The notes beneath the pieces were generated by a model. It had not been told where the DNA came from. It made no database searches and was given only the letters and a program-made list of their open reading frames with translations. The position numbers and the translations under genes were made by a program. A stretch of DNA of 64,000 bases, from the NCBI RefSeq assembly GCF_018362995.1, contig NZ_CP074372.1, positions 4,154,001 through 4,218,000 of the forward strand. Direction: 5' to 3'. Each line of letters opens with the position of its first letter. Positions within the stretch are counted from its first letter, which is position 1. This document shows positions 1 to 64,000 of the stretch, piece after piece. This DNA is from Chryseobacterium indologenes. Its GTDB lineage: Bacteria > Bacteroidota > Bacteroidia > Flavobacteriales > Weeksellaceae.

Positions 1-161
1 AAGTTACTTTGGTGAAAGCAGATCTTGAAGCTGATACATTCTTTCCGAAAATAGATCCGAAAATCTGGAAGAAAACAAACGAAATCTGCCATGAGAAAGA
101 TGAAAAGAATGGGTATGATTTCTGTTTCCAGACGTTTGAAAAAATAAAAAAAGAAGCTTAA
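1..161 (+). CDS. folA: dihydrofolate reductase, C-terminal fragment
   Basis: This is the 3' end of a gene that enters from the left edge, read in the frame beginning at base 3 and ending at TAA 159-161. The visible 52 residues carry a run FFPKIDPKIWKK followed by acidic and aromatic positions (DEKNGYDFCF) and a final FE-K tail. That pattern matches the last beta strands of bacterial dihydrofolate reductase, which makes tetrahydrofolate from dihydrofolate with NADPH. The active-site half lies outside the window, so the call rests on the C-terminus only. Confidence 0.8.
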   Translation, partial: VTLVKADLEADTFFPKIDPKIWKKTNEICHEKDEKNGYDFCFQTFEKIKKEA

Positions 162-254
162 TCAGCAATAGTCAATTTTTTGCTTTGTAAAATGGATTTT
201 CTAATACATAAAAAAATTAACAAGTACAACGAATTGACCATTCACAATTGACTT

Positions 255-287
255 TTTGAACTTTAAGCCTTAAATTTATTATCTTTG
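255..287 (+). promoter_or_regulatory. flavobacterial-type promoter (TTTG-N21-TATCTTTG)
   Basis: A TTTG at 255-258 lies 21 bases before TATCTTTG at 280-287, a good match to the Bacteroidota -33/-7 consensus (TTTG, about 19-21 bases, TAnnTTTG). The start codon of the following gene is at 306, which leaves a short leader. Confidence 0.65.
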
Positions 288-305
288 CACTTCTAAAATT
301 TAATA

Positions 306-875
306 ATGAATAAATACATAAAAATTGCAATAGCAGCAGTTCTTATCCTTGCAGGACTTTATCTGATGATTTTTACAAGAAATCTGGGATGGGGTATTGT
401 TGTTTTTCTTTTAGCTTCATCCCCGATCTTACTATTCTTTAAAAATGAATATATCCTGTTGGCATTCTGGCAACTGAGAAAACAGAATATGGAAAAAGCC
501 GGCGAGTGGTTGTCAAAAATAACTGATTATAAAGGACAGCTTCACAAAACTCAATATGGATATTATCACTATTTATTGGGATTAACACAAGCCCAGGATC
601 ACCCTGCAAAAGTAGAACCTTTCATGAAGAAAGCCCTGGAATATGGTTTGAATATGAAACATGACAGAGCAATGGCTACTCTAAATCTTGCAGCAGCGGC
701 TATTTCTAAAGGAAGAAAACAGGAAGGACAGAAACTGTTGGAAGAAGCGAAAAGATTAGACAGCGCCGGAATGATGACGGATCAGATCAAAATGATGAAA
801 GATCAGCTGAAAATGCCGACGATGCAGAAGCACATGCACAATCCTAATATGAGAAATAGAGGGAAATTCTTCTAA
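306..875 (+). CDS. membrane-anchored TPR-like protein of unknown function
   Basis: A 189-residue protein with two hydrophobic helices at the N-terminus (about residues 7-24 and 28-46), then a soluble helical region (about 55-165) whose paired helices and A/L/G spacing resemble degenerate tetratricopeptide repeats. The C-terminus is Met- and Lys-rich. It probably sits in the inner membrane with the TPR-like part as a protein-binding module, but no partner is indicated by the neighbours. I do not recognise a named family. It has its own promoter and its own terminator, so it is likely monocistronic. Confidence 0.75.
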   Translation: MNKYIKIAIAAVLILAGLYLMIFTRNLGWGIVVFLLASSPILLFFKNEYILLAFWQLRKQNMEKAGEWLSKITDYKGQLHKTQYGYYHYLLGLTQAQDHPAKVEPFMKKALEYGLNMKHDRAMATLNLAAAAISKGRKQEGQKLLEEAKRLDSAGMMTDQIKMMKDQLKMPTMQKHMHNPNMRNRGKFF

Positions 876-896
876 TCAACATATACATACAATATA

Positions 897-928
897 AAAG
901 TCCTGATTTTTCAGGACTTTTTGTTTTT
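897..928 (+). terminator. rho-independent terminator, probably bidirectional
   Basis: A perfect 10-bp stem (AAAGTCCTGA, 897-906; TCAGGACTTT, 911-920) with a four-base loop is followed by a T-rich run. It ends the TPR-like gene and can also serve the convergent TRIC gene, since the stem begins with A residues. Confidence 0.8.
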
Positions 929-976
929 TATGTGTGGAGTTTTAAAAGTGTCTTTTTAGGCAAAACTTTTATTAAG

Positions 977-1612
977 TTACATTTCCGAATTGTTATGATC
1001 ATAACCATAAAATTTAGGCATCTGCCAATGGTATTTCACAGCAAACGTTCGTATAGCGACAATAAGAAGTATGGTGAGAATCTGTACAAAGGTGTAGGAA
1101 AGGAGAGAGTATTTTGTCATCAGTAAGAATACTGATCCTCCCACGATACATGCTGTAGCATAGATTTCTTTTCTGAAAATCAAAGGGATCCTGTTGAGCA
1201 ATATATCCCGGATAATCCCACCAAAACAGCCGGTAATGGTTCCCAATGCGATACAGATCATAGGATGTATGCCTGCATTTAAGCCTTTCTGAACTCCGAT
1301 AATGGTAAATAATCCAAGCCCGAAGCTGTCGAAGATAAAGAGAGTTACCTTAAAGTTTTTCTCAAGGGATTTGAATACCATTGAAAAAATACTGGTCACC
1401 AGAATCAGGGTACACATTAGTATATCATGCATCCAGAATACGGGAATATCAAGCAGTAGGTCTCTTACAGTTCCGCCTCCCACAGAGGTTACGAATGCAA
1501 TAATAAGCACTCCGAATGGATCAAGCCGTTTCTGCATGGCTGCAAAACTTCCCGACATGGAAAAGGCAATGGTCCCCAGGACTTCTATGGCAAAATTGAA
1601 CTGTTCGTGCAT
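977..1612 (-). CDS. trimeric intracellular cation (TRIC/UPF0126) channel family protein
   Basis: A 211-residue, very hydrophobic protein with about seven transmembrane helices in two internally similar halves. The first half holds the family motif SVGGGTVRDLLL (about residues 43-54) and the second the related GCFGGIIRDILL (about 128-139). Bacterial TRIC/UPF0126 proteins (YadS, YicG) have this double GG-x-x-RD architecture and act as homotrimeric monovalent-cation channels in the inner membrane. The physiological role in Bacteroidota is not known. It is convergent with the upstream TPR-like gene. Confidence 0.88.
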   Translation of the reverse strand: MHEQFNFAIEVLGTIAFSMSGSFAAMQKRLDPFGVLIIAFVTSVGGGTVRDLLLDIPVFWMHDILMCTLILVTSIFSMVFKSLEKNFKVTLFIFDSFGLGLFTIIGVQKGLNAGIHPMICIALGTITGCFGGIIRDILLNRIPLIFRKEIYATACIVGGSVFLLMTKYSLLSYTFVQILTILLIVAIRTFAVKYHWQMPKFYGYDHNNSEM

Positions 1613-1624
1613 AAATTATGAATG

Positions 1625-1640
1625 ATAAGTAATGAGCAAT
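1625..1640 (+). repeat. 16-bp inverted repeat, left arm
   Basis: ATAAGTAATGAGCAAT at 1625-1640 is the exact reverse complement of 2039-2054. The two arms bracket the four-helix-bundle gene on both sides, just outside its coding region. Confidence 0.8.
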
Positions 1641-1661
1641 GAGTAATAAAAATTATGCCAT

Positions 1662-2036
1662 TTAAATTTGAGACAATTTAAACTTATAGGTAGTCATAAC
1701 TTTTACAAGTTCTTCACATTCTTTTTTTAAATGTAAAATTTTTTCTGGACTTAAATATTCTAATTCTTCAATAATTTCAAGCCAAAGTTGAGTTTCATCA
1801 ATTTCTTCGACTACTATGCACATTTTAGCAAACTTTTCTTTTTCGGATCTCGCCCTGTGTACTGCTCGGTAATTGGCAGCGACGGAGGTGGATGACCGAA
1901 TAATTTGTTTCCTTATTATTGAAATATCGTCCGAATAGGGTAATGAAGAAAGTGTTTTAATGATAGCAATAGAAAAGCTTTTTGTTCTTTCCCTGAAAAT
2001 CTGGTTAAAATCTATCCTATCAAAATTATTCATCAT
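1662..2036 (-). CDS. four helix bundle protein (23S rRNA intervening-sequence type)
   Basis: A 124-residue helical protein with the signature of the S23/TIGR02436 four-helix-bundle family: an N-terminal F-E/R-K helix, the run RSSTSVAANYRAVHRARSEKEK around residues 47-68 (family motif R-a/s-s-x-S-v-a-x-N-i-x-E-g), and an acidic E-x-x-E-x-x-x-W-L-E helix. Homologues are encoded in intervening sequences of some 23S rRNA genes and, in Bacteroidota, as scattered solitary genes. Function is unknown. Here it is not near an rRNA gene but lies between coaD and a TRIC gene and is flanked by a 16-bp inverted repeat, which suggests a mobile or recently inserted cassette. Confidence 0.85.
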   Translation of the reverse strand: MMNNFDRIDFNQIFRERTKSFSIAIIKTLSSLPYSDDISIIRKQIIRSSTSVAANYRAVHRARSEKEKFAKMCIVVEEIDETQLWLEIIEELEYLSPEKILHLKKECEELVKVMTTYKFKLSQI

Positions 2037-2038
2037 TT

Positions 2039-2054
2039 ATTGCTCATTACTTAT
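2039..2054 (-). repeat. 16-bp inverted repeat, right arm
   Basis: ATTGCTCATTACTTAT at 2039-2054 is the exact reverse complement of 1625-1640. It sits between the stop codon of coaD and the start of the four-helix-bundle gene. Confidence 0.8.
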
Positions 2055-2058
2055 ATAT

Positions 2059-2523
2059 TTATCTCTCTACTCTCACCGAGTCCGGAACCATCAGTTCATA
2101 TTCGCCGCCGTGGGTGATAATTTCCCTTACGATGCTGCTGCTGATGAAAGATTTTCCTGAAGAAGTCAGTAAGAATACGGTTTCCAGTTTTTTGTGGGCT
2201 AACGTTCTGTTGGTATGGGCAATTGCTTTTTCAAATTCAAAATCGGCGGGATTTCTTAATCCTCTGATAATGTATTGAGCATTTTTTTCAAAACAGTAGT
2301 CTACTGTTAAGCCTTCAAACGAATCTACTTCCACATTGGGAAATTCTGCTACTGAATTCTGGATAAATTCCATTCTTTTATCAAGAGGGAACATGTATTT
2401 CTTCTGAGAATTCTGCCCTATGGCGATGATTAATTTATCAAATAGCGGGGCTGCTCTTTCTATAATATCGTAATGTCCTAGTGTAATCGGGTCAAATGAT
2501 CCCGGGAAAACAGCAATTTTCAT
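2059..2523 (-). CDS. coaD: phosphopantetheine adenylyltransferase
   Basis: A 154-residue cytoplasmic nucleotidyltransferase catalysing the fourth step of coenzyme A synthesis, the transfer of AMP from ATP to 4'-phosphopantetheine. The N-terminal FPGSFDPITLGHYDII contains the T/HxGH nucleotide-binding motif (T14, H17). Further signatures are RGLRNPADFEFE (about residues 88-99) and the C-terminal ISSSIVRE (about 127-134), equivalent to the ISSTxxR motif. Length matches the family. It follows ddl on the same strand, separated by about 95 bases of short-word-rich spacer. Confidence 0.97.
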   Translation of the reverse strand: MKIAVFPGSFDPITLGHYDIIERAAPLFDKLIIAIGQNSQKKYMFPLDKRMEFIQNSVAEFPNVEVDSFEGLTVDYCFEKNAQYIIRGLRNPADFEFEKAIAHTNRTLAHKKLETVFLLTSSGKSFISSSIVREIITHGGEYELMVPDSVRVER

Positions 2524-2617
2524 GTTGTACGAGTTATGATTTTGAATTGTAAATTATCCGTTAAAAGCCATGGATTTTATATCTCTAACTTTTAACCTCT
2601 AATTTCTAACTTCTATA

Positions 2618-3607
2618 TTATTTATTAAGGGCTTTTTCAACTTCATTTCCACAAAGATCCATAATGGAAATTCCATAGTGTCTGGCCTGTTGCGGAAGAA
2701 TACTTGCAGGAGAGAATCCCGGATTGGTATTCATTTCAAGCATATAAGGAATTCCGTTCATTAAAATATATTCGCTTCTTGAAAAACCGCTCATTCCTAA
2801 TGAATTGTATGCTCTTTTAGCAATTTCTTCCACTCTTTTTGTGGTTTCGTCATCTATTCTTGCTGGTGTAATTTCTTCAGAAGCCCCTTCATATTTTGCT
2901 TCATAATCAAAAAACTCATTGGTAGGAACAATTTCTGTAATTCCCAGAACGATGGTTTCTCCTTTAAAATCGATAACTCCCACAGAAACTTCCATTCCAT
3001 CTAAGAAACTTTCAATCAGGATTTCATTATCTTCTTTGAATGCAATTTCAGTAGCAGCAATCAGTTCAGATTTTTCTTTTACTTTAGAGATTCCCAGAGA
3101 AGATCCGGATTGGTTGGGTTTTACAAATAGCGGAAGATTTAACTCTGATACAATCTCATCTACATTGATGTCTTCACCTTTTCTTAAATAGATGCTTTTT
3201 GCGGAAGGAATCCCATATTTTGATAATACGGCAAGAGTATCTTTTTTATTGAATGTGAGAGCGCTCTGGTAAAAATCACACCCGGTATATTTTTGACCTA
3301 TTGCATCCCAGTATGCCTGAAGAATTCCGTTTTCTCCCGGAGTTCCATGGATGATATTGAAGCAGGCATCAAATTTTAAGGTTTCTCCATTATCTAAAGT
3401 TACAGAAAAATCACCTCTGTTGATCTCGTATTTTTTATCATTTTCTCCTAAAAAATACCACTCATCTTTAAGGACTACTACTTTATATACGTCATAGAGA
3501 TTTCTGTCTAAAGAATCATAAATCAATTGTCCGCTTTTTAAAGAAACGACGTATTCATCAGAATAGCCCCCCATTACTACGGCAACACTTTTTTTGTTCA
3601 TAACCAT
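2618..3607 (-). CDS. ddl: D-alanine--D-alanine ligase
   Basis: A 329-residue ATP-grasp ligase that makes the D-Ala-D-Ala dipeptide of peptidoglycan. Seen are the N-terminal GGYSDEYVVSLKSG loop, the IIHGTPGENG loop (about residues 86-95), the LFVKPNQSGSSLGISKV phosphate-binding region, and the C-terminal metal-binding EMNTNPGFSP. Two in-frame ATGs (3607 and 3601) are equally acceptable starts. A TAAATTTG -7 element lies at 3624-3631 on the minus strand. The gene is divergent from the PASTA-protein gene. Confidence 0.97.
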   Translation of the reverse strand: MVMNKKSVAVVMGGYSDEYVVSLKSGQLIYDSLDRNLYDVYKVVVLKDEWYFLGENDKKYEINRGDFSVTLDNGETLKFDACFNIIHGTPGENGILQAYWDAIGQKYTGCDFYQSALTFNKKDTLAVLSKYGIPSAKSIYLRKGEDINVDEIVSELNLPLFVKPNQSGSSLGISKVKEKSELIAATEIAFKEDNEILIESFLDGMEVSVGVIDFKGETIVLGITEIVPTNEFFDYEAKYEGASEEITPARIDDETTKRVEEIAKRAYNSLGMSGFSRSEYILMNGIPYMLEMNTNPGFSPASILPQQARHYGISIMDLCGNEVEKALNK

Positions 3608-3623
3608 ATAGTATCAATTAAGG

Positions 3624-3631
3624 CAAATTTA
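3624..3631 (-). promoter_or_regulatory. -7 promoter element for ddl
   Basis: TAAATTTG on the minus strand fits TAnnTTTG exactly and ends 16 bases before the first ddl ATG. I could not see a clear -33 element. Confidence 0.5.
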
Positions 3632-3723
3632 AACATTTTATGTAATGCAATATGGGAAATCGGCAAATTTTAAGATCAAAAATGAATTGTGTTAAATAAA
3701 AAGTCCATTCTAAAATTATTAGC

Positions 3724-3731
3724 TATATTTG
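3724..3731 (+). promoter_or_regulatory. -7 promoter element for the PASTA-protein gene
   Basis: TATATTTG fits TAnnTTTG. It lies downstream of an in-frame GTG at 3689, so the transcript would begin after that codon. This argues that translation starts at ATG 3758. Confidence 0.55.
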
Positions 3732-3757
3732 CGGTTATAATTAAAGTATTTTTAAGT

Positions 3758-4843
3758 ATGCTTAAATCACTTTTCAATTGGAAAGTTTTACTGAATTTAG
3801 TAATAGCCATCGGTGTTTTTGCAGGGTTGGTATGGCTCACATTTCGCTGGTTGGAACACCATACAAATCATGGTCAGGAAATACCTGTTCCTAATATTGT
3901 TAATAAATCTATACATGACGCTGTTAAAATTTTAGATGATACAGGATTGGAATATGAAGTAGACAGTGCCAACTATAATCCTAAGTTCAGACCATTTCAG
4001 GTTCTTCAGGTTTATCCGGCACCGGGTTCCCGTGTAAAGGATGGAAGAACTGTACACCTTACAGTAAATCCTAGAACATGGGCTCCAATTGCAGTTCCGG
4101 ATGTTATCAATAAATATTCAGGACTGGCATTCCAGAGACTGGATCAGGTGGGTCTTAAAATTGGAGATACCATTTATGAGCCTAGTATTCAGAAAGATGC
4201 CCTTTTAAGGATTTTATATAAAGGAAATGCCGTAAATCCGGGAGCTCGTTTACCTAGATTCTCCGTAATTGACGTAGTAGTAGGATCAGGTCCTATGAGA
4301 AATATTTCGATTCCAAATGTAGTAGGGCTTACGGTAAAAGAAGCAAGAGCTGTTATTACCAAAAGTATGTTTGAAGTTGGATTGGTAGAACATGAAGATG
4401 GAAGCAATGACGAATCCGATATTATTTATTATCAGGATCCTGCTTCAGGAGATGTGCGTGACCAGGGAATGCAGATTGACCTTTGGGCCAGTAAAAAGAC
4501 TCCGGCAGAGCTAAGAGCGAAAATAGAGCAGTTGAATTCTATCTACCGCATGAAAGTAGATACTTCACTACCTCCGGTACGATATGAAGAAGTACAGCAT
4601 AACGAACCAAGTTATAGCGCTCCTGTAGTACCTGCTCCGGTACCTAGAAGAGAAACACCGAAGCCTGAAGTGCCAAAAACTGAGACCCCTAAGACTCAGA
4701 CAACGACTTCTAAACCTGCAGCTTCAGCAACAGATAAGCCTAAAACTTCTAATGCTGCTCCTGCTACAGCTAAACCAGCTGCTTCAACAACGACACAACA
4801 GCCTGCTCAAAAGCCAAAAGCTAAGAAGGTAGTCGTAGAATAA
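3758..4843 (+). CDS. membrane-anchored PASTA domain protein
   Basis: A 361-residue protein with a short cytoplasmic N-terminus, one transmembrane helix (about residues 10-30), three extracytoplasmic PASTA domains (about 40-106, 108-180 and 183-248, each with a P-x-[VI] start and a G-x-x-V-x-x-G turn) and a long Pro/Thr/Ala/Lys-rich tail. PASTA domains bind peptidoglycan or stabilise cell-wall proteins; here there is no kinase or transpeptidase domain attached. Adjacent ddl fits a cell-wall role. An in-frame GTG 69 bases upstream gives a longer reading frame, but a promoter element lies inside that extension, so ATG 3758 is chosen. Confidence 0.87.
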   Translation: MLKSLFNWKVLLNLVIAIGVFAGLVWLTFRWLEHHTNHGQEIPVPNIVNKSIHDAVKILDDTGLEYEVDSANYNPKFRPFQVLQVYPAPGSRVKDGRTVHLTVNPRTWAPIAVPDVINKYSGLAFQRLDQVGLKIGDTIYEPSIQKDALLRILYKGNAVNPGARLPRFSVIDVVVGSGPMRNISIPNVVGLTVKEARAVITKSMFEVGLVEHEDGSNDESDIIYYQDPASGDVRDQGMQIDLWASKKTPAELRAKIEQLNSIYRMKVDTSLPPVRYEEVQHNEPSYSAPVVPAPVPRRETPKPEVPKTETPKTQTTTSKPAASATDKPKTSNAAPATAKPAASTTTQQPAQKPKAKKVVVE

Positions 4844-4916
4844 GATCAGATTAATATCAAAAATACAGGCTTCAACTGCAAAATGTTGAGGCCTTTTGTG
4901 TAAAAAATATAAAACA

Positions 4917-5990
4917 ATGTCAGAAGATAACGAAGATTTTTTAGATGAAGAATTATTAGATTCCAACAGTATTGAAAACATCGATATTGACGAGGAAAAT
5001 AAGGGATTGTATGAACATCTTAATATCACTGTTGACAGTAAACAGGAGCCATTAAGAATTGATAAGTTCCTTTTGATCTACAGACAGAATTCTTCAAGGA
5101 ATAAAATTTCACAGACCTGCAGAGCCGGAAATGTTGTAGTGAACGGAACACCGGTAAAACAGAATTACCGTGTGAAACCGGGAGATCAGATTTCGGTACT
5201 GCTTACCCATCCTCCAAGAGAGAATGTCATTATTCCGCAGGATATCCCTGTAAATATTATTTATGAAGATGATGACCTTGTAGTGGTAGATAAGGAAGCC
5301 GGGATGGTAGTACATCCGGGATTCGGAAACTGGGACGGTACATTGGTGAATGCACTGGCTTTCCATTTTGAAAAGAATGGAGCAAAGTCTGATCTTGACA
5401 GAGTAGGGCTTGTTCACAGGATTGATAAAGATACATCCGGACTGCTGGTAATTGCCAAGAATGAGTATGCATTAAGCTTTCTGGCGAAACAATTCTTCAA
5501 CAGAACAACCAAGAGGCTGTACTGGGCTTTTGTGTGGGGGAACCCTCAGGAAGATGAAGGTACTATCAGAGGTCATATCGGAAGACATCCTAAAAACAGG
5601 ATGCAGATGTCTGTTTATGAAGACGGCAGCCAGGGGAAACATGCAGTAACCCACTATAAAGTCTTAGAAAGGTTCAAATATATGACATGGGTAGAATGTA
5701 AACTTGAGACGGGAAGAACGCATCAGATCAGGGCGCATTTCAGACATATCGGCCATACTTTGTTTAATGATGAAAGATATGAGGGACACACTCCTTTAAG
5801 AGGGGTAAATCTTCCGAAATACAAAAAATTTATCAAAAATGTTTTCGAAATTTTACCCAGACATGCCCTTCATGCCCATACCCTCGGATTTATACACCCA
5901 ACGACTAAAAAGGAATTATATTTTGAGAGCCCAATGCCCAAAGATATGGCGGATGCTGTAAAAAAATGGAGAAATTATTTGGAAAACTAA
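4917..5990 (+). CDS. rluD: RluA/RluD-family 23S rRNA pseudouridine synthase
   Basis: A 357-residue enzyme that isomerises uridines in large-subunit rRNA. After an acidic, low-complexity N-terminus (about residues 1-35) comes an S4 RNA-binding domain (about 45-105), then the pseudouridine synthase domain with the catalytic motif HRIDKDTSG (catalytic Asp170) and the later ETGRTHQIRAH signature. RluD rather than RluA or RluC is suggested by the S4 domain and length, but paralogue assignment is not certain. ATG 4917 is preferred over an upstream in-frame TTG at 4896. It follows the PASTA gene by about 70 bases and may be co-transcribed. Confidence 0.9.
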   Translation: MSEDNEDFLDEELLDSNSIENIDIDEENKGLYEHLNITVDSKQEPLRIDKFLLIYRQNSSRNKISQTCRAGNVVVNGTPVKQNYRVKPGDQISVLLTHPPRENVIIPQDIPVNIIYEDDDLVVVDKEAGMVVHPGFGNWDGTLVNALAFHFEKNGAKSDLDRVGLVHRIDKDTSGLLVIAKNEYALSFLAKQFFNRTTKRLYWAFVWGNPQEDEGTIRGHIGRHPKNRMQMSVYEDGSQGKHAVTHYKVLERFKYMTWVECKLETGRTHQIRAHFRHIGHTLFNDERYEGHTPLRGVNLPKYKKFIKNVFEILPRHALHAHTLGFIHPTTKKELYFESPMPKDMADAVKKWRNYLEN

Positions 5991-6010
5991 AAATATATTG
6001 AGAATTTTTT

Positions 6011-6018
6011 TATATTTG
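6011..6018 (+). promoter_or_regulatory. -7 promoter element for the PorP/SprF gene
   Basis: TATATTTG fits TAnnTTTG and lies 23 bases before ATG 6042. An upstream in-frame TTG at 6024 would sit at or before the expected transcript start, which supports ATG 6042. Confidence 0.6.
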
Positions 6019-6041
6019 TTGAATTGAAATCAAGATTTGTT

Positions 6042-6992
6042 ATGAGAAAACTATATGCTATCGTATGTTTAGCTCTTTTGTCAAATGCATACAAAGCACA
6101 AGAATCACTACCATACTATCAGCAATATCTTTTGGATGGTGAGTTCCTGTTCAACCCAGCTCAATACGGAAAAACAGATTACGTACAGCTCAACGCCAAT
6201 TATCAACAACAATTTTCAAAGTTCAACAATTCTCCGAATGTTCAGTCAATCGGGATTAATGCGAATATCTTTGATAGAGTAGGTGCTGGTATTTCCGTGT
6301 TCAGAGACAGTAATGGACCTATCTCTGCGGGCGGTATCACGGCTGGTGCTTCATATTTTATTCCTCTGAGTAGTGAAGGAGACAGAAAAGACCAGTTCTC
6401 TTTCGGTACAAGTGTTAACTTCTATAACATGAACTTTGATTATTCTAAAATTAATACTGAAGAAGGAGGCGACCCGTTATTGAGAGGTGAGGAAAGTAAT
6501 ATCTTCATGGTGTATGCGAACTTCGGTTTGGCTGCTACCTATAGAGGCTTATTCGGAGGTGTTTCCGTAAATGATATCGCATTAAGTAATGATGCGTCTA
6601 TCGTAAACAACTACGAGCCTTCTCCAATTAAATTCTTCTTAAACTTAGGATATAACTGGAACATTGCTGATAATATTACAATTGCACCTTCAGCATTAAT
6701 CAACCTTAATACAAACTCAACGAGAATGATCGACTGGAACCTAATGGCGACTTTCTCTAATGATATCAACGCATTCTCTTTCGGGGTAAGCTACAGAACG
6801 GTTCAGAACAGATTTGACAATCAGAACCTGAGTATCTCTCCAATTGTAAAAGTGAGATTCAACAAATTCATGATCGGAGCAACGTATAACCTTGGAATAT
6901 CTGATATCCAGAGCTATGGTGGAAACAGCTTCATGATTGGTCTTGGTTATAACTTTGACAACTTTATTAATGCTAGAGGATTTAGATACTAA
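6042..6992 (+). CDS. PorP/SprF family type IX secretion outer-membrane protein
   Basis: A 316-residue protein beginning with a signal peptide (MRKLYAIVC..., cleavage likely near residue 20, after a KAQ), followed by the family hallmark of a Q-Y-x-x-x-FNPA segment (YLLDGEFLFNPAQYG) and a beta-barrel of alternating hydrophobic strands to the C-terminal aromatic residues. PorP/SprF proteins associate with the type IX secretion machinery and gliding apparatus of Bacteroidota. Solitary paralogues such as this are usually linked to particular secreted adhesins; none is adjacent here. A strong terminator ends the gene. Confidence 0.88.
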   Translation: MRKLYAIVCLALLSNAYKAQESLPYYQQYLLDGEFLFNPAQYGKTDYVQLNANYQQQFSKFNNSPNVQSIGINANIFDRVGAGISVFRDSNGPISAGGITAGASYFIPLSSEGDRKDQFSFGTSVNFYNMNFDYSKINTEEGGDPLLRGEESNIFMVYANFGLAATYRGLFGGVSVNDIALSNDASIVNNYEPSPIKFFLNLGYNWNIADNITIAPSALINLNTNSTRMIDWNLMATFSNDINAFSFGVSYRTVQNRFDNQNLSISPIVKVRFNKFMIGATYNLGISDIQSYGGNSFMIGLGYNFDNFINARGFRY

Positions 6993-7007
6993 TTAATTTA
7001 AATTAAA

Positions 7008-7015
7008 TAAATTTG
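7008..7015 (+). promoter_or_regulatory. possible -7 promoter element for hemW, overlapping a terminator
   Basis: TAAATTTG fits TAnnTTTG exactly and runs into the left arm of the terminator hairpin at 7016. A transcript starting a few bases downstream would carry only part of the hairpin before the hemW ATG at 7044. Confidence 0.4.
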
Positions 7016-7043
7016 AGCTCTGAAAAATTTCAGAGCTTTTTTT
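7016..7043 (+). terminator. rho-independent terminator abutting the hemW start codon
   Basis: A perfect 10-bp stem (AGCTCTGAAA, 7016-7025; TTTCAGAGCT, 7028-7037) is followed by TTTTTT at 7038-7043. The next base is the A of the hemW ATG. Confidence 0.85.
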
Positions 7044-8168
7044 ATGATATATATTCACATTCCGTTCTGTAAACAAAAATGCAGTTATTGTAACTTTCAT
7101 TTTTCAACATCCCTGAATTTCAAGGATGATATGCTTCGTGCCATGAAAACTGAACTGTTGCTCAGAAAAGATGAATTACAGAACAGAACTCTGAAATCCC
7201 TGTATTTTGGCGGGGGAACACCTTCTATTCTTTCCGTGGATGAAATCAATTCTTTAATTGATGAAGCATTACGGTATTTCAGTTTTGAAAAAGATATTGA
7301 AATCACGCTGGAAGCCAATCCGGATGATCTGGACAAAAGTTTTTTAAAGCAACTAGCCGGAACACCGGTGAACAGACTCTCTATTGGTACCCAAAGTTTT
7401 TTTGAAGAAGATTTAAAGTTAATGAACAGAGCCCACACTGCTTCCGAAGCAGAAGGGTCTATCAAGCGGGCACAGGACTTTGGCTTTGAAAACCTGAGTA
7501 TTGATCTGATCTACGGTTCACCAACCTCTAATCTAGAGATCTGGAAAGAAAACCTGAATAAAACAATTGCATTGGAAGTTCCTCATATTTCATCCTATGC
7601 TTTGACGGTAGAACCCAAAACAGCTTTGGAAAACTGGATTTCAAAAGGAAAAGTAAAAAGTCCGAAAGAAGAAGAACAGAACAGAGAATTCTATTACCTG
7701 TCTGACTTTTTAAAAGATAACGGCTTTGAACATTATGAAGTTTCCAATTTTGCCAAACCGGGATTCTACTCCCGTCATAATTCTTCCTATTGGAAATACC
7801 AGGAATATCTGGGAATAGGACCTTCGGCACATTCTTATAACGGCTTTGATGTCAGAAGCTGGAATGTAGCTAATAATCAGCAATACATTAAAAAGCTTAA
7901 TGATAAATTGCTGGCCAAAGAAGAAGAAATTCTTTCCCAGGAAGATCAGTTCAATGAAATGATCATGATTGGCTTGCGTACCATCTGGGGCGTGGATCTT
8001 ACGAGCTTAAAAAATAAGTTTTCAGATAGATTACTGGAACATTTTCAGACAGAAATCAAAACGAAAATAGAAGAAGGTATTTTAATCATTGAAAATGACC
8101 ATTTAAAAATTCCTGAGAAACATTGGTTTATGGCAGACGGAATTGCTTCAGATTTGTTTTTGGTTTAG
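7044..8168 (+). CDS. hemW: radical SAM heme chaperone HemW
   Basis: A 374-residue protein of the HemW family (formerly annotated as oxygen-independent coproporphyrinogen oxidase-like), thought to bind heme and insert it into haemoproteins. It opens with MIYIHIPFCKQKCSYC, which carries the radical-SAM CxxxCxxC cluster (C9, C13, C16). The GGGTPS SAM motif follows at about residues 56-61, and the RHNSSYW motif typical of HemW heme binding is near residue 246. The start is fixed by the canonical N-terminus. No ribosome binding site is possible in the usual place because the terminator's T-tract touches the ATG. Confidence 0.93.
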   Translation: MIYIHIPFCKQKCSYCNFHFSTSLNFKDDMLRAMKTELLLRKDELQNRTLKSLYFGGGTPSILSVDEINSLIDEALRYFSFEKDIEITLEANPDDLDKSFLKQLAGTPVNRLSIGTQSFFEEDLKLMNRAHTASEAEGSIKRAQDFGFENLSIDLIYGSPTSNLEIWKENLNKTIALEVPHISSYALTVEPKTALENWISKGKVKSPKEEEQNREFYYLSDFLKDNGFEHYEVSNFAKPGFYSRHNSSYWKYQEYLGIGPSAHSYNGFDVRSWNVANNQQYIKKLNDKLLAKEEEILSQEDQFNEMIMIGLRTIWGVDLTSLKNKFSDRLLEHFQTEIKTKIEEGILIIENDHLKIPEKHWFMADGIASDLFLV

Positions 8169-8175
8169 AATGAAA

Positions 8176-8202
8176 GATGCTTCGACTCCGCTCAGCATGA
8201 CA
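8176..8202. repeat. dispersed-repeat-like element (TTCGACTCCGCTCAGCATGACA)
   Basis: The intergenic piece GATGCTTCGACTCCGCTCAG and the following CATGACA resembles a short palindromic repeat (GTCATxCTGAGCGxAGTCGAAGxATC) that I recall as scattered through Flavobacteria and some other phyla. ATGCT and AGCAT arms can pair. Only one copy is seen here, so the repeat call is from memory, not from copy number. Confidence 0.45.
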
Positions 8203-8269
8203 TATCTAAAGTTATAATCTGACATAGAAGCTTATTGATTATATAGTATATTATACCATATAAATTTAT

Positions 8270-8277
8270 TAATTTTG
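8270..8277 (+). promoter_or_regulatory. -7 promoter element for murI
   Basis: TAATTTTG fits TAnnTTTG. It overlaps an in-frame TTG at 8275, so translation more likely starts at the next in-frame TTG, 8296. Confidence 0.5.
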
Positions 8278-8295
8278 TATAAAATTTCAGTTCAT

Positions 8296-9126
8296 TTGAA
8301 AACTAAAAAACAAGATTATTCACATCTTTCACCAAGCCAGCCTATCGGAATTTTCGACAGTGGGGTGGGAGGCCTTACCGTTGCCAAAGAAATCAAAAGA
8401 CTTCTTCCTCACGAAGATCTTATTTACTTTGGAGATACAAAGCACCTTCCTTATGGAGAAAAATCCAAGGAAGCCATCATTGAATACTCTACAAAGATCA
8501 CCAATTTTCTGCTGGAGCAGAACTGTAAAGCGATTGTGATTGCCTGTAATACGGCAACAGCGAATGCTTTGAATGAAGTGATGCAGTCTGTTGCAGGAAA
8601 AGTTCCAGTGATAGACGTTATCAATCCTGTCGCTGAAAAAGTATCCTACGAAATCCACAATAATGTAGGTGTAATTGCGACCAAAGCTACAGTGAATTCC
8701 GGACTCTATAAAAAGAGTATCCGAAAGCATAATAAATGGATCAAAGTGGATGAATTAGCGACACCATTGCTGGTTCCTGCCATTGAAGAAGGATTTAAAA
8801 ACCATCCGATCACCCATGCTATTATTTATAATTATTTAAGTAATAGTAAATTAAAGAATATTGAAACATTGATTCTGGGCTGTACCCATTATCCTCTTTT
8901 AATAGATGAAATCAAGCAGTATTACGGAAACAGAGTCCGTGTCATTGATTCTCCGAATATTGTAGCCAATCATCTGAAGATTATTCTGGATAAGTACAAC
9001 CTTTTAAATGATAACAATCACAAACCGAACTACCATTTCTATCTTTCTGATCTTACCAAGAATTTTGAAAAGATCTCTAAGAAGTTCTTTGGAAAAACAA
9101 TTGATTTAGAATTAAAAGTATTATAA
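8296..9126 (+). CDS. murI: glutamate racemase
   Basis: A cytoplasmic enzyme that converts L- to D-glutamate for peptidoglycan. The N-terminal PIGIFDSGVGGLTV motif holds the catalytic-loop Asp and Ser. The two catalytic cysteines are seen in ACNTATANA (C84) and LGCTHYP (C196). No ATG precedes the conserved N-terminus. I choose TTG 8296 (276 residues) over TTG 8275 because the latter lies within the -7 promoter element. The start is therefore less sure than the identity. Confidence 0.92.
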   Translation: MKTKKQDYSHLSPSQPIGIFDSGVGGLTVAKEIKRLLPHEDLIYFGDTKHLPYGEKSKEAIIEYSTKITNFLLEQNCKAIVIACNTATANALNEVMQSVAGKVPVIDVINPVAEKVSYEIHNNVGVIATKATVNSGLYKKSIRKHNKWIKVDELATPLLVPAIEEGFKNHPITHAIIYNYLSNSKLKNIETLILGCTHYPLLIDEIKQYYGNRVRVIDSPNIVANHLKIILDKYNLLNDNNHKPNYHFYLSDLTKNFEKISKKFFGKTIDLELKVL

Positions 9127-9130
9127 ATAA

Positions 9131-9160
9131 AAAGTCTGCTATTTAGAGCAGACTTTTTTA
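9131..9160 (+). terminator. rho-independent terminator after murI
   Basis: A perfect 10-bp stem (AAAGTCTGCT, 9131-9140; AGCAGACTTT, 9147-9156) with a six-base loop, followed by a T-run. Confidence 0.85.
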
Positions 9161-9202
9161 TTAGTGTCTTTTATGAAATCAATTTCGAGATTCGTGTTTG
9201 AT

Positions 9203-9802
9203 TTACGCTTCCACAATTACTTTTTCAGCTTTCAGTCTGGTTTTTGGATTGAATTGAGGCTGGTTGGCATCTGTTTCATCTCTTTCCCCGATAGCTACTG
9301 CAAATAAGGTCTCATATTTTTCATTATTCAGAACAGCATCATATCCTTCAGGCTCAATTCCTTCCATTGGAGTGGAATCTATTCCCATAGCTGCACAAGC
9401 AGAGAGCAGTACTCCTAATGATAAGTAAACCTGATGTCCAAGCCATGATTTTATCGCAGTTTCTCCTTTGGGTTTTACCATAGTTCGGTAATAATTGACA
9501 GATCCTTCCGGAAGGTTTTCTTCAATTTGCTTCTCAAAGTTTTCTATGTTTTTGATTACCTGAAAGACAATAACATGGCTGCTGTCGAAAACTTTTGCTT
9601 TATTAAAATAAGATTTGTCACCCAATTGTTTTTTCAGCTCCGGATCATTGACAAAGATAAAGTTCCATGGCTGGCTGTTGATGGATGATGGACTCAGATT
9701 CAGGATCTCTTTAAGTTCTTCAATCTGTTCTTCACTGATTTTTCCCTGTGGGTTATACTTTTTTACTGTATACCTGTTTTTCATTTTGTTTAAAAAGTTC
9801 AT
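9203..9802 (-). CDS. NAD(P)H-dependent nitroreductase family protein
   Basis: A 199-residue FMN-dependent oxidoreductase of the NfsB/nitroreductase fold. Seen are the R-x-T/S-V-x-x-Y N-terminal FMN-contact region (KNRYTVKKY), the SPSSINSQPWNFI motif (about residues 37-49), a Gly/Ala-rich central helix (SLGVLLSACAAMGIDSTPMEGI) and the C-terminal AIGERDE. Such enzymes reduce quinones, nitro compounds or related electrophiles. It is divergently transcribed from an HxlR regulator, and both share an 18-bp inverted operator, which points to induction by thiol-reactive or redox stress, as for nitroreductases controlled by YodB or HypR in Bacillus. Confidence 0.92.
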   Translation of the reverse strand: MNFLNKMKNRYTVKKYNPQGKISEEQIEELKEILNLSPSSINSQPWNFIFVNDPELKKQLGDKSYFNKAKVFDSSHVIVFQVIKNIENFEKQIEENLPEGSVNYYRTMVKPKGETAIKSWLGHQVYLSLGVLLSACAAMGIDSTPMEGIEPEGYDAVLNNEKYETLFAVAIGERDETDANQPQFNPKTRLKAEKVIVEA

Positions 9803-9804
9803 AA

Positions 9805-9822
9805 TTTTATACTATCATTTTT
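9805..9822 (-). promoter_or_regulatory. operator arm in front of the nitroreductase gene
   Basis: TTTTATACTATCATTTTT is the exact reverse complement of 9869-9886. It lies between the -7 element and the start codon of the nitroreductase gene. Inside and just beyond it, ACTAT (9811-9815) and ATAGT (9823-9827) form a smaller dyad. It is a likely binding site of the divergent HxlR protein. Confidence 0.75.
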
Positions 9823-9829
9823 ATAGTTA

Positions 9830-9837
9830 CAAAATTA
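9830..9837 (-). promoter_or_regulatory. -7 promoter element for the nitroreductase gene
   Basis: TAATTTTG on the minus strand fits TAnnTTTG exactly. The operator arm begins seven bases downstream, at or next to the expected transcript start. Confidence 0.6.
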
Positions 9838-9849
9838 ATTTAAGTTTCC

Positions 9850-9857
9850 TAACTTTG
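9850..9857 (+). promoter_or_regulatory. -7 promoter element for the HxlR regulator gene
   Basis: TAACTTTG fits TAnnTTTG exactly. The second operator arm begins 11 bases downstream. Confidence 0.65.
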
Positions 9858-9868
9858 CAATAACGGTA

Positions 9869-9886
9869 AAAAATGATAGTATAAAA
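9869..9886 (+). promoter_or_regulatory. operator arm in front of the HxlR regulator gene
   Basis: AAAAATGATAGTATAAAA is the exact reverse complement of 9805-9822 and ends at the base before the regulator's ATG (9887). Binding here would block transcription elongation or translation of the regulator itself. Confidence 0.75.
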
Positions 9887-10234
9887 ATGTATACAATAGA
9901 TAATAAATCTTATCCCTGCTGTACCAGCGTTACTATGAAATTTATAGGCGGTAAATGGAAAGCAGTTATTTTACACCATCTTATTGGCGGGGCTAGAAGA
10001 TATAATGAATTAAGAAAATCAATTCCTACCATTACAGAAAGAACACTAAGCCTTCAGCTAAAGCAGCTGGAAGAGGATGGAATTGTTGACCGTAAAGTTT
10101 TTACGGAAAAACCTCCTTTAGTAGTTGAATATGAATTAACAGATTTTGGAAGAACCTTATTGCCTGTTCTGGAAGCGATAACAAAATGGGGTGAAGAAGC
10201 TCCCGTAATCTCAAAAAAAATAATCAGGAATTAA
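9887..10234 (+). CDS. HxlR-family winged-helix transcriptional regulator with N-terminal Cys pair
   Basis: A 115-residue MarR-fold repressor or activator of the HxlR (DUF24) family. The family core is clear: GGKWKAVILHHL, the recognition-helix region RRYNELRKSIPTITERTLSLQLKQLEEDGIVDR and the wing that follows. Two adjacent cysteines, C11 and C12, sit just before the first helix, the position of the redox-sensing cysteine in YodB, CatR and HypR. It is divergent from a nitroreductase, with operators in front of both genes, so autoregulation and control of the enzyme are likely. Its last bases overlap the rsmD terminator and the rsmD stop by four bases. Confidence 0.93.
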   Translation: MYTIDNKSYPCCTSVTMKFIGGKWKAVILHHLIGGARRYNELRKSIPTITERTLSLQLKQLEEDGIVDRKVFTEKPPLVVEYELTDFGRTLLPVLEAITKWGEEAPVISKKIIRN

Positions 10235-10247
10235 AGTTCCTGATTAT
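10213..10247 (-). terminator. rsmD terminator embedded in the 3' coding end of the HxlR gene
   Basis: An 11-bp perfect stem (ATAATCAGGAA, 10220-10230; TTCCTGATTAT, 10237-10247) is followed on the minus strand by an eight-base U-run (10213-10220). It overlaps the last codons and stop of the convergent regulator gene. Confidence 0.75.
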
Positions 10248-10803
10248 CTTCTTTATTCGGTTCAAAAAAACTGAAACTTACGTTTCCGTATTTTCGGGTA
10301 TCTGTTAGGTTGGGATGTTCCAGCTTCATACGGCTTTGGTGCTCCACAATAAGAACTCCGTTTTCTTTCAGGTATTTATTATTTAATACCAGAGAAATGA
10401 GTTCGTAATACTTTTTCTCTTCCATTTCAAAAGGAGCATCAGAGAAAACAATCTCAAATGACTTTTTATTTCTGAATTTTTTAAGCCAGTCAAATACATC
10501 ACCTCTCTGCACATTGATCTGAAGTGCCATATCAAGCTCAGAAGCGGTAGAATTGATAAACGAGGTATGCTTTGGGTTCATTTCTACAGAAGTAACACTT
10601 TGGCATCCTCTGGAAGCAAATTCAAAGGTAATAGAGCCAATTCCTGCAAAAAGATCAAGCACGGAGATCGACTGCATATCGTATTTGTTTTCCAGAATGC
10701 TGAATAAAGCCTCTTTCGCAAAATCGGTGGTAGGCCTTACATCAAAGTTTTTAGGGGCGGCAATTTTCTTGGCTTTCCATTTGCCTGATATTATTCTGAA
10801 CAT
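10231..10803 (-). CDS. rsmD: 16S rRNA (guanine-966-N2)-methyltransferase RsmD
   Basis: A 190-residue SAM-dependent methyltransferase acting on 16S rRNA in the small subunit. Seen are the N-terminal MFRIISGKWKAKKI, the RPTTDFAKEALFSIL signature (about residues 23-37), the SAM-binding VLDLFAGIGSITFEFASRG (about 48-66) and motif IV FSDAPFE. The usual catalytic tetrapeptide is (D/N)PP(F/Y); here it reads DAPF, so the first proline is replaced by alanine. It is followed by DUF3822 upstream on the same strand and converges with the HxlR gene. Confidence 0.93.
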   Translation of the reverse strand: MFRIISGKWKAKKIAAPKNFDVRPTTDFAKEALFSILENKYDMQSISVLDLFAGIGSITFEFASRGCQSVTSVEMNPKHTSFINSTASELDMALQINVQRGDVFDWLKKFRNKKSFEIVFSDAPFEMEEKKYYELISLVLNNKYLKENGVLIVEHQSRMKLEHPNLTDTRKYGNVSFSFFEPNKEDNQEL

Positions 10804-10886
10804 ATTTTTCTTAGGGTTTAGGTAATAGATTATAGGTGGCTGGTAATTATGTCCGGTATCAATCCTTATTACCTGCGGCCTGCAAT

Positions 10887-11603
10887 CTAGTTAAGTATAA
10901 AATTCTTGTTTGGAATATTGTCAAAAACAATTTTCAGATTTTTAACAAATTTCTGAAGTTCGGAAATGAAAGTTTCATTTTCCGTAGTTTCTCCATAAGC
11001 ATAAAAGCTGGTTTCATTAATTCCAAAACCTATTTTGCTCAATGTAAACATAATGAAGTAAAGGAAATCTACTTCTGAGTTAACATCAAGATTATTATAA
11101 AGGATGATTTTTTTATTGTCAATCGCAAAGAACTCACATTGATTATGATAAAGATTGATGTGAATTTCCTTGTTGGTTTTATTATTAATTGAACTTAAAA
11201 ACTTTTCTCCTGAGAAATTAAAATGAACCGGTATAGCCAATTCCTTTATTTTTTTATAATAATTTTTCGGGAAAGTGTAATAAAACTGTATGTTGAATTT
11301 TTTGTTGATAGAAAGCATCAGCTCTTCCTTCTCTCTATCGGCAGGGGCATTAAAGGCGATCAGATCAAATCCTGCTTCATGCTCGGAAAAACCTTCAGGC
11401 ATCAGGGTAAAATGATTAAATGCTGAAATCACCTGGATCTCATCATAGCGCTGCTTAATAAGAACTTCATCCAGCTTTTGCTCAATAAGATTGGCCGGGG
11501 TTTCTTCAGTAACGAAATAAGATTTTTCCTCCAGAATGTTTTTGTTTTTAACAATCTGGGTGATCAATCCGTCTTTAGTAAAAAGTAAATTAAGTACGTT
11601 CAT
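10887..11603 (-). CDS. DUF3822 family protein
   Basis: A 238-residue protein matching the Bacteroidota family DUF3822 by its position next to rsmD and by its actin/HSP70-like alternation of strands and helices, with runs such as EIQVISAFNHFTLMPEGF (about residues 56-73) and HINLYHNQCEFFAIDNKKIILYN in the second half. Members are consistently linked to rsmD or coaD; their function is not established. The promoter's -7 element overlaps the stop codon of the upstream Smr gene. The family assignment is from memory of family context. Confidence 0.75.
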   Translation of the reverse strand: MNVLNLLFTKDGLITQIVKNKNILEEKSYFVTEETPANLIEQKLDEVLIKQRYDEIQVISAFNHFTLMPEGFSEHEAGFDLIAFNAPADREKEELMLSINKKFNIQFYYTFPKNYYKKIKELAIPVHFNFSGEKFLSSINNKTNKEIHINLYHNQCEFFAIDNKKIILYNNLDVNSEVDFLYFIMFTLSKIGFGINETSFYAYGETTENETFISELQKFVKNLKIVFDNIPNKNFILN

Positions 11604-11616
11604 ATTTCAATTGCTG

Positions 11617-11624
11617 CAAATTTA
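11617..11624 (-). promoter_or_regulatory. -7 promoter element for the DUF3822/rsmD unit
   Basis: TAAATTTG on the minus strand fits TAnnTTTG and ends 13 bases before the DUF3822 ATG. Its TAA is also the stop codon of the Smr gene. Confidence 0.55.
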
Positions 11625-12116
11625 GTGAAATTCTACCATTACCGCACCCGATTGGTGGTGAAGTATTTCCTTATTATAAAAATCAATATTGACCTGGCTT
11701 TCCAATACATCCCGAACCATCCTCTGCAGAGTGCCATCACCAATACCATGAACAATTTCCAGCCTTTTAAGGTTGTTTTTTCTGCAAAACTCAATCACTT
11801 CAATGAGTTTCTCCTTTTGAATAAACAATCTTTCAAAGCTGTCATAGTCATTGGGATTCTTCACCAAATTATGAAAATGCAGGTCTAAAACCAAATGATT
11901 TTTCTGATGTTTCTTAGAAATGATTTTTTTAGGTTCCGCTTTTCTTACCACTCTGATATTTTCATAAAGGTCAGAATCCTTAGGAACCAGTTTTTCTTTT
12001 GCATATTGATGGGTAAAGCCATATTCATCTTTAAAAACGACAATATTTCCCTTCACGGAAGTTATCACTCCGCTTAAATCTTCATCTACTACCGAAACCT
12101 TATCGCCGATTTTCAT
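11622..12116 (-). CDS. Smr domain protein (MutS2 C-terminal-like)
   Basis: A 164-residue protein. The N-terminal part (residues 1-50, MKIGDKVSVVDEDLSGVI...) is an SH3-like beta barrel similar to the DUF2027 region. The C-terminal half is a Smr domain with LDLHFHNL (about residues 77-84) and the family signature HGIGDGTLQRMVRDVL (about 123-138). Smr domains are nicking endonucleases or RNA-cleaving modules, active in MutS2 and in ribosome-collision rescue. This stand-alone form lacks the MutS2 ATPase. It has its own -7 element at 12151-12158. Confidence 0.88.
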   Translation of the reverse strand: MKIGDKVSVVDEDLSGVITSVKGNIVVFKDEYGFTHQYAKEKLVPKDSDLYENIRVVRKAEPKKIISKKHQKNHLVLDLHFHNLVKNPNDYDSFERLFIQKEKLIEVIEFCRKNNLKRLEIVHGIGDGTLQRMVRDVLESQVNIDFYNKEILHHQSGAVMVEFH

Positions 12117-12150
12117 ATTTTTTTAGACTTGTCTGAACCCATTATTGGTG

Positions 12151-12158
12151 CAAAGGTA
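12151..12158 (-). promoter_or_regulatory. -7 promoter element for the Smr gene
   Basis: TACCTTTG on the minus strand fits TAnnTTTG and ends 34 bases before the ATG at 12116. Confidence 0.5.
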
Positions 12159-12236
12159 GAAAGTAAAATGTATTGAAGGCAAACTCATTTACTCCCAAAT
12201 AATTCTCAAACGCTCAAACCTTCATGTTATCACTCA

Positions 12237-12734
12237 TCAAACTCTTGGCCCCAATTCGATGATTTCCAGATCTTTGATTTCTTCACCATCTACTACAAAG
12301 CGCATCATTGTTCTTACCTTATGCCAGCCCTGTTTTCCACAGGCACCGGGATTAAGGTGCAACAGGTTATTTTTCTCATCATACATCGCTTTCAAAATAT
12401 GCGAATGTCCTGAGATAAATAATTTCGGAGCTTTCTCTGCTATTTCTTTTTTTGTGAGTGGACTATATTTTCCGGGATAACCTCCGATATGAATCATTAA
12501 AACCTCAAGCTTTTCGCAGAAAAAACGATTAACCTCAGGAAACTCAGCCTGGATTTTAGCATCATCGATGTTTCCATATACTCCTTTCAGAGGTTTTATC
12601 TTTTCCAGCTGTTCAATGACGTCAAGATTTCCAAAATCTCCACAATGCCATACTTCGTCAGCCTGAGAAGCGTATTCCAGAATTCTATTATCAATATAAG
12701 AATGAGAGTCGGAAAGGAGAAGGATCTTTGTCAT
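12237..12734 (-). CDS. YfcE/MJ0936-type metallophosphoesterase
   Basis: A 165-residue calcineurin-like phosphoesterase with all metal-binding motifs: LLSDSH (D9, H11), HCGDFGN, VYGNIDD, HIGGYP, and ISGHSH followed by NPGACG. Small enzymes of this group cleave phosphodiesters, including 2',3'-cyclic nucleotides in some members; the substrate here is unknown. Its start codon overlaps the stop of the preceding exported-protein gene by one base (TAATG), so the two are translationally coupled. Confidence 0.92.
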   Translation of the reverse strand: MTKILLLSDSHSYIDNRILEYASQADEVWHCGDFGNLDVIEQLEKIKPLKGVYGNIDDAKIQAEFPEVNRFFCEKLEVLMIHIGGYPGKYSPLTKKEIAEKAPKLFISGHSHILKAMYDEKNNLLHLNPGACGKQGWHKVRTMMRFVVDGEEIKDLEIIELGPRV

Positions 12735-13183
12735 TATCTAAGGGTTCTTTCTGTAATATTTTCGTGGTATTTATCTTTGAATATCGCTACACGGTCAGGA
12801 TTCAGTTCTCCGTCATGATTGATCACTCTTTCTTTTAATAACCATTTTACCAGCTTTTCCATTCCTTTTTTGGAATTCATAAAATTGGCAATTTTGGCTA
12901 TATCGGTTGATTCCACTTTTGTTTTTTCAGGCAGAAAATTCAGGATAAAATAATCATCACTTACATAGCTTGGAGTTTCATTGTCCATATATCGGTAAAG
13001 AAGAATCTCTTCATCATCCTTCATAGAGAAAAATGAATACTGGGCTACATTGATTTTTTCAGTTTTCAGGATCTGCTTTCCATCCAATAAAACTTTATCG
13101 TCTTTGATGGTAACGTCCTGGGAAAAATATAAATTACAGCTTATCATCAGTAAGAAGAAAGCCAATAATCTGTTTACTGCCAT
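12734..13183 (-). CDS. exported protein of unknown function
   Basis: A 149-residue protein with a signal peptide (MAVNRLLAFFLLMISCNLYFSQ, likely cleaved after residue 21) and a soluble mixed alpha/beta body. I do not recognise the family. An upstream in-frame ATG at 13207 would give a longer product, but a TATATTTG promoter element covers it (13205-13212), so ATG 13183 is chosen. The cysteine in the ISCN segment could also be read as a lipobox. It is coupled to the downstream metallophosphoesterase by a one-base overlap. Confidence 0.7.
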   Translation of the reverse strand: MAVNRLLAFFLLMISCNLYFSQDVTIKDDKVLLDGKQILKTEKINVAQYSFFSMKDDEEILLYRYMDNETPSYVSDDYFILNFLPEKTKVESTDIAKIANFMNSKKGMEKLVKWLLKERVINHDGELNPDRVAIFKDKYHENITERTLR

Positions 13184-13204
13184 TTTTGTTTTTTTTTGAG
13201 ATTG

Positions 13205-13212
13205 CAAATATA
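13205..13212 (-). promoter_or_regulatory. -7 promoter element for the exported protein/phosphoesterase unit
   Basis: TATATTTG on the minus strand fits TAnnTTTG and ends 21 bases before ATG 13183. Confidence 0.6.
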
Positions 13213-13267
13213 AGAAGCTTTAATCAACTTATCAGATCGGTTTACTTTCAGAGAATAATTAAGAATA

Positions 13268-13732
13268 TCAGTCAGTAATATTTTTTGTTTTCCTGATAGA
13301 ATCCAGTTTCTTCTCTATATCTGCACTGAAAACTTTTTTTAGTTTCAGTTGATTCTCTGTAAGCTTTGAAATAACAAAAGTACCGGTCATATTCGTATTG
13401 GAAGGAAATACCAAAGTCACTGTAGAATCTGAAGCTTTTTTCCAGTTCCCGATATAGCGGTCTGGTTTTTCACTTTTAGTAACCGGTTCTTCCAAAGTAT
13501 CATATCTTAATGTAGATTTAATCAGGTTTCCAGTAATTTTCCCATTTTTCTGAAATCTGATTCCTTCTTTTCTTGCCTCAAAACCATCCTTCTTTTCGTA
13601 GGTATAAATATAAGTATCCATTTTACTGAGATTCCAGGTTTGTAAAAGTAAAGGATTGGAAGTTCTGTCCTGGGCGTTGATACCACTGGCTGCGAAAAGA
13701 GAGAAAATACAGATACAAATAGGCTTTTTCAT
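13268..13732 (-). CDS. exported lipocalin-like protein of unknown function
   Basis: A 154-residue protein with a signal peptide ending near INAQ (residue 21). The body reads as beta strands: a TWNLSKMDTY start, an IRFQKNGKITG turn, IGNWKKASDSTVTLVFP and FVISKLTENQLKLKK. The W-x-L ... F-x-x-x-G-x ... G-x-W ... L-x-x-L order is the pattern of the short lipocalin-like proteins common in Bacteroidota. Ligand unknown. It is divergent from the serine hydrolase gene. Confidence 0.65.
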   Translation of the reverse strand: MKKPICICIFSLFAASGINAQDRTSNPLLLQTWNLSKMDTYIYTYEKKDGFEARKEGIRFQKNGKITGNLIKSTLRYDTLEEPVTKSEKPDRYIGNWKKASDSTVTLVFPSNTNMTGTFVISKLTENQLKLKKVFSADIEKKLDSIRKTKNITD

Positions 13733-13774
13733 GAATACAACGGGTTTATCAGTAAAATAAGTAAACTTTTAATC

Positions 13775-13790
13775 ATGCTAAAATTAGCAT
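13775..13790. promoter_or_regulatory. 16-bp dyad upstream of the serine hydrolase promoter
   Basis: ATGCTAA-AA-TTAGCAT is a dyad with perfect 7-bp arms, 14 bases upstream of the -7 element at 13805. It occupies the region where a -33 element would lie, so it may be an operator. Confidence 0.4.
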
Positions 13791-13804
13791 CACTTAATAT
13801 TTAG

Positions 13805-13812
13805 TAAATTTG
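13805..13812 (+). promoter_or_regulatory. -7 promoter element for the serine hydrolase gene
   Basis: TAAATTTG fits TAnnTTTG and lies 18 bases before ATG 13831. Confidence 0.6.
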
Positions 13813-13830
13813 GGAAAATTAAAATAAACA

Positions 13831-15375
13831 ATGAAACAGAAACTTTCTTTTTTCATTTTTCTTTTGACCGTAGGATTAGCCAATGCACAGGTTGAAGAAA
13901 AAAAGCTGGATGAACTGATCCATAATACTCTGAAAACTTTTGATGTACCGGGAATGTCCGTAGGGATTGTAAAAGATGGGAAAATGATTTATTCCAAAGG
14001 TTTTGGAGTACGTTCTCTTACGACCAAGCAGCCTATGGATGATAATACATTGGTGGGGATTGCTTCCAACTCTAAAGGTTTCACATGTACAGCATTAGCA
14101 ATCCTGGCAGATGAAGGAAAACTGAACTGGGATGATAAAGTTTCAAAATATATTCCTGAGTTTCAAATGTACGATCCGTATGTTTCACAAAACGTAACAA
14201 TAAAAGATCTTATCACTCACAGGGCAGGATTAGGCCTTGGCCAGGGAGATCTTATGTTTTTTCCGGAAGGAGGAAACTTAACAGTGAATGACATTGTTCA
14301 TAATGTGAGATACCTGAAACCTGAAAATCCTTTCAGAACAAAATTAGATTATAATAATATCATGTTTATTGTTGCCGGGGAAGTGATTCACAGAGTTTCC
14401 GGATTAAGCTGGGCAGACTTTATAGAACAGAGGATCATGAAGCCTGTAGGAATGACTTCTAGCTTTGGGAGCTATAACAGAGCAAAAGCAACGGCCAACA
14501 AAATTGATGCACATGCTCCTGTAGACGGAAAAGCTATTGCTGTTCCCCACGACTGGAACGAAACAGCCAATGCTGCAGGAGGAATTATGAGCAACATCAA
14601 AGACATGACAATATGGGCAGAATGTCTGTTAAATAATTTCACCACGAAAGATGGAAAAAAATTAGTTTCAGATAAAAATGTTCAACAGCTTTGGAATCTT
14701 CAGATCCCTGACAGAGTAGCAGCAAAGAATCCTTACGATACAAGCTTCTACGGATATGGTTTAGGCTGGTTCCTGAGCGATGTTAAAGGGCATAAGCAGG
14801 TGCAGCATACTGGTGGGTTGATTGGAACGGTTACCCAGTTTACTTTGATTCCGGATATGAAGCTGGGAATTGTTGTATTGACCAACCAACAGTCCGGAGC
14901 CGCTTTCAATACCATTACCAATACGGTGAAGGATTCTTATCTTGGTGTAGCAGACAGAAACTGGCTGAAAACATATGGTGACAGAATGTCTAAGATGGAA
15001 GCAGATTTTAATAAACAAAAGAAAGATGCTTTTGCAAAATCAGAAGCATTTAAAAAAGAAAAATCTCTTCAGCCCAAAGCAGAACAGTTTACAGGAACAT
15101 ATAATGATGCATGGTTTGGGGATGTAGAAATTTCTCAGCAGGGAAATACTTACAGAATTTCATGCAAAAACTCTCCAAGATTAAAAGGGGAATTACTTCC
15201 TTACTCTAACAGTTCTTTCATTATCAAATGGGATGACAGAAGCTATGACGCGGATGCCTATATTATTTTCAGCTATGACGAAAACGGAAAGGCAGAATCT
15301 GCAAAATTGAAGGCGATTTCCGATGTGACCGATTTCAGCTTCGATTTTGATGATCTGGATTTGAAGAAGAAATAA
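13831..15375 (+). CDS. exported serine hydrolase (class C beta-lactamase/DD-peptidase fold) with DUF3471-like tail
   Basis: A 514-residue periplasmic or secreted protein. The signal peptide ends at about ANAQ (residue 20). The beta-lactamase-related domain (about 25-370) has the active-site SxxK (S79, K82), the Y-x-N motif in LDYNNIMF (near 173), and an HTGG triad in place of K-S/T-G. A C-terminal beta domain (about 410-510, with TGTYNDAWFGDVEIS) resembles DUF3471/lipocalin-like tails. Such proteins are esterases or peptidases on D-amino-acid substrates; true beta-lactamase activity is not implied. It ends in a hairpin terminator. Confidence 0.9.
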   Translation: MKQKLSFFIFLLTVGLANAQVEEKKLDELIHNTLKTFDVPGMSVGIVKDGKMIYSKGFGVRSLTTKQPMDDNTLVGIASNSKGFTCTALAILADEGKLNWDDKVSKYIPEFQMYDPYVSQNVTIKDLITHRAGLGLGQGDLMFFPEGGNLTVNDIVHNVRYLKPENPFRTKLDYNNIMFIVAGEVIHRVSGLSWADFIEQRIMKPVGMTSSFGSYNRAKATANKIDAHAPVDGKAIAVPHDWNETANAAGGIMSNIKDMTIWAECLLNNFTTKDGKKLVSDKNVQQLWNLQIPDRVAAKNPYDTSFYGYGLGWFLSDVKGHKQVQHTGGLIGTVTQFTLIPDMKLGIVVLTNQQSGAAFNTITNTVKDSYLGVADRNWLKTYGDRMSKMEADFNKQKKDAFAKSEAFKKEKSLQPKAEQFTGTYNDAWFGDVEISQQGNTYRISCKNSPRLKGELLPYSNSSFIIKWDDRSYDADAYIIFSYDENGKAESAKLKAISDVTDFSFDFDDLDLKKK

Positions 15376-15401
15376 AACGCAAAGCATAAAAATATTCTTT
15401 G

Positions 15402-15429
15402 AAGAACGGGCATTGGTCCGTTCTTTTTT
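15402..15429 (+). terminator. rho-independent terminator after the serine hydrolase gene
   Basis: AAGAACGG (15402-15409) pairs with CCGTTCTT (15418-15425), followed by more T residues. Confidence 0.75.
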
Positions 15430-15490
15430 GTTTCTATGAAAAAATTACGGCCTCGTGGAATTTAAATAATGACTTTTGATATTCAATAGG

Positions 15491-15513
15491 AACGGGCTTT
15501 AGCCCGTTTTTTT
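15491..15513. terminator. second GC-rich hairpin with T-run
   Basis: AACGGGCT (15491-15498) pairs with AGCCCGTT (15501-15508) across two bases, followed by a T-run. It may be a backup terminator or a member of a dispersed repeat, because the same CGGGCTTTAGCCCG core style recurs at 15531-15540 as GGCTTTAGCC. Confidence 0.55.
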
Positions 15514-15547
15514 ATTTTTACAACGATAATGGCTTTAGCCGAAACTT

Positions 15548-15600
15548 AACCACCCCGTCAAAAAATAAATTTTTTGCCACCCCTCCGGAGGAGGGGAATG
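15548..15600. repeat. dispersed intergenic repeat, copy 1
   Basis: The sequence reads AACCACCCCGTC, an A/T-rich stretch, GCCACCCCTCC, then GAGGGGAAT. The same order appears in reverse complement at 61317-61371, with the middle diverged. Both copies are intergenic. Confidence 0.7.
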
Positions 15601-15624
15601 TGTAGTCGGTAAAAGAAATTTTGT

Positions 15625-16515
15625 TTATTGCAGCAGGTTCAGGTCTTGTTCTGCTAAAGAAAGTTCTGTATTGAGATGCTGCTTTCCAAAGAAGCTTTTT
15701 AATTCAAGAAGTCTTTTCTTATTATTATAATGTATACTGGAATTCAGCTTTCTCTGGCATAGTGAACATGCTCTTGCGAGGTGATAATCTGTTTCCGAAA
15801 GTGAATTGGTTCCATTCATCACGCAGTTGGCATTCAGGCAATGGCTGATTCCAAACATATGCCCGATCTCGTGAGAACTGATCTTTATTAATCTCAGAAA
15901 ACTCTCATTGAAATTGGAATCAATTAAATGACCATTTGCAAATCTATACATGGACGTTACCCCTACACCTTCTTCATAAGATGCAAGTCCGAAAATGTAG
16001 TTCCATTCCGGTTGGGGAAAAAGATCTTTTTCTGTAATTCCCATGAGTATTAGAGCATCTTTAGGCTTTCTTTTGATCAGAATGCTGTCCAGGACATAAC
16101 TTGCCAGAATCTGCTCCTGTCCTTCCTTTGAAATTCTTTTGATCTTTTCAGGAAAGATTGTGTTGGGTAAAACGGGAAGAATCTTTGTTTCGAGCTGGAA
16201 ATAGATCTTTAAATATTCTTTGGTGAGTGCTATTTGTCTTTTCTGGAGTTCATCAAATTTTCCGATCGGCTGGAGATAGATCGTATTTTTTCCGGGTTCG
16301 GGCTTTATCTTTTTTGATTGCTGAAAGTCTTCAAACTGCTGAAATTTTTCATCATGATTGTACCGCCAGCTTCCGTGCTTGGGGGAAGAAAGCTTTATAT
16401 CATTCAGCGCAATTGATTCAAAATAGGTTTTCTTCTGTTTCTGACATGAAAAAAGAAGGATGAATAGGGCTGCATAAGAAAAGAGTAAAGAAACGTTATA
16501 TTTTCCCTGGTTCAT
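15625..16515 (-). CDS. archaemetzincin-like zinc metalloprotease lipoprotein
   Basis: A 296-residue protein. The N-terminus is a lipoprotein signal with lipobox LLFSC (cysteine near residue 23). The catalytic region reads HEIGHMFGISHC, four residues, CVM, a spacer of 17 residues, then CSLC. This reproduces the archaemetzincin consensus HExxHxxGxxHC-x4-CxM-x17-CxxC, which binds one catalytic and one structural zinc. Archaemetzincins are peptidases of poorly known substrate, found in archaea, vertebrates and some bacteria. A longer frame starting at 16566 lies wholly inside the upstream phosphatase gene, so ATG 16515 (overlap of 20 bases) is preferred. Confidence 0.88.
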   Translation of the reverse strand: MNQGKYNVSLLFSYAALFILLFSCQKQKKTYFESIALNDIKLSSPKHGSWRYNHDEKFQQFEDFQQSKKIKPEPGKNTIYLQPIGKFDELQKRQIALTKEYLKIYFQLETKILPVLPNTIFPEKIKRISKEGQEQILASYVLDSILIKRKPKDALILMGITEKDLFPQPEWNYIFGLASYEEGVGVTSMYRFANGHLIDSNFNESFLRLIKISSHEIGHMFGISHCLNANCVMNGTNSLSETDYHLARACSLCQRKLNSSIHYNNKKRLLELKSFFGKQHLNTELSLAEQDLNLLQ

Positions 16516-16972
16516 AAAAGAACAGTAGTTTCTTTTTGGCCCCGTCAAATTCGGACCATGATTCACAGTCTACTTCAAAACCAGCGACTCCGCAAGTGGG
16601 AAAATGAAAAATATCTTCAGAAATAGAATTGGCAAAATTGGAAATTCCATTATTATGAGAGAAAAACGCAACTGAATTCAAGGTGTCATCCAGGTCATAA
16701 ATTACAGATTCAAAGCTTCTTTCCGAAGGATTATATAGTTTTTCATCAGTAGAACAGTTCAGCTGATACGCCTGATTAAAAATCTTACACGTATTCAGTG
16801 CACGCACTGCGGGGCTTGACACAAAGTGGTCGATGGAAATATTATTGCTTTTAAGGAATCTGGACATGTGCATAGCGTCTGTCAAACCCTTGTCTGCCAA
16901 TGGTCTGTCAAAGTCCTCCGTTTCCTCCGGCCAGTCGCTTTTTGCATGTCTTACGAGGATGAGTTTCTTCAT
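16496..16972 (-). CDS. SixA-like histidine phosphatase
   Basis: A 158-residue member of the histidine phosphatase superfamily, SixA group. The N-terminal LVRHAKSDW carries the RHG-type catalytic motif (R8, H9), followed by DFDRPLADKGLTDA, the second conserved Arg in SSPAVRALNT, and the second catalytic His in FSHNNGISNFAN. In E. coli SixA removes phosphate from histidine phosphotransfer proteins; many relatives have other substrates. Its 3' end overlaps the archaemetzincin gene, which suggests co-transcription. Confidence 0.9.
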   Translation of the reverse strand: MKKLILVRHAKSDWPEETEDFDRPLADKGLTDAMHMSRFLKSNNISIDHFVSSPAVRALNTCKIFNQAYQLNCSTDEKLYNPSERSFESVIYDLDDTLNSVAFFSHNNGISNFANSISEDIFHFPTCGVAGFEVDCESWSEFDGAKKKLLFFYEPGKI

Positions 16973-17072
16973 ATAATTGTTTTTTGGAAGATTAAAATTA
17001 TAAAAAAAATAATGGAATAAAACATGATTTATATAAAAAAACTGCGTTATGAATAAAATCAGTAAATTTTAC

Positions 17073-17080
17073 TAAATTTG
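17073..17080 (+). promoter_or_regulatory. -7 promoter element seven bases before the ruvX start codon
   Basis: TAAATTTG fits TAnnTTTG and is followed by CAGACTT and then ATG at 17088. A transcript starting at the usual distance would have almost no leader. Confidence 0.6.
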
Positions 17081-17087
17081 CAGACTT

Positions 17088-17504
17088 ATGGGACAAATCC
17101 TTGCAATAGACTACGGAAAGGCTCGTTGTGGTATCGCTGCAACAGATGATATGCAGATTATAGCCAGTGGGCTGGAGACTGTGGAGAACCGTTTTTTACT
17201 GGAATTTTTGAAAAAATATTTCAATGAAAACAAGGTAGATGAGGTAGTAATCGGACTTCCCATAGATTTGAAAGGAAATGTTTCGGAGGTGGAAACCGAT
17301 ATTTTAAAATTCATTGAAGAATTTAAAAAAGAATTTTCGGATATTGCGGTTCATCGTTTTGATGAAAGATTTACTTCCAAAATGGCTTCATTTTTTATTT
17401 CCCAAAGTGGAAAAAACAAAAAAAAGAGGCAGGAGAAAGGATTAATAGATAAAGTAAGTGCAACCATCATATTGCAGAATTTTTTAGAACAAAGATTAAG
17501 ATGA
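17088..17504 (+). CDS. ruvX: putative Holliday junction resolvase / pre-16S rRNA nuclease (YqgF)
   Basis: A 138-residue RNase H-fold nuclease. The N-terminal ILAIDYGKARCGIA has the first catalytic Asp (D8); VVIGLPIDLKGNVSE (about residues 52-66) and RFDERFTS (about 88-95) are the other family motifs, and a final Asp lies in LIDKVSATIIL. YqgF matures the 5' end of 16S rRNA in E. coli and is annotated as RuvX. Its TGA overlaps the def ATG (ATGA), so the two are translationally coupled. The start codon follows the promoter element by only seven bases. Confidence 0.93.
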   Translation: MGQILAIDYGKARCGIAATDDMQIIASGLETVENRFLLEFLKKYFNENKVDEVVIGLPIDLKGNVSEVETDILKFIEEFKKEFSDIAVHRFDERFTSKMASFFISQSGKNKKKRQEKGLIDKVSATIILQNFLEQRLR

Positions 17505-18073
17505 TATTACCGATAAGAGCTTTTGGGGATCCTGTTTTGAGAAAAGTGGGAAAAGATATAGACAAAGACTATCCCCAATTACAGGAACTGATAGATAACA
17601 TGTTCGAAACCATGTACAGTGCAAATGGCATAGGTCTTGCTGCGCCACAGATTGGTTTGGATATCCGTCTGTTTGTAATAGATGTGACACCTCTTGCAGA
17701 AGATGAGGATTATGAAGATATTAAGGATGAATTGGCAGAGTTTAAAAAAGTTTTCATCAATGCTCAGATTCTTGAAGAATCAGGTGAGGAATGGAAGTTC
17801 AATGAAGGCTGTCTTTCTATTCCGGATGTAAGAGAAGATGTGAAAAGAAAAGGCACAATCGTTATTGAATATTATGACGAAAATTTTGTGAAACATACAG
17901 AAACTTTTTCCGATATTAGAGCCCGCGTAATTCAGCATGAATATGACCACATTGAAGGGGTACTGTTTACTGACCACCTGAGTGCTCTGAAAAAGAAACT
18001 GGTAAAAGGTAAACTGACAAAAATCTCTCAGGGTGACGTAAATATTGGTTACAAAATGAGATTTCCAAAATAA
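17501..18073 (+). CDS. def: peptide deformylase
   Basis: A 190-residue metalloenzyme that removes the formyl group from nascent proteins. All three family motifs are present: GIGLAAPQIG (G43-G52), EGCLSIP (metal-binding cysteine, about residue 107), and QHEYDHIEG (metal-binding histidines and catalytic Glu, near 147-155). An insertion rich in Asp/Glu (about 66-80) is typical of Bacteroidota enzymes. It starts within the ruvX stop codon and is followed by a DUF5606 gene. Confidence 0.97.
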   Translation: MILPIRAFGDPVLRKVGKDIDKDYPQLQELIDNMFETMYSANGIGLAAPQIGLDIRLFVIDVTPLAEDEDYEDIKDELAEFKKVFINAQILEESGEEWKFNEGCLSIPDVREDVKRKGTIVIEYYDENFVKHTETFSDIRARVIQHEYDHIEGVLFTDHLSALKKKLVKGKLTKISQGDVNIGYKMRFPK

Positions 18074-18148
18074 TTTAAACAAGGATAAAAGAAATAATAT
18101 AAAGCAAAAAGCTTAGAGCTGATTGCAGAATTTACAAAAAATAAAATT

Positions 18149-18703
18149 ATGCTGTTAGAAAAAATAATTTCAATTTCTGGAAAACCAGGACTTTACAAAT
18201 TAGTTTCTCAATTAAGAAACGGATTCATCATTGAAGATGTTACCAGTAAGAAAAAAGTAAGTATTGGAAACTCAAGCCAGGTAAGTTTGTTGGATAATAT
18301 TGCCATGTTTACATTTGAAAAAGAAGTTCCTTTGTTTGAAGTATTTGAAAATATTGCTAAAAACAACGACTATAAGGAAACTATTTCTCACAAATCTTCT
18401 GATGCAGATCTGAAAGATTTTATGTTGGCATCTCTTCCTAACTATGATACAGAAAGAGTATATTCTTCTGATATCAAGAAATTGGCTCAGTGGTACAATG
18501 TTCTTCACAAAGCAGGATATATTACTCCTGAAAGTTTTGTAAAGGCAGAACCTGAAACTTTGGATGGAGAGCCTGCAGAGGAGCTAAACATTGAAAAAGA
18601 AGCTAAAAAAGCTCCAAAAGCTGAGAAACCAGCTGCTCCAAAAGTAAAAGCTACTTCAGCTGCAAAATCAGCTCCGAAAAGCACGCACAGAAAACAAGGA
18701 TAA
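18149..18703 (+). CDS. DUF5606 domain protein
   Basis: A 184-residue protein with an N-terminal domain (about residues 1-130, starting LLEKIISISGKPGLYKLV) that matches the Bacteroidota family DUF5606, and an Ala/Lys/Pro-rich basic tail (about 145-184) that looks disordered. Members usually follow def, as here. The N-terminal part resembles a small beta barrel and the basic tail could contact nucleic acid, but function is unknown. A clear terminator follows. Confidence 0.8.
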   Translation: MLLEKIISISGKPGLYKLVSQLRNGFIIEDVTSKKKVSIGNSSQVSLLDNIAMFTFEKEVPLFEVFENIAKNNDYKETISHKSSDADLKDFMLASLPNYDTERVYSSDIKKLAQWYNVLHKAGYITPESFVKAEPETLDGEPAEELNIEKEAKKAPKAEKPAAPKVKATSAAKSAPKSTHRKQG

Positions 18704-18725
18704 TTCAGTTCTGAATTAAAAATAC

Positions 18726-18760
18726 AAAGCCTTGTCGGGAATTTCCTGACAAGGCTTTTG
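18726..18760 (+). terminator. rho-independent terminator of the ruvX-def-DUF5606 unit
   Basis: AAAGCCTTGTC (18726-18736) pairs with GACAAGGCTTT (18748-18758), extended inward by GGGAA/TTCCT, and is followed by T residues. Confidence 0.85.
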
Positions 18761-18937
18761 GTTTTAGGTAGGTGGTGGATGATAGGTAGCAGGGATCAGG
18801 GAAATTTTCTGCTGAGTTCAAATTTCGTCTTTATCTTTAAACATTAAACGCGAATCTCGCGCCCCGTAACTCGTACCTCATATCTATAAACTCTCAACTT
18901 TCAACGCTAACTTCTACCACAGACCCAAAATATCCCT

Positions 18938-18945
18938 TACATTTG
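18938..18945 (+). promoter_or_regulatory. -7 promoter element for mazG
   Basis: TACATTTG fits TAnnTTTG and lies 25 bases before ATG 18971. An in-frame TTG at 18953 is too close to the expected transcript start to be a likely start. Confidence 0.6.
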
Positions 18946-18970
18946 TATAAGATTGAATTTCCCAATACTT

Positions 18971-19738
18971 ATGAATACGAAACAGGAGAAACTGGAAGCC
19001 TTTGGAAGATTACTGGATATCATGGATGATCTTCGTGAAAAATGTCCGTGGGACCAGAAACAGACTTTAGAGTCGCTTCGCCATCTTACCCTTGAAGAAA
19101 CTTATGAGCTTTCTGATGCTATTTTACAGAATGATCTGCAGGAGATAAAAAAAGAGCTGGGTGATGTTTTACTTCACTTGGTTTTTTATGCTAAAATTGG
19201 TTCAGAAAAAGAAAGTTTTGATATCGCAGATGTGATCAATTCCCTTAATGAAAAGCTGATCTTCCGTCATCCTCATATTTATGGAGATGTTGAAGTGAAA
19301 GATGAGGAAGAAGTGAAGCAAAACTGGGAAAAATTAAAATTAAAGGAAGGAAACAAATCCATTTTGGGAGGCGTTCCGAAAAGCTTACCGAGTCTGGTAA
19401 AAGCCTATAGAATACAGGATAAGGTAAAAGGAATCGGTTTTGAATTCCATGATGCCGAAGATGCCTGGAAAAAAGTAGATGAAGAGATTCAGGAGTTTCA
19501 TGCTGAAACCGATCTAGATAAGAAAGAACAGGAGCTGGGTGATGTTTTTTTCTCTTTGATTAATTATGCAAGAATTTCAGGGATTAATCCTGATTCGGCT
19601 TTAGAAAGAACCAATCTTAAGTTTATTTCAAGATTCCAAAAAATGGAAGGACTTGCTGAAGAACAGGATTTAAAATTGGCACATATGTCTTTGGAAGAAA
19701 TGGATGTTCTTTGGGAAAAGGCAAAAAACCTTTCATAG
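18971..19738 (+). CDS. mazG: nucleoside triphosphate pyrophosphohydrolase MazG
   Basis: A 255-residue enzyme that hydrolyses NTPs to NMPs and pyrophosphate. It has the tandem MazG domain structure: first domain with CPWDQKQTLESLRHLTLEE and the metal-binding ELGDVLLHLVFYA, second with DEEIQEF and EQELGDVFFSLINYAR. The Glu/Asp pattern (E-x-x-E ... E-x-x-D) is intact in both. The length matches E. coli MazG. It has its own promoter after a word-repeat spacer and is followed by a lipoprotein gene. Confidence 0.95.
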   Translation: MNTKQEKLEAFGRLLDIMDDLREKCPWDQKQTLESLRHLTLEETYELSDAILQNDLQEIKKELGDVLLHLVFYAKIGSEKESFDIADVINSLNEKLIFRHPHIYGDVEVKDEEEVKQNWEKLKLKEGNKSILGGVPKSLPSLVKAYRIQDKVKGIGFEFHDAEDAWKKVDEEIQEFHAETDLDKKEQELGDVFFSLINYARISGINPDSALERTNLKFISRFQKMEGLAEEQDLKLAHMSLEEMDVLWEKAKNLS

Positions 19739-19795
19739 CTCTTTATTGGAAGAATTAATGCTTCTTACATTCAATTAAAAAAATAAAAAATAAAT

Positions 19796-20668
19796 ATGTT
19801 ACGTTTTCTTATTTTACCTGCTTTACTTTTATTGAGCTGCAATCCAAAAGCTCAGAATTCTCCGTCTAATGAGGGTGAATTGAAAGTCCAGTTTTCCCTG
19901 CCTAAAAAGTTGAAGGAAGTTTCCGGAATTGCTTTATCAAAAGATAAGAAAATTATTTGGGTAATAGAGGACAGAGGTAATAAAAATGCGGTATACGGCA
20001 TCAATGATAAAGGTGAAATGTTGGCAAAAGTACCTGTAGAAAACTCAGAAAATACAGACTGGGAAGACATTATATCAGATTCCCAGGGAAATATTTATAT
20101 CGGAGATTTTGGTAACAATGATAATAACCGTACCGATCTTGCGATTTTAAAAACCGATCTTACCAGCGGTACACAGACAACCACAAAAGTTGTTCAGACT
20201 ACAAAGTTTCATTATCAGGGGCAGACGGAATTTCCACCAAAAAAATCGAAGCTGTTGTATGACTGTGAAGCTTTTGTTGAAATGGACGGAAATTTTTATT
20301 TATTCACTAAAAACAGGAGCAAAGGTTTTGACGGAACTTTTCTTGTGTTTCAAGTGCCTAATAAAGGAGGTGATTTTGAAGCCAAGCTAATAGGAACATT
20401 GAAACTTCAGGGTGGTTATAATGATGCTGCCATCACTTCAGCTACCATCAACAGTACGAAAGATAAAATTGTGTTGTTGACACATAAAAATGTTCACGTT
20501 CTTACAGGATTTACAGCTAATGATTTCAGCTTTGCTAAAATTCAGAAAATTTCATTGAATCATAATTCACAAAAAGAAGCTATTGTTTTTCTTGATGATA
20601 AAACAGTAATGATTGCTGATGAGAAAGGGAAGGATGAAGGGGGAAATGTGTATACTTTTTCTTTTTAG
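19796..20668 (+). CDS. lipoprotein with SdiA-regulated/beta-propeller-like domain
   Basis: A 290-residue lipoprotein with lipobox LLLLSC (cysteine at residue 15). The rest contains repeated beta units with the patterns EVSGIALSKDKKIIWVIEDRG, TDWEDIISDSQGNIYIGDFGNN and DDKTVMIADEKG, which read as blades of a propeller. The order (S-G-I/L-A ... W-E-D-I/L ... YIGDFGNN ... YDCEA) matches proteins annotated as SdiA-regulated/YjiK-like in Bacteroidota. Function unknown; probably on the outer face of a membrane. Confidence 0.7.
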   Translation: MLRFLILPALLLLSCNPKAQNSPSNEGELKVQFSLPKKLKEVSGIALSKDKKIIWVIEDRGNKNAVYGINDKGEMLAKVPVENSENTDWEDIISDSQGNIYIGDFGNNDNNRTDLAILKTDLTSGTQTTTKVVQTTKFHYQGQTEFPPKKSKLLYDCEAFVEMDGNFYLFTKNRSKGFDGTFLVFQVPNKGGDFEAKLIGTLKLQGGYNDAAITSATINSTKDKIVLLTHKNVHVLTGFTANDFSFAKIQKISLNHNSQKEAIVFLDDKTVMIADEKGKDEGGNVYTFSF

Positions 20669-20680
20669 GTTGTTTATTCT

Positions 20681-20688
20681 TACTTTTG
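20681..20688 (+). promoter_or_regulatory. -7 promoter element for the following lipoprotein gene
   Basis: TACTTTTG fits TAnnTTTG and lies 17 bases before ATG 20706. Confidence 0.55.
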
Positions 20689-20705
20689 CAGCCTATTAGA
20701 TAACC

Positions 20706-21506
20706 ATGAAAAAAATATTTTATATTTTATTTGCACTAAGTTTATTTTCGTGCAGTACAAATGATGAAGCAGTAGTTGAAAATCAAACTGAAGATTTACA
20801 ACCTGATAAAGGGTATATTTTTGAGATGGATCAGCGCAAAACACTGCCTAGTCCTGAAAAATACTATCGGTTTTTCTATGAAAATGGACATTTGCAGAAA
20901 ATGCTTGGAAGGAACTCTTCTGTAACAGCGGATTTCCAATTTTTTTATCCTGATGTAATTACTCAGTTAACTTATACAAACAATAAGATACAGGTAGATT
21001 ATCTTGAATCAGGAACAACTTCCGGATATAGAATGACTTCTTATCTGATGCAAAATAACAGACCTGTTAAGGCTGAACAGTATTATAAGTATAATGATGG
21101 TGTCTCCGAACTGGAAATGTCAAGAACCTATACCTATGGATCCAATACAGTAAGTGTATATACAAAACGAGGATATCAGGAATTGTTTAGCACGTATTAT
21201 TTTGATTCAAATAATAATCTTTCTAAAAGTGAAACATTAGAAAAGGCAGGAGATAAGAATAAGCAGTTTACAACTACTGTGTATTCAGATTTTGACAATG
21301 CTAAAAATCCATTTAAGAAATTATACCTGATCAACGATGATTTTTATGAAAAGAGTTTATCAAAAAATAATTTTAGAGCTAAGGAATCAGTTATTGAATA
21401 TGCAGAATCTCCAGGAGGTATAACTCCTCAGCCGGGAATATCAAAAGCGAAATGGACTTATAATTATGATGCCCACGGACAGATATTGTTATATTTTCCA
21501 TTTTAA
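20706..21506 (+). CDS. lipoprotein of unknown function
   Basis: A 266-residue lipoprotein with lipobox LFSC (cysteine at residue 16) and then an acidic linker. The body has repeated Y/F-rich beta hairpins such as YYRFFYENGHLQKM, YTYGSNTVSVYTKRG and YYFDSNNNLSKSE. This resembles the YD-like hairpins in DUF4595-type Bacteroidota lipoproteins, but I cannot assign a family firmly. It is a single-gene unit with its own promoter and a perfect terminator hairpin. Confidence 0.7.
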   Translation: MKKIFYILFALSLFSCSTNDEAVVENQTEDLQPDKGYIFEMDQRKTLPSPEKYYRFFYENGHLQKMLGRNSSVTADFQFFYPDVITQLTYTNNKIQVDYLESGTTSGYRMTSYLMQNNRPVKAEQYYKYNDGVSELEMSRTYTYGSNTVSVYTKRGYQELFSTYYFDSNNNLSKSETLEKAGDKNKQFTTTVYSDFDNAKNPFKKLYLINDDFYEKSLSKNNFRAKESVIEYAESPGGITPQPGISKAKWTYNYDAHGQILLYFPF

Positions 21507-21520
21507 CTAACATATCAAAT

Positions 21521-21551
21521 AAAACCCCACAGAGAAATCTGTGGGGTTTTT
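21521..21551 (+). terminator. rho-independent terminator
   Basis: A perfect 13-bp stem (AAAACCCCACAGA, 21521-21533; TCTGTGGGGTTTT, 21538-21550) with a GAAA loop. It can act on both strands, serving the convergent surface-protein gene too. Confidence 0.9.
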
Positions 21552-21590
21552 GAATATATGAATGTATTGAAGTGATTGACGTTTTATAGG

Positions 21591-22313
21591 CTACGGAGTA
21601 AGATATGAGATATGAATATTACCGCTTGACAACCGGAAATCCTGAGTATACCGGCAGCGTATTCTGAAGGTTTCTCCCGTATTAAAAAAATTAATGGATG
21701 AAAGATTATGATTCAATCCTGTAGTACGTTCTCCGTGTCCGGTGGATATTCCTGCAAGTGTTGTAAGGGTAGGCGATACTTTTTGGATATAAGAATTGGC
21801 TGTTCCTGCAGTTTGTCCTGACGGATTCAAATTAAGATCATAGGTTGCATAAGGAACAATATTGTAGAACCCCGACTTTACTACTGTAAAAAGTCCTGTT
21901 GTTGAATTATAGGTCAGATAAGCTGTATCAATTTTATTACTCACATTAAAAACATAGGTTTGTGCATAACTTTCATGAGTGTTGACCGGAGTAGAGTGTG
22001 TTCCTATATAACTGCCACTGGATGGGCTGATATCTGTTTTATTTCCCACATACACTACTTTTAAGAAGTTTTCAGATTCAATTGTTTTCCAAACCGGAGT
22101 ATTTCCGGCTCCGTTTGACATGAGTACCTCACCTTTGTTTCCTGAATTACCCTTTGTTCTGTCATCGCCACCTACATTCAGGTCTTTAACAACCTGTAGA
22201 GAACCGTTGACGTGTAATGTATGCTGTGGTGTTGGTGTTTTAATACCTACCTGTGCATTTATATGAATAAACATAACAAATAATGCCATATACAATAGCT
22301 TTTTTTTCATCAC
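21591..22313 (-). CDS. exported surface protein with C-terminal jelly-roll-like domain
   Basis: A 240-residue protein. The signal peptide ends near INAQ (residue 21). Then comes a VGIKTPTPQHTLHVNGSL segment, an N-terminal pattern shared by many Flavobacteria surface proteins, a Gly/Asn-rich linker (DDRTKGNSGNKGEVLMSNG), and a C-terminal beta domain (about residues 90-240) with strands spaced like C1q/TNF or phage-fibre jelly rolls. Function unknown; adhesion or surface display is likely. It has its own promoter. Confidence 0.7.
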   Translation of the reverse strand: MMKKKLLYMALFVMFIHINAQVGIKTPTPQHTLHVNGSLQVVKDLNVGGDDRTKGNSGNKGEVLMSNGAGNTPVWKTIESENFLKVVYVGNKTDISPSSGSYIGTHSTPVNTHESYAQTYVFNVSNKIDTAYLTYNSTTGLFTVVKSGFYNIVPYATYDLNLNPSGQTAGTANSYIQKVSPTLTTLAGISTGHGERTTGLNHNLSSINFFNTGETFRIRCRYTQDFRLSSGNIHISYLTP

Positions 22314-22333
22314 TTGTTGATTTTTTGTTGCAA

Positions 22334-22341
22334 CAAATATA
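22334..22341 (-). promoter_or_regulatory. -7 promoter element for the surface-protein gene
   Basis: TATATTTG on the minus strand fits TAnnTTTG and ends 20 bases before ATG 22313. Confidence 0.6.
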
Positions 22342-22609
22342 AAATGTTTTTAAAATGTCCTTTTTTTAAAGAATTGATAAACATATAGAGCTATGGGTGG
22401 CGTTGACCTATATTGCTGAAAATATGGCCTTTATTTAAAAGCCATATTTGTTTTATGAATGAAAAATGTAAGCTGAAAATTAGAATTATTAAATTTAATT
22501 AAAATTGAAATTTTTTAAATATTCAATAATGATCAATTCTAACATGTTGTTATATAGTGTTTTGTGTTTGTTTTGAAACTGTAATACTGATACAGAAAAC
22601 TGGATTGTT

Positions 22610-25600
22610 TTAAAACTTCATTCCTATCCCTGCAGAAAGTCTTCCACCATCTGAGCCATAGAAATAATTCAGCCTTGCAGACATCATTTCTACAATACTT
22701 AACCAAACACCCGCTCCGGCAGATTGATGCCATTTTCTGGAATTTTCATTGTCATTCCATACACGGCCGATATCATACCCGATAAGAATTCCCATATTGG
22801 CCGGGATAATATTGTTTCTTATTCTCCCGAAATCCCATCGTATTTCAGAATTATTGGTAAAATAAGATCTTCCTGAGAATCGTTCGTTTCTGAAAGCTCT
22901 CATTCCGTTGTTACCTCCAATAGTCGCTGCCTGATAGAATTCAAAATTATTGTTATTCATCCACATGACATTGCTGGCATTGGCAAAAACAAATTTTCCT
23001 TTTTTATCAATTCTGTGATCAATGGCAAGCTTTCCTTTTAAAGTCAGGAAGTTTTTATTAAAGTCAGAAAGGGTTGCTTTCCAATCGGCATTAAGCATAA
23101 ATTCCAGTCCAAGAGTAGGGAAGGCTGTATTATCGGCATTTTTATAACCAAATGTATAATTGGCTCCTACAAACTGCTGGCTGTTAAATACACCTGGTCT
23201 TACATCCGGTGACTGATTAATGAAGCGGTCAGCTTTTCTCTGTACCTTATTATCTTCAAAAGTCAATTGAAACTGATGACTCAGATTCATCCAACTCTTC
23301 TGAGAAATGGAAGGAGCAAAGTTGAACTTTGAAATTCTGGCTCTGTTATATTCTCTTTCTGTATCTTCCTTATCATACTCACTTTCATTAGACAGACCAA
23401 AGAAGTTTTGGGAAAACCTTGGAGTTGTATAAAATGCATCCAGATTGATATCCCAACCTGAGATTGCCTTTTTAAATACTCCTTTATAGGTAAGACTGAA
23501 TCCTGCAGTGGCAGTATAAAAATTAGCTTTTAAGCTGTGTCTTTGAGTATAAGGATCACGGATAAAATTATTAACCGTATAATTAGCCAGAACGCCTACA
23601 ATGACACCATCATCCGGGTTATAATCCAGATTTGGATATCCGGCAACGGAATTGTATTTCGGGTGCTTATAATTATAGCTGTTGATGTCATAATCATCAG
23701 TGATGTTTTTGGTTGCATTGCTGGCGTTATAAGTATTCTTTTGAGATTTAAAATCATAAATCTTCACTTTTCTTCCATCAGCAACATTATAAGTATCATG
23801 ATTATATCCGCCAATCAGTCTGATATTCATTTTAGGATTTCCGGTTCCTGTCACTTCATAGATGTCATCGTCTTCAAGTCCGTAGATCCATAGTTCTTTT
23901 GTTTTTGAATCATTGTATGTTTTTTCAAAAACCAGTTCATTCTGATCTTTATTCTTGCCCAGTTTATATTGCTGCACAAGTACTGAATGCCCGTTTTTGG
24001 TAATGACAAACTTATCAGGATTCACAGTTCCTGCCAGGGGTACTTTTTTCTGTAATACATCATAGTACTGAGCGGCATAGCTTTGAAGTTTTGTTTTTCT
24101 TACTTTCAGCTTTCTCTGAATTTCAGCAATGGTTTCGTCCTGTACCTCTTTAGGAAGATTATGGAAAGCATCATCAATATCCGCATCCGTAAGATGTTCC
24201 TGAATATATTTTGCCTGCGCCTCCCATTCTGTCTGATCAGCCCCTTTTAAAAAAACAAGATCCATCGGGTAAGGTTCCATAGCAAGCCATTTGACACTGC
24301 TTATATCTTCTGTAAAGGTTTTCATATGGCGGATTGCCGGAACATTCATAATAAGTTTAAATGCAGCACCGTCATATTTACTGAATGCCTGATCTCTGTC
24401 TTTGGGAATAGGTTTATATACTATTTTGTCACCCATTTCATATTCTGCCCATTTCCACTGATCCGAGTGTCTGTCCCAGTCACCGATAAGCATATCAAAT
24501 AACCTTGCTCTGATGTAAGATTCTCTGTCAACAGAATATTTATTGCTTTTGCTGAGGTTCTTTAATACATCATCTGTAGAAACAATGTCTTTTGCATTAC
24601 CCAGATACGCCAGTGTTTTAGGATCAGAAGAAAAACGTTCTTCAATCATATACATTTCATCTCCGTAATTCTCGTTATATCGCCCCAAAGCTTGTTGTTT
24701 AGGAATATAATACAGTTTTGGATTACTGTGCAAAATATTCAGTTTTTCTGACATATTTCCGATCGTAAACGGAGTAAACGGATGATTGGTAGTATAAAAA
24801 TCCAACAAGAATTTTTCGGGGAAAGTATCCGTGAGCTCTTCACCCAATGTACTTTTTGTGAAAGCCATATTGTTAAGAAAACGGATGGCACTTTTTTTCA
24901 CTCCACGCATCACAAATTCCTGTCCGTCTGCTGATTTCAGTCGTAAGCTGTTGGACTGGTTTCCTCCACCTTCTCTGAAAGGGGTGTATCCGCCGTTTAA
25001 TTCTGAAAGATTAGCCGTTGGAGCTTCAATTGGAATCCCGTAATAGTTTCTGTAGTGATCTCCCCAAAGCCAGCGGTAAAATTTTCCTTTTTGAGTAAGC
25101 TGTACCGGGTAGATGGTTGAGGAAAATGTCTGCGGAAAAGAATTCGGAAAGTTATTAACAAATACATCAGGCTTGGAAATTACTGAAATATGAGTCAGTT
25201 TTTGAAGCTTTGCATCTTTTGTAGAAAAATATTCAACGTCTGTACTTTCGTCTTTTCTGAAATTTAAAACCGCAAAACCGCTGCCTCCGTAAGAAAAATC
25301 AGTTTTTTCTATAATGGTAGACGGATCTGTTTTAGAACCGGCACCACTGATGATTTGTCTCAGGTTTTCATCCTCATGATATTGAAGATTATGATCATGT
25401 CCGGAAACGAAAATAATATTTTCCTTATCCTGAACGATACTTTTCAGTCTGTTGGCCAGATCCGCGTAATGCTGATTATTGATATCTTCAGGACTGGCTC
25501 CTGAGGAACTTCTTAAAATATTGATTAAGCTTGCAACACCGGGAACAGGAATCTTACTTTTTAAAGGAAAAAGATGTGATTTTGCAGAATTAAAGCCTGC

Positions 25601-26326
25601 ATGGGTTCCGCTGCTGATAATGGGATGGTGTAACGCAACAATGATTTTTTTACCCTGATTTTTGATAATGAGATCTTTAAATTCATCAAAAAAATTCTCG
25701 CGGGTTTTGATATTACAGTTTTTATTGATTCCCGGGTAGTTGTCCCAGTTTGCAATAACCCATTCCGTATCAATAGCAATAAGCTTAATATCTTTAGAGA
25801 CGTTGATATCATCAATAGGGCATCCGTTTTTAGGTAGAAAAGCTTTTTTGTCGTCAAGGTATTTTTTTACCAGCTCTTCCTGGGTGTTTAATCCTTCCAG
25901 GCCGTTATACCAGTCGTGATTCCCGGGAATTACCAATGTTTTACCCTTGAAATTTTTGGTAATGGCAAGTTGATTTTCCAGCTTTTCTTTAGCTGAGGCA
26001 TACTCTTTATCTGTTTCTTTGGGCATACCGTTGGGATAGATATTATCTCCCAAAAAGATCAGCATAGAGTTGCTGTCTGCAGAATCCAGTTTGCTTTTCA
26101 GTAAACTAAGTGTTTTTTGTGCCTGAGGTTCATCTGCATTTCCTGCATCTCCAATCAGAAAAAGTTTAAAATCATTTTCAGATTTTATATCAGAATCTTT
26201 TACTTCAAATAAGTTTTTGCCCTTTTGTACGTTATATGTAGCACAGGAATAAAGTGCTCCTGCGGACATTACTGTTCGAAGAACAATAGAAGTATTTTTT
26301 AGATGAGTTTTAAAGGATAAATTCAT
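22610..26326 (-). CDS. metallophosphoesterase / kinase-like / outer-membrane beta-barrel fusion protein
   Basis: A 1238-residue envelope protein in three parts. An N-terminal lipobox-like segment (ALYSC, C28) leads into a calcineurin-like phosphoesterase (about residues 50-350) with GDAGN (59-63), GDNIYPNG (93-100), GNHDWYNG (135-142), HHP and GHDHN. A middle region (about 440-760) has ARLFDMLIGDWDRHSDQW (D616, D618, H620) and KDRDQAF (643-648), an order like the catalytic and metal-binding Asp motifs of HipA/FAM20/CotH kinases. The last 350 residues are a D15/BamA-like barrel ending in a C-terminal Phe. The kinase-like reading is my inference. Homologues are annotated simply as metallophosphoesterases. 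Confidence 0.85.
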   Translation of the reverse strand: MNLSFKTHLKNTSIVLRTVMSAGALYSCATYNVQKGKNLFEVKDSDIKSENDFKLFLIGDAGNADEPQAQKTLSLLKSKLDSADSNSMLIFLGDNIYPNGMPKETDKEYASAKEKLENQLAITKNFKGKTLVIPGNHDWYNGLEGLNTQEELVKKYLDDKKAFLPKNGCPIDDINVSKDIKLIAIDTEWVIANWDNYPGINKNCNIKTRENFFDEFKDLIIKNQGKKIIVALHHPIISSGTHAGFNSAKSHLFPLKSKIPVPGVASLINILRSSSGASPEDINNQHYADLANRLKSIVQDKENIIFVSGHDHNLQYHEDENLRQIISGAGSKTDPSTIIEKTDFSYGGSGFAVLNFRKDESTDVEYFSTKDAKLQKLTHISVISKPDVFVNNFPNSFPQTFSSTIYPVQLTQKGKFYRWLWGDHYRNYYGIPIEAPTANLSELNGGYTPFREGGGNQSNSLRLKSADGQEFVMRGVKKSAIRFLNNMAFTKSTLGEELTDTFPEKFLLDFYTTNHPFTPFTIGNMSEKLNILHSNPKLYYIPKQQALGRYNENYGDEMYMIEERFSSDPKTLAYLGNAKDIVSTDDVLKNLSKSNKYSVDRESYIRARLFDMLIGDWDRHSDQWKWAEYEMGDKIVYKPIPKDRDQAFSKYDGAAFKLIMNVPAIRHMKTFTEDISSVKWLAMEPYPMDLVFLKGADQTEWEAQAKYIQEHLTDADIDDAFHNLPKEVQDETIAEIQRKLKVRKTKLQSYAAQYYDVLQKKVPLAGTVNPDKFVITKNGHSVLVQQYKLGKNKDQNELVFEKTYNDSKTKELWIYGLEDDDIYEVTGTGNPKMNIRLIGGYNHDTYNVADGRKVKIYDFKSQKNTYNASNATKNITDDYDINSYNYKHPKYNSVAGYPNLDYNPDDGVIVGVLANYTVNNFIRDPYTQRHSLKANFYTATAGFSLTYKGVFKKAISGWDINLDAFYTTPRFSQNFFGLSNESEYDKEDTEREYNRARISKFNFAPSISQKSWMNLSHQFQLTFEDNKVQRKADRFINQSPDVRPGVFNSQQFVGANYTFGYKNADNTAFPTLGLEFMLNADWKATLSDFNKNFLTLKGKLAIDHRIDKKGKFVFANASNVMWMNNNNFEFYQAATIGGNNGMRAFRNERFSGRSYFTNNSEIRWDFGRIRNNIIPANMGILIGYDIGRVWNDNENSRKWHQSAGAGVWLSIVEMMSARLNYFYGSDGGRLSAGIGMKF

Positions 26327-26352
26327 AAATTTACATTAACAAAATTTCAGGA

Positions 26353-27537
26353 ATGAGCATTCTACAAAAAGCTAAAAATTATGTTGAAATCTTATTCAAA
26401 GATAAGTTATCTTCGGTATATTTTTATCATAATTTTATCCATACTGCCTATACGGTCAATAAGGCTGAGGAAATCATGAAAAACACCCCTGTTTCTGAAG
26501 AGGATCAGGAGAAAGTACTCGTAGCATTATGGTTTCATGATACGGGGTATATAGAATGTGCGCTGAACCATGAAGAGCGGAGTGTGGAGGTGATGAAAGC
26601 CTTTTTACAGCAGGAAAATTATCCGGAAAATTATATCGCAGATGTTGAAAAACTGATTCTGGCGACGAAAATACATTATGAACCTCAGAATTTGCTTGAA
26701 AAAATTATGAAAGATGCAGATTTCAGCCATTTTGCAGGTCATGATTATAATGATATTTCCGATGCTTTGAGAAAAGAATGGGAGCTGACCAACGTAAGAT
26801 GTTTTTCTAATGAAGAGTGGAATGCCGGAAACCTGGATATGCTGAAAAATAAGCATACTTTTTATACAGACTATGCTAAAGAAAACTGGGAGCCTCTGAA
26901 AAAGAAGAACATTAAAAAGATCGAAAAGAAGCTGGAAAAAGAAGAAGAGAAAAAAGATAACAAAGAGAATAAAAAGGAAAGCTCAGAGGGCAAAAAAGAA
27001 AAGGAAAAGTCAGACAGAAGTGTAGATACTTTATTCAGAGTTACCCTTAACAATCATACGAGACTTAGCGATATTGCAGATAGTAAAGCCAATATCCTTT
27101 TATCAGTAAACGCGATCATTATTTCGGTTTGTCTTTCTGTACTGGTTCCGAAGCTGGATGCTCCTAAGAATTCACATTTAATTCTTCCGAGTTTCATTTT
27201 GCTGTTATCCAGTGTATTTACAATCATATTTGCTATCTTATCTACGAAACCGAATGTGACCAAAACTACGTTTACTCCTCAGGATATTGCCAACAGAAAA
27301 GTAAATCTTTTGTTCTTTGGAAACTTTCAGCAGATGTTGTTTGATGATTACAACAATGCAATGAAAGACCTTATCAAAGACAGAGACTATATCTACGATT
27401 CTATGGTAAAAGATCTGTATTATCTTGGTAAAGTTCTGGACAGGAAGTACAAGCTTTTATCCATTACCTATAAGATCTTTATGGCAGGGATTATTATTTC
27501 TGTTCTGTCTTTTGGAGCAGCATTTCTTAGTCTTTAA
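26353..27537 (+). CDS. HD-domain protein fused to a Pycsar effector-like (PycTM/DUF5706) membrane domain
   Basis: A 394-residue protein. The first ~180 residues form an HD phosphohydrolase: H26/H30 helix, WFHDTGY with the HD pair (H62, D63), NHEERS, and KDADFSHFAGHDY. A charged, Lys/Glu-rich linker (about 184-222) follows. The C-terminal part has LSDIADSKANILLSVNAIIIS, two adjacent transmembrane helices (about 245-268 and 275-297) and a third near the end (about 375-392), the pattern of the PycTM/DUF5706 Pycsar effector family. Pycsar effectors sense cCMP or cUMP and damage the membrane during phage infection. No pyrimidine cyclase gene is within the window. Family assignment is from memory. 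Confidence 0.8.
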   Translation: MSILQKAKNYVEILFKDKLSSVYFYHNFIHTAYTVNKAEEIMKNTPVSEEDQEKVLVALWFHDTGYIECALNHEERSVEVMKAFLQQENYPENYIADVEKLILATKIHYEPQNLLEKIMKDADFSHFAGHDYNDISDALRKEWELTNVRCFSNEEWNAGNLDMLKNKHTFYTDYAKENWEPLKKKNIKKIEKKLEKEEEKKDNKENKKESSEGKKEKEKSDRSVDTLFRVTLNNHTRLSDIADSKANILLSVNAIIISVCLSVLVPKLDAPKNSHLILPSFILLLSSVFTIIFAILSTKPNVTKTTFTPQDIANRKVNLLFFGNFQQMLFDDYNNAMKDLIKDRDYIYDSMVKDLYYLGKVLDRKYKLLSITYKIFMAGIIISVLSFGAAFLSL

Positions 27538-27572
27538 AAAATGACAGATAAGCTTTCTTAGGGAGAGCCAAA

Positions 27573-27621
27573 GCTATGATAAAACGCTCATGATATTTTT
27601 AGTGATCGGATTTATCATAGC
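27573..27621. repeat. 11-bp inverted repeat (stem-loop) after the HD/PycTM gene
   Basis: GCTATGATAAA (27573-27583) and TTTATCATAGC (27611-27621) are perfect complements with a 27-base spacer. There is no T-run, so it may be a 3'-end stabilising structure rather than a terminator. Confidence 0.55.
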
Positions 27622-27658
27622 GCCATTTGCTGTACCACGAATTTCTGTTTAAAACGGG

Positions 27659-27674
27659 ATTCTGCCGGCAGAAT
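27659..27674. repeat. 16-bp perfect palindrome
   Basis: ATTCTGCCGGCAGAAT is a perfect palindrome in the 177-base gap between the convergent HD/PycTM and GAF genes. Role unknown; it could be a protein-binding site or part of a 3'-end hairpin. Confidence 0.55.
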
Positions 27675-27714
27675 TGAAGAAGCGATACTTATTTTGTGGA
27701 TGAAGAATAATCTT

Positions 27715-30027
27715 CTATTCCTGCGGAAGTGTAAAAGAAACTCTCAGCGCCAGTAATCCTGTAATTCCCTGGAGATCCTCTACCTTTAAAAACTCTATAT
27801 CATGCTGTAAGACACCTTTTTTCTGCAGTTTGGAAATATAGTCCAGGTATTCTTTCTGATTTTCCATTCCGAAATAAACAATGGTGATCTTTCCGGGAGC
27901 AGTGATACGTTCCACAGAATCTTTCACATGGGCTTTATCCAGGCGCTTTTTGATGATTTCATAATAGGAATTGTAGGCGCCATCTACATCAAAACGCTTT
28001 TCATCCATTCTGAAACGGATGTCTATTTTTTCATTATATACAAAGATCAGTGAAGCGATATCCAGCTGTACAGGAAGATATTTTTTGAATGACTGAAATT
28101 CAAGTTCCATTTTACAGATGGTTTTCAGTTGCCAGTATCTTAGTTTGTGAACAACTTTCGAGGTATAGTGCATCTCAGGAGCAATGGTAGAGCCAATATA
28201 CAGATTGTGTTCCACACCGTCAGACTTAAATCTTTCGTAATAATGTGGGAAAATTTCCTGTGCTTTTACCTGACTTTCATCCAGCATGTCTGCCAGTTTT
28301 CGGTTGACCAGCGTGATAGAATCATCAAGGTTTTTCCTGTGGTGATAAAACAAATCCGTAGTGGTAAAGATGTGTGAAAAATAATCTTTGATTTTTGCCT
28401 TTATTTCTCTGGAGGTTCTTACTTCCAGTTTTCCCTGTAAAAAAGGATGAATTTCTTCCCTTAATAATCTCTGAAAACGTTGTTCCGTATCCGCTTTGAT
28501 CTCATTGTTGATCTCATTTTCAAAAACATCCAGAGCCAGTACAAATTTTTCTGAATCGGAATTGGTGAGTGTCAAAATTTCATTCAGCCATTCAATCTGC
28601 TGATTAAGATCCTGCAGCATCAGATTAAAACGTTTTTCAGAAGAAGAACGGATATCTGAAACCCCAAACAACGGAGTAAGATTTTTGAATGCAATCTGCT
28701 TTAAAGTATATATTTTCCTTCCGAGCGATGCGGTAAAATATTTCTCAGCTTCATTTCTGAATTTCCATACCACACTATCGTGGATGGTAGTATATTCACG
28801 CTGAATAATGGCTTCTATCTGGTAGTTTTTCTCAAAGTAGAATCTGTTCAGAGAGAAAAGAACCATATCGGTAAAGAACTCAAGTTTTTTAAGTTTTAAA
28901 CCATTAAAACTTCCTGCAATAGGAGAGGTGAATTCCATGATCGCAAGGAGCTCGCCGTCTTTCATGATAGGAATTACCATGAAACTGTTGACATTGTTAT
29001 CCTTTAAAATACTGAAGGAAGGAAGCAGCTTGATATTTTCGTCCAGGTTGTTTACATTAGAAACAACAACAGGTTTTGAATTATGATTTAAATTATTAAA
29101 TGTACTCTTACGTGTCTCTTCATCAAATGCATTGATCCAGAAATCCAGGATATGATTGGTAAGAAGACTTTCATAAATCGGAAGTTTATCCAGTTTCTGT
29201 TCCTTTTTGTTGAAAGTCATCAGCCCGAAATTCAGTTCCGAAACATCAAAATAAGATTTAAAAATTTCCGTCAGATTTTCATTAGGATTCAAATCTTCGG
29301 GGTCAATTTCTATCATGCTTGATTTCAAATCAGAAAGTGCCACCTCAGAGGTACAGTCCACAAGTGAAATGATGGTAAAGCCTTTCAATATCCAGGACTG
29401 AGAAGGGAAATATTTTTTCCAAAGTTTAAAATCATCCAGATTTTCCAGCAGCATATCCAGCGTGTCATCGGAAGGAATTTTGGCATCCTCAGTAGGAATG
29501 ATTTCCGTAAAGTCTGAATTGACCGTAATCTTATAGTGCTTCATGATTCCCTGCTTGTTGGGAATGTCATAATAAAACGGAATCGTACTTTTAATATCTT
29601 TTTTGAAATAACTTTGAAGAATCAGACAGCAGCAGAACACATAAAACTCATTATCTGAAATATTTCTGAGTTCTATTTCAAAGTCTTTTCCTGCATCTTT
29701 CAGAATATCTTGAAACCTTTCGGTATAATTGAAGGTGATATTGGAAAGTGGAATACTGGCTGCTTTTATTTCATTTTTAGTAAGCCCTGTCGGAAAAAGA
29801 TCTGCAAGAAGCAATCTGATGAGGTCTTCATATTTTTCGAGAAGAGCCGTATCCTGAAAGCCTTCTCTGAGTTCTTTAAAATTTCTGGTACTCTCAATCA
29901 AAGACTCAGCATAGTTCACCCTGTATTCCAGTCTGTCGTTATATCGGATATGCTCCAGGACATCCAAATATTTTTTGAATGATATATAAACCTGAAAAGG
30001 AGAGTCTTTTTTATAGAGATTAGCCAA
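27715..30027 (-). CDS. large GAF domain protein of unknown function
   Basis: A 770-residue soluble protein. The central region (about residues 255-425) is GAF-like, with strands around KPVVVSNVNNL, NSFMVIPIMKDGELLAIMEFTSP and a following helix. N- and C-terminal thirds are mostly helical, with no kinase, cyclase or DNA-binding domain that I can recognise. Proteins of this kind occur widely in Flavobacteriia and are annotated only as GAF proteins. A role as a cytoplasmic sensor is an inference from the fold. It converges with the HD/PycTM gene. Confidence 0.75.
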   Translation of the reverse strand: MANLYKKDSPFQVYISFKKYLDVLEHIRYNDRLEYRVNYAESLIESTRNFKELREGFQDTALLEKYEDLIRLLLADLFPTGLTKNEIKAASIPLSNITFNYTERFQDILKDAGKDFEIELRNISDNEFYVFCCCLILQSYFKKDIKSTIPFYYDIPNKQGIMKHYKITVNSDFTEIIPTEDAKIPSDDTLDMLLENLDDFKLWKKYFPSQSWILKGFTIISLVDCTSEVALSDLKSSMIEIDPEDLNPNENLTEIFKSYFDVSELNFGLMTFNKKEQKLDKLPIYESLLTNHILDFWINAFDEETRKSTFNNLNHNSKPVVVSNVNNLDENIKLLPSFSILKDNNVNSFMVIPIMKDGELLAIMEFTSPIAGSFNGLKLKKLEFFTDMVLFSLNRFYFEKNYQIEAIIQREYTTIHDSVVWKFRNEAEKYFTASLGRKIYTLKQIAFKNLTPLFGVSDIRSSSEKRFNLMLQDLNQQIEWLNEILTLTNSDSEKFVLALDVFENEINNEIKADTEQRFQRLLREEIHPFLQGKLEVRTSREIKAKIKDYFSHIFTTTDLFYHHRKNLDDSITLVNRKLADMLDESQVKAQEIFPHYYERFKSDGVEHNLYIGSTIAPEMHYTSKVVHKLRYWQLKTICKMELEFQSFKKYLPVQLDIASLIFVYNEKIDIRFRMDEKRFDVDGAYNSYYEIIKKRLDKAHVKDSVERITAPGKITIVYFGMENQKEYLDYISKLQKKGVLQHDIEFLKVEDLQGITGLLALRVSFTLPQE

Positions 30028-30265
30028 AAGCTGAAATTTAAAGTAAAGTTATGAAAAAAGCAGAATACTGGAAGGGTGAAAATTTTATTTTATTGCATAT
30101 TATTTACTTGTGTTTTCGGAAATTTTGCAACGTATTTTATCATTCATTGCTCTTTTTTATAAAGACAGATTATTGGATTAGTGATTAATAAATTTTATTG
30201 TTTTTTTAGATACATCAGTTCTTTTTTTTCCGTCTGTTTTCATTTTAATATTCCAGTTATTGATA

Positions 30266-30297
30266 ATAAAAAAGCACAACTGAAAAGTTGTGCTTTT
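30266..30297 (-). terminator. terminator of the nuo operon
   Basis: A perfect 12-bp stem (AAAAGCACAACT, 30270-30281; AGTTGTGCTTTT, 30286-30297) with a four-base loop. The minus-strand transcript runs out in U-rich sequence. It lies 20 bases after the nuoN stop codon. The rest of the gap back to 30028 is AT-rich with no gene that I can support. Confidence 0.85.
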
Positions 30298-30317
30298 AAT
30301 ATTTTAAAATTCAGATT

Positions 30318-31697
30318 TTACAATCCGAACATTCTTGCAAATAAATCAGGGAAAATTCCAAGGATGATAATCAGAGCGATAACTACTACTGCAATGATAT
30401 TGTAAGTCAATGTTACTTTTTCTGATGATTTGAATGTAGATTCTTTAAAGAAGAACATTGCGATGATCAGTCTTAAATAGTAAGCGATTGATAGGGCAGA
30501 CCCTAATACTGCTACCAATACTAAGAAAGCTGCACCGTTCATAGCCTGGGAAAATAAAGCAAATTTCCCCATGAAACCAGCTGTTAGCGGAACCCCTGCC
30601 ATTGAAAGCATAGAGATTGCTGCTGCTGTTGCTAATAAAGGTTCAGTTTTCGCCAATCCTTTGAATGCTCCGAAAGAGGTTTCTCTCTTTAACTTCTCTA
30701 CCCAGATCAGACACATGAAAACTCCTACTGTAGATAAAGAATAAGCAAATAAATAAAAGGCAAGGTTATAAGTTGAAAGGCTTGTCATTCCGAAGAATAC
30801 CAATCCGATATATCCTGCGTGAGATACTGAAGAGTATGCCAGCATTCTTTTTGCATTTGTCTGAGCAAGACCCATAACGTTTGCCAAAAGTAAAGTAATG
30901 ATTAAGAATACACCTAGAACGTTGATCCATTCGTGAGTAACTCCGGTGAAACCAAGAGTCATCAATCTGAATAGCGCAAAGAATCCGGAGATCTTTACCA
31001 CACTCGCCATGAAAGCTGTAATCAGTGAAGGAGAACCTGCATATACATCAGGACTCCACATATGGAAAGGTGCTAAAGCTACTTTGAATGCCAATGCACA
31101 AAGAATCAGTAATACTCCTAAGATGAACATTACATTCCCTGAATTAGCTACTCCAAAATCATGAATCTTGTAAAGATCAAAACTTCCTGCACTTCCGTAG
31201 ATGAATGCAATCCCGAACAGTAAGAAACCTGTTGCAAAGGCACCCATCAGAAAATATTTAATAGAAGCTTCGTTGGATCTAAGATCAGTTTTATTAGCTC
31301 CAGCCATTACATATAATGGAATAGAAAGAATCTCAACTCCCAGGAACATCGTCACTAAGTTCTGATATCCGAAAAGGATGATTCCTCCACATAATGCAAA
31401 TAGCATCAATGCATATAATTCTGACTGGTGGCTTCTGTGGTTGCTGAATGCAAAACCTCCCAGGAAGAATAATAATAATGTTGTTACGATAGATATTTTA
31501 GTGAATAATGCAGTATTGCCACTGTACTCATACATATGCTTGTAATGATCGAAGAACGAACATTCCGGCATAAAACTTACGTACAATGCGATGATTAATC
31601 CCAAAATCCCAATGTATCTTGCGAATTTTCCTTGTTCAAAAACTCCTGAAAATAACGCAATAACTGCCGTTAGGAAAACAATAATTAAAACACTCAT
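30318..31697 (-). CDS. nuoN: NADH-quinone oxidoreductase subunit N
   Basis: A 459-residue inner-membrane antiporter-like subunit of complex I with about 14 transmembrane helices. The proton-translocating core motif is seen around YFLMGAFATGFLLFGIAFIYG and the conserved Lys region in FKVALAPFHMWSPDVYAGSP (about residues 205-224), followed by KRMLAYSSVSHAGYI. It is the last gene of the operon, 151 bases after nuoM, and is followed by the operon terminator. Confidence 0.95.
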   Translation of the reverse strand: MSVLIIVFLTAVIALFSGVFEQGKFARYIGILGLIIALYVSFMPECSFFDHYKHMYEYSGNTALFTKISIVTTLLLFFLGGFAFSNHRSHQSELYALMLFALCGGIILFGYQNLVTMFLGVEILSIPLYVMAGANKTDLRSNEASIKYFLMGAFATGFLLFGIAFIYGSAGSFDLYKIHDFGVANSGNVMFILGVLLILCALAFKVALAPFHMWSPDVYAGSPSLITAFMASVVKISGFFALFRLMTLGFTGVTHEWINVLGVFLIITLLLANVMGLAQTNAKRMLAYSSVSHAGYIGLVFFGMTSLSTYNLAFYLFAYSLSTVGVFMCLIWVEKLKRETSFGAFKGLAKTEPLLATAAAISMLSMAGVPLTAGFMGKFALFSQAMNGAAFLVLVAVLGSALSIAYYLRLIIAMFFFKESTFKSSEKVTLTYNIIAVVVIALIIILGIFPDLFARMFGL

Positions 31698-31848
31698 AAT
31701 ATAGATTTGAGATGCGAGATTTGAAGTTTAAAGTTCAAGATTCAAGGTTTAGAGTTCAAGGTTCAAAAGTTCCTGTCTCTTATCTCTTCGTCTTTATCTT
31801 TATTCTCTCTAATCTCTTAATTTTTTAATTTTTAAATCTTTTAATTTT
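31698..31848. repeat. word-repeat spacer between nuoM and nuoN
   Basis: This 151-base spacer is built from short near-repeats: AGTTCAAGATTCAAGG and AGTTCAAGGTTCAAAAG (31732-31769), then runs of TCTCT and TTTTTAAT words. I see no reading frame, promoter or RNA gene in it. Confidence 0.55.
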
Positions 31849-33342
31849 TTAGTTAGCCATCGCCATGTAGATAAACTTCACTGAACTACTCACCATGTCG
31901 ATTACCGGTTGTGGGAAAATACCTAGTAAAATCACAAAAACCGCTAAGCTTGCCAATACAGAAAATTCTACTCCTGACAAATCTTTTGCTGTACTTAAAA
32001 CGGCTTCATCACCTTCTCCAAACATTGCTTTTCCGTAGAATCTCAATAAATACACAGCACAAAGAATTACCGTAAGACCAGCAATTACTGCTGCTGTTCC
32101 GTTAAAATCATAAACAGATTTCAACAAAATAAATTCTCCGATGAATCCATTAGTTAATGGAACACCCATTGAACCTAATATAATGATCAAAAACAATACA
32201 GCAAACTTAGGCGCTACTTTAGCTAAACCACCCATTTGTCTGATGTCTCTTGATTTAAATCTCTTGTATAAAATATCACAACAGTAGAATAATCCCACTA
32301 CGTTGATACCGTGAGCGAAAGTCTGTACCAAAGCTCCTTCAGCACCTTCAACGTTGAATGTTCCTCTTAAAGTAACTACTGCCGATGCAAAGATACCAGC
32401 TACCATTAATCCTACGTGAGAGAAAGATGAATACGCAATGATTCTCTTCATATCCGTCTGGATAATAGCGATCAGGGCACCATGAACAATTCCTACAATC
32501 GCAAGGATGATCACAATCTGTCCTGAGATTCCGGCTATCGGAAGTGGAGTGATTGGAAGCAAGTAACGCATTACACCGTATACTGCCATCTTAAGCATGA
32601 TCCCTGATAACAGCATCGATCCTTGAGTAGGAGAGTAGGTATAGGTATCAGGCTGCCATGTATGGAAAGGGAATACCGGTAATTTCACTGCAAAAGCAAA
32701 GAAAATAAACCAGAATACCACAGTCTGCTGTACTTCGTTCAGTTGTGCATTATATAAATCTGTTAAAGCGAATGATGCTGAGTGATTGTACACATAGATC
32801 AATCCGGCTAACATAAATAATGATCCAACGAATGTATATACGAAGAATTTCGTAGTGAATTCGAATCTTTTATTCTCTTGTCCCCAAAGTCCGGCAATGA
32901 ACCAAATTGGAATCAAAGTTACTTCCCAGAAAATGTAGAATAACAATCCGTCTAAAGAAGTAAACACTCCTACAAGTCCGAACTGCATCAACAGAATCAA
33001 CCCGTAGAATGTATTTCTATAGTTTACATTTTCGTTGAAAGATGATAAAATAATGATTGGAGCCAGAATATTGGTCAATAATAAAAGAAGCATGCTCATC
33101 CCATCGATACCGAAGTGAAGAGAACTCTTCATAAATTGTGACCAAGGATAATTGATTTCGTGCTGCAATACACTATCTACCGTCGGAGTAAAATCGAAAT
33201 CCGAAAGTATATAAAATGTAAGAAGCATTTGTACCAATGCAATTCCCAGTGCCAAATATTTGCTGGAATTACTCTTCCATGCAAAAACTAATCCCGAACC
33301 TACTAGAGGTAATAGTAATAATGTTAATAATAAACAAGACAT
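31849..33342 (-). CDS. nuoM: NADH-quinone oxidoreductase subunit M
   Basis: A 497-residue antiporter-like membrane subunit of complex I. Visible signatures are HFGIDGMSMLLLLLTNILAP (about residues 77-96), FYIFWEVTLIPIW with the essential Glu, the Lys-bearing AVKLPVFPFHTWQPDTYTYSP (about 218-238) and MKRIIAYSSFSHVG. It follows nuoL after two bases. Confidence 0.96.
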   Translation of the reverse strand: MSCLLLTLLLLPLVGSGLVFAWKSNSSKYLALGIALVQMLLTFYILSDFDFTPTVDSVLQHEINYPWSQFMKSSLHFGIDGMSMLLLLLTNILAPIIILSSFNENVNYRNTFYGLILLMQFGLVGVFTSLDGLLFYIFWEVTLIPIWFIAGLWGQENKRFEFTTKFFVYTFVGSLFMLAGLIYVYNHSASFALTDLYNAQLNEVQQTVVFWFIFFAFAVKLPVFPFHTWQPDTYTYSPTQGSMLLSGIMLKMAVYGVMRYLLPITPLPIAGISGQIVIILAIVGIVHGALIAIIQTDMKRIIAYSSFSHVGLMVAGIFASAVVTLRGTFNVEGAEGALVQTFAHGINVVGLFYCCDILYKRFKSRDIRQMGGLAKVAPKFAVLFLIIILGSMGVPLTNGFIGEFILLKSVYDFNGTAAVIAGLTVILCAVYLLRFYGKAMFGEGDEAVLSTAKDLSGVEFSVLASLAVFVILLGIFPQPVIDMVSSSVKFIYMAMAN

Positions 33343-33344
33343 TA

Positions 33345-35258
33345 TTATTGTAATAAAAAGTTAACAATTAATATAATTCCCACAGCTAAAGACATGATAA
33401 GAATATACGTCTCTACATTTCCGTTTTGAACACGCTTCATAGCTTTTCCGCTGTCTTCAGCACCATCACCTACAAAGTTTACAAAACGGTCTAAGATACC
33501 CTTATCAAACATCTTTCCTCCGCGTCCTAATCCTTCAACAGTTTTTACAATCAATGCGTTGTAAAGTTCGTCAACATATAATTTCTTAGCAGAAAGCTTT
33601 TCCCATCCGGTGTAGTTTTCTTCTGCAACAGCCATTTTTTTCTTTTTCACGTAGGTATTTCTAACGATAAACCATACAGAGAAGAACATAAGTACTGTAG
33701 CTGCTAATAAGATCATTTCAGTATTGAAAGGCACTCCTGAAAGAGTAGCTTCCATCTGGCTGTAGCTTTGTTCAGTAAGAACTGGCTTTAACCATTCCAT
33801 CAGTTTAGCATAATGCCCGTGACCGATGAAGTGTGGCAGGTTGATAAAACCTCCGATTACAGAAAGGATTGCCAATACGATCAATGGTAATGTCATATTT
33901 GACGGACTTTCGTGTAAGTGGTGTTTTTGTTCTTCAGTACCTCTGAATTCACCGTGGAATGTCAAATAATACAGTCTGAACATATATGTTGCAGTGATTG
34001 CCGCTAAAACAAATAAGATTACCCAGTAGATAGGGTTTTTAGCGAAAGCTGCTACTAAAATTTCGTCTTTAGAGATCATCCCTGATAATAAAGGGAAACC
34101 TGAGATGGCTAATGTCCCGATAAGGAATGTAGCGTGGGTAAGAGGAATATATTTTTTAAGCCCTCCCATGAAACGCATATCCTGCTCGTTGCTCATTGCA
34201 TGGATTACAGAACCTGCACCTAAGAATAACAAAGCTTTAAAGAATGCGTGTGTCATTACGTGGAACATCGCTGTTGTATATGCTCCAAGACCTAAAGCAA
34301 TGAACATAAATCCAAGCTGTGAAACGGTAGAGTAAGCTAATACTTTTTTGATGTCGTTCTGACGAAGTGCATAGAATCCAGCTAAAGCCGCTGTTAAGAA
34401 TCCGATGAATAAAATTCCTCCCTGTACTGTAGGGGCTAAAGTAAATAAGAAGTTTGATCTTACTACTAAATAAATCCCTGCCGTTACCATCGTTGCCGCG
34501 TGGATCAAGGCTGATACAGGAGTTGGTCCGGCCATCGCATCCGGTAACCATGTATATAATGGAACCTGAGCAGATTTACCGGTAGCACCGATGAATAAAC
34601 TCGCTGTGATAAAAATAATCACTGTTCCGTCCAATTCAAATTTTGAAGCGTTTTCTGCTACAGAAAGATAATCTACAGCATTGGTCTGAGAAGCAATCAT
34701 GAAAATACCGATCAATAACGCAAGGTCACCAATTCTGTTCATGATGAAAGCTTTTCTTGCTGCTTTACCGTATTCTTCGTTGGTATACCAGAATCCGATC
34801 AACAGGTAAGAACAAAGACCTACACCTTCCCATCCGATGAATAGGATAAGGTAGTTGCTTCCCATTACTAAAAGTAACATAGAGAAGATGAAAAGATTCA
34901 GGTAAGTAAAGAACTTATAGAACCCTTTGTCATGACTCATATATCCGATAGAGTATAAGTGGATCAGTGAACCGATACCCGTAATGATCATCACCATCAT
35001 TAAAGAAAGCTGATCAATCTGAAATCCAAAATTGATTTGAACTCCATTTACTCTAAACCATTCAAAAGCTTTTACGATTACAGGCTGGCTTTCAGAATTA
35101 AAATTCATAAAAAGACTTACAGCGATACAGAATGATCCGAAAACCATTGCCGTAGCCAAAGATCCAACCAATATTTTTGGAAGATTTTTCCCGAATAAAC
35201 CGTTAATAAGAAACCCTAAAAGTGGTAAAAGTACTATTGCATATACTAGATTCTCCAT
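33345..35258 (-). CDS. nuoL: NADH-quinone oxidoreductase subunit L
   Basis: A 637-residue membrane subunit, the largest antiporter-like subunit of complex I, with the long amphipathic C-terminal lateral helix expected at about residues 520-600. Motifs seen are FQIDQLSLMMVMIITGIGSLIHLYSIGYM, FIGWEGVGLCSYLLIGFW, TGKSAQVPLYTWLPDAMAGPTPVSALIHAATMV (Lys and His of the proton path), and KKVLAYSTVSQLGFM. The gene follows nuoK after two bases. Confidence 0.97.
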   Translation of the reverse strand: MENLVYAIVLLPLLGFLINGLFGKNLPKILVGSLATAMVFGSFCIAVSLFMNFNSESQPVIVKAFEWFRVNGVQINFGFQIDQLSLMMVMIITGIGSLIHLYSIGYMSHDKGFYKFFTYLNLFIFSMLLLVMGSNYLILFIGWEGVGLCSYLLIGFWYTNEEYGKAARKAFIMNRIGDLALLIGIFMIASQTNAVDYLSVAENASKFELDGTVIIFITASLFIGATGKSAQVPLYTWLPDAMAGPTPVSALIHAATMVTAGIYLVVRSNFLFTLAPTVQGGILFIGFLTAALAGFYALRQNDIKKVLAYSTVSQLGFMFIALGLGAYTTAMFHVMTHAFFKALLFLGAGSVIHAMSNEQDMRFMGGLKKYIPLTHATFLIGTLAISGFPLLSGMISKDEILVAAFAKNPIYWVILFVLAAITATYMFRLYYLTFHGEFRGTEEQKHHLHESPSNMTLPLIVLAILSVIGGFINLPHFIGHGHYAKLMEWLKPVLTEQSYSQMEATLSGVPFNTEMILLAATVLMFFSVWFIVRNTYVKKKKMAVAEENYTGWEKLSAKKLYVDELYNALIVKTVEGLGRGGKMFDKGILDRFVNFVGDGAEDSGKAMKRVQNGNVETYILIMSLAVGIILIVNFLLQ

Positions 35259-35260
35259 TC

Positions 35261-35590
35261 TTATCCTCTTAATTTATTAAATATACTCACATCTACAGAA
35301 CGGGTATTTCTATACAGCATAGCAATAATTGCCAAACCTACTGCTACTTCAGCAGCAGCCACTACCATAATGAAGAAAACTAAAAGTTGTCCGTCGCCGT
35401 TGCCTTTATACGCTGAAAAAGCTGCCAATAAAAGGTTTACAGAATTCAGCATAAGCTCTACACAGCCCAGAATCACAATAGCATTTTTTCTAAGCAATAC
35501 TCCCATTACTCCCAGACAGAACAATACTGATGAAAGAATGATGAAGTAGTCCAAAGGGATGCTTTGTATAAATGTATTTACTTCTCCCAT
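35261..35590 (-). CDS. nuoK: NADH-quinone oxidoreductase subunit K
   Basis: A 109-residue membrane subunit with three transmembrane helices. Conserved glutamates occur in LGCVELMLNSVNLLL (about residues 42-56) and VVAAAEVAVGLAI (about 76-88), both part of the central hydrophilic axis of complex I. Four bases separate it from nuoJ and two from nuoL. Confidence 0.96.
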   Translation of the reverse strand: MGEVNTFIQSIPLDYFIILSSVLFCLGVMGVLLRKNAIVILGCVELMLNSVNLLLAAFSAYKGNGDGQLLVFFIMVVAAAEVAVGLAIIAMLYRNTRSVDVSIFNKLRG

Positions 35591-35594
35591 AATT

Positions 35595-36092
35595 TTATAA
35601 ATCTTTTTTACCGATTAATACCGCGCCTACAATACCTGCCAGAATTAGGATGGAAGCAAGCTCAAACGGTAAAACATATTCATTAAACAAAAGTCTACCC
35701 AGATTTTTCGTAAGACCGATACCTCTGTCTACATTTTCAACCACAATGTGTTTGTCCTGTACGCCCCTGAAAACTCCCAATACACCTACTAAAAGAAGAC
35801 CTGCTGTAAAAACTCCAACAAACTTTAAAGTATTGTTCTTCTTACTTTCGTCTCCTTTATTAAGGTTAAGCATCATCAGGATGTAAAGGAAAAGTACCAT
35901 GATGGCACCTGCGTACACTATAATCTGGATAATTGCAAGGAACTGTGCATTTAAAAGAACGTACATACCTGCAATTGAAAACATCGTAACAATTAATGAC
36001 AAAATAGCATAGAGAGGATTTCTTGCAAATACAAAATACACTGCACTTGCCACTGCTAAAAACGCCACCAAGAAAAATAAAAACTGATCCAT
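35595..36092 (-). CDS. nuoJ: NADH-quinone oxidoreductase subunit J
   Basis: A 165-residue membrane subunit with five transmembrane helices. The pi-bulge helix region reads AIIQIIVYAGAIMVLFLYILMMLNL (about residues 53-77), typical of NuoJ. Its ATG overlaps the nuoI stop codon by one base, so translation is coupled. Confidence 0.95.
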   Translation of the reverse strand: MDQFLFFLVAFLAVASAVYFVFARNPLYAILSLIVTMFSIAGMYVLLNAQFLAIIQIIVYAGAIMVLFLYILMMLNLNKGDESKKNNTLKFVGVFTAGLLLVGVLGVFRGVQDKHIVVENVDRGIGLTKNLGRLLFNEYVLPFELASILILAGIVGAVLIGKKDL

Positions 36093-36649
36093 TATTTTAC
36101 CGCATTTTTTTGTTTCTCGGATTGTCTTGTGGTGATATCAATCCTTTCATTTATTTTTTCAACTAATTTATCTTTTCCATAGATGAAAGAACCTCTGTTG
36201 GTTTCTACGTCTACCAGTCTGTCTGTAAGATAGATGGCAGATTTAGGACAAGCTTCTTCACACATACCGCAGAAAATACATCTCAGCATATTGATTTCAT
36301 ATACTGAAGCATATTTCTCTTCTCTGTAAAGACCTTTTTCCTCTTTAGTTCTTTCAGCAGCCGTCATTGTAATGGCTTCTGCAGGACAAGCTACCGCACA
36401 AAGTCCGCAAGCGGTACATCTTTCTCTGCCTTCTTCGTCTCTTTTCAAAACGTGCTGGCCTCTCCAGATGGTTGTTCTTGGCTTCTGTACTTCCGGATAC
36501 GAATATACTGCGGGAGCACCTTTTATCACGGTTCTTACAGCATGCTTAAATGTAATCCCCATCCCTGTAAAGATAGCAGGTAAGTAGATTTTTTCAGCAA
36601 GGGTCATTTCTTTATTGGAAACAACTTTTGATCTGTTTGTAAGTTTCAT
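36092..36649 (-). CDS. nuoI: NADH-quinone oxidoreductase subunit I
   Basis: A 185-residue ferredoxin-like peripheral subunit that carries clusters N6a and N6b of complex I. Two complete 4Fe-4S motifs are present, CTACGLCAVACP (about residues 79-90) and CIFCGMCEEACP (about 124-135). An N-terminal amphipathic helix would lie on the membrane. The gene is coupled to nuoJ and lies 57 bases after nuoH. Confidence 0.97.
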   Translation of the reverse strand: MKLTNRSKVVSNKEMTLAEKIYLPAIFTGMGITFKHAVRTVIKGAPAVYSYPEVQKPRTTIWRGQHVLKRDEEGRERCTACGLCAVACPAEAITMTAAERTKEEKGLYREEKYASVYEINMLRCIFCGMCEEACPKSAIYLTDRLVDVETNRGSFIYGKDKLVEKINERIDITTRQSEKQKNAVK

Positions 36650-36706
36650 TTATTTAATTTTTTTAGGCTGAACTTGTATCCAGCATTAAAAATATATTCT
36701 TATCTC

Positions 36707-37771
36707 TTAGTTTGCAAATGCTAAAATTACAGCTCCTGTAATTAATAGGTTTACCAATGCCATTGGGATTAATGTTTTCCATCCTAAGTGCATTAACTGG
36801 TCATATCTGAATCTTGGAAGCGTCCATCTGATCCACATGAAGATCAGAATTCCGATGACAGTCTTCGTTAAGAATGCTACGATACTCAGGATTCCTGCAG
36901 TGTTCTCACCCCAGTTCTGAGTTACCCATTCAATACCAGGATAGTTGTATCCTCCGAAGAAAAGAACGACCATGAATGCATTGGAAATAAACATGTTCAC
37001 GTATTCCCCGAACATATATAAACCTAATTTCATGGAAGAGTATTCTGTAGAGTATCCTGTTACCAATTCAGATTCACACTCAGGTAAATCGAACGGGTGT
37101 CTGTTGGTTTCAGCTAAAGCTGCTACAAAGAAAACAAGGAAAGCGATCGGCTGGTAGAAAATATTCCAGTTCAGTCCGGAAACCCAAGGAATGACTCCCC
37201 ATAATTTCCCAGTAGTCTGGCTTTCTGTAATTTCTTTTAAATCTAAACTTCCTGTCATCATAATGATAGAAAGAAGCGCTAATCCCATTGCCAATTCGTA
37301 AGAAATCATCTGAGAAGAAGCACGGATAGCACCTAGTAATGAATATTTGTTGTTCGAAGCCCAACCTCCGATCATAATTCCGTAAACCCCGATTGAAGCC
37401 ATTCCGATGATGAAAAGTACACCAACATCAATGTTAGCAACCTGAAGATCAAAAGAAGTACCTGCAATATTTAAACTTTTACCCCAAGGAATAACAGCTC
37501 CTGTAATTAATGAAATAAACATTACCAAAGCAGGTCCTAATACGAAAAGGAATTTTTCTGCATTGGCCGGCGTAAAGTCTTCTTTGAAGAAAAACTTTCC
37601 ACCATCAGCAAGAGGCTGCAGCAATCCGAAAGGTCCGGCTCTGTTGGGACCAATTCTATCCTGCATGATAGAGGCTACTTTTCTTTCTGCCCAGGTAGAG
37701 TAGGCTGCAATCGTAAGCGACAGCAGGAAAAGTGCTAGTACAAGTATAAGTTTAAATGTAAGTAAATCCAT
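36707..37771 (-). CDS. nuoH: NADH-quinone oxidoreductase subunit H
   Basis: A 354-residue membrane subunit that forms much of the quinone site, with about eight transmembrane helices. Seen are WAERKVASIMQDRIGPNRAGPFGLLQPLADGGK (about residues 28-60), the Glu-rich loop ALAETNRHPFDLPECESELVTGYSTEYSSMK, and the C-terminal WIRWTLPRFRYDQLMHLGWK. All quinone-pocket signatures are intact. A 74-base spacer with a strong AT hairpin separates it from nuoG. Confidence 0.97.
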   Translation of the reverse strand: MDLLTFKLILVLALFLLSLTIAAYSTWAERKVASIMQDRIGPNRAGPFGLLQPLADGGKFFFKEDFTPANAEKFLFVLGPALVMFISLITGAVIPWGKSLNIAGTSFDLQVANIDVGVLFIIGMASIGVYGIMIGGWASNNKYSLLGAIRASSQMISYELAMGLALLSIIMMTGSLDLKEITESQTTGKLWGVIPWVSGLNWNIFYQPIAFLVFFVAALAETNRHPFDLPECESELVTGYSTEYSSMKLGLYMFGEYVNMFISNAFMVVLFFGGYNYPGIEWVTQNWGENTAGILSIVAFLTKTVIGILIFMWIRWTLPRFRYDQLMHLGWKTLIPMALVNLLITGAVILAFAN

Positions 37772-37790
37772 CCTGAATTTTAGATTTTAG

Positions 37791-37838
37791 ATTTTAAATT
37801 ATAGATTTTGCATTCATTTAAAATCTATAATTTAAAAT
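37791..37838. repeat. 19-bp perfect inverted repeat between nuoG and nuoH
   Basis: ATTTTAAATTATAGATTTT (37791-37809) and AAAATCTATAATTTAAAAT (37820-37838) are exact complements around a 10-base loop. There is no following U-run in the operon direction, so it is not a standard terminator. It lies entirely in the intergenic spacer. Confidence 0.75.
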
Positions 37839-37845
37839 TTATAAT

Positions 37846-38850
37846 TTATGATAATTTTTCGTCTTTTTCACTGATTTCTTTCGCCATAGGATTGTCTAAA
37901 ACTCTTAGCTCATCCTTAGGTTTTTCGTAGTGGTTCAATGAAATTACAGAGTGTCTGTCGATATGTCTAGGACCTTCGATGTTCCAGTCTGATAATGCTT
38001 TTCTTTCAAAACGGCATGTATCGCAGATGAATTCTTCCACTTCACCCCACTGATCTTTTCTGGCAGTTACTCTTACGATTTCGTCACCTTTCATCCATAC
38101 TACAGCTTTTCCGGAACACTTATCACATTTACAAGAAGCGTTCATTGGTTTTGTAAACCATACTCTGCTTGCAAAACGGGCTGTTCTGTCTGTTAATGCT
38201 CCTACCGGACAAACGTCGATAATATTTCCGATGAAGTCATTGTCTAAAGCTTTATTTAAATAAGTTGAAATTTCAGCGTGATCTCCTCTGAAAAGAATAC
38301 CGTGTTCTCTTGTTTCTGTAAGCTGGTTGGCTGTCAGTACACATCTTGCGCAAAGAATACAACGGTTCATGTTCAATTTGATGTTTGGTCCAAGATCATC
38401 AGCTTCGTAAGTATTTCTTTCAAATTCTGTTCTTGTACTCTCTACACCATGCTCATATCCTAAGTCCTGAAGATGACATTCTCCTGCCTGGTCACAGATA
38501 GGGCAGTCCAGCGGGTGATTCACCAATAAGAACTCGGTAACCGCTTTTCTTCCTTCCTGGGCTTTCTCAGAAGTAAGGTTTTTTACTTCCATCCCATCCA
38601 TTACGTTAGTTCTGCAGCTTGCCACTAATTTCGGCATAGGACGAGGATCTGCTTCAGACCCTTTAGAAACTTCCACAAGACATGTTCTACATCTCCCTCC
38701 ACTGGTCTCTAATTTGCTGTAGTAGCACATAGCGGGAGGTACAGATTTTCCACCGATTTGTCTTGCTGCTTCCAGAATGGAAGTACCAGGCATCACTTCA
38801 GTAGTCTGTCCGTCTATAGTTATTTTGAATTTTTTAACTTCTTCGCTCAT
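37846..38850 (-). CDS. nuoG: NADH-quinone oxidoreductase subunit G, short form
   Basis: A 334-residue peripheral subunit. It keeps the 2Fe-2S domain (CYYSKLETSGGRCRTCLVEV), the His-ligated cluster region (HPLDCPICDQAGECHLQD) and the 4Fe-4S cysteines (NRCILCARCV, DVCPVGAL, and CKCDKC). The large molybdopterin-oxidoreductase-like domain of E. coli NuoG (over 900 residues) is absent. A short NuoG is usual in Bacteroidota, so this is not read as a truncation. It follows the beta-barrel gene by 41 bases. Confidence 0.95.
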   Translation of the reverse strand: MSEEVKKFKITIDGQTTEVMPGTSILEAARQIGGKSVPPAMCYYSKLETSGGRCRTCLVEVSKGSEADPRPMPKLVASCRTNVMDGMEVKNLTSEKAQEGRKAVTEFLLVNHPLDCPICDQAGECHLQDLGYEHGVESTRTEFERNTYEADDLGPNIKLNMNRCILCARCVLTANQLTETREHGILFRGDHAEISTYLNKALDNDFIGNIIDVCPVGALTDRTARFASRVWFTKPMNASCKCDKCSGKAVVWMKGDEIVRVTARKDQWGEVEEFICDTCRFERKALSDWNIEGPRHIDRHSVISLNHYEKPKDELRVLDNPMAKEISEKDEKLS

Positions 38851-38891
38851 ATGATATGCTTTAAGCTTTATGCGTTAAGCAATAGGCTTTG

Positions 38892-39803
38892 TTATTTATA
38901 TTTCTTAGTATTAAATGTATATCCAATTCCTCCCAGAACCTGTCCGAAAACAAAATCCTGGCGTGCTTTGTCCGGCTTATTATTCAACGTGGTTTTGATG
39001 TCCCACATATTGATATATCCTGCTTTTCCTTCTAATCTCAGCATCCAGTTTTTCCAGAAAACCAAGTTAAGACTGGATCTGATATCGGTTCCCATACCTG
39101 CAACGTGAAAACGGTCACTTCTCTCATTTCCAAAAAGCTTTACATTACTCTTCGGAAACATAAACCCAATCCCAGCTCCATAAGACCATACCAAATCTAT
39201 ATTTTTCTTATGAACAAGATTTTTGTATTTCTCAAGACCTAAGTTTTCATAGTTTAGTCCGTCTGTATGTTCAAAAGTAAGGAACTTCTCATCTGCAAGG
39301 TTAACCTGCCCGTTTTGAACCATTGCTGCGTATTCAGGATCTGAAATATGACCTTTGAAACCTACTGTCTGGTTCTGATCCATTACATATTTCATATGGT
39401 CTATCCCAAGTACCAATGCTAGATTGTCTTTGATAAAATATCCTATTCTGAAATTATACTGTGTTACCGTGAACCAGCTTGGATCAAAATAGACAATTCC
39501 AAATTTTGTAGGTCTGTCCTGTGCCGTTACGTTATTCAGTTGAAAATCATATCCGTTTCCGGTAAAATGGATATCAGAATTGCTGTAAGCCGCTCTGTTC
39601 CATCCATAAAATACGAAAACCTGACCTTTCTTGCTTAATGGTAAAGGCTTTTCCTTTCTTTCAGCTTTAATCTGCTGTTTTTCACTCGCTACATATGACA
39701 AATCCTCTTCAAAGGATCTATTATAATTTGTTGTATCTGTTTTCTTATTCTGTGCAAATACAAAATTCGACATCATTAAGCCGACAACCAATAACTTTTT
39801 CAT
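38892..39803 (-). CDS. outer-membrane beta-barrel protein of unknown function inside the nuo operon
   Basis: A 303-residue protein with a signal peptide ending at FVFAQ (residue 18), a charged linker with many Lys/Glu residues (about 20-58), then strands with aromatic girdles (FVFYGWNRAAYSNSDIHF, FRIGYFIKDNLALVLGIDHMKY, LRLEGKAGYINMWDI) ending in GGIGYTFNTKKYK. This is the layout of small Bacteroidota outer-membrane barrels. It sits five bases after nuoF and 41 before nuoG, in the same direction, so it is almost certainly co-transcribed with complex I. It is not a complex I subunit by sequence. Confidence 0.85.
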   Translation of the reverse strand: MKKLLVVGLMMSNFVFAQNKKTDTTNYNRSFEEDLSYVASEKQQIKAERKEKPLPLSKKGQVFVFYGWNRAAYSNSDIHFTGNGYDFQLNNVTAQDRPTKFGIVYFDPSWFTVTQYNFRIGYFIKDNLALVLGIDHMKYVMDQNQTVGFKGHISDPEYAAMVQNGQVNLADEKFLTFEHTDGLNYENLGLEKYKNLVHKKNIDLVWSYGAGIGFMFPKSNVKLFGNERSDRFHVAGMGTDIRSSLNLVFWKNWMLRLEGKAGYINMWDIKTTLNNKPDKARQDFVFGQVLGGIGYTFNTKKYK

Positions 39804-39808
39804 TTTAC

Positions 39809-41167
39809 CTATGCGTTCTTTTCAACAGCCGGAATAGGATCTGCATAATGTGCCAATCCATAGTTTTGTGTCTGAGATAACTCAGGGTTTTTCACGTGCC
39901 ACTCAAATTCATCTCTGAAGTGACGGATTGCTGCTGCAACCGGCCAGGCTGCTGCATCACCCAACGGACAAATCGTGTTTCCTTCGATTTTTCTCTGGAT
40001 ATCCCAAAGTAGATCGATATCTTCCATTTTTCCTTCTCCTTTCTCGATTTTCTTCAAAATCTTGTACATCCATCCTGTTCCTTCGCGGCAAGGCGTACAT
40101 TGTCCACAGCTTTCGTGATTGTAGAATCTCGCTAAAGTCATAGTGTGTTCTACAATACACTGGTCTTCATCCAAAACGATGAAACCTCCTGAACCCATCA
40201 TTGTTCCGGTAGCGAAACCACCGTCTGCCAATGACTCATAGTTCATATATCTTGGCTCTCCGTTCACTGTTCTCAGCAATAGATTAGCTGGAACAATAGG
40301 AACAGAACTTCCTCCAGGAATACAAGCCTTTAATCTTTTACCATCTTTGATACCACCGCAATATTCATCAGAATAGATGAATTCTTCCACGGTAATAGTC
40401 ATATCAATTTCGTATACACCAGGTTTGTTGATGTTTCCACAAGCAGAAATCAATTTCGTACCTGTAGATCTTCCCACTCCGATTTTAGCATATTCAGCAC
40501 CTGTAATATCAATAATTGGAACAATTGCCGCAATAGATTCAACGTTATTTACTACCGTTGGTCTTTCCCAAAGTCCTTTTACAGCCGGGAATGGTGGTTT
40601 TAATCTTGGGTTACCTCTTTTTCCTTCAAGAGATTCAAGCAATGCGGTTTCTTCACCACAGATATATGCTCCACCACCTCTCTGAACATAAATTTCACAA
40701 TCGAAACCTGTTCCCAGGATATTTTTACCTAAAAATCCTGCTGCTTTGGCTTCTTCAATAGCTTCTTCAAGGATATCCGGAATCCATGAATATTCTCCAC
40801 GGATGTAGATATAAGAAACATTAGAACCTAAACAGTAAGATGAGATCAGCATTCCCTCGATCAATACATGAGGAAGGAACTCCATTAAATATCTGTCCTT
40901 GAAAGTTCCGGGCTCAGATTCATCTGCATTGACAACAAGGTGTCTCGGAACGCCTTCAGGCTTTGCCAGAAAGCTCCATTTCATCCCTGTTGGGAATCCA
41001 GCTCCACCACGTCCTCTTAGTCCTGAAGCTTTTACTTCTTCAAGAATTTCGTCAGGAGTCATCTTCAAGGCTTTTTCGGCTGCTGTATAACCTCCCTGTT
41101 TACGGTACGTTTCAAAGTAGCGAATACCTTCTATATGTGCGTCTTTAAGTAAAAGTTTTTTACTCAT
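39809..41167 (-). CDS. nuoF: NADH-quinone oxidoreductase subunit F
   Basis: A 452-residue NADH- and FMN-binding subunit. Seen are SGLRGRGGAGFPTGMKWSF (about residues 48-66, NADH/FMN loop), VVNADESEPGTFKDR, GAYICGEETALLESLEGKRG, the 4Fe-4S cysteines in ESCGQCTPCREG and the last ligand in NTICPLGDAAAWP. The presence of nuoE, F and G means this complex I oxidises NADH, unlike the 11-subunit forms. Confidence 0.97.
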   Translation of the reverse strand: MSKKLLLKDAHIEGIRYFETYRKQGGYTAAEKALKMTPDEILEEVKASGLRGRGGAGFPTGMKWSFLAKPEGVPRHLVVNADESEPGTFKDRYLMEFLPHVLIEGMLISSYCLGSNVSYIYIRGEYSWIPDILEEAIEEAKAAGFLGKNILGTGFDCEIYVQRGGGAYICGEETALLESLEGKRGNPRLKPPFPAVKGLWERPTVVNNVESIAAIVPIIDITGAEYAKIGVGRSTGTKLISACGNINKPGVYEIDMTITVEEFIYSDEYCGGIKDGKRLKACIPGGSSVPIVPANLLLRTVNGEPRYMNYESLADGGFATGTMMGSGGFIVLDEDQCIVEHTMTLARFYNHESCGQCTPCREGTGWMYKILKKIEKGEGKMEDIDLLWDIQRKIEGNTICPLGDAAAWPVAAAIRHFRDEFEWHVKNPELSQTQNYGLAHYADPIPAVEKNA

Positions 41168-41269
41168 TGTTATTTGCTTATTGCAATTGGCGTGTAGCTT
41201 CTTGCATTAATTATGATTAAACGTTAAGTGAATAATTTAAAATCTAAAATGTAGAGTTTAAAATTTCTA

Positions 41270-41779
41270 TTAGTCTAAAGCAAGTTGTCCCTGTCTGCAA
41301 AGTTCAAGGATTTCGTCTACTTTTTCTATTGTTAAATTTTCATGAAAGAATTTTCCAAGCTGCATCATTGGTGCATATCCACATGCTCCAAGACATTCAG
41401 CTGGTTTTAATGTGAACATACCGTCTTCAGTAGTTTCTCCATCCTTAATATTCAGTTTGGTTCTGATATGGTCAAGGATTTTTTCGCTTCCGCAAACCAT
41501 GCAAGGTCCTGTTCTGCAAACTTCCAAAACATATTTACCTACCGGCTTCATATTAAACATGGTATAGAAAGTAGCTACCTCATATACTTCAATCGGTTGG
41601 ATACTTAATAGTTCGGCCACATAATCCATTACAGGAACATCTAACCATCCTCCGAATTCTTTCTGTGCTAAGTGAAGTACAGGAAGAAGAGCAGATTTCT
41701 GTCTTCCTTCAGGATATCTTGCGATAATTTTATGTACCTGTGCTAAACTTTCCGGTTTAAAAGCTATTGTTTCGCTCAT
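41270..41779 (-). CDS. nuoE: NADH-quinone oxidoreductase subunit E
   Basis: A 169-residue thioredoxin-fold subunit with the 2Fe-2S cluster N1a. Ligand cysteines are seen in VCRTGPCMVCGS and AECLGACGYAPM. The N-terminal helical bundle (about residues 1-80) is as expected. It is followed by nuoF after a 102-base AT-rich spacer. Confidence 0.96.
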   Translation of the reverse strand: MSETIAFKPESLAQVHKIIARYPEGRQKSALLPVLHLAQKEFGGWLDVPVMDYVAELLSIQPIEVYEVATFYTMFNMKPVGKYVLEVCRTGPCMVCGSEKILDHIRTKLNIKDGETTEDGMFTLKPAECLGACGYAPMMQLGKFFHENLTIEKVDEILELCRQGQLALD

Positions 41780-41900
41780 TTTTTATCTAAGATTAAAGAA
41801 CATAGAAAAAGAGAGAATAGACTCTGAAATTCGTGTCCTAAATTCAATTTATATTGGGTGATGAAAGTCTTTTATCTTTCATCTATTTTCTAAATTCTAA

Positions 41901-43124
41901 TTATGCGTCTAATTCTCCCGCAATAATATTCATACTACACATCGTTACAATGGCATCTGAAATTACAGAACCTGTAATCATTTCAGGATATGCCTGATAG
42001 TAGATGAAACATGGTCTTCTGAAGTGAAGTCTGTAAGGGCTTCTTCCTCCGTCACTCACAAGATAGAATCCTAATTCTCCGTTTCCACCTTCTACAGCGT
42101 GGTAAACTTCTCCTTTAGGTACATCAGTTTCTCCCATTACAATTTTGAAATGGTAGATCAATGCTTCCATTTTCTGATATACATCTGCCTTTTCAGGAAG
42201 ATAGAAGTCAGGAACATCCGCATGGAATGGCCCTTCCGGAAGATTTTCGTATGCTTGTTTGATAATTTTGATTGATTCCCAGATTTCCTGTTGACGAACC
42301 ATGAAACGGTCGTAAGTATCTCCTGAAGTTCCTACAGGAATAATGAAGTCGAAATCTTCATAGGAAGAATAAGGCTGTGCAACTCTTACATCATAATCTA
42401 CTCCTGCTGCACGTAAGTTGGGACCTGTGAAACCGTAGCTTAATGCTCTTTCGGCAGAAATGGCTCCTGTACCGATGGTTCTGTCCATAAAAATTCTGTT
42501 TCTTTCCAATAGGGTACAGAATTCTTTGAATCTTGGTGGGAACGTTTTTAAGAAGTCCTGTAATAACTCATGGAATTTTGGAGTGAAATCTCTCTCAAAA
42601 CCTCCGATTCTTCCCATATTGGTTGTCATTCTGGCTCCGCAGATCTGCTCATACATATCATAAATACGTTCTCTTTCGATGAACATATAGGTAAGACCTG
42701 TAATAGCTCCTGAGTCCATTCCGGTTACCCCGTTACAGATCAGGTGGTCACCGATTCTTGCCAGCTCCATTAAGATAACACGCATATAGTCTACACGTTT
42801 TGGAACTTTAACGCCAATCAGTTTCTCTACTGTCATGTGCCAACCTAAGTTGTTGATTGGTGCAGAACAGTAATTCATACGGTCCGTAAGGGTAGTGATC
42901 TGAGAGTAGTTTCTTCTTTCAGAAATTTTCTCAAATGCTCTGTGGATATATCCTACCGTTTGCTCAGCGTGAAGAATTCTCTCTCCGTCCATCGTTAAGA
43001 TATTCTGGAAAATCCCGTGAGTAGCAGGGTGGGTAGGCCCTAAATTGAGGGTGTATAATTGCCCGTCAATCTGTTCCTTACTTTCGTACTGGTTTAGTAT
43101 ATTAGATAATGAGTTATCTTTCAT
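41901..43124 (-). CDS. nuoD: NADH-quinone oxidoreductase subunit D
   Basis: A 407-residue 49-kDa-type subunit lining the quinone site. Motifs include LGPTHPATHGIFQNI (about residues 25-39), YIHRAFEKISERR, RIGDHLICNG, and the C-terminal SDAIVTMCSMNIIAGELDA. ATG 43124 (MKDNSL...) is chosen; a longer frame from 43169 would translate a run of the TAATTGATAA word repeats in the spacer and is not credible. NuoC and NuoD are separate proteins here. Confidence 0.96.
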   Translation of the reverse strand: MKDNSLSNILNQYESKEQIDGQLYTLNLGPTHPATHGIFQNILTMDGERILHAEQTVGYIHRAFEKISERRNYSQITTLTDRMNYCSAPINNLGWHMTVEKLIGVKVPKRVDYMRVILMELARIGDHLICNGVTGMDSGAITGLTYMFIERERIYDMYEQICGARMTTNMGRIGGFERDFTPKFHELLQDFLKTFPPRFKEFCTLLERNRIFMDRTIGTGAISAERALSYGFTGPNLRAAGVDYDVRVAQPYSSYEDFDFIIPVGTSGDTYDRFMVRQQEIWESIKIIKQAYENLPEGPFHADVPDFYLPEKADVYQKMEALIYHFKIVMGETDVPKGEVYHAVEGGNGELGFYLVSDGGRSPYRLHFRRPCFIYYQAYPEMITGSVISDAIVTMCSMNIIAGELDA

Positions 43125-43192
43125 AATATATAATTGATAATTGATAAAAGATAATTGATAATGAATCAACCATCAGTAATCATTTATATTTT
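43125..43192. repeat. word-repeat spacer between nuoC and nuoD
   Basis: The spacer contains TAATTGATAA or a one-base variant at least three times in about 40 bases (43131-43162). No promoter or RNA gene is evident. Confidence 0.5.
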
Positions 43193-43687
43193 TTATCTTC
43201 CGAACATATTATCGTCCTTATCGGTTCTGGTACCGTCTTCAAGTCGATATTCTTTCAACATTGGGTGGTATCCCAGATCTTCCATATTCAAAATAGGTCT
43301 TAGATCCGGGTGTCCTTTAAATTTAATCCCATAGAAATCAAACGTCTCTCTTTCCATCCAGTTAGCTCCGGCATAGAGCTCAGTAAGAGAATCTACTTCA
43401 ATATTTTCTCTGGACATGAATATTTTCAGACGTAATCTGAAATTGGCCATCATATTATGCAAATGGTAGACAACACCTATTTCCTTTTCAGGGAATTCAG
43501 GGTAATGAATACCACAGATATCCGTAAGGAAATTAAATTCCAAAGATGAATCTTTAAGGTAGTGAATAATCTTCTTGATATCTTCTTTCTTCACCTCAAT
43601 GGTCAGCATTCCATAAGGCTCTGAGCTTGAAATAACAGATTCCGGAAATTCTCTTGTGATTGCTTCTAATACAAATTCGTTTGTCAT
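43193..43687 (-). CDS. nuoC: NADH-quinone oxidoreductase subunit C
   Basis: A 164-residue 30-kDa-type subunit. The family signature is seen as NWMERETFDFYGIKFKGHPDLRPILNMEDL (about residues 109-138), with the preceding FNFLTDICGIHYPE. It starts six bases after nuoB. Confidence 0.95.
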   Translation of the reverse strand: MTNEFVLEAITREFPESVISSSEPYGMLTIEVKKEDIKKIIHYLKDSSLEFNFLTDICGIHYPEFPEKEIGVVYHLHNMMANFRLRLKIFMSRENIEVDSLTELYAGANWMERETFDFYGIKFKGHPDLRPILNMEDLGYHPMLKEYRLEDGTRTDKDDNMFGR

Positions 43688-43693
43688 TTCCGT

Positions 43694-44254
43694 TTAGTTG
43701 CTTATGTTGTAAGAATCTAATAATTTCTGATATTCAGGCATGTCTCTTCTTCTGATGCTTTCGCTTTCTGCAAGAGCCTGTACCTGCATTACTCCTTCAA
43801 TGATCTGTTCAGGTCTTGGAGGACATCCAGGAACATAAACGTCTACCGGAATAATCTTATCAATTCCCTGAAGTACAGAATATGTATCAAAAATACCACC
43901 GCTGGAAGCACAAGCTCCAACTGCTACTACCCATTTCGGCTCTGCCATCTGAGTATAAACTTCTTTCAGGACTGGCCCTAATTTCTTTGATATAGTTCCG
44001 CAAACCATCAGCATATCTGCTTGTCTTGGAGAGAAAGAGTTTCTTTCCATACCAAATCTTGAAGCATCATAGGTTGGGTTTAGGGTAGCCATAAACTCAA
44101 TACCACAACAAGAGGTAGCAAATGGTAAAGGCCAAAGTGAAAACTTTCTAGCCATCCCGATTACACTGCTCAGTTTTGTTGCGAAAAACCCTTCTCCTTC
44201 ATATCCTTCGGGAGCAGGTGCATCTGTTCTTATTACTGGTTTTTTATCTGACAT
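43694..44254 (-). CDS. nuoB: NADH-quinone oxidoreductase subunit B
   Basis: A 186-residue subunit carrying cluster N2 next to the quinone site. Ligand cysteines are in FATSCCGIEFMA (tandem CC), VAVGACASSGG and YVPGCPPRPE, and MVCGTISKKLGP is also conserved. It follows nuoA after 70 bases that include a palindrome AATAATTAAATTATT. Confidence 0.97.
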   Translation of the reverse strand: MSDKKPVIRTDAPAPEGYEGEGFFATKLSSVIGMARKFSLWPLPFATSCCGIEFMATLNPTYDASRFGMERNSFSPRQADMLMVCGTISKKLGPVLKEVYTQMAEPKWVVAVGACASSGGIFDTYSVLQGIDKIIPVDVYVPGCPPRPEQIIEGVMQVQALAESESIRRRDMPEYQKLLDSYNISN

Positions 44255-44324
44255 TTTCTTTTGTTAAGTATTTAAAGATTAAACCATTTAATAATTAAAT
44301 TATTCAATCTTTTAATGTTAAAAT

Positions 44325-44696
44325 TTATTTATCCCAATCCAGCGCACCGCGTTTCCAGACATAGAAAAACGCTACGAAGAATATCGCAACGAACGTAAGC
44401 ACCGCAAGGAATCCTTCCATGCCGAATTCTCTAAAGTTTACTGCGTAAGGATAAAAGAATACGATTTCAATATCGAATAGTACGAACAATACCGCAGTCA
44501 GGAAGTACTTGATAGAAAACGGTGTTCTTGCATTCCCTTCTACAGGAATCCCGCATTCCCAGCTTTGGTTTTTTACAGAGTTTCCTTTTTTCTGCTGTGG
44601 ACCCAAGAAATGTGCCCCAAGCAAAGAAACAGCTACAAATCCTACTGCTACACCAGCCTGGATAAGGATTGGAATATAACTTTCAGGTAAATTCAT
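44325..44696 (-). CDS. nuoA: NADH-quinone oxidoreductase subunit A
   Basis: A 123-residue membrane subunit with three transmembrane helices. The conserved loop SWECGIPVEGNARTPFSIKYFLTAVLFVLFDIEIVFFYP includes the quinone-loop Cys and the functional Asp/Glu pair. It is the first gene of the 15-gene unit and has a promoter element at 44720-44727. Confidence 0.96.
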   Translation of the reverse strand: MNLPESYIPILIQAGVAVGFVAVSLLGAHFLGPQQKKGNSVKNQSWECGIPVEGNARTPFSIKYFLTAVLFVLFDIEIVFFYPYAVNFREFGMEGFLAVLTFVAIFFVAFFYVWKRGALDWDK

Positions 44697-44719
44697 TTTT
44701 GCATTATTATCTCAATTTG

Positions 44720-44727
44720 CAAATTTA
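44720..44727 (-). promoter_or_regulatory. -7 promoter element of the nuo operon
   Basis: TAAATTTG on the minus strand fits TAnnTTTG and ends 23 bases before the nuoA ATG. No clear -33 element was found. Confidence 0.65.
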
Positions 44728-44969
44728 GCGAATAAACAAGAAAGCATGAAATTAATCAGCTTAAAAGTAGGGTGAAAATGAGTTAAATCGGTAATTTAGA
44801 ATCAATAAAAATTAGCTTTTGGCAATTATTTTTTTATGTGTTTTTCCCCTTTTTTCGTAGCAGGTGCCAAAAATTATATCCCATCATGGGTGTTGAAGAT
44901 ATTTTAGCATCCTCTAATGCGTGAAAATGTTGAGCTATATTCGGGTTTAGCGGAGACTCGTTTTGTATT

Positions 44970-45146
44970 TTATTTCTTCATTTTCCTTAGTACAGAATAC
45001 GCCATAAAAGAGATGTATCCGAAAAGAATACTGGCAAAAAGGATATTGATAACAGTATTTGTTCTGTCATCCGGTGATTGAAAAAATAAGTTATAACTGA
45101 TAAATCCAACGATTAGAATAGCAAAAATAATAAGCTGTGGTTTCAT
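44970..45146 (-). CDS. 58-residue membrane protein of unknown function
   Basis: A short frame beginning MKPQLIIFAILIVGF and ending SVLRKMKK, with TAA at 44970-44972. It has two hydrophobic helices (about residues 4-22 and 33-52) separated by a polar turn FQSPDDRTN, and a positively charged C-terminus, as expected of a small two-helix inner-membrane protein. The first helix also reads as a membrane anchor rather than a signal peptide. It lies alone in the gap between the GNAT gene and the nuo operon. I do not recognise a family. Confidence 0.7.
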   Translation of the reverse strand: MKPQLIIFAILIVGFISYNLFFQSPDDRTNTVINILFASILFGYISFMAYSVLRKMKK

Positions 45147-45251
45147 AAAGTAAAGTTAGGGATTTCTGGGCTTAGGCATTGATAAAAGGTGAGAGTTTGC
45201 ATTTGTTTTCGGGATGCAGGACTGAATATTTCCTGCACCCTATAGTGCAAA

Positions 45252-46382
45252 TTACTTATTCACTTCCATTGAATAGGTTCTTCTTCTCTTATGATTCACC
45301 GGATTATAATCCTGCCACAAGAGCTGCACACTTTTATTTTCTTCAAGTTCAGGATTGGTTTCTGCAAAATTAATTCCCATACTGGTAAATCGCACGAAAA
45401 TCTCTTTGAAGATAATAGCCGTTACACCACGTCTTTGATATTCAGGATGAATCCCGATAAGATAAAAATTGGCTCTGTCATTCTTTTTGCCGGCCTGTAA
45501 GAAATGCCACCATCCAAACGGAAATAACTTTCCTTTTGATTTTTGTAAAGCTTTAGAATAAGAAGGCATTGTAATGGCGAAGGAAACCAATTGCTGATTT
45601 TCATCCACAACGCAGATTACATAATTTTTATCAATGAATGGGAAATATTTCTCTTTGTATGTTTTGATCTGCTCATCAGAGATTGGAGTATAAGTAGAAA
45701 GATGCTTATAGGTTTCATCCAGCAACTTGAACATAGGTTCTACATAAGGAAGAATTTCTTCCTTTGATTTGAATTTAAGAACGCTGAGCTTGTATTTCTG
45801 AGCAATGAGTCCACTGAATTTTTCTACCTTTTCAGGAAGCACTTTCGGGAAATTCATCTCATATTCTACCCATTCTTTTTCTTTGATCAGTCCAAGATTT
45901 TCAAGATGTTTAGGATAATAGGCATGATTGTAAATTCCAATCATTGTGGCTAGCTTATCAAATCCCATTGTTAGCATACCGGCTTTGTCGAGATTGGTAA
46001 ATCCCATAGGGCCTTCAATCTTATTGATGTCATGTTCTTTGGCGTAATCAATAGCAGTCTGGATCAATGCTTTAGAAACTTCAGTATCATCAATGAAATC
46101 TATCCATCCAAAGCGGACTTTTTTTATGTCTAATTCTTTTTCCTCCTTATGGTTGATAATGACGGCAATTCTTCCCACTACCTTACTGTCTTTTAAGGCC
46201 AGAAACTGCTTGGATTCGGAATAATGGAATGCCGGATTTTCATTGGCATCCCAGATTTTCATTTCGTCTTTGATAAAGGATGGAACATAGTACGGATTAT
46301 TTTTGTACAGATCCATCGGAAATTTTACGAATTGCTTGAGTTGACCGGCTGTTTTTACTTCAATAATTGAAACCTTAGACAT
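45252..46382 (-). CDS. GNAT-like acyltransferase family protein
   Basis: A 376-residue protein. The C-terminal third contains a GNAT acetyl-CoA signature, NFYLIGIHPEYQRRGVTAIIF (Q/R-x-x-G-x-A/G, near residues 305-325). The N-terminal region (LKQFVKFPMDLYKNNPYYVPSF, then IEGPMGFTNLDKAGML) is shared with a conserved Bacteroidota family of unknown substrate. ATG 46382 is chosen because a TATATTTG promoter element at 46406-46413 excludes the longer frame from 46475. Confidence 0.8.
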   Translation of the reverse strand: MSKVSIIEVKTAGQLKQFVKFPMDLYKNNPYYVPSFIKDEMKIWDANENPAFHYSESKQFLALKDSKVVGRIAVIINHKEEKELDIKKVRFGWIDFIDDTEVSKALIQTAIDYAKEHDINKIEGPMGFTNLDKAGMLTMGFDKLATMIGIYNHAYYPKHLENLGLIKEKEWVEYEMNFPKVLPEKVEKFSGLIAQKYKLSVLKFKSKEEILPYVEPMFKLLDETYKHLSTYTPISDEQIKTYKEKYFPFIDKNYVICVVDENQQLVSFAITMPSYSKALQKSKGKLFPFGWWHFLQAGKKNDRANFYLIGIHPEYQRRGVTAIIFKEIFVRFTSMGINFAETNPELEENKSVQLLWQDYNPVNHKRRRTYSMEVNK

Positions 46383-46405
46383 AATTTTTGATGGTAATTT
46401 AAGGA

Positions 46406-46413
46406 CAAATATA
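46406..46413 (-). promoter_or_regulatory. -7 promoter element for the GNAT-like gene
   Basis: TATATTTG on the minus strand fits TAnnTTTG and ends 23 bases before ATG 46382. Confidence 0.6.
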
Positions 46414-46487
46414 AATAATAATATCTTATACTTTGGCACAGTTTTTATATCATTATGGATAAAAATTAAACACAAAATCTATATAAA

Positions 46488-47198
46488 ATGGTGGGTTATT
46501 ATATCATTATTGGTATTTCAATGCTGGTGAGCTGGTGGGTTTCTTCCAGGTTGAAATCGAAATTTGAATATTATTCCAATGTACACCTTCGAAATGGCCT
46601 TTCGGGGAAAGAAGTAGCGGAAAAAATGTTGAGAGATAACGGGATAAATGATGTTCAGGTAATATCAGTTCCCGGGCAGTTGACGGACCACTATAATCCG
46701 GCAGATAAAACAGTGAACCTTTCTGAAGGGGTTTATATGCAGAGAAATGCCGCTGCAGCTGCAGTAGCAGCACATGAATGCGGACACGCAGTACAGCATG
46801 CGGTAGGATATTCTATGTTGAATTTACGTTCAAAACTGGTTCCTATTGTTAATATAAGCTCTAATCTGATGCAATTTGTCCTTATAGCGGGTATCGCGGT
46901 AATGGCTGCATCAAGAACTATGGAGAATCCCAATGGAAATACAACCGTTCTTGCCATTGGAGTTGCGATGTTTGCTGTGACAACACTTTTTGCTTTTGTA
47001 ACACTTCCGGTGGAATATGATGCAAGTAACAGAGCTATGAAATGGCTTAAAGATACAGGAACTGTAACTGCAGAAGAATTTGTAGGAGTACAGGACAGCT
47101 TGAAATGGGCCGCAAGAACGTATGTGGTAGCAGCCTTAGGTTCTCTGGCACAGCTTCTTTACTGGGGATCATTGCTTCTTGGTGGAAGAAGGGATTAA
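46488..47198 (+). CDS. YugP-type membrane zinc metallopeptidase
   Basis: A 236-residue inner-membrane protein of the Zn_peptidase_2 (PF04298, YugP) family. It has an N-terminal transmembrane helix, the zinc motif AAHECGHAVQHA (HExxH, about residues 96-107), a middle pair of helices (about 126-170) and the downstream EYDASNRAMKWL glutamate region, followed by a C-terminal helix. Substrate unknown. It is divergent from the GNAT-like gene and its stop overlaps the convergent yigZ stop by four bases. Confidence 0.9.
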   Translation: MVGYYIIIGISMLVSWWVSSRLKSKFEYYSNVHLRNGLSGKEVAEKMLRDNGINDVQVISVPGQLTDHYNPADKTVNLSEGVYMQRNAAAAAVAAHECGHAVQHAVGYSMLNLRSKLVPIVNISSNLMQFVLIAGIAVMAASRTMENPNGNTTVLAIGVAMFAVTTLFAFVTLPVEYDASNRAMKWLKDTGTVTAEEFVGVQDSLKWAARTYVVAALGSLAQLLYWGSLLLGGRRD

Positions 47199-47800
47199 TC
47201 ATTAAATTCAAATGAAACATATTGCATCTCGGAGAGTTTTTCCGAGATGTTTTCTTTTTGTGCAAGCTTCAGCGAGGCTGTAAGGATGCAGTTTTCATTA
47301 GCATCAAAATTCAAAACCTTGGCATCAAATTTTGAAAGCAGGGTAAATATTGTATTCTGCTGACTAAAATTGAACTGAATCTCTATCTCTGTTTCCAGCT
47401 CACGGGTAATAATCTGTGCTTCTTCCAATGTGATCTTTGCAGATTCCTTGTAAGTCTTTACCAATCCTGAAACTCCTAGTTTGGTTCCTCCATAATAACG
47501 GACTACAATCACAAGAATATTGGTAACCTCGTTAGCCAACAACTGATTGTAAATAGGTAATCCCGCACTTCCGGAAGGTTCGCCATCATCATTGGCGCGA
47601 TAGTTTTCACCATGTAATCCCATTCTGAAGGCATAACAGTGGTGGGTAGCTTTCGGATGTTCTTCCCTTATTTTTTCCAGTGCGCTCTTTAGTTCTCTTT
47701 CATTGGTTACCGGGAAAGCAAATCCGATAAACTTGCTTCCTTTTTCCTTTAAAAGAGTATTTTCTATGGGTTTTTCTATGGTTTTGTATTCAAACGTCAT
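47195..47800 (-). CDS. yigZ: YigZ/IMPACT family protein
   Basis: A 201-residue protein with an N-terminal UPF0029/Impact domain: KGSKFIGFAFPV, KATHHCYAFRMG and the signature ANDDGEPSGSAGLPIYNQL (about residues 73-91), then VRYYGGTKLGVSGLVKTY. The C-terminal DUF1949 domain (about 135-195) has the ferredoxin-like fold expected. The role in bacteria is not settled; eukaryotic IMPACT regulates translation. Its -7 element is at 47824-47831. Confidence 0.92.
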   Translation of the reverse strand: MTFEYKTIEKPIENTLLKEKGSKFIGFAFPVTNERELKSALEKIREEHPKATHHCYAFRMGLHGENYRANDDGEPSGSAGLPIYNQLLANEVTNILVIVVRYYGGTKLGVSGLVKTYKESAKITLEEAQIITRELETEIEIQFNFSQQNTIFTLLSKFDAKVLNFDANENCILTASLKLAQKENISEKLSEMQYVSFEFND

Positions 47801-47823
47801 TGTGAATTCCGGCTTTAATTATG

Positions 47824-47831
47824 CAAAAATA
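47824..47831 (-). promoter_or_regulatory. -7 promoter element for yigZ
   Basis: TATTTTTG on the minus strand fits TAnnTTTG and ends 23 bases before ATG 47800. Confidence 0.55.
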
Positions 47832-47867
47832 TTAAATGCTTTAGTATTCTGCATCATGATCATAAAT

Positions 47868-47902
47868 TAAGCCGTCAGAATTTGACGGCTTATCTTTTTT
47901 TT
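47868..47902. terminator. hairpin between yigZ and the peptide genes
   Basis: TAAGCCGTCA (47868-47877) pairs with TGACGGCTTA (47883-47892) around a five-base loop. A T8 run follows on the plus strand, but the gene that ends nearby (47919) is on the minus strand, where the run precedes the stem. It is probably the 3' end of the peptide transcript. Confidence 0.6.
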
Positions 47903-47918
47903 ATGTAAAATTACACTT

Positions 47919-48101
47919 TTACATTGCATCTCCGCACAGATCCATTGGGATCAGACACATATAACTTGTCGGACCGCAAAAATCCTGAGGACATTGATCT
48001 CTACATCGTGTAGGTTGTCCGGTAGGTAGGATACATGTTACAAAAACACCTCCTTTGATGATTTTCATATTGGCTCTGGATACCTTGTTCAAATTTTTCA
48101 T
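47919..48101 (-). CDS. Cys-rich double-glycine-leader peptide precursor (bacteriocin-like), downstream copy
   Basis: A 60-residue precursor. An 18-residue leader, MKNLNKVSRANMKIIKGG, ends in a double glycine, the usual cleavage site for C39-type ABC exporters. The 42-residue core has six cysteines (C23, C33, C37, C42, C49, C56). The leader style is that of the abundant Chryseobacterium bacteriocin-like proteins of unknown function. A frame from 48152 adds 17 residues that overlap the upstream peptide gene, so ATG 48101 is preferred. No exporter or modifying enzyme is adjacent. Confidence 0.8.
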   Translation of the reverse strand: MKNLNKVSRANMKIIKGGVFVTCILPTGQPTRCRDQCPQDFCGPTSYMCLIPMDLCGDAM

Positions 48102-48132
48102 GGTAATATTTTGTTTGATTATTTCGAGAATA

Positions 48133-48297
48133 TTAACATGGGAATGTTCCATCTGCCCATGGTGGCGGACAGCTCATACTTGAAGGCGTTGCGCAGCAGT
48201 GCTGTAATGAAGGGGGATAAAATGAGCAGCATTCAGGAGCGTTTCCTCCGTTTACTTTTTTTAAACTCTGTCTTGAAACTTTCTTTAAATTTTTCAT
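48133..48297 (-). CDS. Cys-rich double-glycine-leader peptide precursor (bacteriocin-like), upstream copy
   Basis: A 54-residue precursor with leader MKNLKKVSRQSLKKVNGG and a 36-residue core with six cysteines (C23-C24, C34-C35, C43, C54), four Pro-rich turns, and a C-terminal Cys. The leader matches its neighbour at 11 of 18 positions while the core is unrelated apart from Cys number. The stop lies 31 bases before the next peptide's ATG, so they are one transcription unit. It begins 63 bases after the ribD stop. I worked this frame out by hand translation. Confidence 0.8.
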   Translation of the reverse strand: MKNLKKVSRQSLKKVNGGNAPECCSFYPPSLQHCCATPSSMSCPPPWADGTFPC

Positions 48298-48317
48298 AGT
48301 AATTTTTTTTTGTATAA

Positions 48318-48325
48318 CTAATGTA
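48318..48325 (-). promoter_or_regulatory. weak -7-like element before the peptide genes
   Basis: TACATTAG on the minus strand differs from TAnnTTTG at one position and ends 20 bases before ATG 48297. Read-through from ribD is the alternative. Confidence 0.3.
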
Positions 48326-48360
48326 AAGAAATTATTTCATTCACTGGTGATAAAGTGCTT

Positions 48361-49386
48361 TTATTTTAGTCTGAAGAAAGAAACCGTATTGTCTCTGAAA
48401 TTTTCAATTTTAGTTGCTGTATGGTTGAATTCAGGTGCTTTTGTTCCTTTTTCCAGTTTCAGATTTTCATTTTTGATGACTATAGCTTCGTCCCAGAGGT
48501 TAGCATTGATAAACTGCTGCAGTGTAAAACGGCCGCCTTCAATAATCACAGACTGTATTTGTTCCTTATACAATGCTTCCATAAGCTCAGGCAGGAAATT
48601 TTCCTTATTGATTTTAATGAATTGGATAGATCCTTCGGTACCTTCTTTTACACTATTTAAAACCAATGTTTTTGCTTCATCATTGTAAATGTTGTAACCG
48701 GAAGGAACTTTTAAATCAAAATCAATGAGAATTCTTACAGGGTTTGTTCCTTCTGCATTTCTTACGGTAAGACTCGGGTTATCATTTAAGGCAGTTTGGG
48801 TTCCTACTAAAATAGCATGTTCGTCAGCTCTTAACTGGTGAACAAACTGATTCACGAGAGTGTTAGAAACAGCTGTTGGTTTAAAATCTTTATCCAAAAA
48901 GCCATCACCGGACTCTGCCCATTTTAAGATAATGTAAGGTCTTTTCTTTTCATGGTAAGTGAAAAACCTTTTATTAAGCTCAATACATTCTTGTTCAAGA
49001 ATTCCTGAAACGGCCTCAATTCCTGCATCCTGGATGATTTTCTTTCCTTTGCCATTTACTTTATCATGTGAATCCATAGCGCCAATAACTACTTTTTTAA
49101 ATCCTAATTCTTTAATCTTTAAAGCACAAGGTGGTGTTTTTCCAAAGTGTGCACAGGGCTCCAGCGAAACATAGATCGTGGATTCCGGAATAAGATCTTT
49201 GTTTTTAACGGAATTGATGGCATTGATCTCAGCATGGTTTTCTCCGGCTTTATGATGATAGCCTTCACCAATGATCTCCCCGTTGTGTACAATTACGCTT
49301 CCTACAAGAGGGTTGGGGTAGGTTTTGCCAAGAGCTTTCTGAGCCAGCTCAATACATCTTTTGATATACAGTTCGTTGTTGTTCAT
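48361..49386 (-). CDS. ribD: bifunctional riboflavin deaminase/reductase RibD
   Basis: A 341-residue enzyme for two early steps of riboflavin synthesis. The N-terminal deaminase domain has the zinc site HAE (H51, E53) and LEPCAHFGKTPPC (C78, C87). The C-terminal reductase domain includes RPYIILKWAESGDGFL, the NADPH region LVGTQTALNDNPSLTVR and SVIIEGGRFTLQQFI. ATG 49386 is preferred over 49413, which adds only a hydrophobic stub. The peptide genes follow 63 bases downstream. Confidence 0.96.
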   Translation of the reverse strand: MNNNELYIKRCIELAQKALGKTYPNPLVGSVIVHNGEIIGEGYHHKAGENHAEINAINSVKNKDLIPESTIYVSLEPCAHFGKTPPCALKIKELGFKKVVIGAMDSHDKVNGKGKKIIQDAGIEAVSGILEQECIELNKRFFTYHEKKRPYIILKWAESGDGFLDKDFKPTAVSNTLVNQFVHQLRADEHAILVGTQTALNDNPSLTVRNAEGTNPVRILIDFDLKVPSGYNIYNDEAKTLVLNSVKEGTEGSIQFIKINKENFLPELMEALYKEQIQSVIIEGGRFTLQQFINANLWDEAIVIKNENLKLEKGTKAPEFNHTATKIENFRDNTVSFFRLK

Positions 49387-49449
49387 ATTGATAAAAAGAA
49401 AAAGCGAAGACAAATTGCTTTGCTCCGCCTTTATTTATTTTGTTATCTG

Positions 49450-51252
49450 TTAATCTCCGCTGATAATACTGTGGAGATTCTGCTTTAATGTTTCCAGATG
49501 AGCTTTTTTCTCATCAATGGTGTTGTAAGTGTCTCTTAAAAGAGGATTTTCCCTTGATGGTTTGTTGAAGAAAGAAAGGTTATTTTCCAGTTTTACAATT
49601 TCAGCTTCAAGATCAGAAATCTGGTTTTTGATCTTTCTTGCTTTGTCAGTAAGTTGGTTTTCAGACAGACCTTCTTCTTTTAGTTCAAGCTCGTTGATTT
49701 TGTTTATTTTCAATTTTTCTCTTAATGTCTTGTTGAATTCAGAGTTGATTGAAATTTTATCTCTAGGAACTTTACCGATGTTGTTCCATGATGTTTTGAT
49801 CTGCTCAATTCTTTCGATACTGCCTTCTTCATTGGAAACCAGTTTCAACTCATCAAGAAGTACTTTTTTGTTTTTATAGTTTTCTTTCCAGTTATCAGTG
49901 GAAGTATTGCTTTTCTCTCTGTAGTTGTTGAAGAATGCATTACATGCATCACGGAATTCATCCCAGATCTTGTTGGTCATGCTCTTTGGAACGTGGCCTA
50001 CTTTTTTCCAGTCTTCCTGCAGTTTTTTGAATAATGGAACTGAAATATCCCATTCTTCATTGTTCATATTATCCTGGGCCGTCTGGATCAGTTTTAATTT
50101 CTCTTCAAGATTCGCTTGCTGTGAACCTTTCAACGATTTGTAATAATTATTTTTCGTTGTATTAAAACCTCTGAGTGTTGTTTTGAAATCATTCCAGTTT
50201 TGGTTGGATAATTTTCTTGGAACACTTCCGGTTTTTAAGAATTCAGAGCGTAGATCTTCAACTCTTTTGATGGCATTTTGCCAGTAGTTGTGATTAGGCG
50301 TTTCTGATGGTTCAGAAAGTTTCTTAATTTCAGCGATGATCTCGTTTTTCTTTTCAAGATTTACAGTCTGCTCTTTTTCAATAGAAGCAGAAAGTTCGGA
50401 TTTTCTCTCGTGAATTTTGTTGGAAATTTCTTTGAATTCTTCCCATGTTTTTTCACGGAATTCCTCTGCAACAGGCTCAGCTTCTTCTTTCCAAAGTTTA
50501 TGAAGGTATTGAAGCTCATTTAAAGCCTTCTGGATCACCGGTTCGTTTTCCAGTTCCTTAGCACGTGCAATGATATGCTCTCTCTTTTCAAGGTTGTGAC
50601 TGTATTCCTGCTCCAGAAATTCTTTATTCAGATCCAGCATCTGGTAAAATTGGTTCAGGTGGTGGAAGTAGTTGTTATTAAGAATTTTGAATTCAGATTT
50701 TGCAACCTGTCCGGCTTTTGACCAGTCTTCTTTAATTTCACGGATAGATTTGAAAAGATTGATTCCCGGTTCAGAACTGGTATATAGATTTTTAAGTCTT
50801 TCAATAATGTTTTGACGGTGTTCAAGGTTTTTCTTCTGCTCTTCTTCCTGTCCTTTCTGGAAGCTGTCATGTTTCTCCTTGAAAATATTGACCAATGCAG
50901 AATATTTAGTCTGAGAAGGGTGCTCATAGCTGAAGTTTTCAGCAGGATTTCCGGCTTCTATATATTCATGCTTTTTATCCTCCACTTCATCATGGATATA
51001 GTGACTTGCTTTTTCCTTCAGCAGGTTGAATCTTTTGAAATTCTCGCCGGCATTGGGAGTGTTGATGATTTTCTCCATTTCCTTTAAAGCATCAGTCAGG
51101 GAAATTTCTACCTCTTCATGTTCTTCCAGGTGTTCTGCATCATCTTCATGTCGGTTTGCATCATGAGAAACGGTGTTTTCTGATGGGTCCTGAGATACTT
51201 CGTTAGGATTGTTCTTTTCTTCGTTTTCAGAAAGATTGTTTTCTGTAGTCAT
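49450..51252 (-). CDS. DUF349 repeat protein
   Basis: A 600-residue, highly charged, largely helical protein. After an acidic, low-complexity N-terminus (about residues 1-60) come several DUF349 repeats of about 75 residues, each with a W-K-x-x-G-x-V/x-P/A-K or similar core (SKAGQVAKSEF, KTGSVPRKLSNQNWNDF, KKVGHVPKSMTNKIWDEF, NNIGKVPRDKISIN). The function of DUF349 is unknown. It probably forms extended coiled coils. A longer frame from 51309 is not preferred; the ATG at 51252 starts a typical MTTENN terminus. Confidence 0.88.
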   Translation of the reverse strand: MTTENNLSENEEKNNPNEVSQDPSENTVSHDANRHEDDAEHLEEHEEVEISLTDALKEMEKIINTPNAGENFKRFNLLKEKASHYIHDEVEDKKHEYIEAGNPAENFSYEHPSQTKYSALVNIFKEKHDSFQKGQEEEQKKNLEHRQNIIERLKNLYTSSEPGINLFKSIREIKEDWSKAGQVAKSEFKILNNNYFHHLNQFYQMLDLNKEFLEQEYSHNLEKREHIIARAKELENEPVIQKALNELQYLHKLWKEEAEPVAEEFREKTWEEFKEISNKIHERKSELSASIEKEQTVNLEKKNEIIAEIKKLSEPSETPNHNYWQNAIKRVEDLRSEFLKTGSVPRKLSNQNWNDFKTTLRGFNTTKNNYYKSLKGSQQANLEEKLKLIQTAQDNMNNEEWDISVPLFKKLQEDWKKVGHVPKSMTNKIWDEFRDACNAFFNNYREKSNTSTDNWKENYKNKKVLLDELKLVSNEEGSIERIEQIKTSWNNIGKVPRDKISINSEFNKTLREKLKINKINELELKEEGLSENQLTDKARKIKNQISDLEAEIVKLENNLSFFNKPSRENPLLRDTYNTIDEKKAHLETLKQNLHSIISGD

Positions 51253-51327
51253 AGCAAATCTTTTATGTGAGTGGCGTTTTATATCCTTTAAATATAGCTG
51301 TAAGGCCAATTAATGCACTAATTTATG

Positions 51328-52065
51328 TTATTTTTTTTGAAAATTCCAAATTTCCCAAGCTTTTTCTGCTTGCTGTTCAAGCATATAATACCCGTTCACT
51401 GTCTTTGCTCCTTTTTCAGAGGCATTGATGATGAATTGAGTATAGTTGGGATTGTAAATCAGATCGATGATCAGGTGTTCAGAAGAAAGCCCGTCAAAAG
51501 GAAAGTTCAGACAATCTTTAACATTCGGGAAAGTACCTACCGGAGTGCACTGAATAATTATTTTATGTTCCGCAACGGTTTCTTTATCAAGGTTTTCAAA
51601 ATTGATTTCCGTACTTCTTGAAATGGTTACAGAAGGGATATTATGTTTATCTAAAGCATATTTTACAGCTTTTGCAGCGCCTCCGTTCCCTAAGATCAGT
51701 GCTTTGTCCTGAGAAGGGGTTTTGTGTAAAAGAAGAGTCTTTTCAAATCCGTAAGCATCCGTATTGTAGCCGGTTTTTTTTCCATCCTGGATAAGAACAC
51801 AGTTTACCGCACCTATTTTCTCCGCCTCATCGCTTAATTCATCAAGATAATCAATGATTTTTTCTTTGTAGGGAATGGTAACATTGAATCCTAGCAGGTC
51901 CGGAGAAGCAAAAAGGTTTTCCACTTCATTGATCTCGTTCAGATCAAAAATATCATAGGAGAAGTTCTTCAGCATGAGCTTTTGGAACTTATTTTCGAAG
52001 AATTTTTTAGAAAAAGAATAAGAAATGTTTTTTCCTATCAATCCTAATTTTTTATTGGAATCCAT
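51328..52065 (-). CDS. aroE: shikimate dehydrogenase
   Basis: A 245-residue NADPH-dependent enzyme of aromatic amino acid synthesis. Shikimate-binding SYSFSKKFF (S17, S19) and GFNVTIPYKE with the catalytic Lys are seen, as are NTDAYGFE with the catalytic Asp and the nucleotide-binding LILGNGGAAKAV. It is slightly shorter than E. coli AroE (272), as is usual in this phylum. It lies between a DUF349 gene and the endonuclease gene, with a terminator just upstream. Confidence 0.96.
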   Translation of the reverse strand: MDSNKKLGLIGKNISYSFSKKFFENKFQKLMLKNFSYDIFDLNEINEVENLFASPDLLGFNVTIPYKEKIIDYLDELSDEAEKIGAVNCVLIQDGKKTGYNTDAYGFEKTLLLHKTPSQDKALILGNGGAAKAVKYALDKHNIPSVTISRSTEINFENLDKETVAEHKIIIQCTPVGTFPNVKDCLNFPFDGLSSEHLIIDLIYNPNYTQFIINASEKGAKTVNGYYMLEQQAEKAWEIWNFQKK

Positions 52066-52076
52066 AGATCAAATGT

Positions 52077-52102
52077 AAAAAAAAGACCGGATAAATCCGG
52101 CC
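52077..52102 (-). terminator. rho-independent terminator after the endonuclease gene
   Basis: GGCCGGAT and ATCCGGTC (minus strand) form an 8-bp stem with one G-T pair and a two-base loop, followed by eight U residues (52077-52084). It separates the endonuclease gene from aroE. Confidence 0.85.
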
Positions 52103-52126
52103 TTGGTTTGAAATATTTTTTAATAA

Positions 52127-53917
52127 TTAATCTACGATAAATTTAGTAGAGAAATTATCTGTTTTCAGGATGTAAGTTCCTTTTACAATACCTTTAAGGT
52201 TGATTTTATTTGAATTTTTGAAAGGATTAGCGATCGTTTCAATTAATTTTCCTGAAAGGTCATAGATGTCGGCTTTTGAAATTTTGCTAAGGTTTTCTCC
52301 TTTTACAAATAATTCATTGTTTCTTACCGGGTTAGGGTAGATCGTGAATTCTGATTTATCTTTTTGAGTTTCAACAGTTCCTAATGTACCGAAACATGCC
52401 CAGGTAAGGTCATCCAGAGCAACTCTGTTGGAATTAGAAGAGTTGGTCAGCTTTATAACAACATTTCCGCTTACGTTTATATTGTTAATGGTAGTTGTAG
52501 TAACAACGTTACTGTAAGGAATAGTTCCTACATTAACATCATTTACAAAAACATTGAAATATCCTGCACTTCCTGAGAATTTTAATTGTGTTGTTAAAGT
52601 TAAATTCTGGATTCCGCTTGAAAGTGTTGAACTTGTTAAAGAACCATTTCTAATGGTAATGGCTTTGTTGTTGATAGTCTGGTCAACTCTTGCGTCTGTA
52701 GCAGTCCAGGAAATTCCGTTGTTTGTCCAGTTTGCTGTCAGATAAGTATTTGGTGCACCGGTGATGGTTTCAAAATTTTCTGTTCCACAGCTTCCGCCTC
52801 CTGCAGGAGTGTCAAGAGTAGTTTCTGTAGCCGTTGTACTTTGTGGAGAAGAGTTCCCAAAAGCATCTTTAGCAATTACATAGAAAGTATATTGAGTAAG
52901 TGGAGCTAATCCAGGTACAACAGTAGAAGTTGTTGTACCGGAAACATTAGCTTTTAATGCACCGTTAGCATAAACCTGGTAAGAAGTTACTCCTACGTTA
53001 TCTGTAGCGGCAGTCCAGCTTACAGCGATAGAGTTGGAGGTTGGGTTGTTGGCAACAACATTGGTTGCTGCTGTAGGAGCCTGGTTATCAATTACCGGAG
53101 AACCCCAGATTTGAGTAACATATTCAGGGTGATCAATAAAAGGATTTCTGTTTCCCTGATATGTATAAGAAGCATTGTTTCTAGCAATTTCTTCTGCAGA
53201 TACAGGATCCATTGCATTCCATGCTAAATATTGATTCAGTGCCCAAGGCTGTAATCCAGGAAATGCAGTGTTGCCAAGCATATCACCGGAAGTGAAATTA
53301 GAAAGCTGGCCTTCGTATCTTGTTACAAAATAAAAGAACATTCTGGCAATATCTCCTTTAAAAGCATCAATGGGCTCAAATACAGTACCTGAGTACCCTG
53401 GAGATACGGATGTCCCTAATTTTGATCCGTTTTTAGAGATGAAAGAAGTAGCACCAACAACTCCGAAGGGATAGTTTGACCTCATTCCGTTTACTTTTCC
53501 ATCGGTAGCACGGATAAAATGAATATCAGCTACCATAGGAGAAGCACTGTTGAATAAACTCTGTGGAATTACGTGTTCTCTGTTGTAGCAGTCACCTTCA
53601 TTAGCGTAACCATTAGATCCACATTGATTGGTTCCCAGGATGAAATTATAGTCATCCGGTCCATTTGGATTTTCAGAATAAATATCCAGAATAGTTCCGT
53701 CGTTTTCATAAAAATAATCACGGTCAGTAGTAGCATAGCCTGTCCATAAACCACTATAGCCATGATCTACATGTCCATTGGTGATGATGGTTTTAAGAGC
53801 CGTTTTAAGAGCAGCACCTGTTAAGGTTGGCGATTGATTGTAGTATCCTGCCGGAGCCTGTGCCAAAGCGCCTATAAATGTTACGCTTAAAAGAAAAAAA
53901 GATAAAAGTTGTTTCAT
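52127..53917 (-). CDS. secreted endonuclease I-family nuclease with fibronectin III and T9SS sorting domain
   Basis: A 596-residue exported nuclease. Signal peptide (ends near ALAQ, residue 20); endonuclease I domain (about 40-270) with the catalytic NREHVIPQSLF and ADIHFIRATDGKVNGMRSNYPFG; fibronectin type III domain (about 278-368); a beta-sandwich region (about 375-510); and a C-terminal type A T9SS sorting domain beginning FTIYPNPV and ending in FSTKFIVD. It should be exported by the type IX system and act as an extracellular DNase or RNase. Its large, modular length is normal for such secreted enzymes. Confidence 0.93.
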   Translation of the reverse strand: MKQLLSFFLLSVTFIGALAQAPAGYYNQSPTLTGAALKTALKTIITNGHVDHGYSGLWTGYATTDRDYFYENDGTILDIYSENPNGPDDYNFILGTNQCGSNGYANEGDCYNREHVIPQSLFNSASPMVADIHFIRATDGKVNGMRSNYPFGVVGATSFISKNGSKLGTSVSPGYSGTVFEPIDAFKGDIARMFFYFVTRYEGQLSNFTSGDMLGNTAFPGLQPWALNQYLAWNAMDPVSAEEIARNNASYTYQGNRNPFIDHPEYVTQIWGSPVIDNQAPTAATNVVANNPTSNSIAVSWTAATDNVGVTSYQVYANGALKANVSGTTTSTVVPGLAPLTQYTFYVIAKDAFGNSSPQSTTATETTLDTPAGGGSCGTENFETITGAPNTYLTANWTNNGISWTATDARVDQTINNKAITIRNGSLTSSTLSSGIQNLTLTTQLKFSGSAGYFNVFVNDVNVGTIPYSNVVTTTTINNINVSGNVVIKLTNSSNSNRVALDDLTWACFGTLGTVETQKDKSEFTIYPNPVRNNELFVKGENLSKISKADIYDLSGKLIETIANPFKNSNKINLKGIVKGTYILKTDNFSTKFIVD

Positions 53918-53997
53918 TTATTTAAAATTGGGGCGTAAAGGTACGAAAAAATGAAACCGAAGTGTATTAACTTAATGTAATATATAAACTTAGATTC

Positions 53998-55203
53998 TTA
54001 GTTCTTAGTAATATATTCCTTGCTGATTTTTGAAAAGAACCATGAAATAGTGATTCCAAACAGAGAAGCTGTAAGGGCTACGATAAGATAATTTTTTCCT
54101 ACAATTTTTACCGGGAATGGCAGCACTTCATTGGCTCTGAAGAACTCTGTGTAAAGCTGGAAGTAGCAAAGTGCAGTTCCAAGAATCAATCCCGTAATGA
54201 CCCCGGAAACAACAATAAGAAGGCCGGTGTAGAAATAGGTCAATCTTAAATGGCTTAAAGGAAAACCAAGTGAAATAAGTGATTTTGCCTGTTCCTTTTT
54301 ATCAAGCTGGAGGATAATGATCGCTCCTGCAAGATTAAAGGTGGTAATGAAGATAACCAGTGCGAAAATCAGGTAGATGAAAAGCTTTTCAGTATTGATC
54401 ATTTTCCAGAAAGCGGCATTTTCCTCTTCCTTGGTTTTGATCTCAATATTTTTTCCGAGAGAAGAAAGCAGGCTTTGTTTTACAGCATCTGCATTTTCCG
54501 GATTTTTTAATTTAATAACAATCTGGTAAGCTGACTTTTTGGGAAGGTTAAGTAATTCTTCCGCAAGTTCAATAGGAGAGATGATATAATTGTCCAGCTG
54601 ATCTTTTCCAGGGAAAACACCGGTTACCGAAATATCTCTTTTATTATAAATGTCTTCTTCTTTATTAATAATCCCTGTTCCCGGTTTGGGCATAAAGACT
54701 GTTGCATAATGGTTGGAAGAATCCACAGGGATTGAAAGTCTGTTATCCAGACTGTTTTCCATCAATACTTCATTGGAATATTTGAAGCTTGGATACGTTC
54801 CGTAGAAAACATCTTTATTGATAGGGTTTACTTTGATATAAGCAGAATCAACACCTCTTAAATAGGCAATATCTCCTTTCCCATTGAAGCTAATGTATAC
54901 TTTTTCTTCAATAATACGGGAAAAACTGCTGATTTGTTTATGACTGCCTAATACTTTATTGACGGTATCCAGATTTTTAATGGTTTTTCCGGAAATGCTT
55001 TTTATGGTAAGGTCAGCATGAAGATTAGAAATAAGGTCTTTATTCAGATCTTCAAGACCTGAAAAAACAGAAATAATGACGAACATTGCAGCCACAGCAA
55101 CCGTCATGGCACCTACGGCCAGCCACGTAATGAACGTAACGGCAGTACTTCCTTTTTTAGCTAAAAGGTATCTGGATGCTATGTAAAATGCAATATTCTT
55201 CAA
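53998..55203 (-). CDS. FtsX-like ABC transporter permease (LolC/E type)
   Basis: A 401-residue inner-membrane protein with four transmembrane helices (about residues 20-48, 270-295, 320-345 and 370-392) and a large periplasmic domain between the first two, the layout of LolC/LolE and MacB-like permeases. The start IASRYLLAKKGSTAVTFITWLAVGAMTVAVAAMFVII is typical of lipoprotein-releasing permeases. The ATPase partner is not in the window. It starts three bases after rbfA, so they share an operon. Confidence 0.88.
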   Translation of the reverse strand: MKNIAFYIASRYLLAKKGSTAVTFITWLAVGAMTVAVAAMFVIISVFSGLEDLNKDLISNLHADLTIKSISGKTIKNLDTVNKVLGSHKQISSFSRIIEEKVYISFNGKGDIAYLRGVDSAYIKVNPINKDVFYGTYPSFKYSNEVLMENSLDNRLSIPVDSSNHYATVFMPKPGTGIINKEEDIYNKRDISVTGVFPGKDQLDNYIISPIELAEELLNLPKKSAYQIVIKLKNPENADAVKQSLLSSLGKNIEIKTKEEENAAFWKMINTEKLFIYLIFALVIFITTFNLAGAIIILQLDKKEQAKSLISLGFPLSHLRLTYFYTGLLIVVSGVITGLILGTALCYFQLYTEFFRANEVLPFPVKIVGKNYLIVALTASLFGITISWFFSKISKEYITKN

Positions 55204-55206
55204 GAT

Positions 55207-55566
55207 TTATAAAACAGGATTGTCGCCTTCGCCTCTTAACTCTCTTTCCAGTTTTTCAACATCATCCAGAGCAGTGTCAAGGTAAAAGTTAAGCTGTGGA
55301 ATGATACGTACCTGTTTTGACATTTTCTGTCCGATGAAATTTCTGTATTGAGGTTTGTTTTCTTCAATCTCCTTCATCACAGCGGTACGGAATTCCTGTG
55401 GGAAAATGCTTAAATAAATCTTAGCAATTCCTAAGTCAGCAGTTACTTTTACATCTGAAACAGATACTAAAATACTCTGTTTGCTTTCTGCAGCCTGTTT
55501 GCGGAAAAGCTCTGCGAAGTCTTCCTGAATAATCTGTGCTACTTTTCTTTGTCTGTTACTTTCCAT
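55207..55566 (-). CDS. rbfA: 30S ribosome-binding factor A
   Basis: A 119-residue KH-fold protein for late 30S maturation. It opens MESNRQRKVAQIIQEDFAELFR and has the family patterns ILVSVSDVKVTADLGIAKIYLSIF (about residues 31-54) and VRIIPQLNFYLDTALDDVEKLERE at the C-terminus. Its promoter -7 element ends only eight bases before the ATG, as for ruvX. Confidence 0.95.
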   Translation of the reverse strand: MESNRQRKVAQIIQEDFAELFRKQAAESKQSILVSVSDVKVTADLGIAKIYLSIFPQEFRTAVMKEIEENKPQYRNFIGQKMSKQVRIIPQLNFYLDTALDDVEKLERELRGEGDNPVL

Positions 55567-55574
55567 AATTTCTG

Positions 55575-55582
55575 CAAATTTA
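55575..55582 (-). promoter_or_regulatory. -7 promoter element eight bases before the rbfA start codon
   Basis: TAAATTTG on the minus strand fits TAnnTTTG and is followed by CAGAAATT and the ATG at 55566. A second TAAATTTG on the same strand is at 55626-55633. Confidence 0.6.
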
Positions 55583-55583
55583 G

Positions 55584-55591
55584 TACTTTTG
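55584..55591 (+). promoter_or_regulatory. possible -7 promoter element for the epimerase gene
   Basis: TACTTTTG fits TAnnTTTG but lies 68 bases before ATG 55660. It is side by side with the rbfA element on the other strand. Confidence 0.4.
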
Positions 55592-55659
55592 TTTGAATTG
55601 ATACTTTGAAATTCAACAGGAGTATCAAATTTACGATTTAATTATATTTATTAGTATTT

Positions 55660-56058
55660 ATGAAGCTAGAACATATTGGTATTGCTGTAAAGTCTTTAGG
55701 TGTTTCTGATGAGCTTTTTGCCAAATTATTGGGAAAAGAATCCTATAAAAAAGAATCCGTGGAAAGAGAAGGGGTTGTAACTTCTTTCTATAAAACAGGA
55801 GAAAGTAAAATTGAGCTGTTGGAAGCCAGTAATTCTGAAAGTCCGATCTCAAAATTCATCGATAAAAAGGGTGAAGGCATCCATCATCTGGCATTTGGCG
55901 TTGAAAATATTGTGGAAGAAGTGAAAAGACTGAAAAAAGAAGGATTTCAGTTTATCTCCGAAGAACCGAAAGAAGGTGCTGATAATAAATTAGTTGTCTT
56001 CCTGCACCCAAAGTCTACAAACGGCGTGCTGGTAGAACTTTGCCAAGAAAAGCAATAA
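55660..56058 (+). CDS. mce: methylmalonyl-CoA epimerase
   Basis: A 132-residue glyoxalase-fold enzyme that interconverts (R)- and (S)-methylmalonyl-CoA in propionate metabolism. Metal ligands are seen in MKLEHIGIAV (H5), IHHLAFGVEN and the terminal VLVELCQ; other signatures are KIELLEA and the FLHPKSTNGVLVEL end. It is divergent from rbfA, and no mutase subunit gene is nearby. Confidence 0.93.
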   Translation: MKLEHIGIAVKSLGVSDELFAKLLGKESYKKESVEREGVVTSFYKTGESKIELLEASNSESPISKFIDKKGEGIHHLAFGVENIVEEVKRLKKEGFQFISEEPKEGADNKLVVFLHPKSTNGVLVELCQEKQ

Positions 56059-56063
56059 AAAAT

Positions 56064-56093
56064 TTTGTAGTGAAAGAAATTTTACTATTTTTG
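56064..56093 (+). promoter_or_regulatory. promoter of the tRNA gene (TTTG-N18-TATTTTTG)
   Basis: TTTG at 56064-56067 and TATTTTTG at 56086-56093 are 18 bases apart. The mature tRNA begins at 56121. Confidence 0.6.
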
Positions 56094-56120
56094 CAAACAC
56101 AAAATTTAACCAAGTTTTGA

Positions 56121-56194
56121 GGTCCTATAGCTCAGTTGGTTAGAGCACCTGACTCATAATCAGGTGGTCCCTGGTTCGAGCCCAGGTGGGACCA
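56121..56194 (+). tRNA. tRNA with anticodon CAT (elongator Met, or Ile2)
   Basis: A complete cloverleaf of 74 bases: acceptor GGTCCTA paired with TGGGACC, D-arm GCTC/GAGC, anticodon stem CCTGA/TCAGG with loop CTCATAA (anticodon 56155-56157), variable loop, T-arm with GTTCGAG, and discriminator A. The CCA end is not encoded. CAT can be elongator tRNA-Met or the lysidine-modified tRNA-Ile2; the initiator tRNA is excluded by the C-less acceptor mismatch and the lack of the three-GC anticodon stem. Confidence 0.95.
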
Positions 56195-56206
56195 CTTTTT
56201 AAATCA

Positions 56207-56237
56207 AGCACTTACAGAAATGTAGGTGCTTTTTTTG
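56207..56237 (+). terminator. terminator after the tRNA gene
   Basis: AGCACTTACA (56207-56216 with the preceding A) pairs with TGTAGGTGCT (56221-56230) across a GAAA loop, with one G-T pair, followed by seven T residues. The remaining gap to the phosphatase gene (56238-56483) is AT-rich and shows no gene. Confidence 0.85.
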
Positions 56238-56483
56238 CTCATTCTTTATTTCAGGGTGTTGTAGTATTGTCTTAATTACTATAATTCAATTTGTTCTATT
56301 TAATCAGATGATAAAAAAGAGTGTTGAGTGAGATTTTTTTCTCTGTATCCATCAAAACCATACATGCCATAATAATTTCCTATGCGTAACATTAAACATT
56401 TGTTTAAAAAACCATAAAATACATTTAAAATTCAGTTAACAGTCTTCTTCCACAGATACCGTTGCTTTGCAAAAAAAGTAATG

Positions 56484-58232
56484 ATGGAAAACAATAACCA
56501 ATTCAACAGAAGAAGATTTCTTAAAAATTCACTATTGGCAGCCGGAGGAATTTTCATTGCTCCTTTAATTGAAAGCTGCAGCGATGATTTTACTGAAAAC
56601 GGTAATGCCCCTGACGATCTCAAAAACGGAGGATTTGAATCAGGAGTGGCAAGTTTTGATCCAAGTGCAACGGGAATCATCATCTGGACAAGATATTCTA
56701 AGGGTACTGATGCGGAAATTACATGGGAAATCAGTAAAAACAGCAACTTTTCAGAAGTGGTAAGAAGAGGGCAGACAAATGCTACTGGAGTGAATGATTT
56801 TACAATAGCAGTTGATGTTCAGAATATCTCCTCTAACACAAAATATTACTACAGATTCTATAATACGAAAACTAAAGAAGTAAGTGTAACGGGGGAAACC
56901 CTTACTTTGCCTTCAAAATCAGATGCTGTAAATGAAGTGAAAATGGCGGTGGTGTCATGTTCCAATTTTCCTGCAGGACTTTTCAATGTCTATGGGGCGA
57001 TTGCAAAATCTGATGCCGATGTAGTGGTGCATCTTGGAGATTACATCTATGAATATGCTCCGGGACAATACGGAACAAACCCTTACACCAATCAATTAGG
57101 AAGAGCCCATCAGCCTGCTAAGGAGATTCTTAACCTCAGCGATTACAGAGAACGATACAGACAGTACAGAGGTGACAAAAATCTTCAGCTTCTTCACCAG
57201 AAAAAACCATTCATCTGTGTTTGGGATGATCATGAATTTGCCAATGATACCTATAAAACCGGAGCTGAAAACCATCAGCCTAATGAAGGCGATTTTCAGG
57301 TAAGAAAAATGGCAGCCTTCCAGGCATACAGCGAATACATTCCTCTTAAAACAGGGAAAGATATGAGAATTTACAGAAGCTTCAACTTCGGAAATATCGT
57401 TTCTCTTTATATGATGGATACCAGGGTAATTGCAAGAGATAAGCAAATGGAATATTCTGATTATCTTGATAATGCAGGAAACTTCAATCAGGTGCAATTT
57501 AAAACAGATTTCCTGAGTACCAGCAGAAAACTGATCGGGAACGAGCAGATGTCATGGCTGGGTTCTCAGATCAATGGGGATACTGCAAAATGGAAAGTAC
57601 TTGGACAGCAGATTTTAATGACTAAAATGATGGTTCCTGCAGAACTTCTGATGTTACTGAATCAGATTTTAGCAGAAATAAAACAAAACGGAAGCGCACA
57701 GCCGGCTACCATGCAGGCCCTTCAGAATACCATCGCACAATTAATTATTCTTAAGACAAGATACCAACAGCAGGACCCGACATTAACACCACTGGAAATT
57801 GCCAGAATCACAACTACTTTACCCTATAATTTAGATGCCTGGGATGGATATTTTATGGAAAGAGAACAGCTGTATTCCATTCTTGCAGGGAAAAATATAG
57901 TGGTGTTGGCAGGAGATACCCATAATGCATGGTTAGGAAAACTGACAGATGCCCAAGGGAAATTTATCGGAACCGAACTGGCGTGCAGCTCCGTTTCTTC
58001 TCCGGGATTGGAAGGCTATCTTGGAATCACATCTGATCCTACAAAAGCAATAGAACTGGCACAGGCTTTTTCATTACTCATTGATGACCTAGATTATGCC
58101 AATCTCTATAAAAGAGGATATCTGCATGTGAAATTTACAATGGGAAGTTCCGTGGCGGAATGGAGATTTGTAGACAACGTCATCTCCGATACATACAATA
58201 TAACGACAGAAAAAACATATACAATTTCATAG
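56484..58232 (+). CDS. PhoD-type alkaline phosphatase with Tat signal
   Basis: A 582-residue exported metallophosphatase. The N-terminus NRRRFLKNSLLAAGG is a twin-arginine signal, and LIESC (cysteine near residue 31) adds a lipobox, so it may be a Tat-exported lipoprotein. A PhoD N-terminal beta domain (about 45-145) is followed by the catalytic domain with VVSCSNF, HLGDYIYEYAPGQYG, VWDDHEFANDTYK, LGQQILM and LAGDTHNAW. PhoD enzymes release phosphate from phosphomono- and diesters. An additional ATG lies three bases upstream. Confidence 0.93.
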   Translation: MENNNQFNRRRFLKNSLLAAGGIFIAPLIESCSDDFTENGNAPDDLKNGGFESGVASFDPSATGIIIWTRYSKGTDAEITWEISKNSNFSEVVRRGQTNATGVNDFTIAVDVQNISSNTKYYYRFYNTKTKEVSVTGETLTLPSKSDAVNEVKMAVVSCSNFPAGLFNVYGAIAKSDADVVVHLGDYIYEYAPGQYGTNPYTNQLGRAHQPAKEILNLSDYRERYRQYRGDKNLQLLHQKKPFICVWDDHEFANDTYKTGAENHQPNEGDFQVRKMAAFQAYSEYIPLKTGKDMRIYRSFNFGNIVSLYMMDTRVIARDKQMEYSDYLDNAGNFNQVQFKTDFLSTSRKLIGNEQMSWLGSQINGDTAKWKVLGQQILMTKMMVPAELLMLLNQILAEIKQNGSAQPATMQALQNTIAQLIILKTRYQQQDPTLTPLEIARITTTLPYNLDAWDGYFMEREQLYSILAGKNIVVLAGDTHNAWLGKLTDAQGKFIGTELACSSVSSPGLEGYLGITSDPTKAIELAQAFSLLIDDLDYANLYKRGYLHVKFTMGSSVAEWRFVDNVISDTYNITTEKTYTIS

Positions 58233-58267
58233 TTTCAATTTAATTATATCTTATTTTCAATTTGGTA

Positions 58268-58300
58268 AAAAGAGTCATGGTGTGCCACTGTGGCTCTTTT
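58268..58300 (+). terminator. hairpin terminator after the PhoD gene
   Basis: AAAAGAGTCA (58268-58277) pairs with TGGCTCTTTT (58291-58300), with one G-T pair. The T residues of the right arm act as the run. Confidence 0.65.
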
Positions 58301-58331
58301 ATAGTATTCACTTTTTTCGTATCTTGAACAG

Positions 58332-59048
58332 ATGCAAGAGGATGTAAGAAAAGATTTTTTGCCGTTAGTTTCTAAATCATGGAGGTTCATGACCTGGCTC
58401 ACCAGAACGTCGGCTGCACTTTTATTATTGGTGATGTTTTTAGTGTTATTGATATTACCCGTTATTATTTGCAAAAATATTACAATGCTTGTTGTAGTAT
58501 CAATTTTGTACTATCCGGCCCTGGGTTTTGGTTTATACCGTTTTATTCTTTATCAGAAGACGGTCAGAAAAAGAATAGTTAAAAGAATAGTGGTGGATGA
58601 TAAGGGAGTTCATTATGAAAGAAAAGATGGTACAACAGACCATATTCTTTACCATGATCTGGAAAAATATAACCTTGCAGATGAATATGATGTAGATCTT
58701 AGCCCCAGAAATAAAATCTATGTATTGAAAGTAAAACACAATGACTCTGTAACATATGTAGATTTTGATGGAGTGGATGCAGGTTACAGCAGCTATATTG
58801 TTAATCTCAAAGCTTTACGGAGAAGATATATTCAGGGAATCGTTTACTTCAGACCGGATTTGCGTATAAATCCTTCTGTTTATACTACATACAATATCAA
58901 TCCTGTAGATTTTACATTTGATAAAAAAGAATATTGGACAGTGTTTGTGAAGACTTTAGCAGTATTAATCCTGTTAGGTTCAGTATTGGGATGTATTATG
59001 CTGGGACTGGTTAAATGGCTTGCCAAAGATCAGATTTATTTACATTAA
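58332..59048 (+). CDS. membrane protein of unknown function
   Basis: A 238-residue protein with two adjacent N-terminal transmembrane helices (about residues 25-47 and 52-72), a soluble part of about 130 residues rich in charged and aromatic positions (with DDKGVHYERKDGTTDHILYHDLEKYNL, reminiscent of PH-like membrane-associated domains), and a C-terminal transmembrane helix (about 205-228). The order two helices, PH-like domain, helix occurs in small envelope proteins of unknown role. No family assigned. Confidence 0.65.
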   Translation: MQEDVRKDFLPLVSKSWRFMTWLTRTSAALLLLVMFLVLLILPVIICKNITMLVVVSILYYPALGFGLYRFILYQKTVRKRIVKRIVVDDKGVHYERKDGTTDHILYHDLEKYNLADEYDVDLSPRNKIYVLKVKHNDSVTYVDFDGVDAGYSSYIVNLKALRRRYIQGIVYFRPDLRINPSVYTTYNINPVDFTFDKKEYWTVFVKTLAVLILLGSVLGCIMLGLVKWLAKDQIYLH

Positions 59049-59195
59049 AAATCATCCGGCAAAAATTTCACAGTCAATTAAATTTATTTTCACTTCTCAA
59101 AATCTTATGCTTATATTTATTTTATGTTAAGGCATGACAGCCCATGAAATGAAGATTGTTTCTTTCAAAACGAGGCTGGATTTAAAATTAAATGA

Positions 59196-60245
59196 ATGAA
59201 AAATTTAAAAAAGCAGCTCGGGCAGTTTCCCGATGAAAAAAGAAAAGAATATTTCAATACACTTCCCAATTATCTTAATGGGAGATTTCAGAATATATTG
59301 ACAACCCCTTCTTTACTGGAAGGAGAAAGTATGACCAAAGTACTTTTCCATACTTTGTGTAAAGTGGAAAATACTTCGCCAAAAACGGCACTTCCATTTG
59401 TAATAACAGATCTAAAGAACCTTCATCCGGAAGAAAATGTTTTGGTATGGTTCGGGCACAGTTCCTATTTCATACAGGTAGATGGCAAGAAATTTCTTAT
59501 AGATCCCGTTTTCAGCGGAAATGCTTCTCCAATGCCGGGTTCCATAAAAGCTTTCCAGGGAGCCGATTATTACAAACCGGAACACATGCCGGAGATTGAC
59601 TTTCTGCTGATCTCCCACGATCATTGGGATCATCTCGATTATAAAACCGTTCAGGAATTAAAAGATAAAGTTGGTAAAGTCATTTGTGGTTTGGGTACAG
59701 GCCAGCATTTTGAATATTGGGGCTGGGGTTTCGACAAAATCATCGAAAAAAACTGGTGGGAAAGTATTGACATCGCAGAAGGCTTCAGAATTACACTCAC
59801 TCCTGCAAGACACTTCTCAGGAAGATTACTGAACCGTAATATCTCACTCTGGACTTCCTTTGTTTTAAAAACCCCTACAAAAAAAATATTTTTGGGAGGA
59901 GACAGCGGTTATGGAAATCATTTTACAGAAATTGGAGATAAATACGGCCCATTTGATCTGGCCATTATGGAAAACGGACAGTATAACGAAAAGTGGCCAT
60001 ACATTCACACTTTGCCGGATCAGCTCATCACGGAAATAAAAGAACTGAAGGCTAATAATTTTATTCCTGTCCACAATTCCAAATTTAAGCTGGCTCAGCA
60101 CGCATGGTATGAACCTTTAGAACTGGCCTCAAAAAATGCAGAAGAAAATAATATCCCCATTACCCTTCCCATGATCGGTGAAAAGGTTGATCTGAACCAG
60201 TTGGGAATCATAACCTGGAAAAAATGGTGGGAGGACTGTTGGTAA
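59196..60245 (+). CDS. metallo-beta-lactamase fold hydrolase (NAPE-PLD/UlaG-like)
   Basis: A 349-residue MBL-fold enzyme. The metal-binding motif HDHWDHLD (about residues 139-146) is intact, preceded by WFGHSSYFIQVDGKKFLIDPVF and followed by PARHFSGR, GGDSGYG and PVHNSKF. The N-terminal extension before the fold (about 1-80) and HFSGR pattern match the N-acyl-phosphatidylethanolamine phospholipase D-like group more than UlaG. Substrate unknown. Alternative ATG at 59192 is out of frame. Confidence 0.88.
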   Translation: MKNLKKQLGQFPDEKRKEYFNTLPNYLNGRFQNILTTPSLLEGESMTKVLFHTLCKVENTSPKTALPFVITDLKNLHPEENVLVWFGHSSYFIQVDGKKFLIDPVFSGNASPMPGSIKAFQGADYYKPEHMPEIDFLLISHDHWDHLDYKTVQELKDKVGKVICGLGTGQHFEYWGWGFDKIIEKNWWESIDIAEGFRITLTPARHFSGRLLNRNISLWTSFVLKTPTKKIFLGGDSGYGNHFTEIGDKYGPFDLAIMENGQYNEKWPYIHTLPDQLITEIKELKANNFIPVHNSKFKLAQHAWYEPLELASKNAEENNIPITLPMIGEKVDLNQLGIITWKKWWEDCW

Positions 60246-60275
60246 GGATATACATTTCTTTTAATTTAAAATATG

Positions 60276-60305
60276 AAAACCTGCCCATTACTGAGCAGGT
60301 TTTTC
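60276..60305 (+). terminator. rho-independent terminator
   Basis: AAAACCTGC (60276-60284) pairs with GCAGGTTTT (60295-60303), followed by a T. It ends the MBL hydrolase gene and may also serve the convergent lipoprotein gene. Confidence 0.85.
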
Positions 60306-60326
60306 CTTATTATAAAAAAATAATCA

Positions 60327-61166
60327 CTACAAAGGCTCCTTATGGTTGACCTTCGTATGAATGATGTCGTAAAATACAGTTGGGTTATTGGCATCAGGAG
60401 TAATTCTGTAAGTGAATGTTGTTTCGTTCAGAAGCAGAATATCTACAACACGCGTAAAAGTAGGCGTGGTAAGTGTTCTCTTTTTTCCATCCGGAGAAAT
60501 TGACCAGGTGCCTTCAGATCTTAATACATCATTTAATCCGAAAATTTTAAAAGTTCCGTTAGCTTTGAAGTAAGAATATCCTACATATCCGGCAACACTT
60601 GCATCTGTAAGTGCTACATTATTTCCGCTTTTATCCTTTGCACCAGTTGTTTCCCATGGCGTGGAGGCTAATGTAAGCTGTCCGTTAGTTGGTTCCGCAT
60701 GAGAAGTTTTTGTATGGATGATGTCATAGTACACAGAAGGATCACTTGAGTTAGGATGGATTCTGTACGTGAATTCATTTTTGTTCAAAACAAGAATTTC
60801 AACATCACGGGTGAAAATAGTAGTTCCGTCCGGGTTTAATGCTACAATTGTTCTTGTTTTTCCCTGTGCATCTACAGACCAGGTTCCCATAGATCTCAAT
60901 ACATCAGTCAGATTATATATAGCAAACTTTCCGTCTGCCTTGAAGTAAGCAAACCCTACATATCCGGCCACGCTGGCATCAGTAAGCGCTACATTATTTC
61001 CGTTTTTATCCTTAGCTCCGGTAGTTTCCCATGGAGTAGATGAAAGTACCTGTGAGGGAGTCTGCTGTTCAATAATAATTTCATTGTCATCACTTGAGCA
61101 TGCAACAAAAGATGCTGATAACAGTGCTGCTGCAGACAGATAACATAATTTTTTCAGTGTATTCAT
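60327..61166 (-). CDS. lipoprotein with two tandem DUF4822 domains
   Basis: A 279-residue lipoprotein (lipobox SFVAC, C23) made of two near-identical domains of about 110 residues (about 43-157 and 165-278). Each begins with STPWETTGAKDK and includes ALTDASVAGYVG, YFKA-G-F-I, DVLRS-GTWS and ends FYDIIHTK or YYDIIHTK. This matches DUF4822 as I recall it, present in Firmicutes and Bacteroidota. The high identity between copies indicates recent internal duplication. Function unknown. Confidence 0.85.
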   Translation of the reverse strand: MNTLKKLCYLSAAALLSASFVACSSDDNEIIIEQQTPSQVLSSTPWETTGAKDKNGNNVALTDASVAGYVGFAYFKADGKFAIYNLTDVLRSMGTWSVDAQGKTRTIVALNPDGTTIFTRDVEILVLNKNEFTYRIHPNSSDPSVYYDIIHTKTSHAEPTNGQLTLASTPWETTGAKDKSGNNVALTDASVAGYVGYSYFKANGTFKIFGLNDVLRSEGTWSISPDGKKRTLTTPTFTRVVDILLLNETTFTYRITPDANNPTVFYDIIHTKVNHKEPL

Positions 61167-61316
61167 AAGGGTATTTTTTAAGTCTTTGCAAACTTATTCC
61201 TAATAAATATCAAAACGTTGTACAGAATATCTCTTTTGTTGTAGAAAACATAACAGATTTTAGATTAGAATGAGAAAAACAATATTTTTGACAAATATTA
61301 CTAATCGAAGTAACAA

Positions 61317-61371
61317 ATTCCCCTCTTTTGGATGGGTGGCGAAAATTCAAAGAATTTTTGACGGGGTGGTT
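61317..61371. repeat. dispersed intergenic repeat, copy 2 (inverted relative to copy 1)
   Basis: Read on the minus strand it gives AACCACCCCGTC, an A/T-rich middle, GCCACCCATCC, then GAGGGGAAT, the same order as at 15548-15600. The gap 61167-61436 otherwise holds only the promoter-like element described next. Confidence 0.7.
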
Positions 61372-61425
61372 TTAATATTCCCGGATAAAAACATATTTTT
61401 TACCATAATAATTCACCAAAAATTC

Positions 61426-61433
61426 TATTTTTG
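61426..61433 (+). promoter_or_regulatory. -7-like element three bases before the DUF434 gene start
   Basis: TATTTTTG fits TAnnTTTG but its last base is only three bases before ATG 61437. If functional, the transcript would start at or inside the first codons. Confidence 0.4.
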
Positions 61434-61436
61434 AGT

Positions 61437-62150
61437 ATGAATAGCAGAAACCGCGGAAAAAATACGGGTGATGATACCTTGTTCGGTTCAGAGAAACAGA
61501 TCAGTAAACTGAAACTGGCTGTTGAGGATATGCGGTATCTTCTGACCAGAGAATATCCGGAAAAAGCAGCTTCTGAACTTGTTGGAAACCGGTATAGATT
61601 GAAAACCCGTCAGATACAGGCTTTTCGGGGTGCATCCGCATCAGATTCTCAACTTTACAACAGGCGGTTGAAACACGTGGAAACTTTAGATTTAAAAGGT
61701 AAAACGGTTTACCTCGATGGTTTTAATGTGCTGATTCTATTGGAAAGTCTGCTTTCCGAAGCGTATATATTTGAAGGATTGGATGGCTGTTTCCGTGACC
61801 TTTCTGGAGTTCACGGAACCTATAAAAGAGTCAATCAGACTTTAAGAGCGATAGAACTGGTTGCTGCCTTTTATCAGAAAAATCAGATTCAGAAGCTAGT
61901 CTGGATCTTTGATAAACCGGTTTCAAACAGTGGACGGATTAAGCAGATTATTCTTGAATTCGCAGAACAGCACCAGCTCAACTGGGAAGTTGATCTGCAG
62001 TTTAATCCGGATAAGTTTTTAGCGGAAAGTTCAGAAATTATTATTTCTTCTGATGCCTGGATTCTTGATCATTGTAAAGAATGGTTTAACCTGATTGGTT
62101 ATCTGATCAGAGAAGAAAAACTTCCTGTTAATCTGATTAAAATGCTGTAA
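61437..62150 (+). CDS. DUF434 domain protein
   Basis: A 237-residue protein. The N-terminal DUF434 part has R-N-R-G-K-N...DDTLFG and YLLTREYPEKAASELVGNRYRL (about residues 30-51). A second domain with VYLDGFNVLILLESLLS (about 90-107) and LVWIFDKPVSNSGRI (about 150-164) looks like a PIN/NYN-type nuclease core with Asp residues at expected places. That last point is inference; the family has no known role. It ends three bases before the next gene, so the two form a unit. Confidence 0.8.
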   Translation: MNSRNRGKNTGDDTLFGSEKQISKLKLAVEDMRYLLTREYPEKAASELVGNRYRLKTRQIQAFRGASASDSQLYNRRLKHVETLDLKGKTVYLDGFNVLILLESLLSEAYIFEGLDGCFRDLSGVHGTYKRVNQTLRAIELVAAFYQKNQIQKLVWIFDKPVSNSGRIKQIILEFAEQHQLNWEVDLQFNPDKFLAESSEIIISSDAWILDHCKEWFNLIGYLIREEKLPVNLIKML

Positions 62151-62153
62151 AAT

Positions 62154-62804
62154 ATGAACCTGTTTGATCCCTATATTTCCCTGTTTTCTAAAGAATGGAA
62201 AGACAAATACCAAGGTGTTTTAGTGAAAGAACATCTGGAAACTCTGGAAAAAAATCTTCAGAGAGGTAAGGAAAATACTTTAGAACTTCATCTTCCTTAT
62301 TTTAATGAAGAAATAATCATTGACAGGCAGGAAAGCTTTGAAAAATTTATTGATATTCTGGAAAGTAAGGATTCAGATGAGGTGAAAACAGAATCTCTGG
62401 AAGCAATGCCGTTTGAACATTGGCTGAATATTTTAGGACAAAGGTTAACCTCAGCAAGTATCCGTCATGAAAATGCAATTCCACCTTTAAAAACAACTCT
62501 GATCAAAGCTTGTGAGGAACCCTTCAATAGCGAAATTACCATTGCACAGAGAGCCTGGGAAAAACATATCGGAAGAATGGATGACGATTTCTGGGGAGAA
62601 ATCAAGGGAAACAATCAGCAGAAACAGGAAAAAGTAATGGCAAAAATCCATGATATCCTTGACAACAGAACCTGGTGGAATGTTTTCTTTCACTACAAAC
62701 ATGAACTGGTTTTTGAAGTCAGAGAAAAAGAAGGTCACGGAATCCGCTGGAGCCATGGTGGAACAAAACTGATCGGCTTTCTGGAAAAATTTATCAACGA
62801 ATAA
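62154..62804 (+). CDS. unrecognised 216-residue protein, partner of the DUF434 gene
   Basis: A soluble, mostly helical protein with many charged and aromatic residues, including the stretch EHWLNILGQRLTSASIRHENAIPPLKTTL (about residues 83-111) and a C-terminal ending WSHGGTKLIGFLEKFINE. I see no signal peptide, membrane helix or catalytic motif that I can name. The gap of three bases to the DUF434 gene points to co-translation and a shared task. Confidence 0.7.
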   Translation: MNLFDPYISLFSKEWKDKYQGVLVKEHLETLEKNLQRGKENTLELHLPYFNEEIIIDRQESFEKFIDILESKDSDEVKTESLEAMPFEHWLNILGQRLTSASIRHENAIPPLKTTLIKACEEPFNSEITIAQRAWEKHIGRMDDDFWGEIKGNNQQKQEKVMAKIHDILDNRTWWNVFFHYKHELVFEVREKEGHGIRWSHGGTKLIGFLEKFINE

Positions 62805-62933
62805 ATAAAGCACAAACATCTGTGTCATCTGCGAAAAATGTAATAAAAAAAGCTTTTGCAGTTTCATAAGGTACTTTAGTTTTCCTTTTTCTCATTCTTT
62901 TGAATTGCGTAAAAACATTGCGCATTAAACTTC

Positions 62934-62941
62934 TAGTTTTG
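62934..62941 (+). promoter_or_regulatory. -7 promoter element for tatD
   Basis: TAGTTTTG fits TAnnTTTG and lies 61 bases before ATG 63003. Confidence 0.5.
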
Positions 62942-63002
62942 CAGATAAAAACAAGAGCTATCATATTTGAACAACAGTTATAAATAATATTAAAAAAACA
63001 AA

Positions 63003-63788
63003 ATGAACACATACATTGATATTGGCATTAATCTGACCAATAAACAGTTCTATAATGAACACGAAGAAATAATCAACCGTGCTTTGGATCATGGTGTTGA
63101 GCATATGATTCTCACAGGAACCAGCGTAAAGGGAAGTAAAGAATCTGCTGAAATTGCTGAAGAATATCCGGAAATTTTATTTTCAACAGCCGGGATTCAT
63201 CCCCACGACGCCAAATCGTTTAACGGTGAAAGCATTGCTGAACTCAGGAAATTGTTGAAACAGGATCATGTGATTTCAGTAGGCGAGTGCGGACTTGATT
63301 TTGACCGTGATTTCTCTCCCAGACCCGTTCAGGAAAAATGTTATAAAGCCCAGCTGGAATTGGCTATAGAAGTCAATAAACCGCTTTTTCTTCATGAAAG
63401 ATCCGCATTTAAAAGATTTAATGACATCACAGATGAATACCTTTCCCAATTACCGGAAGCTGTTGTACATTGCTTTACCGGAACATTGGATGAAGCGAAA
63501 ATCTATCTGGACAAAGGATTTTATTTAGGATTTACAGGAGCTGTCAGCGATGAGAAAAGATTTAAACATCTCGAAGACGTTATAAAATATGTTCCTCTTG
63601 ACAGAATGATGATTGAAACAGATGCTCCTTTTATGCTTCCGAAAAATATGCCCAGAATGCAGAACAGGCGAAATGAACCCTCATTTTTACCTTATGTAGC
63701 ACAGACAATTGCCCACCTGAAGAAGATCAGTATTTCTGAAGTCGCAGACGAGACTACAGAAACGGCCAGAAATTTTTTCAAACTATAA
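63003..63788 (+). CDS. tatD: TatD family metal-dependent hydrolase
   Basis: A 261-residue amidohydrolase-fold nuclease. It matches E. coli TatD rather than YcfH or YjjV at the N-terminus, where DIGINL (D6, N10) replaces the usual H-x-H. Other motifs are STAGIHPHDAK, VGECGLDFDRDF, HCFTGTLDEA, LIETDAP-like IETDAPFML and RRNEPSFLP. TatD enzymes are 3'-5' DNases or D-aminoacyl-tRNA-type hydrolases depending on subfamily. Confidence 0.93.
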   Translation: MNTYIDIGINLTNKQFYNEHEEIINRALDHGVEHMILTGTSVKGSKESAEIAEEYPEILFSTAGIHPHDAKSFNGESIAELRKLLKQDHVISVGECGLDFDRDFSPRPVQEKCYKAQLELAIEVNKPLFLHERSAFKRFNDITDEYLSQLPEAVVHCFTGTLDEAKIYLDKGFYLGFTGAVSDEKRFKHLEDVIKYVPLDRMMIETDAPFMLPKNMPRMQNRRNEPSFLPYVAQTIAHLKKISISEVADETTETARNFFKL

Positions 63789-63823
63789 AAAAGAGCTCTA
63801 CTGATAAAGTAAAGCTCTTTTTT
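63787..63823 (+). terminator. rho-independent terminator between tatD and the right-edge gene
   Basis: AAAAAAGAGCT (63787-63797) pairs with AGCTCTTTTTT (63813-63823), with an inner TACT/AGTA pairing. It should act on both strands. Confidence 0.8.
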
Positions 63824-63846
63824 TATAAGCAGAATTGTCTTTCTTT

Positions 63847-64000
63847 TTACAAACTCTTTATTGCTGATTCTAAAGCCAGCTCCATCATAGGATTCAAGGC
63901 TTTTTCTCTCTCGTCAGCAGAGATTTTTTCATGCGTAGGAATGATATCCGTTACCGTAAGAATAGTAGCAGCATTTTTTCCTAAATGTTGAGCATTGGCA
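63847..64000 (-). CDS. deoD: purine-nucleoside phosphorylase, C-terminal fragment
   Basis: The 3' end of a gene that enters from the right edge on the minus strand, ending at TAA 63847-63849. The visible 50 residues read NAQHLGKNAATILTVTDIIP, then a loop, then EREKALNPMMELALESA, which matches the C-terminal strand-loop-helix of DeoD-type purine-nucleoside phosphorylase (consensus TI-T-V-S/T-D ... ER-x-x-F-x-x-M). The active-site residues lie outside the window. Confidence 0.7.
   Translation of the reverse strand, partial: ANAQHLGKNAATILTVTDIIPTHEKISADEREKALNPMMELALESAIKSL

Follow-up and report, generated by a model that had tools for sequence, protein, structure and literature searches.

In Chryseobacterium indologenes, two adjacent short genes, here designated P1 and P2, probably code for orphan precursors of small disulfide peptides, which would be matured in trans by one hub for export and oxidation. 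The genes were identified in a window of 64,000 nucleotides, which is the whole stretch of DNA that was analysed (NCBI RefSeq assembly GCF_018362995.1, contig NZ_CP074372.1, positions 4,154,001 to 4,218,000). The leader family to which they are assigned has already been named; what is new is the proposed picture of an unlinked, genome-wide set of disulfide peptides with one export and oxidation hub. This reading is carried by a shared leader, by co-occurrence across genomes, by gene neighbourhood, by even cysteine counts and by purifying selection, all of which were derived from sequences.

The coordinates, the lengths, the double-glycine leaders and the unrelated six-cysteine cores of the pair, as given in a preliminary description of this DNA, were exact on re-reading of the sequence (Table 1). 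The two leaders are identical at 11 of 18 positions. In the P1 core the cysteines are located at core positions 5, 6, 16, 17, 25 and 36, and in the P2 core at positions 5, 15, 19, 24, 31 and 38. A frame of 77 amino acids for P2, beginning at 48152, was rejected, its start not being the conserved one. Searches of Pfam and PHROG with both precursors gave zero matches, as did a sequence search of the PDB with P1. The PDB match of P2 was a ribosomal protein (E 0.43) and was discarded, and the predicted structure of P2, based on 13 sequences, had a mean pLDDT of 49 and was not used.

Table 1. Coordinates of the precursor genes, their surroundings and the unlinked features discussed in the text. Plain numbers are window positions; other positions carry the name of their record.
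Feature	Position	Strand	Description
P1 precursor gene	48133..48297	-	54 aa; 18-aa leader ending in GG and 36-aa core with 6 Cys (ORF list)
P1 leader	48244..48297	-	MKNLKKVSRQSLKKVNGG; cleavage predicted after GG from the sequence
P2 precursor gene	47919..48101	-	60 aa; 18-aa leader ending in GG and 42-aa core with 6 Cys (ORF list)
P2 leader	48048..48101	-	MKNLNKVSRANMKIIKGG; cleavage predicted after GG from the sequence
ribD	48361..49413	-	upstream neighbour bounding the cassette slot; Pfam RibD_C and dCMP_cyt_deam_1; upstream of yigZ in most of 30 loci
yigZ/UPF0029	47195..47800	-	downstream neighbour; Pfam UPF0029; present in 59 of 59 genus genomes searched
Hairpin	47868..47892	both	26 nt beyond the P2 stop; terminator-like, T run stronger on +
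Full C39 exporter	G000:C1 4093060-4095255	-	731 aa; C39, ABC membrane and ATPase domains
VKOR-thioredoxin oxidase	L041:13444-14955	-	Pfam VKOR and Thioredoxin_4
Stand-alone C39 peptidase	G000:C1 3588812-3589372 (L042:6813-7373)		186 aa; lipoprotein-like N-terminus
DUF805b before leader genes, above gathering score	G000:C1 2865949, 2916129, 3223879, 3224225, 3248765, 3872235, 4093021, 1577622
DUF805b before leader gene, below gathering score	G000:C1 4068658

For the NCBIfam model NF047798 (leader_Chryseo, bacteriocin-like protein) a cut-off of 23.5 bits has been curated. P1 reached 34.2 bits by hmmscan and 35.0 bits in the genome search, and P2 lies at the cut-off, with 23.2 and 24.2 bits, respectively. 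Of 12 P2 homologues found, nine were scanned, and all nine scored above the cut-off (27.8-35.2 bits). Among 14 control genomes, eight gave a match at E<=10 and none a match above the cut-off. By these scores, the leader of P1 belongs to NF047798 and that of P2 very probably does, which makes the two peptides new members of a leader family already named by NCBI. The model describes the same 18-residue GG leader and spans these 18 positions only; it is silent on the core, the exporter, oxidation and a tested function. The function of the family had been described as not established, and among the matches listed from the open-licence literature no paper on the function of leader_Chryseo was found, though the family itself already carries a name. 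A similar leader is present in NF047792 (CCPGW family putative bacteriocin), for which P1 scored 14.4 and P2 21.6 bits. Membership in this family was rejected, the cut-off being 80 bits and the CCPGW motif being absent from both cores.

The pair is located between ribD and yigZ, the product of the latter being of the IMPACT type. By Pfam, the seven nearest genes code for RibD, UPF0029/YigZ, a zinc peptidase, a GNAT protein, a DUF349 protein, shikimate dehydrogenase and endonuclease I, and all seven look housekeeping or ordinary. Thus, no exporter and no modification enzyme adjoins the pair among these seven neighbours, as had been noted before. The same scan revealed no adjoining regulator or receptor gene, and no immunity gene was seen beside P1 and P2, the direct neighbours being ribD and yigZ. 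Two terminator-like hairpins were found, compared to a mean of 0.5 in shuffles. With such a hairpin just beyond P2, the pair might be transcribed together as one short RNA, of which the hairpin would be a possible end.

Relatives of both peptides were sought among 5.8 billion proteins, and seven relatives of P1 and 12 of P2 were identified which align through the core. The six cysteines of P1 are invariant in all eight rows of its alignment. Of the six in P2, five are invariant across 13 rows, and the sixth is lost in one relative, P0019. The region upstream of yigZ was inspected in 30 of the 59 genus genomes, namely those with the best yigZ scores, our own included, with 1.5 kb read in each. 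At least one leader peptide was present at 20 of the 30 loci: both P1 and P2 in six cases, P2 without P1 in ten, P1 without P2 in two and only other peptides in two. Because of this distribution, a two-peptide bacteriocin composed of P1 and P2 is not favoured. In three of the ten loci without a leader peptide, the gap is empty and ribD lies at a distance of 24-99 bp; one locus is cut by a contig end, and six are without ribD in the flank.

By pooled pairwise Nei-Gojobori counts, in which silent sites are near saturation and pairs are not independent, the dN/dS of the core was 0.065 for P1 (8 orthologous sequences) and 0.095 for P2 (16 orthologous sequences; own included in both), the orthologues being located in the corresponding gap between ribD and yigZ of relatives, and that of the leader in the same sequences was 0.144 and 0.102, respectively. 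Because of the low core values, P1 and P2 are, as judged from their sequences, real genes with cores under purifying selection. The preliminary description had proposed a conserved leader with a hypervariable core. This holds between paralogues, the cores of which differ; between orthologues the cores stay alike, and at the P1/P2 locus the core is conserved at least as well as the leader.

It had further been proposed to search the genome for more leaders and for C39 ABC exporters, and both were found. In the 5.0-Mb chromosome, NF047798 gave 53 matches at E<=10, 30 of them above the cut-off. With the three weakest matches dropped, a set of 50 precursors was compiled, which includes P1 and P2; they are 39-94 amino acids long, and one was read from a codon before its likely start. 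Two cysteines are present in three of the cores, three in two, four in 16, five in one, six in 24 and eight in four. The count is therefore even in 47 of 50 cores (binomial p 1.9e-11), in 36 of 39 after clustering of similar cores (p 1.8e-8) and in 28 of the 30 above the NF047798 cut-off, which fits paired cysteines as in disulfides. Cysteine makes up 13.2% of the cores, compared to 0.76% in 39 long frames of the window. In eight other precursor regions inspected by eye, the neighbours look housekeeping, and neither a modifying enzyme nor an immunity gene was recognised. One of the 50 peptides (G000:C1 3872145-3872008) has, as read here, no ATG and three cysteines and resembles the precursor at 3870743; it is probably a decayed copy or fragment. 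Of all 49 other precursors, the one next to the exporter (G000:C1 4092999) resembles P1 most, with a local score of 61 compared to 42 for the runner-up; the two cores failed the clustering threshold, and their kinship is tentative.

As a separate observation, at least nine leader_Chryseo-type genes, including the precursor of the exporter locus, are preceded by DUF805b RNA (Rfam RF02914), at a distance of about 20 nt from the start codon (Table 1). Leader genes follow eight of the 12 copies above the gathering score and nine of all 17 matches, with 150 of 3965 first-look candidates scored. Other copies in this genome (L100, L101, L103, L109, L112, L114 and L115 of G000) precede larger frames, which by eye are caspase-like, phage tail-collar-like and others, with no common theme. 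In a scan of named genomes, which covered 80 of at least 117 stretches and 82 sites, the RNA stands, at 14 of 14 loci titled Chryseobacterium, before a small peptide whose leader is, by eye, of the GG, GS or AG kind. Outside the genus it precedes mostly other genes, and there it is not specific to leader peptides. In the literature, no paper was recognised as describing DUF805b or DUF805 RNA. As a regulator of P1 and P2 the RNA was rejected, with no match within 47100-49500 of the window.

The Pfam C39 peptidase domain was identified at two places in the genome. One is the only full C39 ABC exporter, the gene of which ends about 107 kb from P1 and is unlinked to the pair, in line with the earlier expectation that processing would depend on a system elsewhere. 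This exporter keeps the C39 motifs with the predicted catalytic residues Q10, C16, H90 and D107, as well as the Walker and signature motifs. On the minus strand, the order of the locus is a VKOR-thioredoxin fusion (503 aa), the exporter, a precursor, an HlyD adaptor (432 aa), a second precursor and a GLPGLI protein. With NF047798, the precursor next to the exporter scored 20.8 bits, below the cut-off, and the second 35.0 bits, above it. In another genome (G013), the stretch of about 1.1 kb that precedes the exporter contains three leader precursors. The GG leaders of P1 and P2 are of a type that C39 transporters export. The exporter appears to serve about 50 scattered precursor genes; leader_Chryseo-type precursors lie beside it, and it is the candidate partner of the distant P1 and P2. 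The second C39 protein, of 186 amino acids, might process double-glycine peptides apart from the exporter, and similar short C39 proteins are also present in a few relatives.

The oxidase contains the CxxC of its VKOR domain, two loop cysteines and the CGFC of its Thioredoxin_4 domain, and all six cysteines are invariant in 36 homologues. At least 13 of 120 listed records of its relatives bear the name 'ABC transporter permease', a label which hides the likely role of the oxidase. A degenerate C39 leader-binding domain in the oxidase was not supported by profile, pairwise or model tests. The N-terminal part matched a C39 profile, built from only two C39 sequences, with a probability of 0.1%, and the shuffled pairwise z was 3.0, compared to 3.1 and 3.3 for two exporter control segments. 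In the model of the homologue P0022 (mean pLDDT 61), the first 118 residues are mostly below 50, so that a C39-like fold of this part is at most a conjecture.

Among the 59 genus genomes, leaders were identified at E<=0.002 in 55 (7-49 each) and some C39 match in 58. Of the four leaderless genomes, G011 and G056 are without an exporter orthologue and G028 and G052 keep it. Among 197 genomes of the family, leaders were present in 64, an exporter-C39 match (E<=1e-50, a threshold set after the scores were seen) in 72 and the oxidase (E<=1e-25) in 65. Leader and exporter occurred together in 60 genomes, the leader only in four (G074, G114, G161 and G179), the exporter only in 12 and neither in 121; for leader and oxidase the numbers were 60, four, five and 128. 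Neither comparison is corrected for ancestry, and since related species share ancestry, Fisher values overstate independence. At the looser threshold of E<=1e-25, the exporter-C39 match was found in 94 of 197 genomes, including 62 of the 64 with leaders. Of the 50 genus members among the 197, 48 contain leader, exporter and oxidase, and G186 and G203 contain none of them at the thresholds used. Outside the genus, the corresponding numbers (both, leader only, other only, neither) were 12, 4, 12 and 119 for the exporter and 12, 4, 5 and 126 for the oxidase. The distance between oxidase and exporter, counted in 63 genomes with G061 and G114 omitted, was less than 8 kb in 58 (less than 3 kb in 50) and 9-13 kb in two, and in three the genes were on other contigs.

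In the proposed mechanism, the exporter would recognise the shared leader_Chryseo signal, cut after the double glycine and, in the same step, move the core out of the cell together with the HlyD adaptor. The VKOR-thioredoxin fusion would then oxidise the core cysteines to three disulfides. The predicted mature products, with their neutral monoisotopic masses, are NAPEC...FPC for P1 (36 aa; 3824.46 Da) and VFVTC...DAM for P2 (42 aa; 4618.97 Da). The cores would be separate cassettes, which come and go in the gaps between housekeeping genes and are maintained by selection. Against such a hub stand the four of 64 leader-bearing genomes without an exporter orthologue at E<=1e-50 and the four without the oxidase, the 12 genomes with an exporter and the five with an oxidase but without leaders, the second C39 protein, which could also act, and the exporter-adjacent precursor with its score below the leader cut-off.

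A single trans-acting machine for many scattered precursors with one leader is known from prochlorosin-type and NHLP systems, in which the peptides are modified by LanM or other enzymes. Compared to these, the P1/P2 set indicates only cleavage, export and disulfide formation. Another likeness is found in the bacteroidetocins, for which a class IIf was proposed. According to PMC6671954, their regions contain the peptide, a C39 ABC exporter, a five-TM protein and, in most, a thiol oxidoreductase, deletion of whose gene lowers activity; the leader is 15-16 residues long and ends in GG, and no obvious immunity gene is described. Both systems share the phylum Bacteroidota, a GG leader, a cysteine-containing core, the lack of an obvious immunity gene and, if the candidate hub serves P1 and P2, a C39 ABC transporter with a thiol oxidoreductase, and the bacteroidetocin core of 42 residues equals the P2 core in length. 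However, the P1 and P2 leaders have 18 residues and the cores six cysteines, compared to four in bacteroidetocins A and B, and the four-gene region with its own transporter described there contrasts with about 50 mostly unlinked precursors which appear to share one hub. No such genes are present among the seven neighbours of P1 and P2, exporter and oxidase being about 107 kb away. As for double-glycine (class II-type) bacteriocins in general, the GG leader is present in both peptides and the adjacent immunity gene is absent from the locus. The most likely, if weakly supported, use of the peptides would be antagonism toward other Bacteroidota, which is perhaps best taken as a guess from the bacteroidetocins.

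Instead of weapons, the peptides could be signals (pheromones) or serve the cell's own envelope or metal handling, which is possible but rather doubtful. The strong conservation of each orthologous core is consistent with such a role, as are the scattering of about 50 genes per genome and the housekeeping-like surroundings of the eight regions inspected, in which no immunity gene was recognised. However, no regulator or receptor gene adjoins P1 and P2, the slot is patchy (a leader peptide at 20 and the pair at 6 of 30 loci) and very many cores are unrelated. Patchy presence and many unrelated cores are more typical of weapons.

It is unlikely that the cores are modified RiPPs, with thioether, heterocycle or iron-enzyme chemistry on the cysteines and the enzyme encoded elsewhere. 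The weak match of P2 to TIGR04149 (rSAM-modified RiPP) would point in this direction, but with 12.2 bits it is below the cut-off of 25, and no modifying enzyme was identified beside P1 and P2 by Pfam or recognised by eye in the eight other regions. Among the genes of the exporter locus is one for a disulfide oxidase, and even cysteine counts fit disulfides. In Chryseobacterium, an iron-dependent enzyme, ChrH, does modify a RiPP, according to PMC12636315. That the pair is what remains of a formerly active cassette, in decay or no longer expressed, is very improbable, since the P2 leader at the model cut-off (23.2 compared to 23.5 bits) and the cysteine lost in P0019 are set against intact frames, six cysteines kept in 15 other P2 and seven other P1 sequences, and a core dN/dS of about 0.07-0.10 over 8 and 16 sequences.

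With maturation in trans by one hub as the preferred reading, we lean, with some reserve, to the broader view that the genus and some relatives hold a venom-like library, in which dozens of unrelated disulfide peptides, encoded genome-wide and mostly by orphan cassettes amid housekeeping genes, would share one leader and one hub, and P1 and P2 would be two cassettes of one slot, the occupants of which turn over between species. The usual search for secreted peptides looks for clusters that include the exporter; in this genome, most precursors sit apart from it and, at 39-94 amino acids, are easily missed. If the reading is true, the removal of two genes, for exporter and oxidase, would test about 50 disulfide peptides at once, and the genus would offer disulfide scaffolds which carry a leader tag by nature and share a single route of production.
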